In this document: positions 1 through 47,792 of the stretch, one piece after another
How positions within the stretch are numbered: the stretch's first letter is position 1
Layout: each line of letters starts with the position of its first letter
NCBI GenBank assembly: GCA_035533095.1
Contig: DATLUM010000136.1
Span: 1 to 47,792 of the forward strand
Length of the DNA: 47,792 nt
Source of the DNA: Acidimicrobiales bacterium
GTDB lineage: Bacteria > Actinomycetota > Acidimicrobiia > Acidimicrobiales > Palsa-688
Direction of reading: 5' to 3'
Program-made: the position numbers and the translations under genes
The notes under the pieces: generated by a model
Database searches by the model: none
Told to the model about the DNA's origin: nothing
Seen by the model: only the letters and a program-made list of their open reading frames with translations

Positions 1-1014
1 ACGGTGTGGAGCATCAAGGCGAAGGCCTTAGTAAACACGATCTGGGGTGCTGTTCAAGAGACCGCCTCCTACAGCGCCCTTTACCCCTTCGCGGTGTTCG
101 GAACCAGCGGACTGGACTTCAACGGGCAAAACCCCAATACCGTCGGTGCCTATAGCGACACAAGCACCTCGTCGAGCACGAACCCAGACTCGTCTTCAGC
201 CGACTGCACGGGAGGTGTCGGAACCTCTTGCGTGCAAGTCGGAAGCAATGGTCCCATCAAGTGCGCTGGCGGTCTTGGCGGCAACGTCAGCGAGGTGTAC
301 TACACGGGCGGTGGAGGAGCGAGCCAGTGTGCGAATCCTGTCCCCAACGGTTCGAAGTACACCGGGGTGAGTCCTCCGACAGCACCTACGTCGGGATCCC
401 CGTTGACTTGTCCCGGGCTTGCCACCACGGATTCGTTCGGGGACGCCATCAACGAACTGGGCTCCGGCTACGCGGGAGCGCCGTCTTCAATCGGTGCGGT
501 AGGCACGACCAGCACCTATTACTGCCAGAACACCGCGATCGCCATCAGCGGAAACCTGTCGGTTCAGGGAACGGTCCTGCTGTACATCATTCTCGATCCG
601 AGCACCGACAACACCTTCATCAACAATGGACTCCAGACCCTCTACATCGCGGGCGGCTCGGAGGTGAACACCACATTTGACGGCACCACGGGGCCACCTC
701 CGAGCGGAACCACCCTCCCGGTTGCTCAGGCGCTGCAGATCCTGAGCAACAGCACCGGAACGGTTGGAAACGCCAATGGAGGCGGCACCAGTGGGCCCTA
801 CACGTTCGGAGGAGTTCTGTACGCGCCGACTGCCAACCTTGTCGGCGACGGCTGCAAGAGCGCTTACTACGGATCGCTCACCATCAACACGCTCACCTGC
901 AATGGCGGACCCCACCTGCAGGTGTACTACGACACTGCATTGAAGGACGTGCTCGGTCCGCCCGCCATCTCCGGCTATTCCCAGATCAATCCGAGCTCGG
1001 TGTCCATTCCCTGA
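1..1014 (+). CDS. PilX-like type IV pilus-associated secreted protein, 3' part
   Basis: The reading frame is open from the left window edge, and no signal peptide or membrane helix is visible, so the true start most likely lies upstream. The visible ~337 residues are low in charge and rich in Gly, Ser, Thr and Asn, as in extracellular proteins. Early on, a segment of the type YPFAVFG..GLDFNGQ resembles the 'fa.fa...l.lnG' block of PilX-type pilus accessory proteins. Near the C-terminus, FGGVLYAPTANL...YYGSLTINTLTCNGGPHLQVYYD resembles the 'G.vYaP.a.v...G.i.ak.i.l.G....yD' repeat typical of such proteins. Six or more Cys residues could form disulfides. In actinobacteria of this type, pilus genes commonly sit upstream of aroC, which fits. 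The family assignment rests on motif resemblance only; another secreted beta-rich protein is possible. Confidence 0.6.
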   Translation, partial: TVWSIKAKALVNTIWGAVQETASYSALYPFAVFGTSGLDFNGQNPNTVGAYSDTSTSSSTNPDSSSADCTGGVGTSCVQVGSNGPIKCAGGLGGNVSEVYYTGGGGASQCANPVPNGSKYTGVSPPTAPTSGSPLTCPGLATTDSFGDAINELGSGYAGAPSSIGAVGTTSTYYCQNTAIAISGNLSVQGTVLLYIILDPSTDNTFINNGLQTLYIAGGSEVNTTFDGTTGPPPSGTTLPVAQALQILSNSTGTVGNANGGGTSGPYTFGGVLYAPTANLVGDGCKSAYYGSLTINTLTCNGGPHLQVYYDTALKDVLGPPAISGYSQINPSSVSIP

Positions 1015-1070
1015 CAGTGCCGAGCAAGCCGCATCCCTCCCAGGCAGCGAGGGCGGATCCCCTTGCCAAG

Positions 1071-1076
1071 TAGGAT
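1071..1076 (+). promoter_or_regulatory. -10 element for leaderless aroC
   Basis: TAGGAT lies 6 nt before the aroC GTG at 1083, and there is no purine-rich ribosome-binding site between them. That geometry puts transcription start at or next to the start codon, as in leaderless mRNAs. No clear -35 is visible. Confidence 0.45.
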
Positions 1077-1082
1077 TTTCGT

Positions 1083-2240
1083 GTGCTGCGCTTCCTGACC
1101 GCCGGCGAATCCCACGGCCAAGGCCTCGTGGTCATACTCGAGGGCCTACCCGCCGGCCTCGAGGTGGCGGAGGAGCAGATCCAGTCCGAGTTGGCGCGCC
1201 GGCGGCTCGGGTACGGGCGCGGCCCCAGAATGCGCTTCGAGCAGGACCAGCTGACCCTGATCGGCGGTATCCGCCACGGCCGGACCCTCGGCTCGCCGGT
1301 CGCGATAGAGATCGCCAACACCGAATGGCCGAAGTGGCAGGAGGAGATGTCGGCGGCGCCCGGCAGGACCCAGAAGCCGCTCACCCAGCCGAGGCCCGGA
1401 CACGCCGACCTGCCCGGCATGCAGAAGTACGGCTTCGACGACGCCCGGGACGTCCTGGAGCGTGCCTCTGCCAGGGAGACGGCCGCCCGGGTCGCGGCTG
1501 GAGCCATCGCCAAGCTCTTTCTCGACGAGCTCGGCGTCAGGATCGTCAGCCACATCGTGCAGTTGGGCCCGGTCGTATCGAAGTCGACCAAGCGCCCGCT
1601 CCCCGAAGATCTGCCCTCGGTCGACGAGTCCCAGGTCCGCTGCTTCGACCCCGAGGCCGAGCAGGCGATGATCTCCGAGATCAAGGCGGCGGCGAAGGTC
1701 GGCGACTCGCTCGGCGGTGTCGCAGAGGTGATCGCGTACGGGGCGCCGGTCGGTCTGGGCAGCCATGTCCACTGGGATCGCAAGATCGACGGCCTGCTCG
1801 CCCAGGCGCTTCTGAGCATTCAGGCGGTCAAGGGCGTCGAGATCGGCGACGCGACCGAGATAGCCGGCCGGCGCGGGTCGGAGGCCCACGACGCCATCGG
1901 CTGGGACACCGGCGAGCGCGATTACCGGCGCGACACCAACCGCAGCGGCGGCATCGAGGGCGGCATGACCAACGGTGAGCCCGTGGTCGCCCGCGTAGCC
2001 ATGAAGCCGCTTGCGACGTTGAACCGACCGGTGCTCAAGACCGTGGATGTCGAGTCCAAGGAAGAGACCGTGTCCTTCAAGGAACGGACCGACGTGACTG
2101 CTGTTCCCGCGATGGGCGTGGTCGCGGAGACCATGATGGCGCTGGTGCTCGCCGGCGAGGCCATGCGCAAGTTCGGCGGCGACTCGATGTCGGAGGTGCT
2201 CCGCAACCACGGGTCGTACCTCGACCAAGTCCACCAGTGA
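1083..2240 (+). CDS. aroC: Chorismate synthase
   Basis: Converts 5-enolpyruvylshikimate-3-phosphate to chorismate, the last step of the shikimate pathway, using reduced FMN. The 385-residue protein has the family N-terminus (LRFLTAGESHGQ), the phosphate/FMN-binding Arg-rich region and the late signature RSGGIEGGMTNGEP. Its length is normal for the family. The GTG start gives the conserved N-terminus directly, and a -10-like TAGGAT 6 nt upstream suggests leaderless translation. The stop overlaps the aroK start by 4 nt (GTGA). It heads the aroC-aroK-aroB-aroQ shikimate cluster. Confidence 0.97.
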   Translation: MLRFLTAGESHGQGLVVILEGLPAGLEVAEEQIQSELARRRLGYGRGPRMRFEQDQLTLIGGIRHGRTLGSPVAIEIANTEWPKWQEEMSAAPGRTQKPLTQPRPGHADLPGMQKYGFDDARDVLERASARETAARVAAGAIAKLFLDELGVRIVSHIVQLGPVVSKSTKRPLPEDLPSVDESQVRCFDPEAEQAMISEIKAAAKVGDSLGGVAEVIAYGAPVGLGSHVHWDRKIDGLLAQALLSIQAVKGVEIGDATEIAGRRGSEAHDAIGWDTGERDYRRDTNRSGGIEGGMTNGEPVVARVAMKPLATLNRPVLKTVDVESKEETVSFKERTDVTAVPAMGVVAETMMALVLAGEAMRKFGGDSMSEVLRNHGSYLDQVHQ

Positions 2241-2776
2241 CCCGCGCCGACGACCGGGTCTTCCTCATCGGGATGATGGGTGTGGGCAAATCGACTGCCG
2301 GGCGGTTGCTGGCGGAGACCCTCGGCTGGCCGTACGTGGACACCGACGACGAAGTCCCGCGCCGCGCAGGAAGACCGTTCGAGGAGATCTGGGAGCAAGA
2401 CGGTGAGCGGGAGTTCCGCCGGCTCGAAACCGAAGCGGTGGCAGAGGTCTCCGCGCGGCCCGGCCCTGCCGTCGTGGCCCTCGGCGGGGGAGCGGTCCTC
2501 GACGAGTCCAACCGCCAGACGATCCAGAGGGCCGGCCTCGTCGTGTGGTTGCGCGCCGATCCCGGCACGCTCTTCGGGCGGCTTGGAAAACAGGCGGTCG
2601 GCTCCCGCCCTCTCCTCCGTCAGGGACCCGAGGACGCACTGCGGCGCATAAGCCAGGCGCGCGCACCGATCTACGAGAGCATCGCGGACCTGGTGTTCGA
2701 TGTCGACCGGATGAACCCGCGCGATGTCGCGGACGCCATCGCGGATGCTCTCGAAGGCGAAGCATGCGTGAACTGA
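2237..2776 (+). CDS. aroK: Shikimate kinase
   Basis: Phosphorylates shikimate at the 3-OH with ATP. The 179-residue P-loop protein carries Walker A (GMMGVGKST, residues ~12-20), the shikimate-binding Asp in YVDTDDE, an Arg in the FRRLE segment, the Walker B-like region with GGGAV, and a lid Arg in SRPLL. The GTG start overlaps the aroC stop (GTGA), and the 3' end overlaps aroB by 13 nt, so translation of the three genes is coupled. Confidence 0.95.
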   Translation: MTRADDRVFLIGMMGVGKSTAGRLLAETLGWPYVDTDDEVPRRAGRPFEEIWEQDGEREFRRLETEAVAEVSARPGPAVVALGGGAVLDESNRQTIQRAGLVVWLRADPGTLFGRLGKQAVGSRPLLRQGPEDALRRISQARAPIYESIADLVFDVDRMNPRDVADAIADALEGEACVN

Positions 2777-3771
2777 CGGTCGACCTGGGCGACCGCTCAT
2801 ACCCGGTGCTCGTCGGCGCCGGGGCGCGCCACCGGTTGATCGAGCTGATGCCCCAAGGCGCGCGCCGGGCAGCCGTCGTCACCCAGCAGACGATCCCGTG
2901 GCAGGTGGACTCCGGCGTCGAGCAGTGCGTCTTTTTCCTCGATGAGGGGGAAGAGGCCAAGAACCTCGAGTCGGTCGAGCAGCTCTGCCGCGAGTTCTCG
3001 CGCTGGGGTCTCACCCGCTCGGATGCGATCGTCGCGGTAGGCGGCGGTGTCGTCACCGACGTCGCCGGCTTCGTGGCCGCGGTCTACCACCGCGGTATCG
3101 CGGTCATCCACGTCCCGACCACGCTGCTCGGCCAGGTCGACGCAGCCATCGGGGGCAAGACCGGTGTGAACCTTCCCGAGGGCAAGAACCTCGTCGGCGC
3201 CTTCTGGCAGCCCGAAGCGGTGCTCTGCGACACGGAGACTCTCGAGACGCTTCCTCCCCGCGAGTACCGCTCCGGGTTGGGCGAGATGGCCAAGTACGCG
3301 TTCCTGGGCGTCGAAGGGTTGCGCGACATGCCACTCGACGAAGCGGTCGCAGCTTGCGTCGCGTGCAAGGCCGAGGTCGTCGCCGGCGACGAGCGCGAAT
3401 CCGGCCGGCGAGCGCTGCTCAATTACGGACACACGCTCGCGCACGCGATCGAGACCGCCGGCGGCTACGACCTCCGCCACGGTGAGGCTGTCGCCATCGG
3501 CCTCCTCTACGCCGCAATCCTCGCGAGGCACCTGGGCAGGATCGGTGACGACCGGGTGCACGAGCACGAGAAGCTCGTCGCTTCCTACGACCTGCCGTCG
3601 CGGCTGCCACCCGGCGCCGATCCGGACCAGCTGATCGCGGTCATGGCGCGCGACAAGAAGGCGACGAGCGGCGGCCTCACGTTCGTGCTCGACGGCGCAG
3701 CGGGTCTCGAGGTCGTGCGAGGAGTGGGGGAGGGCGCAGTCAGGGCGAGCCTCGAGGAGATCCGATCGTGA
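2764..3771 (+). CDS. aroB: 3-Dehydroquinate synthase
   Basis: Makes 3-dehydroquinate from DAHP using NAD and a divalent metal, the second step of the shikimate pathway. The 335-residue protein shows the NAD-binding GGGVVTDVAGF motif, the HVPTTLLGQVDAAIGGKTGVN active-site block, and the metal-ligand regions NYGHTLAHAIE and RHGEAVAIG. ATG at 2764 gives MRELTVDLG, the expected beginning; the open frame extends upstream inside aroK but that part has no homology. The last bases overlap aroQ (GTGA). Confidence 0.96.
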   Translation: MRELTVDLGDRSYPVLVGAGARHRLIELMPQGARRAAVVTQQTIPWQVDSGVEQCVFFLDEGEEAKNLESVEQLCREFSRWGLTRSDAIVAVGGGVVTDVAGFVAAVYHRGIAVIHVPTTLLGQVDAAIGGKTGVNLPEGKNLVGAFWQPEAVLCDTETLETLPPREYRSGLGEMAKYAFLGVEGLRDMPLDEAVAACVACKAEVVAGDERESGRRALLNYGHTLAHAIETAGGYDLRHGEAVAIGLLYAAILARHLGRIGDDRVHEHEKLVASYDLPSRLPPGADPDQLIAVMARDKKATSGGLTFVLDGAAGLEVVRGVGEGAVRASLEEIRS

Positions 3772-4223
3772 CCGCGGCCGGGACCAGACCAGTCGTCCTG
3801 CTCCTGTCAGGCCCGAACCTGAACCTCCTCGGAGAACGCGAGCCCGACATCTACGGCACTGAGACCCTCGACGATCACGTCAAGGCAGCGGCACAACAAG
3901 CCGCCGCCCACGACCTCGACGTCGAGCACCACCAGTCCAATCACGAGGGGGAGCTGGTGGACGTGATCCACGCCGCCAGGGGCAGAGCCGCGGCGATCGT
4001 CATCAACGCTGGGGCGTTCACGCACTACGCGTGGTCGTTGCACGACGCGCTCGCGGCGTTCGACGGCCCTGTCATCGAGCTGCACCTGTCGAACCCTGTG
4101 AGCCGGGAAGCATGGCGAAGCACCTCCGTCATCGCCCCGGTCGCCACGGGGTCGATCGCCGGCTTCGGAAGTGCCGGCTACCGCCTCGCCATCGAAGCAG
4201 TGGCCGGCCTGCTCGGCCGCTAG
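3768..4223 (+). CDS. aroQ: Type II 3-dehydroquinate dehydratase
   Basis: Dehydrates 3-dehydroquinate to 3-dehydroshikimate. The 151-residue small dodecameric-type enzyme begins LLLSGPNLNLLGEREPDIYG, with the catalytic Tyr region, followed by NAGAFTHYAWSLHDAL and PVIELHLSNPVSREAWR (the usual H-x-S-N block), then SVIAPVATGSIAGFGSAGY. It starts at GTG 3768 in a GTGA overlap with aroB. It completes the local aroC-K-B-Q set; aroE is not in the window. Confidence 0.94.
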   Translation: MTAAGTRPVVLLLSGPNLNLLGEREPDIYGTETLDDHVKAAAQQAAAHDLDVEHHQSNHEGELVDVIHAARGRAAAIVINAGAFTHYAWSLHDALAAFDGPVIELHLSNPVSREAWRSTSVIAPVATGSIAGFGSAGYRLAIEAVAGLLGR

Positions 4224-4243
4224 GACCCTCGCCACGCCGCCGG

Positions 4244-4249
4244 TACTGT
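4244..4249 (+). promoter_or_regulatory. -10 element for leaderless M24 peptidase gene
   Basis: TACTGT is followed by 7 nt and then the GTG start at 4257, with no Shine-Dalgarno sequence. It lies in the 33-nt gap after aroQ and could give the peptidase-efp pair its own transcript. Confidence 0.45.
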
Positions 4250-4256
4250 TGCCAGC

Positions 4257-5366
4257 GTGCTTCCCCCGATGGACCAGGCCGCCCGGCTGCCCCGCCTCCG
4301 CGACGCCCTCAAGCGTCCCGACGGCGGCGCTGCACCAATCGACGCTCTCCTCGTCACCAGCCTCACGAACATCAGGTACCTGACCGGCTTCACGGGCTCG
4401 GCTGGCATGCTGTTCGTTTTCCCGGGCCGGACCGTGCTGCTCACGGACGGCCGTTACCGGACCCAGGCGGGCGAGCAGCTGGCCGCCGCCGGAGTCGAAG
4501 CCGAAATAGCGGTCGCAGCTGCGGCGGCGCAGCACGACACGGCCAGGGAGATCGTCGAGGACCTCCCGGTCCTCGGCCTCGAAGCGGCCCATGTCAGCTG
4601 GGCGCGCCAGCGGGCGTTCGCCGAGACCTGGTTCCCCCGCACCGAGTTGGTACCGACCGTCGGGATGGTCGAGAGGCTCAGGAGGGTGAAAGACGCCGGC
4701 GAGATCGCGCGCATAGCCGAGGCCTGCCGGATCGCCGACGCCGCGTTGGGCAATTTGAGGGACCGCCTCACGAAGGAGCCCGCGGAAGCCGAGTTCGGGC
4801 GGGAGCTGGACTTCGAGATGCGGCGCCTCGGCGCGACGGGCCCGTCTTTCGAGACCATTGTCGCCTCGGGAGCCAATGCCGCCAAGCCTCACCACCGGCC
4901 AGACGACACGAGGGTCACCGCCAACGCGCCGGTGGTCATCGACTTCGGCGCCCTCGTCGACGGGTACTGCTCGGACATGACCAGGACTGTATGGACCGGG
5001 CGCCTCGACGACCCGACGCTGAGGCGGGCGGTGGAGGTCGTCCTCGCAAGCCAGGCCGCCGGCGTCGCGGCGGTGCGGGCGGGCGTCGCTGCCTCTGACG
5101 TCGACAAGGCCTGCCGTGAGGTCATCGCCGATGCAGGCTGGGCAGACGCGTTCGTTCACGGGACCGGCCACGGCGTCGGCCTGGACATCCACGAGGCCCC
5201 ATCGGTCGCTGCCAGCTCGACCGATACACTTGAGCCCGGCCACGTCGTCACCGTCGAGCCGGGCGTGTACCTGCCGGGGCTCGGAGGGGTCCGGATCGAG
5301 GACACCGTCGTCGTGACAGAAGATGGCTGCCGACCCCTCACCAACACACCCAAGGACACGCCCTGA
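4257..5366 (+). CDS. M24 family Xaa-Pro aminopeptidase
   Basis: A cytoplasmic metallopeptidase predicted to remove N-terminal residues preceding proline. The 369-residue protein has a creatinase-like N-terminal domain (residues ~1-130, with [20 protein letters not shown]) and a pita-bread catalytic domain. The five metal ligands are visible: two Asp in [19 protein letters not shown], His in [14 protein letters not shown], Glu in [11 protein letters not shown] and Glu in [10 protein letters not shown]. The GTG start is supported by a -10-like element 7 nt upstream; ATG 4269 is the alternative. The stop shares one base with the efp start (TGATG). The same neighbour pair (pepP/pepQ type, efp) is usual in actinobacteria. 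Confidence 0.9.
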
Positions 5367-5935
5367 TGCCTGCCGTATCCACCAACGACCTGAAGAACGG
5401 TATGTCGCTCGACCTGCCCGAAGGCCTGTTCTCGGTCGTCGAGTTCCAGCACGTGAAGCCCGGCAAGGGCGGCGCGTTCGTGCGCACCAAGCTGAAGAAC
5501 GTCAGGACCGGCGCGGTCATCGAGCGCACCTACCGTGCTGACGAGAAGCTCGAGCAGGCGCACATCGACAAGCGGGAGATGCAGTACCTGTACATGGAGG
5601 GTGAGTCGTTTGTGTTCATGGACACCTCCGACTACGAGCAGATGCACGCCTCCAAGGAGAGCCTGGGTTCGTCGGCCAACTACCTCAAGGAAGGGGACTC
5701 GGCGATCCTGCAGATGTACTCCGGTGAGATCGTCGGCGTCGACCTTCCCGCAGCGGTCGAGCTGACCGTGACCGAGACCGAACCGGGCCTGCAGGGGGAC
5801 CGGGTCTCGGGGGCGCGCAAGCCGGCCACCCTGGAGACCGGCATCCAGGTGCAGGTGCCGCTGTTCGTCAACACCGGCGACCGGGTCAAGGTCGACACCC
5901 GCTCCGGCGAGTACCTGACCCGCGCCGGCAGCTGA
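5366..5935 (+). CDS. efp: Translation elongation factor P
   Basis: EF-P binds between the ribosomal P and E sites and relieves stalling at polyproline. The 189-residue protein has the three-domain EF-P length. The KOW-like N-terminal domain has the tip loop [18 protein letters not shown], whose Lys is the modified or contact residue in other bacteria. The OB domains follow, ending in the signature region [18 protein letters not shown] and [11 protein letters not shown]. It is translationally joined to the upstream peptidase gene by a TGATG junction, and nusB follows 22 nt after its stop. Confidence 0.97.
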
Positions 5936-5957
5936 ATCGCCGGCAAGCCCCCGTCCG

Positions 5958-6359
5958 TTGTTCCCACCGACGCGAAGAGAGGCGCGCGAACGCGCGCTTT
6001 CCCTCCTGTACGAGGCGGAGTCGAAGCGCGTCGAGCCGGCCGCTGTTCTCGGTGATCTTCCGGTCGACCCGGACCCCTACGTCGCGGATGTGGTCGCCGG
6101 CGTCGGCCGCGATCTCGACCGGATAGACCGGCTGATCTCGTCGCACGCCATCGGCTGGGAGCTCGAACGGATGCCGGTCGTCGACAGAGCGCTTCTGCGG
6201 ATGGCGACATACGAGCTGATCGGCCGGCCCGACGTCCCGACGGCGGTCGTGATATCCGAGGCGGTGGACCTCGCCGCCCAGTACTCCACCGACGACTCCG
6301 GCCGTTTCGTCAACGGCGTGCTCGCCGCGATCGCCTCGGAGGTGCGCGAGGAGGCCTGA
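5958..6359 (+). CDS. nusB: Transcription antitermination factor NusB
   Basis: Binds boxA RNA with ribosomal protein S10 to keep rRNA transcription processive. The 133-residue all-helical protein begins with the family pattern [16 protein letters not shown] and ends with [29 protein letters not shown], both diagnostic. TTG at 5958 is the only start in the right place; there is no strong ribosome-binding site. Its target class, an rrn boxA-like element, is present at the right end of the window (47205-47218). The efp-nusB-pyrR order is common in actinobacteria. Confidence 0.94.
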
Positions 6360-6367
6360 ACCCGGGC

Positions 6368-6373
6368 TACTAT
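6368..6373 (+). promoter_or_regulatory. -10 element of the pyr operon promoter
   Basis: TACTAT sits just after nusB. Transcription from about 6380 would give a ~50-nt leader containing exactly the PyrR-binding hairpin and the pyrR ribosome-binding site. The -35 region is not convincing. Confidence 0.5.
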
Positions 6374-6384
6374 GTGGTCTCGAC

Positions 6385-6415
6385 CCGTGAAGCCGGTCCA
6401 GTGAGGCCGGGACGG
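6385..6415 (+). promoter_or_regulatory. PyrR-binding RNA hairpin
   Basis: The leader contains GGTCCAGTGAGGCC (6395-6408), matching the PyrR anti-antiterminator consensus ARUCCNGNGAGGYU. Around it, CCGG (6393-6396) pairs with CCGG (6407-6410), a 5' purine bulge GAAG follows the lower strand, and CCGT (6385-6388) pairs with ACGG (6412-6415). This is the same architecture as the Bacillus subtilis binding loop. UMP-bound PyrR is known to bind this element and lower pyr expression. Here the hairpin ends 2 nt before the pyrR ribosome-binding site, which suggests control of translation initiation, of attenuation, or both. Confidence 0.85.
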
Positions 6416-6417
6416 AC

Positions 6418-6424
6418 GAGGAGG
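6418..6424 (+). promoter_or_regulatory. Strong ribosome-binding site deciding the TTG start of pyrR
   Basis: GAGGAGG lies 7 nt before TTG 6432. It is one of the best Shine-Dalgarno matches in the window and is the main argument for the unusual TTG start, rather than ATG 6498. Confidence 0.7.
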
Positions 6425-6431
6425 AAATCAT

Positions 6432-7001
6432 TTGGCCGAACGCGAGCGTGCCCTGGCGCCCCCATACGGGGGCGTTTTTGTTGCCCGGACCACGGTCATG
6501 AACGCCGAAGAGGTGCGCCGGGCGACGTGGCGGATGGCGCACGAGATCATCGAGCGCGACCACGAGGTCGGCGAGCTGCTCCTCGTCGGGCTGCAGACCG
6601 GGGGAGTGTGGCTGGCCTCGAACCTCGCCCGGGTGATCGGAGAGGTCACCGGCCACGACGTGGCGATGGGAACCCTCGACGTCGCGTTCTACCGCGACGA
6701 CATCGGGCTGCGGCCGGTCCTCCCCGAGGCGACGACCGAGATCCCCGTCGAGCTCACCGGCCGGACGGTGGTGCTCATCGACGACGTGCTCTACACCGGC
6801 CGGACCATCAGGGCCGCGCTCAACGCCCTGTCGGACTACGGCAGAGCCCGCGCCGTTCAGCTGGCGGTCATGGTCGACCGGGGGCACAGGGAACTGCCCA
6901 TCCGGCCTGACTATGTCGGCAAGAACCTGCCCACCCGCCGCGACGAGATGGTGGATGCCACCGAATCGGGTGTCGTCATCGGCGATGTGAGGACACGTTG
7001 A
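6432..7001 (+). CDS. pyrR: Bifunctional pyr operon regulator / uracil phosphoribosyltransferase PyrR
   Basis: PyrR binds pyr leader RNA when UMP is high, and also has uracil phosphoribosyltransferase activity. The 189-residue protein shows RRATWRMAHEIIERD, the PRPP-binding loop VVLIDDVLYTGRTIRAAL, and LAVMVDRGHRELPIRPDYVGKNLPT, all diagnostic. TTG 6432 is chosen because of the GAGGAGG 7 nt upstream. The homologous region begins only near residue 20, so ATG 6498 is a possible alternative start. Codons 9-15 coincide with a terminator-like hairpin (6457-6479). The stop overlaps the pyrB start by 4 nt (TTGA). Confidence 0.93.
   Translation: MAERERALAPPYGGVFVARTTVMNAEEVRRATWRMAHEIIERDHEVGELLLVGLQTGGVWLASNLARVIGEVTGHDVAMGTLDVAFYRDDIGLRPVLPEATTEIPVELTGRTVVLIDDVLYTGRTIRAALNALSDYGRARAVQLAVMVDRGHRELPIRPDYVGKNLPTRRDEMVDATESGVVIGDVRTR
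6457..6479 (+). terminator. Terminator-like hairpin in the first codons of pyrR (possible attenuator)
   Basis: CGCCCCC (6457-6463) pairs perfectly with GGGGGCG (6468-6474) across a 4-nt loop and is followed directly by five T residues. That is the form of an intrinsic terminator. It lies 42 nt after the PyrR hairpin and inside the reading frame that starts at TTG 6432. It could be the terminator arm of PyrR attenuation, with the segment before ATG 6498 acting as leader, or it could be a coding coincidence. Confidence 0.5.
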
Positions 7002-7999
7002 ACCCGCAGGGCTCACCCAGGAGAGCGCCGGCGGCCCGCCACCTCCTGTCGGTGTCCGACCTCGGCACCGACGGCATCGAGGAAGTGCTCCGCCTCACCG
7101 ACAGCTTCGTGGAGGTCAGCTCCCGGGCCATACCCCGGGTCCCCGCACTGCGCGGCAAGACCGTGGTGTCGCTGTTCTTCGAGGACTCCACGAGGACACG
7201 CCTCAGCTTCGAAACCGCTGCCAAACGACTGTCCGCCGACGTCATGACCTTCTCCGTGTCGAGCTCGTCGGTCAACAAGGGGGAGTCGTTGAGGGACACG
7301 GTCGAGACGATCCAGGCGATGGGCGTGGACGCGGTGATCGTGCGCCACCAGGGCGCCGGCGTCCCGTGGCAGGTGGCCCGCTGGGTCGACGGCACGTCGG
7401 TGATCAATGCCGGCGACGGCTGGCACGAGCACCCGACCCAGGCGCTTCTCGACTGCTACACCATCCGCAAGGAGCGCAACGAGCGCGGTGCCCCCTCGCC
7501 GGGGGAGGGCAGACCGGCTCTGGACGGCCTGCGCATCGCCATCGTGGGCGACATCCGCCACAGCAGGGTCGCCCGCTCGGACGTGCTCGCTTTCAGCGCC
7601 CTCGGAGCCCACGTCACCCTTGTGGCACCGCCCACCCTGCTCCCACCCTCTCTCGCCGGATGGCCGGTGGAGATCTCCCACGACCTCGACTCCGTGCTGC
7701 CGAAGCTCGATGTCGTCTACGTCCTTCGCATCCAGAAAGAACGCATGACCGAAGCGCTGCTCCCATCCCTGCGCGAGTACACGGCCTACTACGGCCTGAC
7801 CCGCCGGCGGGCCTCGCTGCTCCCCGAGGGGAGCCTCGTCATGCACCCCGGACCGGTGAACCGCGGTGTCGAGATCGCCGCTGAGGTGGCCGACGATCCG
7901 TCGTCGGTCATCACCCGGCAGGTGGCCAACGGGGTCGCGGTGCGCATGGCGGTCCTGTACCTTCTGCTCGGATCGGGGGTGGAGCTTGCCGCCGCGTAA
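6998..7999 (+). CDS. pyrB: Aspartate carbamoyltransferase catalytic subunit
   Basis: Joins carbamoyl phosphate and aspartate, the committed step of UMP synthesis. The 333-residue protein has the carbamoyl-phosphate motif FFEDSTRTRLSFE, the HPTQALLDCYT motif, and MHPGPVNRGVEIA near the end. A short insertion rich in Gly and Pro follows HPTQ (around residues 163-172). TTG 6998 overlaps the pyrR stop (TTGA). No regulatory pyrI chain is present. The 3' end overlaps pyrC by 14 nt. Confidence 0.95.
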   Translation: MNPQGSPRRAPAARHLLSVSDLGTDGIEEVLRLTDSFVEVSSRAIPRVPALRGKTVVSLFFEDSTRTRLSFETAAKRLSADVMTFSVSSSSVNKGESLRDTVETIQAMGVDAVIVRHQGAGVPWQVARWVDGTSVINAGDGWHEHPTQALLDCYTIRKERNERGAPSPGEGRPALDGLRIAIVGDIRHSRVARSDVLAFSALGAHVTLVAPPTLLPPSLAGWPVEISHDLDSVLPKLDVVYVLRIQKERMTEALLPSLREYTAYYGLTRRRASLLPEGSLVMHPGPVNRGVEIAAEVADDPSSVITRQVANGVAVRMAVLYLLLGSGVELAAA

Positions 8000-9286
8000 C
8001 CCTTCCGCGGTCGTCATCAGGGGAGGGACGGTCGTGGACTCGACCGGATCCCGCCCCGCCGACGTGCTGATCCAGGACGGCAAGATCGCCACCGTCGGCT
8101 CCAAGGTGAGCTCGGTGCCTGCGGGCACGGTCGTCCTCGACGCCGCCGGCTGCATCGTCGCCCCCGGGCTGGTGGACCTCCACGCCCACTTGCGTGAACC
8201 GGGACGCGAGGAAGCCGAGACCGTCGAGACCGGTGCTCGAGCGGCTGCCCTCGGCGGGTATACGGCGGTCGTCGCGATGCCCAACACGGAACCGGCGATC
8301 GACTCGGCCGCGGTGGTACGCCAGGTCCTCGACCTCGGCCGGTCCGCCTGCTGCGACGTCCGGGTCGCCGGCGCCATCACGGTCGGCCGGCAGGGGACAC
8401 GCCTTTCGCCGATGGCGGAGATGGCCGAACTGGGCGTGTCCATCTTCACCGACGACGGCGCCGGCGTGCAGGACGCCCGGTTGATGCGCCGGGCAATGGA
8501 GTACGCGTCGGCTCTGGGTGTCACCCTGGCACAACACTGCGAGGACGCCTCCCTGGCCGGCGGCGGCCATATGCACGAGGGTGAGTGGTCGAGCCGCCTG
8601 GGCATTCCCGGGCAGCCCGCGGAGGCGGAGGAGCTGATGGTCATGCGCGACCTCGCCCTGGCGCGCCTGACCGGCGCGAAGGTCCACTTCCTGCACCTCT
8701 CCACGGCCGGCTCGCTCGCGATGGTGCGCGGTGCGAAGGGATCCGGCCTCGTCGTCACGGCGGAGGTCGCCCCGCACCATTTCACGCTGACCGACGAGGC
8801 CGTCCGCACCTACGATCCGTTGTTCAAGGTGAACCCGCCGCTCAGGACGGCCGGGGACGTCGCTGCGGTCAAGGCGGCTCTCGCGGACGGCACAGCGGAC
8901 GCGATCGCGACCGACCACGCGCCGCACACGCAGGAAACCAAAGAAGCCCCATTCGACCAGGCCCCTCCGGGGATGCTGGGGTTGGAGACCGCGCTCGGGT
9001 TGTCGTTGACGGAGCTGGAGATCCCCGTCGAGGGGGTGCTCGCGCTGATGAGCTGGCAGCCGGCGGCTATCGCCGGCTTGTCCGGCGAGCACGGGGGACC
9101 GGTCGTCGTGGGCGGCCCTGCGAACCTGTGCGTGATCGATCCCACCGAGAAATGGGTCGTCGACCCGGCCGCGCTGGCGAGCCGGAGCCGCAACACCCCG
9201 TACGCGGGGCGGGCGCTGGTCGGGAAGGTGCGGCACACGGTGCTCCGCGGCGAACCCGTCGTCATCGGTGGCGAGGCACAAAGGTG

Positions 9287-9287
<1 letters not shown>
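7986..9287 (+). CDS. pyrC: Dihydroorotase, class I
   Basis: Cyclises carbamoyl aspartate to dihydroorotate. The protein (~433 residues) is an amidohydrolase with the metal-binding [11 protein letters not shown], the TDDGAG segment containing the bridging Asp of type I enzymes, QHCEDA, HFLHLST and the catalytic-Asp block [17 protein letters not shown] 7986 is preceded by GGGGTGGAG and gives the expected beginning [13 protein letters not shown]; the longer open frame inside pyrB has no homology. The stop joins carA (GTGATG). Confidence 0.93.
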
Positions 9288-13718
<4,431 letters not shown>

Positions 13719-13722
<4 letters not shown>

Positions 13723-14687
13723 GCGCCCCGCCGACCATGGTCGACCTGCGGACCTCCGTGGCGGACGTAGAGCTGCGCAACCCGGTCATGACCGCGTCCG
13801 GCACCGCAGGTCACGGCGCGGAGCTGTCCGCTTACATGGACCTCGGCCATCTCGGGGCCGTGGTGGTCAAATCCGTCTCGTCACGGCCCTGGGACGGCAA
13901 CCCGGCGCCGCGGCTTCTGCCCCTGACTGGCGGCATGTTGAACAGCGTCGGTCTCCAGAACCGCGGCGCGCGCGAGTGGGTCGAGAGCGAGCTTCCTCCT
14001 CTCGCCGCCACCGGAGCCCGGGTGGTCGCGAGCATCTGGGGCTTCAGCGCCGCGGAGTACCGCGATGCGGCGGCGGAGATCGCCGGGGCCTTTCACGAAG
14101 GCCGTCGCGGCACCGACCAGATCGTCGCGGTGGAGGCGAACATCTCCTGCCCCAACGTCGAGGACCGCCGGCGGATGTTCGCCCACAGCACCGGCGGAGT
14201 CTCAGAGGCGGTCGGGGCCGCGGTCGAGGGAATCGACGGCGTTCTCCCGCTCTGGGCGAAGCTCAGCCCCAACGTGACCGACGTGACGGAGATGGCCGCC
14301 GCCGCCCGGGCGGCGGGCGCGCGGGCGATCACCGTCATCAACACCGTGATGGGGATGTCCATCGACCCCGCGACAGGCCGGCAGCGGCTCGGCGGGGGAG
14401 GAGGAGGGTTGTCGGGCCCCGCGGTACATGCCGTCGCTGTGCGAGCGGTATTCGACTGCAGGCAGGCATTCCCGACGCTCCCGATCGTCGGCGTGGGCGG
14501 GGTAACCAGCGGTGAGGAGGCAGCCGAGATGATCGCCGCCGGCGCGGATGCCGTACAGGTGGGGACGGCCACCTTCGCGGATCCGAGGGCACCGGAGAGG
14601 ATCCTCGCGGAGTTGGGGCAGTGGTGCGACCACAACGGGATCTCGAGTATCGACCAACTGAAAGGACGGGCCCATGACGGCCGTTGA
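13719..14687 (+). CDS. pyrD: Dihydroorotate dehydrogenase, class 1B catalytic subunit
   Basis: Oxidises dihydroorotate to orotate with FMN. The 322-residue cytosolic type is shown by [42 protein letters not shown] and the catalytic Cys144 in VEANISCPN, plus [10 protein letters not shown]. It has no N-terminal membrane extension, so it is not class 2. Class 1B enzymes normally work with the iron-sulfur/FAD subunit PyrK, which is absent on both sides here. GTG 13719 overlaps the carB stop (GTGA); ATG 13737 is an alternative. The 3' end overlaps pyrF by 14 nt. Confidence 0.92.
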
Positions 14688-15378
14688 ACCCGCCACCGCG
14701 AATGTCAGGGACCGTTTGATCCTGGCCCTCGACGTCGACGACCCCGTCGAGGCGCAGCGCCTTGCCAAGCAGCTGAACCCGTGGTTCGCCACGGCCAAGG
14801 TGGGGCTGGAGCTCTTCTGCGCGTCGGGCCCGAGGGTGGTTCAGACCCTCATCGACGACGGCTACAAAGTGTTCCTGGACCTGAAGATGGCCGACATCCC
14901 GACCACGGTCAACAAGACGGCTCGCGTCCTGGGAGCGCTGGGAGTGTCGTACCTCACCTTGCACGCATTCGCTGGACCGGTTGTCCTGCGCGCAGCGGTC
15001 GAAGGGCTCAACGAAGGCGCCGATCGCGCAGGCCTGCCCTCTCCTTCGGCTCTCGCGGTGACGATTCTCACCAGCGACCCGGACGCGCCTCCGCACATTC
15101 TCGGAAAGCGCGTGGCCGCCGCGGTCGAGGCCCGCTGCGCCGGCGTCGTGTGCGCGGCATCCGACGTACGTGAGGCCAAACAGCTGGCCCCGCGATTGCT
15201 GGCGGTCGTGCCGGGTGTCCGCCCCGCGGGCAGCCCGACGCATGACCAGGCCCGTGCTGCAACCCCTCAGGATGCGATGGATGCGGGGGCCGATCTGCTG
15301 GTGATCGGGCGCGCTGTCACAGCAGCGGATGATCGGACGGCGGCTGCCGAGGCGCTGGTCAAGTCGTTGCAGCCCTGA
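14674..15378 (+). CDS. pyrF: Orotidine 5'-phosphate decarboxylase
   Basis: Forms UMP from OMP. The 234-residue TIM barrel begins LILALDVDDP, has the catalytic Asp-Lys-Asp array in VFLDLKMADIPTTVNKT, and ends with VVPGVRPAGS...DLLVIGRAVT, the phosphate-binding region. ATG 14674 has the ribosome-binding site AAAGGA ~7 nt upstream and overlaps the pyrD 3' end. It is the last gene of the pyr operon; pyrE (orotate phosphoribosyltransferase), the step just before it, is not in the window. Confidence 0.95.
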   Translation: MTAVEPATANVRDRLILALDVDDPVEAQRLAKQLNPWFATAKVGLELFCASGPRVVQTLIDDGYKVFLDLKMADIPTTVNKTARVLGALGVSYLTLHAFAGPVVLRAAVEGLNEGADRAGLPSPSALAVTILTSDPDAPPHILGKRVAAAVEARCAGVVCAASDVREAKQLAPRLLAVVPGVRPAGSPTHDQARAATPQDAMDAGADLLVIGRAVTAADDRTAAAEALVKSLQP

Positions 15379-15416
15379 ACACGAGGCTCAACGACTCGGC
15401 GCGCCGTCGAGCGCGC

Positions 15417-15422
15417 TATGGT
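15417..15422 (+). promoter_or_regulatory. -10 element for leaderless mihF
   Basis: TATGGT is followed by 7 nt and ATG 15430, with no ribosome-binding site. The upstream ATG 15418 lies inside the -10 itself, which argues for 15430 as the start. Confidence 0.45.
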
Positions 15423-15429
15423 GCGCGGC

Positions 15430-15744
15430 ATGCCACTGCCGCCTTCGCTGTCAGCCGACCAACGCCAGGCCGCCTTGGAGAAGGCCGCTGTCGCCCGCCG
15501 GATGCGAGCCGAGCTCAAGGAGAAGCTCAAGATGGGCTCGATCTCCCTCCGGGAGCTCCTCCAGCAGGCTGACGCGGACGAGGTGGTGGGGAAGATGAAG
15601 GTCCTCGCTGTCCTCGAATCCCTGCCCGGCCTCGGCAAGGTGAAAGCCCGCCGGCTCATGGACGACGTGGGTATCAGCGAGACAAGGCGCCTGCACGGTC
15701 TCGGGGAGCAACAGCGCAAGAAGCTGTTCGAAAAGCTCAGCTGA
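15430..15744 (+). CDS. mihF: Integration host factor, actinobacterial type (mIHF)
   Basis: A small nucleoid-associated DNA-binding protein. The 104 residues closely follow the mycobacterial pattern: an N-terminal helix rich in Ala and Lys/Arg (RQAALEKAAVARRMRAELKEKL), then DEVVGKMKVLAVLESLPGLGKVKARRLMDDVGI with a helix-hairpin-helix-like turn, then RRLHGLGEQQRKKL. ATG 15430 matches the short mIHF N-terminus; ATG 15418 would add four residues. Its position directly before gmk and rpoZ is the usual actinobacterial one. Confidence 0.93.
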   Translation: MPLPPSLSADQRQAALEKAAVARRMRAELKEKLKMGSISLRELLQQADADEVVGKMKVLAVLESLPGLGKVKARRLMDDVGISETRRLHGLGEQQRKKLFEKLS

Positions 15745-16283
15745 TCTTCATCATGTCCGGCCCGGGCGGGGTCGGAAAAGGAACGGTTGTCGCGAGGGTG
15801 CTTCAGGTCGTCCCCGATCTGTGGCTGTCGCGGTCTTGGACCACCCGCCCCCGCAGGACCGGCGAGCCTGGGGACGCCTACGTCTTCGTCGACCGGGCGA
15901 CCTTCGAGGAACGCCTTGCGGGGGGTGGCTTCCTCGAGTGGAACGAGTTCCCTGCCAACGGTGCCCTGTACGGCACCCCGGTGATCGAGCCGGATGACCG
16001 CGACGTGCTGCTGGAGATCGAGCTCAACGGCGCCCGTCAGGTGAAGACCCGGTATCCCGATGCCGTCCTGATCCTGGTCGTCGCGCCCTCGCAGGAGGTT
16101 CAGGAGCAGCGGCTGCGTGGCAGGGGCGACGACGAGGACAGCGTCGCCCGGCGCATCGCGCTGGGCCAGGCGGAGCAGCGTGAAGGGGAGCGCCTCGCCG
16201 ACCACGTCGTCGTCAACGACGACCTCGACAGGGCCGCAGCGGAGGTCGCTGGTATAATCGACGCCCACCGCGCCGGGCGTTGA
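15741..16283 (+). CDS. gmk: Guanylate kinase, probable CTG start
   Basis: Phosphorylates GMP to GDP. The protein has the P-loop SGPGGVGKGTVV, SWTTRPRRTGEPGDAYVFV (GMP-binding), FLEWNEF, and DVLLEIELNGARQVK (Walker B region). The first ATG (15753) would begin at the P-loop itself and delete beta-strand 1. Reading back, the frame gives L-I-F-I-M before SGPGG, exactly the missing strand. There is no ATG, GTG or TTG back to 15663, so CTG 15741 is the best start; it makes a CTGA overlap with the mihF stop, like the many GTGA junctions here. Length is then 180 residues. Confidence 0.85.
   Translation: MIFIMSGPGGVGKGTVVARVLQVVPDLWLSRSWTTRPRRTGEPGDAYVFVDRATFEERLAGGGFLEWNEFPANGALYGTPVIEPDDRDVLLEIELNGARQVKTRYPDAVLILVVAPSQEVQEQRLRGRGDDEDSVARRIALGQAEQREGERLADHVVVNDDLDRAAAEVAGIIDAHRAGR
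16250..16258 (+). promoter_or_regulatory. Extended -10 promoter for rpoZ-coaBC-metK
   Basis: TGGTATAAT is a perfect consensus -10 with an upstream TGN extension, located in the last codons of gmk. Transcription from about 16265 would give a ~65-nt leader ending at the rpoZ ribosome-binding site. Confidence 0.6.
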
Positions 16284-16329
16284 AGCGCCGGAGAAGCGCA
16301 CTCTCAAACGGACTGGAGTCAACCCCGAG

Positions 16330-16623
16330 ATGCCGGATCGTCACCCCACGATGATGGAGCCCCCACTCGAGGATCTGCTCGAGCGGGTCGACTCGAAGTT
16401 CACCCTGGTGAGCCTTGCCGCCACCCGGGGCAGGCAGATCAACTCCTACTTCAACCAGTTGGGCGAAGGGCTCGGGACGATCGTCCCCCCTCAGGTCACC
16501 TCGGTTTCGCGCAAGCCGCTCTCCATCGCCCTGGAGGAGATCGCCGCCGGGAAGATCACCTACACGCGAGCCGGTGAGGAAGCCGGTGACGGCACCGACC
16601 CGGAGGCGGAGGCCGGACAATAG
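16330..16623 (+). CDS. rpoZ: RNA polymerase omega subunit
   Basis: Small subunit that helps beta-prime fold and assemble. The 97-residue protein has the omega pattern DLLERVDSKFTLVSLAATRGRQIN in the first half and KPLSIALEEIAAGKITY near residue 70-85. The C-terminal tail is acidic. ATG 16330 has GGAG at 16315-16318 upstream; ATGs at 16351 and 16354 are less likely alternatives. It lies between gmk and coaBC, the usual order. Confidence 0.94.
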   Translation: MPDRHPTMMEPPLEDLLERVDSKFTLVSLAATRGRQINSYFNQLGEGLGTIVPPQVTSVSRKPLSIALEEIAAGKITYTRAGEEAGDGTDPEAEAGQ

Positions 16624-16625
16624 GC

Positions 16626-17894
16626 ATGCCCGCGCCGGCGCTGACCGGCCGGCGCATCGTGCTGGGGGTGTGCGGCGGGATCGCCGCGTACAAAGCTGTC
16701 GAGGTTTGCAGGCGGCTCGTCGACGCGGGCGCGATCGTCAGCCCCGTCATGACGCGCGGCGCCACGCGGTTCGTCGGCGAGGTGACCTTCTCCGCGCTTG
16801 CGTCCGAACCGGTCCGCACCAGCTTGTGGGAAGAGCAAGAGCCGATCCCGCACACCCGTCTCGGCCAGGGAGCCGACCTGGTACTGGTGGCGCCGGCCAC
16901 GGCGCGACTGATCGGCGCCTACGCCGCAGGCATCTCCTCCGATCTTCTGACCGCGACCCTTCTGGCGACCCGCGCGCCGGTCGTGGTGTGCCCTGCCATG
17001 CACACCGAGATGTGGGAGCACCCGGCGGTCGTCGAGAACATCGCAACCCTGCGAAGGCGCGGGGTTCACATCGTCGAACCGGCGGCTGGTCGTCTTGCCG
17101 GCGGTGACGTCGGTGCCGGCCGCCTCGCCGAGCCGCCCGAGATCGTCGCGGCAGTGAACGCGATCCTCGCTCCGGGCGGTTCGCCGCTCAGCGGCATCCG
17201 AGCGCTCGTAACCGCGGGCGGAACGCGCGAACCGATCGACCCGGTGCGCTTCATAGGCAATCGCTCGTCGGGCAAGCAGGGCTATGCCGTCGCGGCCGAG
17301 ATGGCACGGCGCGGTGCGACCGTCACGTTGGTCACCGCGTCGGACCTGCAGCCTCCTGCCGGAGTCGAGGCGGTAGACGTCGAGACGGCGTCGGAGATGG
17401 AAGACGCAGTGCTTTCACGCTCGAGCAACAGCGACGTCGTCGTCATGGCGGCCGCCGTCGCAGACTTCCGCCCCAAGGTGGTCGCGGCCGCGAAGATCAA
17501 GAAGGCCCAGGGTCCACCCGATGTCGTGCTGGAGCCGACCACGGACATCCTCGCCGAGCTGGGCCGCAGGCGCCGCCCGGGGCAGGTGATCGTCGGGTTC
17601 GCTGCCGAAACCGGCCACCCGGGCAGTGCACGGGAGGATCTGCTCGACTACGCGCGGGCGAAGCTGTCAGCCAAGGGCGCGGATCTCGTCGTCGCCAACG
17701 ACGTAGCCGCCCCCGGTGCAGGATTTTCCCATGACACCAACGAAGTGGTGATCGTCGGAGTCGGAGGCGCAGTCACAGAGGTGCCGCTCGCGAGCAAGGA
17801 CAAGGTCGCGCGGGCTGTCGTCGACGCGATCACCGCCGCGCTGTCGTCTCGACGGGGCGGACCCGGACAAGGAACATCACAGGAGGAACCATGA
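16626..17894 (+). CDS. coaBC: Bifunctional phosphopantothenoylcysteine decarboxylase / phosphopantothenate-cysteine ligase
   Basis: Carries out two steps of coenzyme A synthesis. The 422-residue protein has an N-terminal flavoprotein CoaC domain ([18 protein letters not shown], His76 in [19 protein letters not shown] at 123-130) and a C-terminal CoaB domain ([40 protein letters not shown]). At the flap where E. coli has Ala-Cys-Gly-Asp, this protein has Ala-Gly-Gly-Asp (residues 158-161), so the usual catalytic Cys is not at that place. From memory, mycobacterial homologues also differ there. The stop overlaps metK (ATGA). Confidence 0.94.
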
Positions 17895-19084
17895 GTCGCT
17901 GGACGTTCACGTCCGAGTCAGTCACCGAGGGCCATCCGGACAAGATGGCGGACCAGATCTCCGATACGGTGCTCGACGCTCTTTTGAGCGAGGATCCCAC
18001 TTCGCGGGTCGCGTGCGAAACCCTGCTGACTACCGGGTTGGTGGTCGTGGCAGGTGAGATCACCACGAGCGCGTACGTCGAGATCCCCGAGCTGGTGCGC
18101 CAGGTGGTCACCGACATCGGGTACACGAGCTCGGAGATGGGATTCGACGGCCGGACGTGCGGCGTGAGCGTTTCGATCGGCTCGCAGTCACCCGATATCG
18201 CCCAGGGAGTCGACACCGCCCTCGAGGTCCGTACAGGCACGAGCGGCGAGGACATCCTCAACGCGCAAGGCGCCGGCGATCAGGGGATGATGTTCGGCTA
18301 CGCGTGCGACGAGACCGACGACCTGATGCCGATGCCGATCTGGCTCGCCCATCGGCTCGCGCAGCGGCTGGCGCAGGTTCGCAAAGCTGGTGTGCTGCCG
18401 TACCTTCGCCCCGACGGCAAGACGCAGGTCACGTTCGAGTACGAGGACGGCCGGCCCGTGAAGTTGAAGACCGTGCTGATCTCGACGCAGCACAACCCGA
18501 ACATCGACCTCGAGACGCTGCTCCTGCCTGACCTGCGCGATCACGTCATAACCCCGTTGGTGCCGGCCGAGTTCGCCGGCGACTCCTACAAGATCCTCGC
18601 CAACCCGACCGGGAAGTTCGAGATGGGAGGCCCGCACGCAGATGCGGGCCTGACGGGCCGCAAGATCATCGTCGACACCTACGGGGGTGCCGCCCGCCAC
18701 GGTGGCGGGGCGTTTTCGGGGAAGGACCCGTCGAAGGTGGACCGCTCCGCCGCGTATGCCGCGCGTTGGGTTGCGAAGCATGTCGTCGCGGCGGGCGCCG
18801 CGTCGCGCTGCGAGATTCAGGTGGCGTACGCGATCGGCGTCGCACGGCCCGTCTCCCTGTTGGTGGAGACGTTCGGGACCGAGAAGGTCGATCCGGCGAG
18901 GATCGGCGCGGCTGTCGACGAGGTGTTCGACCTGCGCCCGGCGGCGATCATCCGTGATCTCGACCTGCGCCGGCCGATCTACCGCAAGACCGCCGCGTAC
19001 GGCCACTTCGGCCGCAACGAAAAGGACTTCAGCTGGGAGCAGGTGAGCAAGCTCGACGACTTCAAGTCGGCGTTGGGCGTCTGA
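17891..19084 (+). CDS. metK: S-adenosylmethionine synthetase
   Basis: Makes S-adenosylmethionine from methionine and ATP, the methyl donor for the several methyltransferases in this window. The 397-residue protein has [19 protein letters not shown] at the N-terminus, the signature [12 protein letters not shown], and the P-loop-like [22 protein letters not shown] 17891 has an almost perfect ribosome-binding site (AGGAGGAA, 17881-17888) inside the end of coaBC. No SAM riboswitch is visible upstream; it is expressed with coaBC. Confidence 0.97.
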
Positions 19085-19161
19085 CGCTTCCCGGGAAAAA
19101 GACCGGCCGCCGGCGTTCGTCGCCGGCCTCCCAACCCGATCCCGGGGCGCTGGTCGTCCGG

Positions 19162-20865
19162 GTGATCACCGATGTCGCGGGTATCGACAAGGAATTCGAC
19201 TATGTCGTCCCGGTGTCTTCCGAGAGCGTGGTGTCGGTCGGGACGGAGGTGCGCGTCGAGCTTCACGGACGCCGCGTCGGAGGATGGGTGTCGGAGCTCG
19301 GAGTGGAACCGCCTGAAGGGCTCGCCCTCCGCCCCCTGTCGAAGGTACGCGGGTGGGGGCCGGAGCCGGAGCTCGTGGACCTGGCTTCGTGGGCCGCTCA
19401 CCGCTGGGCGTCGCGGCGCGGAGCGTTCCTGAAGACGGCGTCGGCCGAGCACGCGGTTCCGTTCCTCCCACCTCCACGGTCGCGCCCGCCGGCTCCCCCG
19501 GGACCGGGATGGGCGGCGGAGTTCGCGTCGAGGCTGCAAGCCCGTACCGAGGTCGTGCAGCTGCCGCCGTCCTCGGATCCGACCGCCCTCGTGGGCGCCG
19601 TGGCCCAGCTGGGGCCGACGTTGGTGATCGTCCCGTCCGCGTCCCGTGCGGACGTGCTGGCCGGTCGCCTTTCACGCGCAGGCGGGGACGTCGCGCTGCT
19701 CCCCGGCGATTGGGCAAGGGCGCGCGCCGGTGCTGCGGTGGTGGTCGGTGCCCGGGCATCTGCGTGGGGTCCATGCCCCGGGCTCGCCGCCGCCGTCGTC
19801 ATCGACGCCCACGACGAGGGTCTCTCCCAGGAAGGCGCCCCGACCTGGAACGCCGTCGCCGTCGTGTCGGAGCGAGCGGCGCGATCGTCCGTGCCCCTCG
19901 TCCTGATCACCCCATGCCCGACCCCCGAACTCCTGGCGCTCGGACCGCTCACCGTCGCGGAGCCGGACAGGCAACGATCCGGCTGGGCGCAGCTCGAGAT
20001 CGTCGACCGGCGAGGCGACGATCCCCGGCTCGGTCTGTACTCCGAGCGGCTCGTGACACTTCTGAGAAGTGCTGACAGGGCGGTGTGCGTACTGAACAGA
20101 ACCGGCCGCGCCAGGCTGCTCGCGTGCGCGGCTTGCGGGGAACTGGCGCGCTGCGAGCGGTGTGGATCGGCGTTGTCGCAGGACGACGCAGGAGGGCTGG
20201 AGTGCAACCGCTGTGGCCTCGTCCGCCCCGAGATGTGCGCGTCGTGCACTTCGACGCTCCTCCGGCGCCTGAAGGTCGGCGTGTCGCGCGCGAGAGAGGA
20301 GCTGGAGCTCCTCACCGGTCGCCCCGTGGGGGAGGTCACCGCCTCGACGGCGGACGTGCCGGATTCGGACCTGCTGATCGGTACGGAAGCTGTGTTGCAC
20401 CGGCTCGTGCCGGCCGACGGCTACCGAAACGTCGTCTTCGTCGACTTCGACCATGAGCTGATGGCGCCGCGGTTCCGCGCCGCCACCGAGGCGTTCGCGC
20501 TGCTCGCGCTCGCGTCACGGCTCGTCGGCGGTCGCCAGGGGCGCGTCGCGGTGCAGACCCGCCAGCCTGAGCATCCTGCGATCCGAGCGGCGCTGTTCGC
20601 CGACCCGAGGATCCTCGTCGGGTGGGACCTCGCCATGAGGAAGTCTCTGCAGCTCCCCCCGTACTGCGCGCTCGCCCTCGTGTCGGGCGAGGGCGCTGGC
20701 GAGTATGTGGCGGGCCTGGCGGATCAGCAGGTCGAGGTGCTCGGGCCGCGCGACGGGGAGTGGATGGTCAAGTCGACCACCCCGCAATCACTGGCCTCAG
20801 CGCTCGCATCCGTACCACGGCCCGCCACACGTTTGCGCATAGCAGTCGATCCGGCGCGCCTCTGA
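19162..20865 (+). CDS. priA: PriA-like primosomal protein lacking helicase motifs
   Basis: PriA normally restarts stalled replication forks. The ~567-residue protein has the N-terminal DNA-binding domain (DVAGIDKEFDYVVP, VGTEVRVELHGRRVGGWV), and an eight-Cys zinc region (CAACGELARCERCGSAL...CNRCGLVRPEMCASC) around residues 315-358. The Walker A sequence is missing and the DEAH box is degraded to DAHDEG, as is typical of actinobacterial PriA, so ATP-driven unwinding is unlikely. GTG 19162 is the first ordinary start, but alignment with E. coli PriA would place Met1 at an in-frame CTG (19150). It converges with the minus-strand gene, 2 nt away. Confidence 0.87.
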   Translation: MITDVAGIDKEFDYVVPVSSESVVSVGTEVRVELHGRRVGGWVSELGVEPPEGLALRPLSKVRGWGPEPELVDLASWAAHRWASRRGAFLKTASAEHAVPFLPPPRSRPPAPPGPGWAAEFASRLQARTEVVQLPPSSDPTALVGAVAQLGPTLVIVPSASRADVLAGRLSRAGGDVALLPGDWARARAGAAVVVGARASAWGPCPGLAAAVVIDAHDEGLSQEGAPTWNAVAVVSERAARSSVPLVLITPCPTPELLALGPLTVAEPDRQRSGWAQLEIVDRRGDDPRLGLYSERLVTLLRSADRAVCVLNRTGRARLLACAACGELARCERCGSALSQDDAGGLECNRCGLVRPEMCASCTSTLLRRLKVGVSRAREELELLTGRPVGEVTASTADVPDSDLLIGTEAVLHRLVPADGYRNVVFVDFDHELMAPRFRAATEAFALLALASRLVGGRQGRVAVQTRQPEHPAIRAALFADPRILVGWDLAMRKSLQLPPYCALALVSGEGAGEYVAGLADQQVEVLGPRDGEWMVKSTTPQSLASALASVPRPATRLRIAVDPARL

Positions 20866-20867
20866 GG

Positions 20868-21389
20868 TCAGTTCCACTCCTGGCGGCGCAGCTCGTACAG
20901 CGCGATCGCCGCAGCGGTCGCCACGTTCAGAGAGCCAACCCGACCCATCAGCGGCAAGAAGGCGACCGCGTCGCACGCGGCGAGCGTCGCTGGCGGCAAC
21001 CCGTGATCCTCGTGCCCCACTGCCACGCACACGTCAGGCCCGGCGCGCAACTGGTGAAGAGGAACTGCTGCGTCGGCGAGCTCCAGACCCAGGACGGTGA
21101 ACCCGTCCTCACGAGCGGCGTCCGCCGCATCGGGCCCCCTCTCGAACGACGTCCACGACAGGTACCGTTCGGTCCCCATCGAGAGCTTCCCCGCCTTCGG
21201 GTTTGCGGGGCTCACGGTCGCGCCGGCCAGGTAGAGGTGTTCGACCCGGTAGGCCGCGGCGGTCCTGACCATCGCACCCACGTTGTAGGGAGAGCTGACC
21301 CCGTCGAGAATCAAGGCCAGCCTGCCCTTGCTCTTCCGGTTCCACTCTCTGTGGAGCCGCTTCAGGTCGGTGGGGCCGAGCTGTTTCAC
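20868..21389 (-). CDS. SpoU/TrmH-family RNA 2'-O-ribose methyltransferase (short form)
   Basis: Predicted SAM-dependent methylation of a ribose in tRNA or rRNA. The 173-residue knotted-fold enzyme has motif 1 LILDGVSSPYNVGAMVRTAAAY (Asn and Arg), motif 2 VGHEDHGLP, and motif 3 LPLMGRVGSLNVATAAAIALYE. It lacks the extra N-terminal RNA-binding domain, as in TrmH- or TrmL-like enzymes. The GTG start at 21389 makes a GTGA overlap with the stop of the upstream methyltransferase gene; the longer frame upstream lies inside that gene. The target RNA cannot be told from sequence. Confidence 0.85.
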   Translation of the reverse strand: MKQLGPTDLKRLHREWNRKSKGRLALILDGVSSPYNVGAMVRTAAAYRVEHLYLAGATVSPANPKAGKLSMGTERYLSWTSFERGPDAADAAREDGFTVLGLELADAAVPLHQLRAGPDVCVAVGHEDHGLPPATLAACDAVAFLPLMGRVGSLNVATAAAIALYELRRQEWN

Positions 21390-21985
21390 CGCGCCGCTAC
21401 CTTCATGATCCGGTAGCCCTTGCGCGACGAGACCTTCGAAGTGACCCAACCCTGCGCATCGAGCCAGCGAGCCAGCGAATCACCCCCGAGATGATGGTGC
21501 ACCACCAGCCACGCGAAACCCCCCGGGACCAGGCGCGCCAGCCACCCTTCCAGCAGAGCGTGCAGGGCAGGTTTTCCGATCCGGATCGGAGGGTTGGACC
21601 AAATGCCGGAAAACGTCACGTCCGCTGGGATGTCCGCCGACGTCACGGCCCTGACATTGGGCGCACCGTTTCGCTTCGCGTTGGACGCTGTGAGCGAGAG
21701 CGCCCGTTCGTTGACGTCGAGAGCCCACACGGTCGCCCGCGGCGCCCTCAACGCCAGGGTGCAGGCGATCGGGCCATAGCCGCAGCCCAGATCGAGGAGG
21801 TGGCCCTCCGGCGGCGGGGGCGGAACCGCTTTGAGAAACTCGACGGTGCCGGGGTCCACCGCCCTCGCCGAGAAGACGCCGCGGTCAGCGACCAGTGTCA
21901 AGTGCACGTCGGGGAGGGTCAACTCCAGCTCCTGCGGGCGTGACGTTGCCGACGGGGCGGCGGAGAAGTAGTGGTCGTCGGGCAT
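21386..21985 (-). CDS. RsmC-like class I methyltransferase
   Basis: Likely an N2-guanine methyltransferase of 16S rRNA or a related RNA. The 199-residue protein has motif I LLDLGCGYGPIACTLAL, an acidic motif II VWALDVNERAL, and the NPP motif (SNPPIRIGKPA) typical of amino-group methylation, followed by LVPGGFAWLVV. It corresponds to the catalytic C-terminal half of E. coli RsmC; the N-terminal half is absent, as usual in actinobacteria. ATG 21985 gives MPDDHYFSAAP, the expected beginning. It is divergent from def (32-nt gap). Confidence 0.82.
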   Translation of the reverse strand: MPDDHYFSAAPSATSRPQELELTLPDVHLTLVADRGVFSARAVDPGTVEFLKAVPPPPPEGHLLDLGCGYGPIACTLALRAPRATVWALDVNERALSLTASNAKRNGAPNVRAVTSADIPADVTFSGIWSNPPIRIGKPALHALLEGWLARLVPGGFAWLVVHHHLGGDSLARWLDAQGWVTSKVSSRKGYRIMKVAAR

Positions 21986-22005
21986 GCCGCCTGAGACGCT
22001 ACCGG

Positions 22006-22011
22006 TACCAT
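22006..22011 (+). promoter_or_regulatory. -10 element for leaderless def
   Basis: TACCAT is followed by 6 nt and GTG 22018, with no Shine-Dalgarno sequence. It lies in the 32-nt gap shared with the divergent methyltransferase gene. Confidence 0.5.
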
Positions 22012-22017
22012 GGTTTC

Positions 22018-22518
22018 GTGGCCTCCTACCAGATCCGGCTCTTCGGGGATCCCGTACTGACGCAGCGCGCATCCGAGATCACCGACATCGACGGCAAGCT
22101 CGCCCGCCTGGTCGACGACATGGTCGAGACCATGCACGAGGCCCACGGCCTCGGCCTCGCGGCCCCGCAGGTCGGGGTGCAGAAGAGGCTCTTTGTGTAC
22201 CAGATGGAGGAGAGGGACCCGGTCGCGATCGTCAACCCGGTGATCACCGAGAGCAGGGGCGAATGGGAGTACGAGGAAGGCTGCCTGTCCATCCCGGGCC
22301 TGTTCTTCCCGATCGTACGGCCCAAGGAGATCCACCTCACCGGCTACGACCTCGACGGCAACGAGATCTCGATCGAAGCCGACGAGCTCGAGGCGAGGTG
22401 TCTCGAGCACGAGCTCGACCACCTGGACGGGCGGCTCCTGCTGGGCATGTTGGACAAGGATCAGAAGAAGGAAGCCATGAGGGAGCTCCGCCGGAGGGCG
22501 GAGACCGTCGCCAGCTAG
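22018..22518 (+). CDS. def: Peptide deformylase
   Basis: Removes the formyl group from nascent proteins. The 166-residue metalloenzyme has all three motifs: GLGLAAPQVG, EGCLSIPG (Cys metal ligand) and HELDHLDG (two His ligands and the catalytic Glu). GTG 22018 gives the expected short N-terminus (SYQIRLFGDPVL). It is followed after 9 nt by fmt, the enzyme that adds the formyl group, so the formylation and deformylation pair is co-expressed. Confidence 0.96.
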   Translation: MASYQIRLFGDPVLTQRASEITDIDGKLARLVDDMVETMHEAHGLGLAAPQVGVQKRLFVYQMEERDPVAIVNPVITESRGEWEYEEGCLSIPGLFFPIVRPKEIHLTGYDLDGNEISIEADELEARCLEHELDHLDGRLLLGMLDKDQKKEAMRELRRRAETVAS

Positions 22519-22527
22519 GGGAGCAGG

Positions 22528-23394
22528 CTGCGCATCGCCTTCCTGGGCACGCCCAGCCCTGCCGCCGTAGCGCTCAGGGCGTTGGCGGCGTCAGGTCACG
22601 ACATAGCCATCGTTGTCACCCGCGCGGACAAAAGACGCGGCCGTAACGCGGCCCCCACCCCCAGCCCCGTCAAGCAGGCCGCGCTGGAGCTGGGACTCCC
22701 CGTCACGCAGCGCATCGAAGATGTTCTCGACGCCGGGGCGGAGCTGGGAATCGTCGTGGCGTTCGGCCGGATCATCAAGGACGAGGTCCTCGAACGGGTC
22801 CCGATGGTCAACGCCCATTTCTCGCTGCTGCCCCGATGGAGGGGAGCGGCTCCCGTCGAGCGTGCCATCCTCGCCGGAGACCCCGAGACGGGCGTGTGCC
22901 TGATGGCGATCGATTCGGGGCTCGACACCGGCCCTGTGTACGCGTGCGAGAGGGTCGGCATCGGCGCCGAGGAGACGGCCGGCGAACTTCGTGAACGGCT
23001 CGCGGAACTCGGCGCGTCCATGCTCGTGCACGCCCTGGAAACCGGACTCGGCGAACCGCTACCGCAGCAAGGGGAACCCACGTACGCCGACAAGATCGAA
23101 CCCGAGGATCTCCACCTCTCGTGGAGCAGGCCGGCAGAGGAGCTCAACCGGGTGGTGCGGGTGGGCAGGGCCTGGACGACGTGGCGCGAAAAGCGCCTCC
23201 TCATCATGCAGGCGAAGGTCGTTCCGGGACCGTCGCCGGACGCGAACCCGGGCGAGCTCCACGGCGACGTCGTGGCGACCGGCGCCGGAGGACTCCGCCT
23301 GCTGCGCGTCCAGCCTGAAGGCAGGGCGGCGTTGACGGCATCGGATTGGATCCGGGGCTCCCGGCCCGCGCCCCGCGAGACCTTCGGGACGTGA
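22528..23394 (+). CDS. fmt: Methionyl-tRNA formyltransferase, probable CTG start
   Basis: Formylates initiator Met-tRNA with 10-formyl-THF. The hallmark N-terminus R-I-A-F-L-G-T-P is encoded directly after CTG 22528, preceded by AGGGGAG (22517-22523). The def stop TAG (22516-22518) is in the same frame, so the start must lie after it, and the first ordinary start codon (TTG 22582) would delete the first Rossmann strand. CTG is therefore strongly indicated. The 288-residue protein has VVAFGRIIKDEVL, the catalytic block NAHFSLLPRWRGAAPVERAI and MAIDSGLDTGP, then a shortened C-terminal OB domain. The stop overlaps rsmB (GTGA). Confidence 0.92.
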   Translation: MRIAFLGTPSPAAVALRALAASGHDIAIVVTRADKRRGRNAAPTPSPVKQAALELGLPVTQRIEDVLDAGAELGIVVAFGRIIKDEVLERVPMVNAHFSLLPRWRGAAPVERAILAGDPETGVCLMAIDSGLDTGPVYACERVGIGAEETAGELRERLAELGASMLVHALETGLGEPLPQQGEPTYADKIEPEDLHLSWSRPAEELNRVVRVGRAWTTWREKRLLIMQAKVVPGPSPDANPGELHGDVVATGAGGLRLLRVQPEGRAALTASDWIRGSRPAPRETFGT

Positions 23395-24545
23395 ACGTCC
23401 CGAAGGTCTCGGTGACCGCGCGCGGGGTGGCTCTCGAGGCCCTCGTCGCCGTCGAGCAGGGTGCCAGAGCCAACGTCGTGGTCCCTCAGCTTCTCGACCG
23501 CTCAGGCCTGGACGGGAGGGACCGCCACCTCGTCACCGAGCTCGTGTACGGGACGACCAGAATGCGTCGTGCGTGCGACTGGTTGTCGAACCGGTACGTG
23601 AAAGGAACGCTTGACGACCAGGTCCGCTCGGCGATCCGCCTCGGCGTATACCAGCTGGTCTGGACCCGCATACCTGCCCACGCAGCGGTGGACGCGACGG
23701 TGGGCGAGGTGAGCGGACCGGGTCGTTCTGTGGCCAACGCGGTGCTGCGCCGCTGCGCATCCTCGCTGGCCAAGTCCCAGCCGGCGTGGCCCGATCCGGC
23801 CACGGAGCTGAGCTACCCGGACTGGATCGTGGAGCGGCTCTCGAAGGATCTCGGGCCGGTGGACGCGCGCGCGGCGCTGGAGGTGATGAACCAACCGGCA
23901 ACCGCGACGGCCCGCCCCGACGGGTACATACAGGATCCCGCCAGCCAGATGGTCGCAGCGTACGTGTCCGAGCTCGTCGGTCCGGGAGCCGCCGTCCTGG
24001 ACGCGTGCGCGGCGCCGGGCGGCAAGTCGACAGCGCTTGCCGCCGCCGGAGCGAGGCTCGTCGTCGCCGCCGACCTGTCGCCGGCACGGGCCCACGTCGT
24101 CGCCCTCAACGCCGAGCGCCTCGCAGCGTCGGCAGTGGTCACGGCGGTCGCCGACGGGACCGTCCCGCCATGGCGGCCGAAGAGCTTCGACGCGGTGCTG
24201 GTCGACGCGCCCTGCTCCGGACTTGGGGTCCTGCGCCGCCGGCCGGACGCGAGGTGGAGGGTCAAACCATCCGATGTGGAACGTCTCGCCGGAATCCAGA
24301 GGCGCCTGCTCCGCGCGTCGATGGACCTGGTCCGCCCGGGCGGGGTGCTGGCCTACAGCGTGTGCACGCTCACCTCGACCGAGACGGCCGCGGTGGACAA
24401 CTGGCTCGCCCGCGATGCGGCCGGATTCGAGCCGTTACCGCCACCGGGGTCGCCGTGGCGTCCGGCCGGGCGCGGCGCGATCCTGCTCCCGCAGGCGGAG
24501 GGCACCGACGGGATGTTCATGCTGGCCCTGCGGGCCCCCAGGTAG
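23391..24545 (+). CDS. rsmB: 16S rRNA m5C967-type methyltransferase RsmB
   Basis: Methylates a cytosine of 16S rRNA. The 384-residue protein has an N-terminal NusB-like RNA-binding domain (residues ~1-135) and a C-terminal RNA m5C methyltransferase domain. The latter shows motif I DACAAPGGKSTALA, motif IV VDAPCSGLGVLRRRPD, and motif VI YSVCTLT, so both catalytic-region Cys residues (PC and the motif VI Cys) are present. GTG 23391 overlaps the fmt stop (GTGA). The stop codon overlaps the -10 element of the following rpe gene. Confidence 0.92.
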   Translation: MNVPKVSVTARGVALEALVAVEQGARANVVVPQLLDRSGLDGRDRHLVTELVYGTTRMRRACDWLSNRYVKGTLDDQVRSAIRLGVYQLVWTRIPAHAAVDATVGEVSGPGRSVANAVLRRCASSLAKSQPAWPDPATELSYPDWIVERLSKDLGPVDARAALEVMNQPATATARPDGYIQDPASQMVAAYVSELVGPGAAVLDACAAPGGKSTALAAAGARLVVAADLSPARAHVVALNAERLAASAVVTAVADGTVPPWRPKSFDAVLVDAPCSGLGVLRRRPDARWRVKPSDVERLAGIQRRLLRASMDLVRPGGVLAYSVCTLTSTETAAVDNWLARDAAGFEPLPPPGSPWRPAGRGAILLPQAEGTDGMFMLALRAPR

Positions 24546-24548
24546 GGT
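24543..24548 (+). promoter_or_regulatory. -10 element for leaderless rpe
   Basis: TAGGGT overlaps the rsmB stop codon and lies 7 nt before the rpe ATG at 24556, with no ribosome-binding site. It would give the pentose/riboflavin/hisG unit its own transcript start. Confidence 0.5.
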
Positions 24549-24555
24549 TAGCGGG

Positions 24556-25227
24556 ATGCTGCGGATAGCGCCGTCGATCCTCTCAGCGGACTTCGCGAAG
24601 TTGAGCGATGAGATCGAGCGCATCAGGCCTGAGACGGACTGGCTCCACGTCGACGTCATGGACGGGCACTTCGTGCCGAACCTCACCATCGGACCGCCTG
24701 TCGTCGCCGCGATACGCAGGCACACCGACGACCTTCTCGACTGCCACCTGATGATGACCAACCCCGGCGAGTACCTCGAGGCTTTCGCCAAGGCCGGAGC
24801 CGACAGCTGCAGCGTCCACGTCGAGGTCGGCGGTACGGCCGGGCTGATCCGGGCGGCTCGGGAGCTGGGGATGAAGGTCGGCATCGCTGTGAACCCCGAG
24901 ACCCCGATCGAGTCCTGCGAACCGTGGCTGGATCAGGTCGACGTCGTCCTGGTGATGTCCGTGCACCCCGGCTTCGGGGGCCAGCACTTCATGGAGGTGT
25001 CGATCCCGAAGATCGCCCGTGTGGCCGAGATAGCGCGGCGTGATGGTCTCGATCTCGCCATCGAGGTCGACGGTGGGATAGACGCCGACACCGTGAAGCT
25101 CGTCGCCCGTGCCGGCGCGGACACGTTCGTCGCCGGAAGCGCGATATTCGGCGCGCCGGACCCGCTCGCGGCGGCACGCGCCATCCGGTCCGCTGCCGCG
25201 GCGGCCTACCCGGCGAGCATCCGATGA
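24556..25227 (+). CDS. rpe: Ribulose-phosphate 3-epimerase
   Basis: Interconverts ribulose 5-phosphate and xylulose 5-phosphate. Ribulose 5-phosphate is also the RibB substrate encoded downstream. The 223-residue TIM barrel has IAPSILSADFAKL, HVDVMDGHFVPNLTIGP (His and Asp metal ligands), DCHLMM, VMSVHPGFGGQ and EVDGGI. ATG 24556 is the only sensible start; sequence upstream in frame lies inside rsmB. The stop overlaps the next gene (ATGA). Confidence 0.96.
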   Translation: MLRIAPSILSADFAKLSDEIERIRPETDWLHVDVMDGHFVPNLTIGPPVVAAIRRHTDDLLDCHLMMTNPGEYLEAFAKAGADSCSVHVEVGGTAGLIRAARELGMKVGIAVNPETPIESCEPWLDQVDVVLVMSVHPGFGGQHFMEVSIPKIARVAEIARRDGLDLAIEVDGGIDADTVKLVARAGADTFVAGSAIFGAPDPLAAARAIRSAAAAAYPASIR

Positions 25228-25715
25228 GCGAATCGCAGGATCCCCGCCGGCAGGCCAAGATCGTCACCGTGTCCGACGGGGTCGTCGCCGGCACGCGGGA
25301 GGACCGCTCCGGTGAGGCCCTGCAGGAAGCGATCGAGAAGGCCGGATTCCAGGTGGTCGAGCGGTCGGTCGTCGCGGACGGGGTCGCCTCCGTCGCCGGC
25401 GAGCTGGCGCGGGTGAGCGCCGGCTTCTTCGGGGTGGTAGTGACGACCGGCGGGACCGGCTTCGCGCCGAGGGACCAGACACCGGAAGGGACCAAGGAGA
25501 TACTCGAGCGCGACGCGCCGGGGATCGCGGAGGCGATGCGCCTCGCCAGCCCCCTCGGCCGGTTGTCCCGGGGTGTCGCGGGCATCCGTGGGCACAGCAT
25601 CATCCTCAACACGCCGGGCTCGCCGAAGGGCGCGGTCGAGTGCTTCTCCGCTGTTGCCGACGTCCTCCCGCACGCCCTCGAACTCCTGGCGGAGCAGCCG
25701 ACCCGCCACCCGTGA
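25224..25715 (+). CDS. moaB: MogA/MoaB-family molybdopterin adenylyltransferase
   Basis: Predicted to adenylate molybdopterin before molybdenum insertion. The 163-residue protein has the family blocks VTVSDGVVAGTREDRSG, VVVTTGGTGFAPRDQTPE and ILNTPGSPKGAVEC. It is held by 4-nt overlaps between rpe (ATGA) and ribD (GTGA), so it is translated with the riboflavin genes, although no other molybdenum-cofactor gene is in the window. MogA and MoaB cannot be separated from sequence alone. Confidence 0.88.
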   Translation: MSESQDPRRQAKIVTVSDGVVAGTREDRSGEALQEAIEKAGFQVVERSVVADGVASVAGELARVSAGFFGVVVTTGGTGFAPRDQTPEGTKEILERDAPGIAEAMRLASPLGRLSRGVAGIRGHSIILNTPGSPKGAVECFSAVADVLPHALELLAEQPTRHP

Positions 25716-26722
25716 GCACACACGAAGACGAGATCTGGATGCAGGCCGCGATCGGCCTTGCACGATCCGTGCGCGCCTCCACCGCGCCCAACCCGTGGGT
25801 GGGCGCGCTCGTCGTGCCGGCAGGCGACGACCCCGTGACCGAGGGCGCCACCCAGCCGCCCGGAGGTCCTCATGCGGAGGCCGTCGCACTCGACCTGGCG
25901 GGGGACTCCGCCCGCGGGTCGACGCTCTACGTCACTCTCGAGCCCTGCTCGCATCACGGCCGCACCCCCCCTTGCGCCGACGCTGTCGTCGCGGCTGGGG
26001 TGAAGCGCGTAGTCGTCGGGATCCTCGACCCCGACCCTCGCGTGTCGGGACTCGGCATCCAGCGGCTACGCGACGCGGGAATCGAGGTGGAAGCCGGGGT
26101 CCTCGCCTCGGAGGTCGAGGAGCTCCTCGCTCCGTACCTGAAGCATCGCCGGACGGGCCGGCCCTGGGTGGTATTGAAGCTCGCTTCCACCCTCGACGGC
26201 CGAATCGCCGCCCCTGACGGTTCGAGCAAGTGGATAACAGGCCCCGAAGCCAGGGCCGACGCCCACCGGTTGCGCGCCGAGAGCGACGCGATCCTCGTCG
26301 GGGCCGGCACCATCCGGGCCGACGATCCTGCCCTCAACGTCAGGGACGCTCCGGGAAACGACCCTCTGCGCGTCGTGCTCGGCACCATCCCGGAGGGAGC
26401 CCGCGCCCGGCCTGCCATGGAGCATGAGGGCGATCTCGCGGCGCTTCTCGACAACCTCGGCAGCCGCGGGGTCCTGCAACTGCTCGTAGAAGGCGGGGCA
26501 CGCGTCGCGTGGTCTTTTCACGATCAGGACCTCGTGGACCAGTACGTGATCTACCTCGCCCCCGTGCTCCTCGGAGGCGACGACGGAGTGCCCCTGTTCC
26601 GCGGTCCCGGAGCGGCAACCCTCCAGGACGCATGGAGGGGTTCGATAGCGTCGCTGCGCCGCGTCGGTCCCGATGTGCGGATTGATCTTTTGGCTCGCGG
26701 CGGCGGGGGTGCCGTAGCGTGA
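25712..26722 (+). CDS. ribD: Bifunctional riboflavin deaminase / reductase RibD
   Basis: Deaminates and then reduces the pyrimidine intermediate of riboflavin synthesis. The 336-residue protein has an N-terminal cytidine-deaminase-like zinc domain ([10 protein letters not shown] and [12 protein letters not shown]) and a C-terminal reductase domain ([43 protein letters not shown]). The reductase is compact: the segment between [14 protein letters not shown] and [10 protein letters not shown] is shorter than in E. coli. GTG 25712 overlaps the moaB stop (GTGA). No FMN riboswitch is visible ahead of it. Confidence 0.93.
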
Positions 26723-26724
26723 AC

Positions 26725-27342
26725 GTGATGTTCACCGGCATAGTCGAGGAGCTGGGCTGTTTGCGCGAAGTCGAGTCTCGGGGCTCCGCTTCGCGGCTCG
26801 TCGTATCCGCGCAGACGGTCCTCGAGGACGCCGGCATCGGCGACTCGATAGCCGTCAACGGATGCTGCCTCACCGTGGTCGACCTCGGTCCAGGCTGGTG
26901 GGCCGCGGACGCCGTCGCCGAGACGCTGGCCCGCAGCAACCTGGGACTTCTCCGACCCGGCGACACGGTCAACCTCGAAAGGTCCCTCCCAGTGAGCGGC
27001 CGCTTCGGAGGCCACATCGTGCAGGGTCACGTCGACTGTGTCGGCACGGTCGTCGACCCGGCTCCGGAGCTGAGGATCGCGGCCGGCCGGGAAGTCATGC
27101 CTTACCTGGTCGAGAAGGGCTCGGTCACCGTCGACGGCGTCAGCCTCACGGTCGTGTCGGTGCTCGACGATGGCTTCACCGTCGCCGTGATCCCGCACAC
27201 GATGGAAGTGACCACGCTCGGACGGCGAGAGCCCGGTGGCGTCGTCAACCTCGAAGCCGACGTGATCGCGAAGTACACAGAGCGCCTGCTGAGGGCTGGA
27301 GCAGCCTCGCCGTACGCGGACCAAGGCTCGGTGCGCTCGTGA
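26725..27342 (+). CDS. ribE: Riboflavin synthase alpha chain
   Basis: Dismutates two lumazines into riboflavin. The 205-residue protein is two tandem lumazine-binding repeats: repeat 1 begins [10 protein letters not shown] and has [13 protein letters not shown]; repeat 2 has [13 protein letters not shown] and [15 protein letters not shown] 26725 gives the canonical Met-Phe-Thr-Gly-Ile-Val start; GTG 26719, in a GTGA overlap with ribD, could add two residues. The stop overlaps ribBA (GTGA). Confidence 0.94.
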
Positions 27343-28622
27343 GCCTCGCGCCGGCTCTGATCGAAGATGCGATCGCCGCCATCGCCGCCGGGCAGATGGT
27401 GGTCGTCGTCGACGACGAGGACCGCGAGAACGAAGGCGACCTCATCATCGCCGCAGAGCACGCGACACCGGAGACGATGGCGTTCTTCGTCCGCCACACG
27501 TCAGGTCTCATCTGCGCAGCGGTGACTACCGAGCGAGCGGACCAACTGGACCTGCCCCTTATGGTCGAACGCAACACCGAGGCGCAGCGCACCGCCTTCA
27601 CGGTCACGGTCGACTACCGGGAGGGCACCACGACGGGCATCTCGGCCACCGACCGCTCCCTGACCGCTCGGTCACTGGTGGACCCCATGACCCGCCCGGA
27701 GGATCTCGCGCGTCCCGGCCACCTCCACGTTCTGCGAGCCCGCGAGGGCGGGGTTCTCAAAAGAGCCGGCCACACCGAGGCCGCCGTCGACCTCGCCCGG
27801 CTCGCCGGTGTGGCGCCGGCCGGTGTGCTGTGCGAGGTTGTCACCGAAGACGGGCTAGGAATGGCCCGGCGCGACGAACTCGAAGCCTTCGCCCAGAAGC
27901 ACGGACTGCTCCTTGTGACCATTGCCGACCTGATCAAATACCGCCGGCAGACCGAGCGGCTGGTGAAGCGCACCGCAGAGGCGCGCCTGCCAACGGAGTT
28001 CGGCGAGTTTCGGTGCGTCGCCTACGAGAGCGTCCTCGACCGCGAGACCCACCTGGCTTTCGTCATGGGTGAGCCGGTCGGCGAGCCCAACGTGTTGGTC
28101 AGGGTTCACAGCGAGTGCCTGACCGGGGACGTGTTCGGTTCGAAGCGCTGCGATTGCGGCGCTCAACTGCACGAGGCGCTGAAGATGATCGCCCGGGAGG
28201 GTCTCGGCATCGTGGTGTACCTGCGCGGCCACGAAGGCCGGGGAATCGGGATAGCCCACAAACTGCAGGCCTACGGGTTGCAGGACGAGGGGCTCGACAC
28301 CGTCGACGCGAACGTCGAGTTGGGGCTCCCCGTCGACAGCCGCGAGTACGGTATCGGGGCCCAGATACTCGTAGACCTGGGGATCACCACCATGCGTCTG
28401 TTGACCAACAACCCGGCCAAGAGGGGAGGCCTCGAGGGCTTCGGGCTGCAGATCACCGAGCGGGTACCCGTCCGGATCGAACCCAACGAGGAGAACCTGC
28501 GGTACCTGCGGACCAAGCGTGATCGCCTCGGGCATCTTCTCGACGACATCGACCTGATCGACCCTCGACTCGAACCTGCCGTCCTGGAGGGTGACGCCGT
28601 GGCCAGCGAGGAGTTGTCGTGA
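27339..28622 (+). CDS. ribBA: Bifunctional DHBP synthase / GTP cyclohydrolase II
   Basis: Provides both precursors of riboflavin. The 427-residue protein has RibB at the N-terminus ([31 protein letters not shown]) and RibA at the C-terminus from about residue 210. RibA has the zinc ligands in [15 protein letters not shown] and the block [22 protein letters not shown] 27339 overlaps the ribE stop, and the stop overlaps ribH (both GTGA). Frame upstream of the start is a shadow of ribE. Confidence 0.96.
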
Positions 28623-29095
28623 ACGTGTTCGAAGGGCATCTCGGAGGCGGCGGTCTTCGTTTCGCCATCGCCGCGAGCCGTTTCAACGGCACGATCGTCG
28701 AGCGCCTCGTCGAGGGTGCGGTCGACGGGCTCCGGCGGCACGGCGTCGACGACTCGAGGATCGACCTGGCATGGGCGCCCGGCGCGTTCGAGCTGCCGCT
28801 CGTGGTCGCGCGCCTGGCCGAGACGGGAGGCTACGACGCCTTCATAGCTCTCGGTGCCGTCATACGCGGTGCCACCGGACACTACGACTTCGTCGCCGGC
28901 CAGTGCGCAGCCGGGATCCAACGGGTGCAGCTCGACTCGGGTGTGCCCGTCGTGTTCGGCGTCTTGACGACCGACACGATCGAGCAGGCGATCGAACGCT
29001 CCGGGACCAAGGCGGGCAACAAGGGCTTCGAGGCGGCGGCCACTGCCATCGAGATGGCGAACCTGCTCGGGGCGCTGCCGAAGCGAGAGGCCTGA
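28619..29095 (+). CDS. ribH: 6,7-Dimethyl-8-ribityllumazine synthase
   Basis: Condenses the ribityl pyrimidine with DHBP to give lumazine, the RibE substrate. The 158-residue capsid-forming type shows [45 protein letters not shown] (catalytic His) and [12 protein letters not shown], with [19 protein letters not shown] near the end. GTG 28619 overlaps the ribBA stop. It completes the local ribD-E-BA-H set. Confidence 0.96.
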
Positions 29096-29101
29096 TCCGG
29101 C

Positions 29102-29977
29102 TTGCTCCGCCTGGTACTTCCGAAGGGGTCGTTGGAGCGCGCAACCCTCGAGCTGTTCGAAGCGGCCGATCTCGCGGTCATCCGCAGCTCGTCGGTCGAC
29201 TATCGAGCTTCGATCGACGATCCCCGGATATCCGAGGTGCGGATCCTCCGGCCCCAGGAGATACCCGAGTACGTCGCGGAGGGGCTGTTCGACCTTGGCA
29301 TCACCGGTAGGGACTGGATCGAGGAGACATCCAGCGACGTCGCCTCACTCGGCGAGCTGCGCTACAGCAAGGTGACCGCTCAGCCGGTCCGCGTCGTGCT
29401 GGCTGTGGCCGAGGAGTCCGCCGTGAAATCGGTTGCCGACCTTCCCTCCGGCACCAGGGTCTCCACGGAGTACCCGAAGCTCACCAGCAGGTTCCTCGAA
29501 TCGCACGGCGTCGACGCGGAGGTACGCCTCTCCCATGGTGCGACAGAGGCGAAAATCCCCGAGATCGCCGACGCTGTGGTCGAGATCACCGAGACGGGCA
29601 GAGCCCTGCGCGCCGCCGGCCTGCGGATCATCGCAACGATCCTCGAGTCCTACACGGAGCTGATCGCCAACCCGGCGTCGTACGCCGACGACGCCAAGCG
29701 TCACGCGATGCAACAGCTGATGAGCCTCCTGACCGGAACGCTGATCGCTCGCGGGAGGGTGCTGGTGAAGCTGAACGTGGTGGAGACCGCCCTCGATTCG
29801 GTCATCGAACTGCTGCCGGCCATGAAGTCGCCTACCGTGTCGAAGCTGTTCGGGGAGGACGGCTTCGCCGTGGAGGCGGTCGTCCCCAAGCACACCATCA
29901 ATACGCTCATCCCGGCGTTGAAGGATCACGGCGCCACGGACATCATCGAGCTGCCGATCGCCAAGATCGTCCCGTGA
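29102..29977 (+). CDS. hisG: ATP phosphoribosyltransferase, long form
   Basis: First step of histidine synthesis. The 291-residue protein is the long HisG form: the catalytic domains have LRLVLPKGSLE, LFDLGITGRDWIEE and the PRPP-loop region VVEITETGRALRAAGLRI; the C-terminal ~75 residues (VLVKLNVVETALDSVIELLPAMKSPTV) form the ACT-like histidine-feedback domain. TTG 29102 is 6 nt after ribH; there is no strong ribosome-binding site, so coupling with ribH is likely. hisE, often next to hisG in actinobacteria, is absent. The stop overlaps the next small gene (GTGA). Confidence 0.94.
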   Translation: MLRLVLPKGSLERATLELFEAADLAVIRSSSVDYRASIDDPRISEVRILRPQEIPEYVAEGLFDLGITGRDWIEETSSDVASLGELRYSKVTAQPVRVVLAVAEESAVKSVADLPSGTRVSTEYPKLTSRFLESHGVDAEVRLSHGATEAKIPEIADAVVEITETGRALRAAGLRIIATILESYTELIANPASYADDAKRHAMQQLMSLLTGTLIARGRVLVKLNVVETALDSVIELLPAMKSPTVSKLFGEDGFAVEAVVPKHTINTLIPALKDHGATDIIELPIAKIVP

Positions 29978-30222
29978 TCGGCGCCTCGGGACAGGTTGGT
30001 GTCCCAGATGGGGCGGGGCGCCGTTCGGGCGAGGTGGACGAGTTCGATGAGGCCGTCGGCCTCGGTGTCGTTGTTGACGGCGGCGGCGCCCGCTACCCGT
30101 TCCACTGCACCCAGATCGCCGGCGGCAGCCGGACGATCGAGCGCGGCGCGCACGTGAGCTTCGCGGTGATCCCCGGGCGCGCAGGACGCTGGGAGGCCGG
30201 CGACATCCGTGTGGTCGGCTGA
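29974..30222 (+). CDS. Small cold-shock-domain-like protein
   Basis: An 82-residue protein with a flexible ~18-residue lead and then a single OB/cold-shock-like domain. It shows GEVDEFDEAVGLGVVV, YPFHCTQIAGGSRTIERGAHVSFAVIPG and GRWEAGDIRVV, which follow the CSD spacing (G-V-FD...GlG...F-H...G-V-F). The RNP1 aromatic positions are partly replaced, so nucleic-acid binding is plausible but unproven. GTG 29974 overlaps the hisG stop (GTGA), so it is co-translated with hisG. Similar small proteins occur next to these genes in other actinobacteria, as far as I recall. The function is unknown. Confidence 0.7.
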   Translation: MIGASGQVGVPDGAGRRSGEVDEFDEAVGLGVVVDGGGARYPFHCTQIAGGSRTIERGAHVSFAVIPGRAGRWEAGDIRVVG

Positions 30223-30272
30223 GCTGACTCGAAGGCGGGTGGGGGCGGCGTTCGGCCGGCTCGGCCGTCGGC

Positions 30273-30707
30273 TCAGCCCTCGGGCGCCGTCGTGCCGGGC
30301 TCCGGCTCGGCCCCAGTCTTGGTGGCTGCGTGGATCTGCACGAACGCAATCCGCAGGTTGGCCAGCGCGTCCGCCAACTCCGGGGCGTGCTCTCCGAGCC
30401 GGTCCCCGAGCCCGTCGACGAGGGCGGCGAGGGCGTCTATGGCCAGGCGCGCCTGGTCGAGCTGGGGCGGCTGCAGGGACAAATGGAGAGCGCCCAGCTC
30501 GAACAGCCCGAAGGCGTGGTTCGCCACGACGACCTCGGCCGGGGTGCGGGCGAGCTGGTCCTGGAGCTGGGCGAGCCGTGCCTGCATCTCCTCCTGCGTC
30601 GGTTCGCCGGATGGCTCTTGCGTGCCGGGAGCGGGCCGTCCGCCGGCATCTTCCTGCGGCCCACGGGATACCGGTCTTTCCCCGCCGGGCGTCCAAAGCG
30701 TGCTCAT
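30273..30707 (-). CDS. DUF1844 family protein
   Basis: A 144-residue protein of unknown function. An N-terminal ~35 residues are Pro/Gly/Glu-rich and probably disordered; a short coiled stretch follows (QEEMQARLAQLQDQLA), then the DUF1844 core: PAEVVVANHAFGLFELGALHLSLQPP, QARLAIDALAALVDGLGDRL and LADALANLRIAFVQIH. ATG 30707 lies 6 nt after a TAGGGT -10 on the minus strand, so it is probably leaderless. It stands divergent to infC, a position seen repeatedly for this family in actinobacteria. Confidence 0.85.
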   Translation of the reverse strand: MSTLWTPGGERPVSRGPQEDAGGRPAPGTQEPSGEPTQEEMQARLAQLQDQLARTPAEVVVANHAFGLFELGALHLSLQPPQLDQARLAIDALAALVDGLGDRLGEHAPELADALANLRIAFVQIHAATKTGAEPEPGTTAPEG

Positions 30708-30712
30708 TCCGC

Positions 30713-30719
30713 TACCCTA
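30713..30719. promoter_or_regulatory. Overlapping back-to-back -10 elements for infC (+) and DUF1844 (-)
   Basis: TACCCT (30713-30718, plus) and TAGGGT (30719-30714, minus) share five base pairs. The minus element sits 6 nt before the DUF1844 ATG. The plus element would start a ~185-nt infC leader near 30725. RNA polymerase cannot occupy both, so the two transcripts should exclude each other. Confidence 0.45.
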
Positions 30720-30801
30720 TGTTGAAAACCGAATACGGGAAGCGGGGTCTCGGCCCCCACCCGGCCACCGACCCGAGGTAATTGCCACAGCGGCAGGCCA
30801 C

Positions 30802-30866
30802 GGCGAGCGTGCGTCCGGGTCGAATGACCGCTTGGGCGGGCGTTGCTTCCTGACGCTCGCCCTTTT
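30802..30866 (+). terminator. infC leader attenuator: terminator and competing antiterminator
   Basis: Terminator: 30834-30843 pairs with 30853-30862 (10 bp, one G-T wobble, 9-nt loop), followed by TTTT. Antiterminator: GGCGAGCGT at 30802-30810 is the perfect 9-nt reverse complement of ACGCTCGCC at 30853-30861, the same 3' arm. The two stems cannot coexist. This is the classic layout of transcription attenuation ahead of infC-rpmI-rplT, where L20 or another product could be the ligand (inference). Confidence 0.65.
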
Positions 30867-30892
30867 CGCGCCAGAGAATGGGTTCCAGCACC

Positions 30893-30898
30893 AAGGAG
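30893..30898 (+). promoter_or_regulatory. Ribosome-binding site deciding the ATA start of infC
   Basis: AAGGAG lies 9 nt before ATA 30908. An in-frame TGA at 30899-30901 closes the frame upstream, so this site can serve only a start between 30902 and the conserved IF3 N-terminus. Confidence 0.65.
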
Positions 30899-30907
30899 TG
30901 ATGCCGC

Positions 30908-31561
30908 ATAGCCGCTGCACCTGACCAGAACGACCACCGAACCAACGACAGGATCCGGGCCCGCGAGGTCCTGCTCATCGATCCGGACGGCAAGCAGCTT
31001 GGGATCAAGCCGCTGCCCGAGGCATTGAGCATCGCCCGCCAGCTCGATCTCGACCTTGTGGAGGTGGCCGCCGAGGCAAACCCGCCGGTCTGCAGGGTCA
31101 TGGACTACAACCGCTTCAAGTACGAAGCGGCCCAGAGGGCCAAGGAGTCCCGGCGTAAGGCGACGACCACGGGGATCAAGGAGATGAAGTACCGCCCGAA
31201 GATCGGCAGCGGCGACTTCGACACCAAGACCCGCCAGGTCGCCCGCTTCCTCGGGGAGGGCCACAAGGTCAAGATCACCATCATGTTCCGGGGCCGCGAG
31301 ATGAGCCATCCCGAGCTCGGCAAGCGGATCCTCGACCACGTCGCCGAAACAGTCGGCGCCGTGGCGAAGGTGGAAGCAGCCCCGAAGCTCGATGGTCGGA
31401 ACATGATCATGGTGCTTGCCCCAGACCGCAGGGCGCAGCAAGTGAAGAAGGGCGATCCCAACGGGACCCCGCCGCAGGACGAGGGTGCAGCAGGCGCCGT
31501 GGCCACCGCCGAGGAAGCCGGGGCGGCTTCCACCGCACCAGCCACCGCGGAACCCTCCTAG
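30908..31561 (+). CDS. infC: Translation initiation factor IF-3, probable ATA start
   Basis: IF-3 keeps 30S subunits free and rejects wrong start codons. The N-terminal domain begins TNDRIRAREVLLIDPDGKQLGIKPLPEALSIA, followed by VEVAAEANPPVCRVMDY and the C-terminal KEMKYRPKIGSGDFDTKTRQVARFL and FRGREMSHPELG. An in-frame stop at 30899 and the absence of ATG, GTG or TTG before 31025 force a rare start. ATA 30908, 9 nt after AAGGAG, fits. IF-3 genes in many bacteria use AUU, AUC or AUA for autoregulation. The 217-residue protein has an Ala/Glu-rich tail of ~35 residues. Confidence 0.9.
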   Translation: MAAAPDQNDHRTNDRIRAREVLLIDPDGKQLGIKPLPEALSIARQLDLDLVEVAAEANPPVCRVMDYNRFKYEAAQRAKESRRKATTTGIKEMKYRPKIGSGDFDTKTRQVARFLGEGHKVKITIMFRGREMSHPELGKRILDHVAETVGAVAKVEAAPKLDGRNMIMVLAPDRRAQQVKKGDPNGTPPQDEGAAGAVATAEEAGAASTAPATAEPS

Positions 31562-31609
31562 ACAGCCGAGCGACACAAGCAGCCGAACCGACATGAACCA
31601 GGAGTCGAG

Positions 31610-31804
31610 ATGCCGAAGATGAAAACCGACAGAGGCGCGGCGAAGCGCTTCAAGATCACGGGTAGCGGCAAGCTGCGCCGGCGCCAGGCGTTCCGTTCTC
31701 ACATCCTGGAGAAGAAGTCGTCCACGCGCACCCGCCGGCTCGCCCGCGAGGTCGACGTCGCTCCTGGCGACGTCAAGGCAGTGAAGCGCCTCCTCGGCAT
31801 CTGA
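31610..31804 (+). CDS. rpmI: 50S ribosomal protein L35
   Basis: A 64-residue, very basic ribosomal protein. It begins [22 protein letters not shown] and continues [15 protein letters not shown] with an RTRRLAR block, the normal L35 pattern and length. AGGAG (31600-31604) is 5 nt before ATG. It is part of infC-rpmI-rplT. Confidence 0.97.
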
Positions 31805-31896
31805 ACCGCCTGGGCAGCCGCCCGGCACCAAGCACCGATTCCGTAACACCACCGGTCGGGACCCCGACCGACCCTTGGACTGAGAGGAGAACCCCG

Positions 31897-32301
31897 ATGG
31901 CCCGGGTCAAGCGTGCCGTCCACAGCAAGAAGCACCGCCGCGCCGTGCTGGAGCAGGCGCAGGGCTATTACGGCAACAAGAGCCGTAGCTACCGCGCCGC
32001 GCACGAGCAGGTCATGCACTCCTTGCAGTACGCGTTCCGTGACCGCCGCGCCCGCAAGGGTGACTTCCGGCAGCTCTGGATCCAGCGAATCAACGCCGCG
32101 GCTCGCCTGCACGGTCTCAGCTACAGCCGGCTAATCGCCGGCTTGCGAGTCGCAGGTGTCGAGGTCGATCGCAAGATCCTGGCCGATCTCGCCGTTCGCG
32201 ACGACGCGGCCTTCGGCTCCCTGGTGGGCACGGCCAAAGAAGCGCTGGAAGGGGCGGCCGCCGCCGTTGCCGACGGTGGCGCCGGTTCCGCCACCGCCTG
32301 A
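31897..32301 (+). CDS. rplT: 50S ribosomal protein L20
   Basis: Assembly protein of the 50S subunit and, in other bacteria, the translational repressor of this operon. The 134-residue protein begins [30 protein letters not shown], with the RNA-binding core [26 protein letters not shown] and [25 protein letters not shown] 15-20-residue Ala/Gly-rich tail extends beyond the usual length. GAGAGGAG (31882-31889) is 7 nt before ATG. The 92-nt gap before it contains a GGTCGGG/CCGACC hairpin (31854-31869) without a T-run. Confidence 0.97.
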
Positions 32302-32319
32302 GAGGTAGAGGAGCCTCCC

Positions 32320-33138
32320 CTGACGGCGGTCGGCTTCCGAAGCGAGCCGGTACAGCGTCTTAGGCAGCTCATAGGGCGACGTGCCGCGCGCGAGGAGGCG
32401 CGGCTGTTCGTCGTCGAGGGACGCAAGGCCCTGGAGGAGGCAACCGCGGCGCGGGCGGACGTCGAGACCGTCTACGTCGATCCCGCCGCCGCCGGTGACG
32501 GCGAGCTCGCCGTGGTCGCGGCGGCCGCTTCCGCCGGCGCGGCGGTCACAGAGGTGCAGCCGGGCGTGCTCGGGCGCGTCTGTGACACGGTGACACCCCA
32601 GCCGGTGGCCGCGACGGTGCGCAGCATCGACGTCACCCTCGCCGAACTCGGGCACACCAGGCCGCAGCTCGTAGCTGTCCTGGCGGGGGTGAGCGATCCC
32701 GGCAACGCGGGGTCACTCCTGAGGAGCGCGGCCGCGTCGGGTGCCGGCGGGTTCGTGATCTGCGACGGCTCGGTCGACTTGTACAACCCCAAGACGGTCC
32801 GGGCGAGCGCCGGCGCGATCTTCCGGATCCCGGTGGTCAAAGGACCGTCCGGCGACGAGATCGCCCCGCAGCTGCGCAGCCTCGGTTTCCGGGTCATCGC
32901 CACATCCGCCGGCGCGGGCGAGGCCTACACGGAGGTGGACCTGTCAGGTCCTGTGGCGGTGATCCTCGGCAACGAAGCGCACGGTCTGCCCGCAAGCCTC
33001 GCCGGCGCGTGCGACTCCGCGCTGAGCATCCCGATGGCCGGCGGCACCGAGTCGCTGGGGGTGGCGGCGGCCGGAGCGGTGATCTTCTTCGAAGCGGCAC
33101 GCCAGAGACGGCTCGCCAGAGTGGCAGGTGCCGCGTGA
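32320..33138 (+). CDS. SpoU-family 23S rRNA-type 2'-O-methyltransferase, probable CTG start
   Basis: Predicted rRNA ribose methyltransferase of the RlmB/TsnR type. After CTG 32320 the frame reads TAVGFRSEPVQRLRQLIGRR...ARLFVVEGRKALEEA, the known N-terminal RNA-binding domain of this family. The rplT stop is in the same frame, and no ATG, GTG or TTG occurs before GTG 32512, which would cut off that domain. GAGGAG (32309-32314) is 5 nt before the CTG. The catalytic knot has LAGVSDPGNAGSLLRSAAASGA, ILGNEAHGLP and IPMAGGTESLGVAAAGAVIFFEA. Length is 272 residues. The stop overlaps the kinase gene (GTGA). Confidence 0.88.
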   Translation: MTAVGFRSEPVQRLRQLIGRRAAREEARLFVVEGRKALEEATAARADVETVYVDPAAAGDGELAVVAAAASAGAAVTEVQPGVLGRVCDTVTPQPVAATVRSIDVTLAELGHTRPQLVAVLAGVSDPGNAGSLLRSAAASGAGGFVICDGSVDLYNPKTVRASAGAIFRIPVVKGPSGDEIAPQLRSLGFRVIATSAGAGEAYTEVDLSGPVAVILGNEAHGLPASLAGACDSALSIPMAGGTESLGVAAAGAVIFFEAARQRRLARVAGAA

Positions 33139-34214
33139 ACGACAACCCCGGCGTTCCTGCCGGCGTCGTCGACCTGCTGCCCGACGCGGTTTTCGGCCTG
33201 GACGCGGACGCGAAGGTGACCTTCGCGAACCGCGCAGCGCTGGAGCTGACGGGGTACACCTCCGATGACCTCACCGGTCGGCTGTGTGCGGAGTGCCTGT
33301 CGGCGAGGGATCTCGACGGCCGGCCTCTCCTCAGCGGAGGGTGGCACCCCTCGACGAGGCTGCGGTCCGTGCGCGGCATGTCCCAGCAGACCGTCGTGGT
33401 TCGGCGCAAGGACGGGCGCGACCTCGTGGCCTCGCTGGCCGGCTCGTACCAGCGCGACAGTGCCGGAGCTCTGACCGGGGCGGTCATCAGCCTGCGCGAC
33501 GCTGCTGGGCGGACCGGGTCCGATGTCAGCGGCATCGAGATCGTCTCGACGGTCAGTCACGAACTGCGGTCGCCTCTCACTTCGGTGAAGGGCTACACCA
33601 GCCTGCTTCTGAACCGTTGGGACCGCTTGCCGGACGATCAGAAGCAGATGATGCTCGAGCAGGTCAACCACGACGCCGACCGTGTCACCAGGTTGATCAC
33701 GGAGTTGCTGGACATCAGCCGGCTCGAGACGGGGCGTCTGCGTCTCCGGCGCCAGCTCGTGGACCTTCCGAGGATCGCGTCGAACGTGGTCGAGAAGGTG
33801 ACACTCGAGTACCCGGAGCTCGAAGCGACGACCGAGTTCCCCGTCGAGTTCCCGAAGGTGTACGCCGATCCCGACAAGGTCGAACAGGTCCTCACCAACC
33901 TGGTGGAGAACGCGTGCAAGTACGGCTCCCCGCGCGGACTGCGCATCGTCGGGGCGGTCGAAGACGGCAAGGTGTCCGTCGCGGTGTCCGACCGCGGCGA
34001 AGGAATACCGGCTGCCGACCTGCCGAAGGTGTTCACCAAATTCTTCAGAAGATCAGAAGGACGCCCGACCGGGTCAGGGCTCGGTTTGTGGATCAGCCGT
34101 GGCCTGGTGGAGTCTCACGGCGGCGACCTCACCGCGGAGTCCGCTCCAGGCGTTGGCGCCACCTTCCGTTTCACCCTCCCCCTCATCGACTTGGACAGGC
34201 TTCAGGAACAGTGA
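33135..34214 (+). CDS. Orphan soluble PAS-domain sensor histidine kinase
   Basis: The 359-residue protein has no signal peptide or membrane segment. A PAS domain (residues ~8-122, LLPDAVFGLDADAKVTFANRAALELTGY) is followed by a HisKA dimerisation domain with the phospho-acceptor His142 in VSTVSHELRSPLTSVKGY. The HATPase_c domain has the N box NLVENACKYG, G1 DRGEGIP and G2 GSGLGLWI, so it looks active. It is locked by GTGA overlaps between the SpoU methyltransferase and pheS. No response regulator is in the window. A kinase gene at this place also occurs in streptomycetes, as far as I recall. The signal is probably cytoplasmic; ligand unknown. Confidence 0.9.
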   Translation: MNDNPGVPAGVVDLLPDAVFGLDADAKVTFANRAALELTGYTSDDLTGRLCAECLSARDLDGRPLLSGGWHPSTRLRSVRGMSQQTVVVRRKDGRDLVASLAGSYQRDSAGALTGAVISLRDAAGRTGSDVSGIEIVSTVSHELRSPLTSVKGYTSLLLNRWDRLPDDQKQMMLEQVNHDADRVTRLITELLDISRLETGRLRLRRQLVDLPRIASNVVEKVTLEYPELEATTEFPVEFPKVYADPDKVEQVLTNLVENACKYGSPRGLRIVGAVEDGKVSVAVSDRGEGIPAADLPKVFTKFFRRSEGRPTGSGLGLWISRGLVESHGGDLTAESAPGVGATFRFTLPLIDLDRLQEQ

Positions 34215-35314
34215 GCAACGACGCATCAGACGAAGGGCACGACCTCGAGCAGTTCACCGCAGCGGTCCGGCAAGCGGAGTACGACGCTGCCGAGCTGCTC
34301 GGGAAGGTCGGCGACGCAGCGGCCCTTCGGGACGCGGAGCGCGACGCGCTCGGTAAGCGGTCGAAGCTCGCGGGCCTCAACTCGCAGCTCGGCAAGCTCA
34401 CCGCCGACCAGCGCCGCGCGGCCGGAGCCGTCCTCCACGCCGCCCGCTCCCGCCTCGAACAGCTCGCCTCGAGCCGCCGGTCCGAGCTGGAGACGGTCGA
34501 GCGGTCCCGGCGCTCCGAAGCCGAAAGACTCGACCTGACAGAGGTTCTCGCACGTCAGGCCGGAGCACCCCTCGGCAGGTTCGACCGCCGCCGCGGCCGT
34601 CTCAACCTGGTCACCCAGACTCGAGACGAGCTCGAGGACACGTTCGTGTCCATGGGGTTCGCGGTGGCCGAGGGCCCCGAAGCCGAGACCGACTGGTACA
34701 ACTTCGAGGCTCTCAACATGCCACCAGCACATCCCGCTCGAGGTATGTGGGACACGCTCTACCTCAAGCTCGGCGAGCCCGAGACCGTCCTGCTGCGAAC
34801 CCACACCTCACCGGTGCAGATCCGTTTGATGGAATCGAAGCAGCTTCCGCTCTATTCGGTCATGCCGGGGCGGTGCTACCGGCGCGACACGCCCGACGCT
34901 CGCCATCTCCCCGTCTTTCACCAGATCGAAGGGCTCGTGGTCGACGAGGGCATCACCTTCGGCGACATGGCCGGCATCATCGAGGAGTTCACCAACGCAT
35001 TCTTCGGGGAGGGGATGCATTCGCGGTTGAGGCCGTCGTTCTTCCCGTTCACCGAGCCTTCCGCCGAGTTCGAAGTGACCTGCCCCATCTGCGGCGGCTC
35101 CGGGTGCCGGACCTGCAGCGGTTCGGGATGGATCGAGCTCGGCGGTTGCGGGATGGTCGACCCGAACGTGTTCGAGGCCGTCGGCATCGACCCCGAGATC
35201 TACAGCGGGTTCGCCTTCGGGTTCGGCATCGACCGTCTCGCTCAGGTGCGCCACGGCCTGCCTGATATGCGCGCCCTGCTCGACAACGACATCCGTTTCC
35301 TCACTCAGTTCTAG
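34211..35314 (+). CDS. pheS: Phenylalanyl-tRNA synthetase alpha subunit
   Basis: Catalytic subunit charging tRNA-Phe. The 367-residue protein has an N-terminal coiled-coil tRNA-binding region (~1-105, rich in Arg, Glu and Ala) and a class II core: motif 2 PGRCYRRDTPDARHLPVFHQIEG, and motif 3 FAFGFGIDRLAQVRHG. A CPICGGSGCRTC zinc-binding insert lies around residue 290, as in Bacillus PheS. GTG 34211 overlaps the kinase stop. pheT follows after 7 nt. Confidence 0.96.
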   Translation: MSNDASDEGHDLEQFTAAVRQAEYDAAELLGKVGDAAALRDAERDALGKRSKLAGLNSQLGKLTADQRRAAGAVLHAARSRLEQLASSRRSELETVERSRRSEAERLDLTEVLARQAGAPLGRFDRRRGRLNLVTQTRDELEDTFVSMGFAVAEGPEAETDWYNFEALNMPPAHPARGMWDTLYLKLGEPETVLLRTHTSPVQIRLMESKQLPLYSVMPGRCYRRDTPDARHLPVFHQIEGLVVDEGITFGDMAGIIEEFTNAFFGEGMHSRLRPSFFPFTEPSAEFEVTCPICGGSGCRTCSGSGWIELGGCGMVDPNVFEAVGIDPEIYSGFAFGFGIDRLAQVRHGLPDMRALLDNDIRFLTQF

Positions 35315-35321
35315 GACCGAC

Positions 35322-37751
35322 ATGCGTGCACCACTGTCATGGCTTCGCGACTACGCGCCACTCGAAGGCAGCGTCGAGGACCTCGCAACCGCGCTGTCGG
35401 AACTCGGGCTGGTCGTGGAGGGAGTCGAGCAGATCGGGGCCGGACTCGGCGACGTCGTCGTTGCGAAAGTGGAGGCGATCCGGCCGCACCCCGACGCCGA
35501 CCGGATCCGCCTCGTCGACGTCGACGCCGGAGGTGGCGACACACTGCAGATCGTCTGCGGAGCGTGGAACTTCTCCGAAGGCGACCTCGTACCGCTCGCA
35601 CCCGCCGGCGCCGTGCTTCCCGGAGGCTTCGAGATCTCCCGCCGCAAGATGCGCGGCGAGTGGTCCAACGGGATGCTCTGCTCGGCGCCGGAGTTGGAGC
35701 TTCCCGAACAGGAAGGTTCCGCCGGGGGGCTTCTGATCCTGCCGGCCGGCCTTGCAGCGCCGGGCACGCCGCTGGTCGAGGCGATGGGCCTCCACCCCGA
35801 CGTTGTGTTCGACCTGGACGTCAGCCCGAACCGGCCGGATGCGCTCTGCATGGCGGGCATCGCCAGAGACCTGGCAGCGCGGCTCGGCCAACCGTGGACC
35901 TTGCCGGCAGAGCCGGCTCCGCCGGCCCCCTCCGCAGGCGTGCCGGACGCGGTGGTCTCGGTCGAATGCGGAGACCTCTGCCCCCGCTTCACCGGCACCG
36001 TCATCGAGGGAGTCCCGCAGGGTCCCTCGCCCGCCTGGATCGCCAGACGGCTCACGATGGCCGGCATGCGCCCGATCAACGCTGTGGTCGACGTCTCCAA
36101 CTACGTCATGCTCGACCTCGGCCAACCGAACCATGCCTACGACCTGGACCGGCTGGGGGGCGGGGGGATACTCGTGCGAAGGGGGCGCCCCGGCGAGACC
36201 CTCGTGACCCTCGACGGGGTAGAGCGGTCGCTTCAACCCGGCGACTGCGTCATCGCGGACGCGAACGGCGACGGTGTCGGCGTCGGCGGGATCATGGGAG
36301 GAGCCGACTCGGAGATCTCAGGATCCACCAGCCGGGTCCTGCTCGAGGCGGCGTGGTTCACCCCCATGGCAATCGCCAGGACCGGCAAGCGTCTCGGGCT
36401 CGGCTCGGAGGCCCGTTCGCGCTTCGAAAGGGGTGTCGACCCGGATGTCACGCTCAACTCGGTGGAGCGCTTCGTCGGGCTCCTCGCGTCGGTCGCCGGC
36501 GCCGGATCGCTGAGGCGCGGGCGCACGACCGACGTGGTCGACAGCTCAGCGCTTCCCGCGACCACGACCGTTCAGCTGCGCGTGCATCGCGTCAACTCTC
36601 TGCTGGGGACCGACTTGCAGGAAGAGGAGGTCGTGTCCCTCCTGGAGCCGATCGGCTTCAAGGCTCGCGGCGCGGGCGACTCTACGGGGAGCCTCGACGT
36701 GACCATCCCCTCGTGGAGGCTGGACTCCGACAGGGAGATCGACGTCGTCGAGGAAGTCGCGCGGATGTGGGGGTACGAGCGGATCGACCGGACCGTGCCC
36801 TCCGGTGCCGCTGGACGAGTCGGCGGTCTGACGCGCCGCCAGCGGGAGAGACGCCAGATCCGCCAGGTGCTGGCCGGCGCCGGTTTCGACGAGGCGTGGA
36901 CGACCACGTTCCTCGCGCCGGGGGATCTCGAGCGCGCCGGCCTGGATCCCCGTGCGGTCGAGGTGGAGAACCCGCTGGACAGGTCCGAGTCGATCCTGCG
37001 CACGTCGCTTTTGCCCGGACTGCTGAAGGCGGCACGGTTCAACCGCGACCGCCAGGCCGGCGACATCTTCCTGTTCGAGATCGGGCGCGTGTTCGCGCTG
37101 CCGGCGGGGGACCAGGCGACGCCGGAGGAGTCGGAACATCTCGGTGTGATCATCGCTCCCGCCTCCGCCGCGACGGCGAACTCCGACGGGTCCGCTGCCT
37201 ACGCCGCTGCAGCGACCTGGAGGACGTTGAGCGAAGCCCTGGGACTCGAACATGGCTCCATGACGCCCGAGCAGACCGGCGGATGGCATCCCGCTCGCGC
37301 CGTCAAGCTCGCCGGCCCGTCAGGATCTGCGCTCGGGGTCGCAGGAGAGGTCGATCCCGACGTCCTCGCCGCCTACGGGATCGCCGGGCGGGTGGGGTTC
37401 CTGTCGCTCTCCCTGGACGCCGTCTACGAGCACCCTCGACTACCACGGGAAGCCAAGGCGGTGAGCCGGTTCCCGGCGAGCGACATCGACCTCGCGTTCG
37501 TCGTAGCGGAGCCAGTCCTGGCGGCCGAGGTCAGGAAAACGCTGGACCAGTCGGCCGGGGACGTGCTCGAGGACGTCTGGCTGTTCGACGTGTTCCGCGG
37601 TGTCCAGATCGGCGACGGCAACAAGAGCCTGGCGTTCCGCCTCAGGTTCCGCGCCAGCGACCGGACCCTCGGTGAGAGCGAGCTGGCCGACCTACGGAAG
37701 CTGGCCATCGAATCGGTCACCGCCAGGTTCGAGGCGTCGCTGCGAAGCTGA
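35322..37751 (+). CDS. pheT: Phenylalanyl-tRNA synthetase beta subunit
   Basis: Large tRNA-binding and editing subunit. The 809-residue protein has an N-terminal MRAPLSWLRDYAP, an EMAP/tRNA-binding domain (VVAKVEAIRPHPDADRIRLVDVDAG), the B3/B4 editing module (DVSPNRPDALCMAGIARDLAA), B5 domains, the core region SRFERGVDP, and the C-terminal anticodon-binding FDX-ACB domain (FPASDIDLAFVV ... LRFRASDRTLGESEL). Its length is standard. The gene ends 61 nt before argC, and no intrinsic terminator is visible between them. Confidence 0.96.
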   Translation: MRAPLSWLRDYAPLEGSVEDLATALSELGLVVEGVEQIGAGLGDVVVAKVEAIRPHPDADRIRLVDVDAGGGDTLQIVCGAWNFSEGDLVPLAPAGAVLPGGFEISRRKMRGEWSNGMLCSAPELELPEQEGSAGGLLILPAGLAAPGTPLVEAMGLHPDVVFDLDVSPNRPDALCMAGIARDLAARLGQPWTLPAEPAPPAPSAGVPDAVVSVECGDLCPRFTGTVIEGVPQGPSPAWIARRLTMAGMRPINAVVDVSNYVMLDLGQPNHAYDLDRLGGGGILVRRGRPGETLVTLDGVERSLQPGDCVIADANGDGVGVGGIMGGADSEISGSTSRVLLEAAWFTPMAIARTGKRLGLGSEARSRFERGVDPDVTLNSVERFVGLLASVAGAGSLRRGRTTDVVDSSALPATTTVQLRVHRVNSLLGTDLQEEEVVSLLEPIGFKARGAGDSTGSLDVTIPSWRLDSDREIDVVEEVARMWGYERIDRTVPSGAAGRVGGLTRRQRERRQIRQVLAGAGFDEAWTTTFLAPGDLERAGLDPRAVEVENPLDRSESILRTSLLPGLLKAARFNRDRQAGDIFLFEIGRVFALPAGDQATPEESEHLGVIIAPASAATANSDGSAAYAAAATWRTLSEALGLEHGSMTPEQTGGWHPARAVKLAGPSGSALGVAGEVDPDVLAAYGIAGRVGFLSLSLDAVYEHPRLPREAKAVSRFPASDIDLAFVVAEPVLAAEVRKTLDQSAGDVLEDVWLFDVFRGVQIGDGNKSLAFRLRFRASDRTLGESELADLRKLAIESVTARFEASLRS

Positions 37752-37776
37752 CGCAACGGGGCGTGAGCGACCCGTG

Positions 37777-37810
37777 TGCATCACTATGCAGTCTTGTGTA
37801 TAGTCTTGCG
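37777..37810 (+). promoter_or_regulatory. Tandem ARG boxes (ArgR operator) over the argC promoter
   Basis: Box 1, TGCATCACTATGCA (37777-37790), is a perfect 5-4-5 inverted repeat like the Streptomyces ARG box (TGCAT-N4-ATGCA). Box 2, TGTATAGTCTTGCG (37797-37810), matches 7 of 10 arm positions. The boxes are 20 bp apart, two helical turns, as expected for an ArgR hexamer. They overlap the -35 region and the -10, so binding would block transcription. argR itself is in the operon. Confidence 0.75.
37799..37804 (+). promoter_or_regulatory. -10 element for leaderless argC
   Basis: TATAGT is followed by 8 nt and GTG 37813, with no ribosome-binding site. It is covered by the second ARG box. Confidence 0.55.
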
Positions 37811-37812
37811 CT

Positions 37813-38841
37813 GTGTCCGCCAAGTTGAAGGTAGGGGTCTTCGGAGCCTCGGGGTACGCGGGCGCCGAGCTACTGCGACTCGCGGCCGGCCATCCAGCGA
37901 TGGACGTGGTCCTCGCCACCGCCGACACGCAGGCGGGAGGCAGGGTTGCGGACCTGTATCCCAGCCTGGCCTCGGCGTACCGGTCGCTGGTTTTCACGGC
38001 TTCCGACAAGAGCGAGGCGGACGGTCTGGACCTCGTCTTTCTCGCGATGCCCCACGGGGCTTCGCAGGATCTCGTCCCGGATCTCCTGGAACGCAACGGC
38101 ACCGTCGTCGACCTCGCCGCAGATTTCAGATTGTCCGACACCTCGCTGTATCCCGTCTGGTACGGCGAGGAGCACCACCATCCGGAACTACTCGAACAAG
38201 CGGTGTACGGGATACCTGAGCTGTTCAAGGAAGCATTGCCCGGAGCCAGGCTCATCGCCGCCCCGGGCTGCTACCCGACCGCGGCAGCCCTCGCGCTGGC
38301 CCCTTTGGCGAGAGCAGGGGCCATCGAGGCGACAGGAGTCGTCGTCGACGCGGCCAGCGGCGTCTCGGGGGCGGGGAGGGCTCCCAAACCCAGCACCCAC
38401 TTCAACACGGTCGACGAGGACTTCACCGCGTACGGGCTGCTGACTCACCGGCACACTCCGGAGATCGAGCAGGCCGCCGGCGTGGAGGTTCTCTTCACCC
38501 CGCATCTCGCGCCGATGAACCGTGGGATCCTCGCCACCTGCTACGCGCGCCCTGCCTCTTCAGGGACTGCCGCGCCGGATCCGCTGCGTGTGCTGGAGGA
38601 CTTCTACGCGGGCGAGCCGTTCGTCGTGGTCGACGAACGCTTGCCCTCGACCAAAGCCACGCTCGGTTCGAACTGCGCCCACATCACCGCTCGGACAGAC
38701 AGCCGCACCGGCTGGATCGTCGTGATATCGGCCATCGACAACCTCACCAAGGGAGCTGCCGGCCAGGCGATCCAGTGCGCGAACATCGCGCTCGGCCTCG
38801 AGCAGACGACCGGCCTTCCCTTGGTCGGCCTCTACCCGTGA
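37813..38841 (+). CDS. argC: N-acetyl-gamma-glutamyl-phosphate reductase
   Basis: Third step of arginine synthesis, reducing the ArgB product with NADPH. The 342-residue protein begins with a Rossmann motif (VGVFGASGYAGAELLRL), has the catalytic Cys153 in IAAPGCYPTAAAL, and has HLAPMNRGILATCYARP. The GTG start is 8 nt after the -10 element. Its stop overlaps argB directly (GTGA); the gene usually found between them, argJ, is missing. Confidence 0.96.
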   Translation: MSAKLKVGVFGASGYAGAELLRLAAGHPAMDVVLATADTQAGGRVADLYPSLASAYRSLVFTASDKSEADGLDLVFLAMPHGASQDLVPDLLERNGTVVDLAADFRLSDTSLYPVWYGEEHHHPELLEQAVYGIPELFKEALPGARLIAAPGCYPTAAALALAPLARAGAIEATGVVVDAASGVSGAGRAPKPSTHFNTVDEDFTAYGLLTHRHTPEIEQAAGVEVLFTPHLAPMNRGILATCYARPASSGTAAPDPLRVLEDFYAGEPFVVVDERLPSTKATLGSNCAHITARTDSRTGWIVVISAIDNLTKGAAGQAIQCANIALGLEQTTGLPLVGLYP

Positions 38842-39749
38842 CCGGCGGCGCCTTGGCTCCCCAAACCGATATCGATCCCGCCACGAAAGCCGGCGTGTTG
38901 ATCGAAGCGCTCCCTTACATACGCCGGTTCTGGGGACGCACCGTGGTCGTCAAGTACGGGGGCAACGCGCTCGCAGCGGCCGGGGACGGCGGGCACGAGG
39001 ACGCGCTGTCCTCGTTCGCGAGCGACGTGGTCCTGATGCGTTCCGTGGGGATGCGCCCCGTTGTCGTGCACGGCGGCGGACCGCAGATAGGCGATCTGAT
39101 GGCGCGCCTGGGCAAGGTCCCCGAGTTCGTCGACGGGCTGCGCGTGACCGACGCAGAAACCCTCGACATCGCGCGCATGGTCCTGGTCGGCAAGGTGAAC
39201 CGCGACATCGTCAGCGCGATCAACGTGCACAGCCCTCTCGCGGTTGGCGTCTCGGGTGAGGACGCCGGCCTGATCAGCGCGCAGGCCCGCGACCCGCAAC
39301 TCGGTTTCGTCGGCGACGTCGCGTCCGTCAACCCGGACCTGCTGCTGCGGTTGGTCGCCGAGGATCTGATACCTGTCGTAGCGACCATCGGAACCGACGA
39401 CACCGGGCAGGCGTACAACATCAACGCCGACACTGCGGCAGGCGCGGTTGCGGAAGCCCTGAACGCCGCGAAGCTGGTCTACCTCACGGATGTCGACGGG
39501 ATCCGCCGCGACCGTCACGACCCGGCTTCGAGGATCTCGACCGCCACGGACGCGGAGCTCGAAGTGATGCTTTCCGACGGCACCGTCGACGGCGGGATGA
39601 TCCCGAAAGTCCGCTCGTGCGTGAGGGCCGTTCGGAACGGTGTCGGCCAGGCGCACATCCTCGATGGCCGGCTGCCGCACTCGTTGCTGCTCGAGATCTT
39701 CACACGGGAGGGGATCGGCACCATGATCACATCCGGAGCGATCCGATGA
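38838..39749 (+). CDS. argB: Acetylglutamate kinase
   Basis: Phosphorylates N-acetylglutamate, usually the arginine-feedback step. The 303-residue amino-acid-kinase-fold protein has VVVKYGGNAL, VVVHGGGPQIGDLM, GLRVTDAETLDIA, and the nucleotide block AAKLVYLTDVDGI. The N-terminal extension of ~25 residues (with EALPYIRRFWG) resembles the helix found in arginine-sensitive hexameric forms. GTG 38838 overlaps the argC stop, and the stop overlaps argD (ATGA). Confidence 0.95.
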   Translation: MTGGALAPQTDIDPATKAGVLIEALPYIRRFWGRTVVVKYGGNALAAAGDGGHEDALSSFASDVVLMRSVGMRPVVVHGGGPQIGDLMARLGKVPEFVDGLRVTDAETLDIARMVLVGKVNRDIVSAINVHSPLAVGVSGEDAGLISAQARDPQLGFVGDVASVNPDLLLRLVAEDLIPVVATIGTDDTGQAYNINADTAAGAVAEALNAAKLVYLTDVDGIRRDRHDPASRISTATDAELEVMLSDGTVDGGMIPKVRSCVRAVRNGVGQAHILDGRLPHSLLLEIFTREGIGTMITSGAIR

Positions 39750-40924
39750 GCGCCTCGCCTGCTGCGGCGACCCGGCTGATGGACACCTACCCGCCGCAGC
39801 CGGTCACGTTCGTGCGGGGTGAGGGCAGCCGCGTCTGGGACGACTCGGGCAAGGTCTACCTCGACTTCCTCAGCGGTCTCGCCGTCACATCCCTGGGTCA
39901 CGCGCACCCCGCGGTCGCGGACGCGATCTGCGACCAGGCACGAACCCTCCTGCACGTGTCGAACCTCTTCGCGACGTTTCCGCAGCAGGAGGTGGCCGCC
40001 ACGCTGAACCGCCTCGTCGACGCCGGCGACGGGAAGGTGTTCTTCTGCAACAGCGGTGCCGAAGCCAACGAGGCCGCGATCAAACTCGCGCGCCGCTGGG
40101 CGGGACCTGGGCGCCACGTGGTTGTGAGCGCGTACGGGTCGTTTCACGGCCGGACGCTCGCGACCCTCCATGCGACCGGCCAGCCGACCAAACACGAGCC
40201 GTACCAGCCGTTGCCCGAGGGTTTCCGTCACGTCGCCTGGCAGGATGCCGCGGCGCTCGCGTCCTCGCTGGACCCCAGCGTCGCGGCGGTGCTCCTCGAA
40301 GCGGTGCAGGGCGAGGGTGGCGTCAACCCTGCCGGCGCCGAGTACTTCAGCGACGTCCGCAGGCTCTGCGACGAGCGCGGCGTGCTGTTCATCGTCGACG
40401 AGGTGCAGACCGGCCTCGGGCGCACAGGGGAGTGGTTCGGCTTCCAGAACTACGGCGTTCTTCCCGACGTCGTCACCGTCGCCAAGGCGCTCGGGAACGG
40501 GATGCCGATCGGAGCCTGCTGGGCGCGCGACGACGTCGCGTCGGCGTTCGGTCCGGGCGACCACGCCACGACGTTCGGCGGTCAACCCCTGGCGGCGTCT
40601 GCGGCACGTGCGGTCCTCGCGGTGATGGAGTCGGAGGACGTGCCGCGGCGGGCGAGGGAGGCGGGTGCGTACCTGACGTCGAAGCTGTCCGAGGTCGAGG
40701 GGGTACGGGAGGTGCGGGGGATGGGACTCCTCGTCGCCGTGGAGCTGGAGGACGGGAAAGGAGCCGGCGACGTCGCGGCTCACGCGCTCGATCTCGGTCT
40801 GGTCGTGAACGCGGTGACCGCGTCGGCGCTGCGGCTGGCCCCGTCATTGCTGGTCACAGAAGGGGAGATCGACGAAGCGGTGGGCATTATCGCCCGTGCG
40901 ATCGACAGGGTCGGCGAGCAATGA
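39746..40924 (+). CDS. argD: Acetylornithine aminotransferase
   Basis: PLP enzyme making N-acetylornithine. The 392-residue class III aminotransferase has SGLAVTSLGHAHP, FFCNSGAEANEAAIKLARRW, GSFHGRTLATL, the Asp of FIVDEVQTGLGRTG, and the PLP-binding Lys247 in VTVAKALGNGMPIGA. ATG 39746 overlaps the argB stop, and the stop overlaps argF (ATGA). Confidence 0.96.
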   Translation: MSASPAAATRLMDTYPPQPVTFVRGEGSRVWDDSGKVYLDFLSGLAVTSLGHAHPAVADAICDQARTLLHVSNLFATFPQQEVAATLNRLVDAGDGKVFFCNSGAEANEAAIKLARRWAGPGRHVVVSAYGSFHGRTLATLHATGQPTKHEPYQPLPEGFRHVAWQDAAALASSLDPSVAAVLLEAVQGEGGVNPAGAEYFSDVRRLCDERGVLFIVDEVQTGLGRTGEWFGFQNYGVLPDVVTVAKALGNGMPIGACWARDDVASAFGPGDHATTFGGQPLAASAARAVLAVMESEDVPRRAREAGAYLTSKLSEVEGVREVRGMGLLVAVELEDGKGAGDVAAHALDLGLVVNAVTASALRLAPSLLVTEGEIDEAVGIIARAIDRVGEQ

Positions 40925-41817
40925 TGCGCTCGTTTCTGGATATGGATGACCTGACCCGCGACGAGCTGGCTCAGGTATTCGATCTCGCAGAGGCTCCTAC
41001 GCGGCCGGTCCTGGCGGGGCGGGGTGCCGCTCTCATCTTCGAGAAACCGTCGAACCGGACCCGCAACTCGACGGAGATGGCGGTGGTGCAGCTCGGAGGG
41101 CATCCCATAACGATCCGCGGGGACGAGATCGGACTCGGTGTCCGCGAGTCGGTCGAGGACGTGACGAGGGTTCTGGCCCGGTATCACGCCGTTGTAGCCG
41201 CTCGTGTCTTCGACCACACCCTGCTCGAGTCGATGGCCCGCGTCGGCGAGGTCCCGATCGTGAACCTGCTCTCGGACCACTCTCATCCCTGCCAGGTGCT
41301 CGCAGACCTGCTGACCCTCCGCCAGCGGTGGGGGAGCCTCCAAGGCCGGAGCCTCGCCTGGGTGGGTGACGGCAACAACGTGGCCCGCAGCCTGGCCCTG
41401 GGTTGCGCGTTGGCTGGCATGGAGATTCGCCTTGCGTGCCCGCCTGGCCACGAACTGGACGAGGCGTCGGTGGACGGGGCCCGGGCTTCAGGGGGTTCGG
41501 TGGTGCCGGAGCGGGACCCTCGCGCTGCGGTCGAGGGCGCCGATGCTGTTTACACCGACGTGTGGGTCTCGATGGGCCAGGAGGCAGAGGCGGCGGAGCG
41601 CCAGGACGCCTTCGCCGGCTACCAGGTCAACGCCGAGCTCATGGCCGCCGCGGCGCCCGGCGCCGTCTTCCTGCACTGCCTTCCGGCGCACCGGGGCCTG
41701 GAGGTGACCGCCGAGGTGATCGACGGCCCGGCAAGCGTGGTCTTCGACCAGGCGGAGAACCGCATGCACGCGGCTCGCGGCCTGTTGATGTGGCTTCTCG
41801 ACGCGCGAGACAGATGA
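40921..41817 (+). CDS. argF: Ornithine carbamoyltransferase
   Basis: Makes citrulline from ornithine and carbamoyl phosphate (supplied by CarAB). The 298-residue protein has [12 protein letters not shown] (122-133), [28 protein letters not shown] and [10 protein letters not shown], all diagnostic. The carbamoyl-phosphate motif, normally Ser-Thr-Arg-Thr-Arg-x-Ser-Phe-Glu, reads SNRTRNSTE (44-52). The second Thr and the Args are kept, but Thr45 is Asn and Phe is Thr. ATG 40921 overlaps argD; a second ATG follows at once (40924). The stop overlaps argR. Confidence 0.94.
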
Positions 41818-42281
41818 GGTTGTCGAAGAACCAGCGCCACCACCGGATCGAGCAGATCCTCGAGCAGTCTGCTGTCACGAGCCAGGCACAACTCGTGGAG
41901 CTGCTCGCCAAGGCGGGAATCCCCGCCACTCAGGCGACGGTGTCGCGCGATCTCGAGGAGATCGGTGCGGTGAAGGTCCGCGCCGCAGGAGGAGAAGCCG
42001 TCTACGCGATCCCCGAGCATCCCAAGGACCGTGTCGCACCGGGCGACCACCTGAGAAGGGTCCTCGGCGAGTGGGTTGTCGAGGTGGCGTCGTCCGCCAA
42101 CCTGGTCGTTGTGCGGACCCCCCCGGGTTCCGCTCACGTGGTCGCCTCCGCCCTCGACAGGGCATCGCTCGCCGGCATCGTCGGCACCGTCGCCGGCGAC
42201 GACACCATCCTCGTGGTCGCGGCGGAGAGGACCGGCGGCGCGGGGCTCGCCCGGCGCCTGCGCAATCTCGCCGGCCTGTGA
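41814..42281 (+). CDS. argR: Arginine repressor
   Basis: Arginine-sensing hexameric repressor. The 155-residue protein has the N-terminal winged helix ([46 protein letters not shown]) and the C-terminal oligomerisation and arginine-binding domain with [19 protein letters not shown] and the conserved [15 protein letters not shown] 41814 overlaps the argF stop (ATGA). The operator it should bind is visible 4 kb upstream at argC, so the operon appears autoregulated. Confidence 0.95.
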
Positions 42282-42330
42282 ACACCCGAAGGCCATAACC
42301 TCCGAGACAAGAAGAAAGGTAGCTCCGATA

Positions 42331-43524
42331 GTGGCGAAGAGAGTTGTGCTGGCCTACAGCGGGGGATTGGACACGTCGGTGGCCGTCCGCTGGATGATCG
42401 AGGAGATGGGCGTCGAGGTGATCGCCGTCGCCGCCGACGTCGGCCAGGGAGGAGACTGGGAGGCGATCAAGCAGCGCGCGGTCGCTGCCGGCGCGGTCGA
42501 GGCGATCGTGCTCGACCTGCGCGACGAGTTCGCCGACGACTTCGTGGCCCCCGCGCTGCGCGCGAACGCGAAGTACGAGGGGAAGTACCCGTTGATCTCG
42601 TCGCTGTCGCGGCCGATCATCGTGAAGCACCTCGTCGCCGCAGCGCGACAGCACGGAGCGGACGCGGTGGCGCACGGCTGCACCGGTAAAGGCAACGACC
42701 AAGTCCGCTTCGAAGTCTCCACGGCTGCCCTCGCTCCCGACCTCGAGGTCATCGCACCCGTACGCGGGTGGGGCATCACACGCGAGGAGTCGATCGAGCT
42801 GGCCGAGAAATGGGGCATCCCCATCACGGTCACCAAGTCGAGCCCCTACAGCATCGACCAGAACCTGTGGGGCCGCACGATCGAGTGCGGGATCCTCGAA
42901 GACCCCTGGGAGCAACCGCCGGAGGAGGTGTTCGAGCTCACGACGCCGACCGCCACTGGTCCGACGGAGATCGTGATCACCTTCGAGCAGGGGCTTCCAG
43001 TCGCTCTCGACGGAAAGCGCATGTCGTTCGCGGAGCTGATCGGGGAGGTCGACCGCATCGTCGGCTCATACGGCTGGGGCCGGATCGACATGGTCGAGAA
43101 CCGCAGGGTCGGGATCAAGAGCCGCGAGGTGTACGAGTGCCCCGGCGCGCTGGCGCTCTTGATGGCGCACGCTGACCTCGAGGACCTCACTCTCGAGCGG
43201 GACCTCGCGCACGAGAAGGCGCGGCTCGAGCCGCGCTACGCCGAACTCGTCTACGACGGCCTGTGGTACTCGCCGCTGAAGCAGGCGCTAGATGCTTTCG
43301 TCGACGAGAGCCAGAAGTTCGTGAGCGGGGACGTGAGGCTTCATTGCGAGTTGCCGGGTCGTTGCATCGTGGCGGGCCGGCGAAGCGATGTGAGCCTGTA
43401 CGACTACTCGCTCGCCACCTACGAGGCGGCTGACCGCTTCCGCCACCAGGACGCCGAGGGGTTCGTGCGTCTCTGGGGGCTCGGCGTGTCGACCTGGGCC
43501 GCCCGCCAGGTCAACCGCTCGTGA
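42331..43524 (+). CDS. argG: Argininosuccinate synthase
   Basis: Joins citrulline and aspartate using ATP. The 397-residue protein starts with the PP-loop RVVLAYSGGLDTSVAVRWM, then HGCTGKGNDQVRFE and TKSSPYSIDQNLWGRTIECG. GTG 42331 has AAAGG (42315-42319) upstream in a 49-nt gap, so this gene can be translated independently. A TAACCT at 42296-42301 might be an internal -10, but I see no ARG box there. The stop overlaps argH (GTGA). Confidence 0.97.
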   Translation: MAKRVVLAYSGGLDTSVAVRWMIEEMGVEVIAVAADVGQGGDWEAIKQRAVAAGAVEAIVLDLRDEFADDFVAPALRANAKYEGKYPLISSLSRPIIVKHLVAAARQHGADAVAHGCTGKGNDQVRFEVSTAALAPDLEVIAPVRGWGITREESIELAEKWGIPITVTKSSPYSIDQNLWGRTIECGILEDPWEQPPEEVFELTTPTATGPTEIVITFEQGLPVALDGKRMSFAELIGEVDRIVGSYGWGRIDMVENRRVGIKSREVYECPGALALLMAHADLEDLTLERDLAHEKARLEPRYAELVYDGLWYSPLKQALDAFVDESQKFVSGDVRLHCELPGRCIVAGRRSDVSLYDYSLATYEAADRFRHQDAEGFVRLWGLGVSTWAARQVNRS

Positions 43525-44954
43525 CGCTTTGGCAGGGGCGCTTCGGGTCGGGCGCCCCGGCGGAGGAACTGCTCGCCTACACGGTGAGCCTTCCCTACGA
43601 CAAGCGCCTGGCCGCCGACGACGTCACCGGCTCGAAGGCGCACGTTCGCGGCCTCGTGGCGGCGGGGATCCTCACCGACGGCGACGGGAAGATCCTGCTC
43701 GCCGCTCTCGACCGGGTCGCTGACGAGCTCGCCACGGGCACCTTCGAGTTCAGACCCGGCGACGAGGATGTCCATACCGCTGTGGAGCGCAGGGTCACCG
43801 AGCTGGCAGGTGAAGTGGGGGCCCGCCTCCACACGGGGCGCAGCCGCAACGACCAGGTCGCCACCGACCTCCGCCTCTTCACCAAGCGCGAGCTTCTCGC
43901 GGTGGCCCGACGGATCGTCGGGCTGCAACGTGTGCTTCTCACCCGCGCGGAGGAGGCCGGCGACAGCTACCTGCCCGGCTACACCCACCTGCAAAGAGCG
44001 CAGCCGGTCCTGCTGGCACACCACTTGCTGGCGCACGGCTGGGCGCTCGCAAGGGACGTGGACCGAATCGAGGACACCCGGCGCCGTCTCGACGTTTCGC
44101 CCCTCGGCGCCGGCGCTCTTGCCGGGAGCTCGCTGCCCCTCGAGCCGGATCTCGTCGCTGCCGAGCTCGGCTTCGCGCGGCGGTTCGAGAACTCACTCGA
44201 CGCGGTCTCCGACCGCGACTTCGTAGCCGAAGCGCTGTTCGACCTCGCTCTGCTCGGGGTCCACCTCTCCCGCCTGGGGGAGGAGATCGTGCTGTGGTCG
44301 AGCGAGGAGTTCGGGTTCGTCTCCCTCGCGGACGAGTACGCCACCGGGAGCTCCATGCTCCCGCAGAAGAAGAACCCCGACATAGCCGAGCTTGCACGCG
44401 GCCGTTCCGGGCGCCTCCTCGGGCACCTCACCGGTTTCCTGGCCACGCTCAAGGGGCTGCCCCTCGCTTACAACCGGGACCTGCAGGAGGACAAGGAGCC
44501 CCTGTTCGACTCGCTCGACCAGGTCTCAGGCGCACTGTCCGCGCTGTCCGGTCTTTTGGCAACCGCTACCTGGCACCCCGAAAGGATGCGTGAAGCGGCC
44601 GACACCCCCTACGCAGCCGCGGTCGACCTCGCCGAGTGGCTGGTCGAACGGGGCCTCCCCTTCCGGCAGGCACACGGCATCGTGGGTGCCCTCGTACGCG
44701 ACGCCGTCCAACGGCACGTCCCGCTCGCCGAGCTCGTCGAGGCGCATCCAGCGCTCGGTGCGGAGGCGGTCGAGTTGCTGGCGCCCGGCGTGGCGGTGAC
44801 CCGCCGCACGACGCCGGGCGGAGCCGGGCCCGCACCGGTGTCGGAGCAGCTCAAGCGCTTCGCCTCCCATCTCGAGGAAGCCGAGGGCCGCTTGATGAGC
44901 CTCGCAGAGTCGCCCATGGCCCGGACTTCGTTCGATTCGGATGGGACCGCGTAG
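43521..44954 (+). CDS. argH: Argininosuccinate lyase
   Basis: Final step of arginine synthesis, releasing arginine and fumarate. The 477-residue fumarase-superfamily protein has the N-terminal LWQGRFGSGAPAEELLAYT, TGRSRNDQVATDLRLF, GYTHLQRAQPVLLAHHL, and the lyase signature GSSMLPQKKNPD. GTG 43521 overlaps the argG stop. The 3' end overlaps the next gene by 14 nt. Confidence 0.97.
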   Translation: MTLWQGRFGSGAPAEELLAYTVSLPYDKRLAADDVTGSKAHVRGLVAAGILTDGDGKILLAALDRVADELATGTFEFRPGDEDVHTAVERRVTELAGEVGARLHTGRSRNDQVATDLRLFTKRELLAVARRIVGLQRVLLTRAEEAGDSYLPGYTHLQRAQPVLLAHHLLAHGWALARDVDRIEDTRRRLDVSPLGAGALAGSSLPLEPDLVAAELGFARRFENSLDAVSDRDFVAEALFDLALLGVHLSRLGEEIVLWSSEEFGFVSLADEYATGSSMLPQKKNPDIAELARGRSGRLLGHLTGFLATLKGLPLAYNRDLQEDKEPLFDSLDQVSGALSALSGLLATATWHPERMREAADTPYAAAVDLAEWLVERGLPFRQAHGIVGALVRDAVQRHVPLAELVEAHPALGAEAVELLAPGVAVTRRTTPGGAGPAPVSEQLKRFASHLEEAEGRLMSLAESPMARTSFDSDGTA

Positions 44955-45564
44955 CAAGTCCAGGCGGCTCGGTAGGACGTTCTATACGGGTTCGCCGCTG
45001 GTCGTCGCTCCGCTCCTGCTCAACAAGCTTCTCGTCACCGCCGACGGACGCTCCGGGCGCATCGTCGAGGTCGAGGCGTACTGGGGCGCCCAGGACCCCG
45101 CCAGCCACGCCTACCGCGGGCGTACTGCCCGCAACGCGACCATGTTCCGCCGGGGCGGGCATCTCTACGTCTACCTGAGCTACGGGATGCACTGGTGCGC
45201 CAACGTGGTCTGCGGTCCCGAAGGTGAGGCCCAGGCCGTGCTCTTGCGTGCGCTCCAGCCGGTCGAGGGCCTCGACCTGATGCGAGCGGCGCGCTGGCGG
45301 GACCAGCGGCGCCGCGACGATCGCGACCTGTGCCGGGGGCCCGGGCGGCTGTGCCAGGCGATGGGGATAGACCGGTCCGACGACGGGATCGACCTGACCC
45401 GGCCGTCCTCGCCGGTCTGGATCGCCGACGACGGGGTCGCCCCGCCCGAATCGCCGGCGGGCACCGCTCGGGTCGGCATCTCGGTGGGGACCGACCTCCC
45501 GTGGCGGTTCGCCGTGGGGGATCACCCAGGTCTGTCCCGGCCTGTGGTACGCCGGTCGGGCTGA
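44941..45564 (+). CDS. 3-Methyladenine DNA glycosylase, AAG/MPG family
   Basis: Excises alkylated purines from DNA. The 207-residue protein has LNKLLVTADGRSGRIVEVEAYWG with the catalytic Glu45, DPASHAYRGRTARNATMFRRGGHLYVYLSYGMHWCANVV, and LCRGPGRLCQAMGI near residue 137. These match the AAG fold blocks and length. ATG 44941 lies inside the argH 3' end, so it is co-translated. The argH-mpg neighbourhood is common in actinobacteria. The 141 nt that follow hold no recognisable feature. Confidence 0.93.
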   Translation: MGPRSKSRRLGRTFYTGSPLVVAPLLLNKLLVTADGRSGRIVEVEAYWGAQDPASHAYRGRTARNATMFRRGGHLYVYLSYGMHWCANVVCGPEGEAQAVLLRALQPVEGLDLMRAARWRDQRRRDDRDLCRGPGRLCQAMGIDRSDDGIDLTRPSSPVWIADDGVAPPESPAGTARVGISVGTDLPWRFAVGDHPGLSRPVVRRSG

Positions 45565-45705
45565 AATTCCTCGGTCCCCGGCGGGCAGGAGATCCGCGCG
45601 CCGCCGCGGAATCCTCATCGGAAGCCTTTCGTTTCGGCGTGCCCCCCTGATGACCTGCCCAGCCCCCGCCCCGAGCCCCCGCCCGGCCTCTTTGGAAGGG
45701 GGCGG

Positions 45706-46950
45706 GTGAGGCTACCGAAGGCACTCGCCGGCTGCGTTGCCGCCCTCATGGCGGCGGGTGTGGCGACCGCGGCGACGGTTTCCCCGCCGCGCCCCGGATC
45801 CGCCATCTCCCAGGCCGCCTTCGGATCCGAGGCCGGCCAGGGCAAGGGGTCGGCGGTGGGCTACCTGCACGCGGGCATGCGGGCCCCGGCCTCTGGTATC
45901 CCGGTCGGCACGCTTCCGCCCGTCGCCGCAGGAGATTCCGGTGGGGCAGGGTCGTCGGTGCCTGCGTCGTTGCCAGTGCCGCGGGCCGGCCAGCTGCCGT
46001 CGGTGGCGGGGCTGCGGACGCTGCACAGCGCCGACGCCATCGTCATGTTCTCGAATCCGATGAGCAGCGCCCAGCAGGCCCGCCTGTCGCACCTGAAGGG
46101 TGTGACCGCCGTCAACATCGCCGACACCGGGACCGTCAACCTCGCCGGGGCGCAGGTCGTGACCTACGGCGTGGACCCGGCCACCTTCCGGGCGTTCACG
46201 CCGCAGTCGAGCGCCTCGGTGGACAGGCTCTGGCAGTACCTGGCGGGGGGAGCGCTCGTCTCCTCGTACGACATGGCCACCGACCGCCACCTGCAACTGG
46301 GGGTTGAGGACTCGATCACCCCTGCGGGGTCCAACCAGTCGACCCAGGGATGGATGGGCGCGTTCGCTTCGCTCGGCCTGCCGGGCGTCGACATGGTCGT
46401 GGACAAGGCGTACTCGTCGGACCTGGCGCTTTCTCCCAACACCGCCGCTGTCGTCAGCGCCCCGAGCGTCGCCGGGGCGAGCCTCCAGAGCGAGATCGAG
46501 CAGGCCCTCCCCGGCACCACGGTCGAGCTGCTGAGGCCGTCCCAGGTGCAGATCACCGGTGGCAACCTGCTCGGCAGCTCGACCCGGGCGAGGATCGTGT
46601 CAGCCGCCCTGTCGAAGGTGGGCCAGCCGTACGTGTGGGGCGCCGCCGGCCCGGACCAGTTCGACTGCTCCGGTCTGGTGCAGTGGGCGTTCCGCCAGGC
46701 CGGGATCCTCATGCCGCGAACGGCCGCCGAGCAGTTCCTCACCGGCGTGCACATCCAGCTGTCGCAGGCCCAGCCCGGTGATCTTCTGTTCTGGACCTAC
46801 GACCCCAACGATCCGACCTTCGTCGACCACGTCGCCGTCTACCTGGGCAACGGGATGATGGTGGAGGCCCCCCACACGGGCCTCGACGTCCAGGTCGTGC
46901 CCGTTCCCACCGCCAACATGGCCGGGGTGGTGCAGGTAGTCATCCGGTAG
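45706..46950 (+). CDS. Exported NlpC/P60 peptidoglycan hydrolase with MacB/FtsX-like N-terminal region
   Basis: The 414-residue protein starts with a likely signal peptide (residues ~1-23, basic LPKAL then an Ala/Val-rich core ending ATAA). Residues ~285-414 are an NlpC/P60 endopeptidase with Cys321 in FDCSGLVQW, His375 in VDHVAVYLGN and His390 in EAPHTG. The middle (~100-270) contains LSHLKGVTAVNIADTGTV, VTYGVDPATFRAF and LAGGALVSSYDMAT, which resembles the extracellular core domain of MacB/FtsX-type ABC permeases; this is pattern-based. The GTG start has a GGAAGGGGG tract upstream. The gene precedes the rRNA operon. Likely role is cell-wall cleavage. Confidence 0.85.
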   Translation: MRLPKALAGCVAALMAAGVATAATVSPPRPGSAISQAAFGSEAGQGKGSAVGYLHAGMRAPASGIPVGTLPPVAAGDSGGAGSSVPASLPVPRAGQLPSVAGLRTLHSADAIVMFSNPMSSAQQARLSHLKGVTAVNIADTGTVNLAGAQVVTYGVDPATFRAFTPQSSASVDRLWQYLAGGALVSSYDMATDRHLQLGVEDSITPAGSNQSTQGWMGAFASLGLPGVDMVVDKAYSSDLALSPNTAAVVSAPSVAGASLQSEIEQALPGTTVELLRPSQVQITGGNLLGSSTRARIVSAALSKVGQPYVWGAAGPDQFDCSGLVQWAFRQAGILMPRTAAEQFLTGVHIQLSQAQPGDLLFWTYDPNDPTFVDHVAVYLGNGMMVEAPHTGLDVQVVPVPTANMAGVVQVVIR

Positions 46951-47037
46951 CGGGTGATCCGACGCCGATGGCGGGCGGCGTATCTGATACGGTGAGGTTC
47001 CGCTTCGAAGGCCGCCGCCTCCCCGGGTCGACCCAGG
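46951..47037. other. Intergenic region before the rRNA promoter
   Basis: This stretch after the NlpC/P60 gene contains no gene, tRNA or clear terminator that I can see. A TACGGT at about 46988-46993 could be a second, weaker -10 but lacks a matching -35. Confidence 0.4.
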
Positions 47038-47066
47038 TTGACACTCCACCGGGCAGCCGGTAGGCT
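47038..47066 (+). promoter_or_regulatory. rRNA operon promoter
   Basis: A perfect -35 TTGACA (47038-47043) is separated by exactly 17 nt from TAGGCT (47061-47066), a form typical of actinobacterial rRNA promoters. It is the only complete consensus -35/-10 pair I found in the window. Transcription should start near 47073, ~317 nt before 16S rRNA. Confidence 0.8.
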
Positions 47067-47115
47067 GAGAAGCCGCCCCTGAGAGCCGTAAGGCGTTCTC
47101 GGGGGATTCCCAAAG

Positions 47116-47137
47116 GGCCGCGGTTCGAACCGCGGCC
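47116..47137. repeat. 22-bp perfect palindrome in the rrn leader
   Basis: The left arm GGCCGCGGTTC is the exact reverse complement of the right arm GAACCGCGGCC. As RNA it folds into an 8-bp or longer stem with a TTCGAA centre. The GGTTCGAACC core and the ACCA 10 nt later mimic a tRNA T-arm and tail, but no complete tRNA fold exists. Confidence 0.75.
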
Positions 47138-47204
47138 TCCGGGACCAAGTCGGAGAGACACCTCCGGCCCTTCTTCTGGAAGGGCCGTGTGCGCTCCGCA
47201 GCAG

Positions 47205-47218
47205 TGCTCCTTGAAAAC
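47205..47218 (+). promoter_or_regulatory. boxA-like antitermination element
   Basis: TGCTCCTTGAAAAC resembles the rrn boxA element bound by NusB and S10. It lies ~185 nt before 16S rRNA, in the usual position. nusB is encoded at 5958-6359. Confidence 0.55.
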
Positions 47219-47389
47219 GGAACAGAGGAAGTTAAAAGCTAGTGCGGGCATCTCCGCGCCGGTCTCGATCGGTGCTGTGATGCCATCAATTCAGCATTAG
47301 ACGGACAACATTCCGTCCGATGCCAGTTGGACAAGTTCGCCAGAGCTTGTCCGGCTCTCTGGTTTGCTCGCCCTCGTGGTGAGTAGATC

Positions 47390-47792
<403 letters not shown>

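Follow-up and report, generated by a model that had tools for sequence, protein, structure and literature searches.

A conserved structured leader RNA upstream of infC in Acidimicrobiia, a probable regulatory switch of infC-rpmI-rplT

Among the described counterparts of the RNA reported here is the L20 leader of Bacillus subtilis (RF00558), in which, according to two accounts (PMC6097659, PMC10931766), binding of L20 stabilizes a terminator. In Escherichia coli, the L20 operator of rpmI-rplT consists of pseudoknot and hairpin sites on the mRNA and controls the translation of rpmI-rplT, with infC left to IF3 (PMC10931766). The infC gene itself starts with ATT in E. coli, whereas that of Streptomyces has ATC (PMC5472188), and an actinobacterial S15 leader is described in PMC4137082 as an r-protein leader with a kissing-loop pseudoknot. 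Like the B. subtilis leader, the RNA that we describe lies upstream of infC in infC-rpmI-rplT and sets a predicted rho-independent terminator against an alternative fold, but its conserved core differs, the terminator loop here serves as the partner strand, and the window and five relatives have no RF00558 covariance match. It shares its gene cluster with the E. coli operator, whereas the RNA here stands upstream of infC and carries a terminator. As in the cases of IF3 autocontrol through a non-AUG start, infC here begins with none of AUG, GUG or UUG; the codon differs from those cases in being AUA and in overlapping the stop of a mini-ORF in many relatives. The S15 leader is also actinobacterial with a loop-based pseudoknot, and differs in belonging to the rpsO operon.

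The window, by which we mean the whole stretch of 47,792 nucleotides that was analyzed, comes from an Acidimicrobiales bacterium. Pfam identifies IF3, L35 and L20 in that order, which places the leader at the head of infC-rpmI-rplT (Table 1), as the first-pass annotation had proposed, and the stretch before infC is a conserved structured leader RNA that appears to switch these three ribosome-related genes on and off. The family of the window comprises 32 genomes, in 29 of which IF3 was found and in 27 of which the infC start is readable. The divergent DUF1844-like neighbor lies upstream of infC in 26 of these 27 loci, and the 27th (L041) ends at a contig edge with 168 bases of sequence upstream of infC. 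From the candidate −10 box, transcription would start near 30725; the TACCCTA in which the box lies anchors our alignment of 15 family leaders. An ATG at 30719 opens a frame to a TAA at 30781 (MLKTEYGKRGLGPHPATDPR), yet L033 has ATGTTCTAA at that site, and on this comparison of the window with one other family leader we rejected leader-peptide attenuation in the window's lineage. At the contig end (47390-47792), Rfam matches the 5′ portion of a gene for 16S rRNA.

Table 1. Coordinates of the features of the infC leader and its neighborhood in the window
Feature	Position	Strand	Basis or remark
Divergent DUF1844-like gene, upstream bound of the leader	30273..30707	-	PF08899 below cut-off, 22 versus 27 bits
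TACCCT, candidate -10 box for infC	30713..30718	+	TACCCTA in 15 family leaders; putative function
P1 5′ strand, CGGGAAGC	30736..30743	+	Pairs with 30845-30852; family covariation, class partner scores
P2 hairpin (GGGG/CCCC)	30744..30757	+	30744-30748 with 30753-30757; compensatory changes in family and class
P3	30759..30820	+	ACCCGGCCAC (30759-30768) with GTGCGTCCGGGT (30809-30820), variable tip between; compensatory changes in 106 and 72 leaders
Antiterminator arm of the first-pass annotation	30802..30810	+	In the variable tip of P3; not conserved
P4	30825..30842	+	30825-30826 with 30841-30842 and 30828-30831 with 30836-30839; captures the terminator 5′ arm
Terminator hairpin T	30834..30862	+	Arms 30834-30843 and 30853-30862; shuffles, conservation
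P1 3′ strand, GCTTCCTG, the terminator loop	30845..30852	+	Family covariation, class partner scores, loop pairing, folding
TTTT tail of the terminator, short	30863..30866	+	Sequence
infC Shine-Dalgarno sequence, AAGGAG	30893..30898	+	AAGGAG or variant (AGGGAG, AGGAG) before ATA in 27 family loci
infC (IF3)	30908..31561	+	Pfam IF3_N, IF3_C; start codon ATA 30908-30910
rpmI (L35)	31610..31804	+	Pfam PF01632
rplT (L20)	31897..32301	+	Pfam PF00453

The terminator hairpin is formed by GGGCGGGCGT (30834-30843), which pairs with ACGCTCGCCC (30853-30862) over 10 bp, one of them G-T. A stem of at least 10 pairs followed by TTTT arose in none of 2000 dinucleotide shuffles of 30725-30907, so that this pairing, given with its TTTT in the first-pass annotation, exceeds chance. 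The hairpin is kept in relatives, with 97.0% of cells paired over nine pairs in 15 family leaders and all nine pairs intact in 12 of the 15; two of these pairs are broken in the family alignment (A1) in L035 and L036. A generic terminator scan that requires at least five T does not list the hairpin, whose tail has four, and the 183-nt leader folded alone is no more stable than its shuffles (z −0.23). The hairpin would nevertheless act as a real terminator in our reading. The antiterminator named in the first-pass annotation is likewise present in the letters, GGCGAGCGT (30802-30810) being a perfect 9-nt complement of ACGCTCGCC (30853-30861), and both pairings are thus confirmed as observations; when 30725-30833 is shuffled 2000 times, a complement of at least 9 nt to the terminator 3′ arm turns up in 0.65% of the shuffles. 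This second pairing is not conserved, however: in the 14 other leaders with terminators of their own, the complement to the 3′ arm spans 4-6 nt and does not exceed that of their shuffles. Compensatory changes, the check proposed for the named stem, are absent from it in the relatives and are found in P1, P2 and P3 instead.

Comparison of 15 family leaders reveals a structure of four helices, P1 to P4, in which 95.4% of cells are paired and P1, P2 and P3 covary. Changes on both sides of a pair occur in 15 cells and at six pairs, compared with 3.0 and 1.9 in shuffles, and none of 500 shuffles reaches either value; when the partners are slid by one to three columns, pairing falls from 95.4% to at most 50.7%. 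In P1, 95.8% of cells are paired and three of the eight pairs have changed on both sides, as where GGAAGC/GCTTCC is replaced by GAGAAGC/GCTTCTC in L039. P2 contains the GGGG at 30744-30747 paired with CCCC, the hairpin that had been suggested as a sensing element, and its compensatory changes in the family and the class make it part of the conserved core. P4 is paired in 95.6% of cells with zero changes on both sides; it is present in the family of the window and, judged by eye, in a few families close to it (L018, L065 and L119). A partition function computed from the window sequence alone gives P2 a probability of about 0.36 and P3 one of 0.1-0.23, so the core rests on comparison.

The conserved leader is found in 15 of the 27 family loci. 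In the other 12 it was not found by R1, a covariance model built from the 15 family leaders, at E up to 1, and R2, a covariance model of the core, run on these 12 with filters off, gave at best E 0.05, for L053:517-560, which lies some 900 bases ahead of infC. In the genome search, R2 matched G193, the genome of L049, at E 0.0049, a match that was not recovered within L049. L049-L054, L056-L058, L044 and L046 have a different and often longer leader without the conserved RNA, with a gap of 214-531 nt to the DUF1844-like gene and with the Shine-Dalgarno sequence and ATA kept.

Across the class Acidimicrobiia, we read 175 regions upstream of infC, namely the 27 of the family, 30 loci and 118 further regions, the latter two sets being the better IF3 matches among the 377 genomes with a match and not a random draw. 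The core motif, which includes the AAGY of P1, scores 28 or more in 124 of the 175 (shuffles: 99th percentile 27, maximum 29), and the 106 leaders with a score of at least 29 were compared further. In these 106, several pairs of P2 and P3 show covariation, some other pairs being nearly invariant and hence uninformative: Y29-R92 is paired in 103 of the 106 against a shuffle mean of 86.5, and C35-G83 in 102 against 79.1. In 72 aligned class leaders (alignment A3), 58 cells of P2 and P3 have changed on both sides, compared with 14.9 in shuffles (0 of 500), and the pairing counts from A3 are lowered because leaders that lack the Y bulge are out of register by one position in P3.

For P1, the class test was alignment-free and sought the best downstream partner of the 5′ strand of each leader. 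The mean partner score over the 106 leaders is 12.65 for the leader's own strand, 9.2 for swapped strands and 5.3 for shuffled downstream DNA; the own strand lies above the swap mean in only 79 of the 106, and the search found no P1 partner in 15. The helix takes forms as different as GGAAGC/GCTTCC, GCGAAGT/ACTTCGC, GCAAGC/GCTTGC, GGAAAGC/GCTTTCC and TGAAAGC/GCTTTCA. Terminator-like hairpins, sought independently of P1, are present in 47 of the 106 leaders, and in 25 of the 47 the loop region pairs over at least 6 nt with the leader's own P1 strand, compared with 3.1% of shuffled loops and with 29% of loops matched by swapped strands, a value that reflects the sharing of strands by families. 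The remaining 22 hairpins have no loop match of 6 nt, and in 59 of the 106 leaders the scan found no terminator-like hairpin. Transcription attenuation therefore need not be a class-wide rule, and the output may differ between families.

In genome searches at E 0.1, R1 matches 68 of 395 class genomes and R2 matches 196 of 390, mostly once per genome. All 76 of the R2 matches with paired IF3 coordinates, among about 150 matches listed, lie 73-249 nt upstream of IF3 and on its strand. Outside the class R2 is weak, with a best E of 7.9e-4 in 396 genomes of the phylum. Of 20 such matches fetched, 17 have no IF3 in the fetched DNA and are probably chance (one, L226, is cut by a contig end to 285 bases), and three, from one family (G492, G561 and G703), precede infC and share an AAGCGGG..CCCACC part. 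In this one family outside the class, the infC leader (L227, L234 and L235) carries a reduced form of the core and a hairpin that runs into a long stretch of T.

Against Rfam 15, the leader of the window has no match at the gathering threshold, the sole match in the window being the 16S rRNA, and the four matches of 30650-30960 (E 0.051-4.7) are all below gathering. RF00558 itself matches nowhere in the window at the gathering score; it also fails to match 30650-30960 at E up to 10 and any of six genomes (that of the window and five relatives) at E up to 1. The three infC loci outside the class gave only six Rfam 15 matches, all below gathering (E 1.5-4.5) and outside the leader core. In the literature searched, insofar as its text was available, we found no description of an infC leader in Acidimicrobiia. 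The suggestion of a distinct leader, made from the window for actinobacteria, is thus borne out for Acidimicrobiia, with no Rfam 15 match to the leader and with RF00558 found in none of the six genomes.

Judged from the comparison and from folding models, the conserved antiterminator looks to be P1 (30736-30743 with 30845-30852), joined in the window's lineage by P4. With P2 and P3 enforced, the state containing P1 and P4 folds in silico at −59.2 kcal/mol and the state containing the terminator at −61.5 kcal/mol. The finely balanced switch of the first-pass annotation therefore stands insofar as the two folds are only about 2 kcal/mol apart, but with P1 and P4 as the antiterminator and not 30802-30810. 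In simulated transcripts ending at 30852-30856, P1 has a probability of 0.92-1.0; once the terminator 3′ arm is complete, at 30862, the terminator reaches 0.82-0.84, and at 30866 it stands at 0.96-0.97 with P1 at 0.02-0.03.

These observations suggest the following sequence of events. The P2/P3 core would fold as RNA polymerase leaves the promoter, and CGGGAAGC, just 5′ of P2, would pair with GCUUCCUG as P1 ahead of the synthesis of the terminator 3′ arm. P1, aided by P4 in the window's lineage, would then hold the terminator loop and 5′ arm, leaving the operon antiterminated and on, until the emerging 3′ arm allowed the terminator hairpin to compete for those nucleotides and turn the operon off. 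An operon product binding the P1-P2-P3 core, for which P2 and P3 would be the natural site, could shift this balance and thereby provide feedback. By analogy, L20 would be the likeliest ligand, ahead of IF3 or L35, since genes of this cluster are under its control in both E. coli and B. subtilis (PMC10931766, PMC6097659). The R2 model matches a 23S stretch of G002, in which 2101 of 3401 bases read N, no better than at E 2.1. We consider this explanation as a whole, a feedback switch between P1/P4 and the terminator with an operon product as ligand, to be probable, with some reserve as to whether termination really occurs, which way the switch works and what its ligand would be.

The partner strand of P1 being the terminator loop, the main rival to this switch is a pseudoknot in which P1 and the terminator hairpin coexist and the loop, by pairing with the strand 5′ of P2, locks the hairpin, or a protein site, into one compact fold, so that P1 would strengthen termination or form a binding site instead of preventing termination. 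Written jointly in this way, P1 and the terminator have 95.8% of cells paired across the 15 family leaders. In several families the 3′ strand of P1 falls within the terminator's loop region and not in an arm, and 25 of 47 loop regions pair over at least 6 nt with their own 5′ strand. The geometry is less accommodating, however, in that several families have hairpins that could close to a 4-nt loop, where the inner pairs of the stem have to open for a P1 of 7-8 pairs to form, and in the window's lineage P4 overlaps the terminator 5′ arm, which fits exclusion better than coexistence. We regard the pseudoknot as a possible but rather doubtful account, and retain mutual exclusion of P1/P4 and the terminator as the preferred one.

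The start codon of infC bears on a different reading. In all 27 family loci read, a Shine-Dalgarno sequence is followed by ATA (AUA), an assignment made from the DNA, and the stretch from the preceding in-frame stop to the IF3 domain holds no ATG, GTG or TTG; we therefore take the ATA at 30908 as the start of infC and reject the start at 31025 given by the ORF lister, which lies inside the gene. Across the 175 class loci, Shine-Dalgarno sequence and frame assign ATA in 101, ATC in 51, CTG in eight, ATT in three and GTG in two, with 10 unassigned; both GTG assignments are doubtful, since these loci also offer ATA, and all 10 unassigned loci have an ATA candidate. In 56 of the 175, a mini-ORF with its own Shine-Dalgarno sequence has a stop codon that overlaps the infC start as AUAG, as in TTGCACAGGAGTGATCAGCCATAG and ATGAGGAGTGACCGGCCATAG. 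The mini-ORFs mostly have 6-8 sense codons (LHRSDQP* and MRSDRP*, for example; loci include L015, L002, L150 and L124), and in the family of the window one occurs in L037 only. The frame count, with all 56 in one frame, cannot serve as a fair control because an ATA followed by G partly forces the frame, and the varied start codons of the mini-ORFs, each with a Shine-Dalgarno sequence of its own, are the better argument. The overlap of UAG with AUA suggests that termination-reinitiation may couple the mini-ORF to infC. In one family (L015, L017, L158 and L174), the mini-ORF Shine-Dalgarno sequence lies inside a small hairpin of the ATGGG..CCCAT type and the scan found no terminator-like hairpin, hinting at a translational output.

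The mini-ORFs in these 56 class loci, and the presence of the core in the 59 leaders without a scanned terminator-like hairpin, are consistent with an RNA that acts mainly on infC translation or mRNA stability, to which the terminator would be a lineage-specific addition. In the window's lineage, however, 12 of 15 leaders retain all nine terminator pairs and L037 alone among the family loci has the mini-ORF, and we think this reading unlikely. Tentatively, and with a modest chance of being right, the two outputs may belong together in a new RNA family, ancestral in Acidimicrobiia, in which a strand beside a protein-binding core reads the terminator loop, by a loop-linear pseudoknot or by exclusion, and which couples transcription feedback by L20 with translation feedback by IF3 through the AUA start, in many members by termination-reinitiation from the conserved ORF ending in AUAG.

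Metabolite switches usually serve several genes. The compact, highly conserved core and its pairing switch would also suit a small-molecule riboswitch in place of an autogenous protein leader, but all 76 checked matches precede one operon, that of infC, and no Rfam riboswitch matches, which makes a riboswitch very improbable. To 30802-30810 as the antiterminator against 30853-30861 we give hardly any credence: its perfect 9-nt complementarity, equaled in so few shuffles, and its enforced fold of −60.7 kcal/mol, compared with −64.5 when that stretch folds freely, are outweighed by its absence from the 14 other leaders, by the place of the arm in the variable tip of P3 and by its weaker fold once P2 is also enforced (−57.4 compared with −59.2 kcal/mol for the P1 state).

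Our finding is a new structured leader RNA of a familiar kind, and the analysis supports the general reading of it as a distinct, attenuator-like leader of infC in Acidimicrobiia. It adds to the known structured RNAs one without an Rfam 15 match, with clear compensatory changes and with a searchable model. Its design is unusual in that the partner strand lies in the terminator's own loop, so that a pseudoknot and mutual exclusion can be told apart by direct test, and the AUA start with its overlapping mini-ORF offers a natural test of the control of reinitiation by IF3. The autogenous leaders described for the infC operon are located differently, and work differently, in E. coli and B. subtilis; if Acidimicrobiia have a third solution that spans the class, feedback would have been invented repeatedly at one operon.
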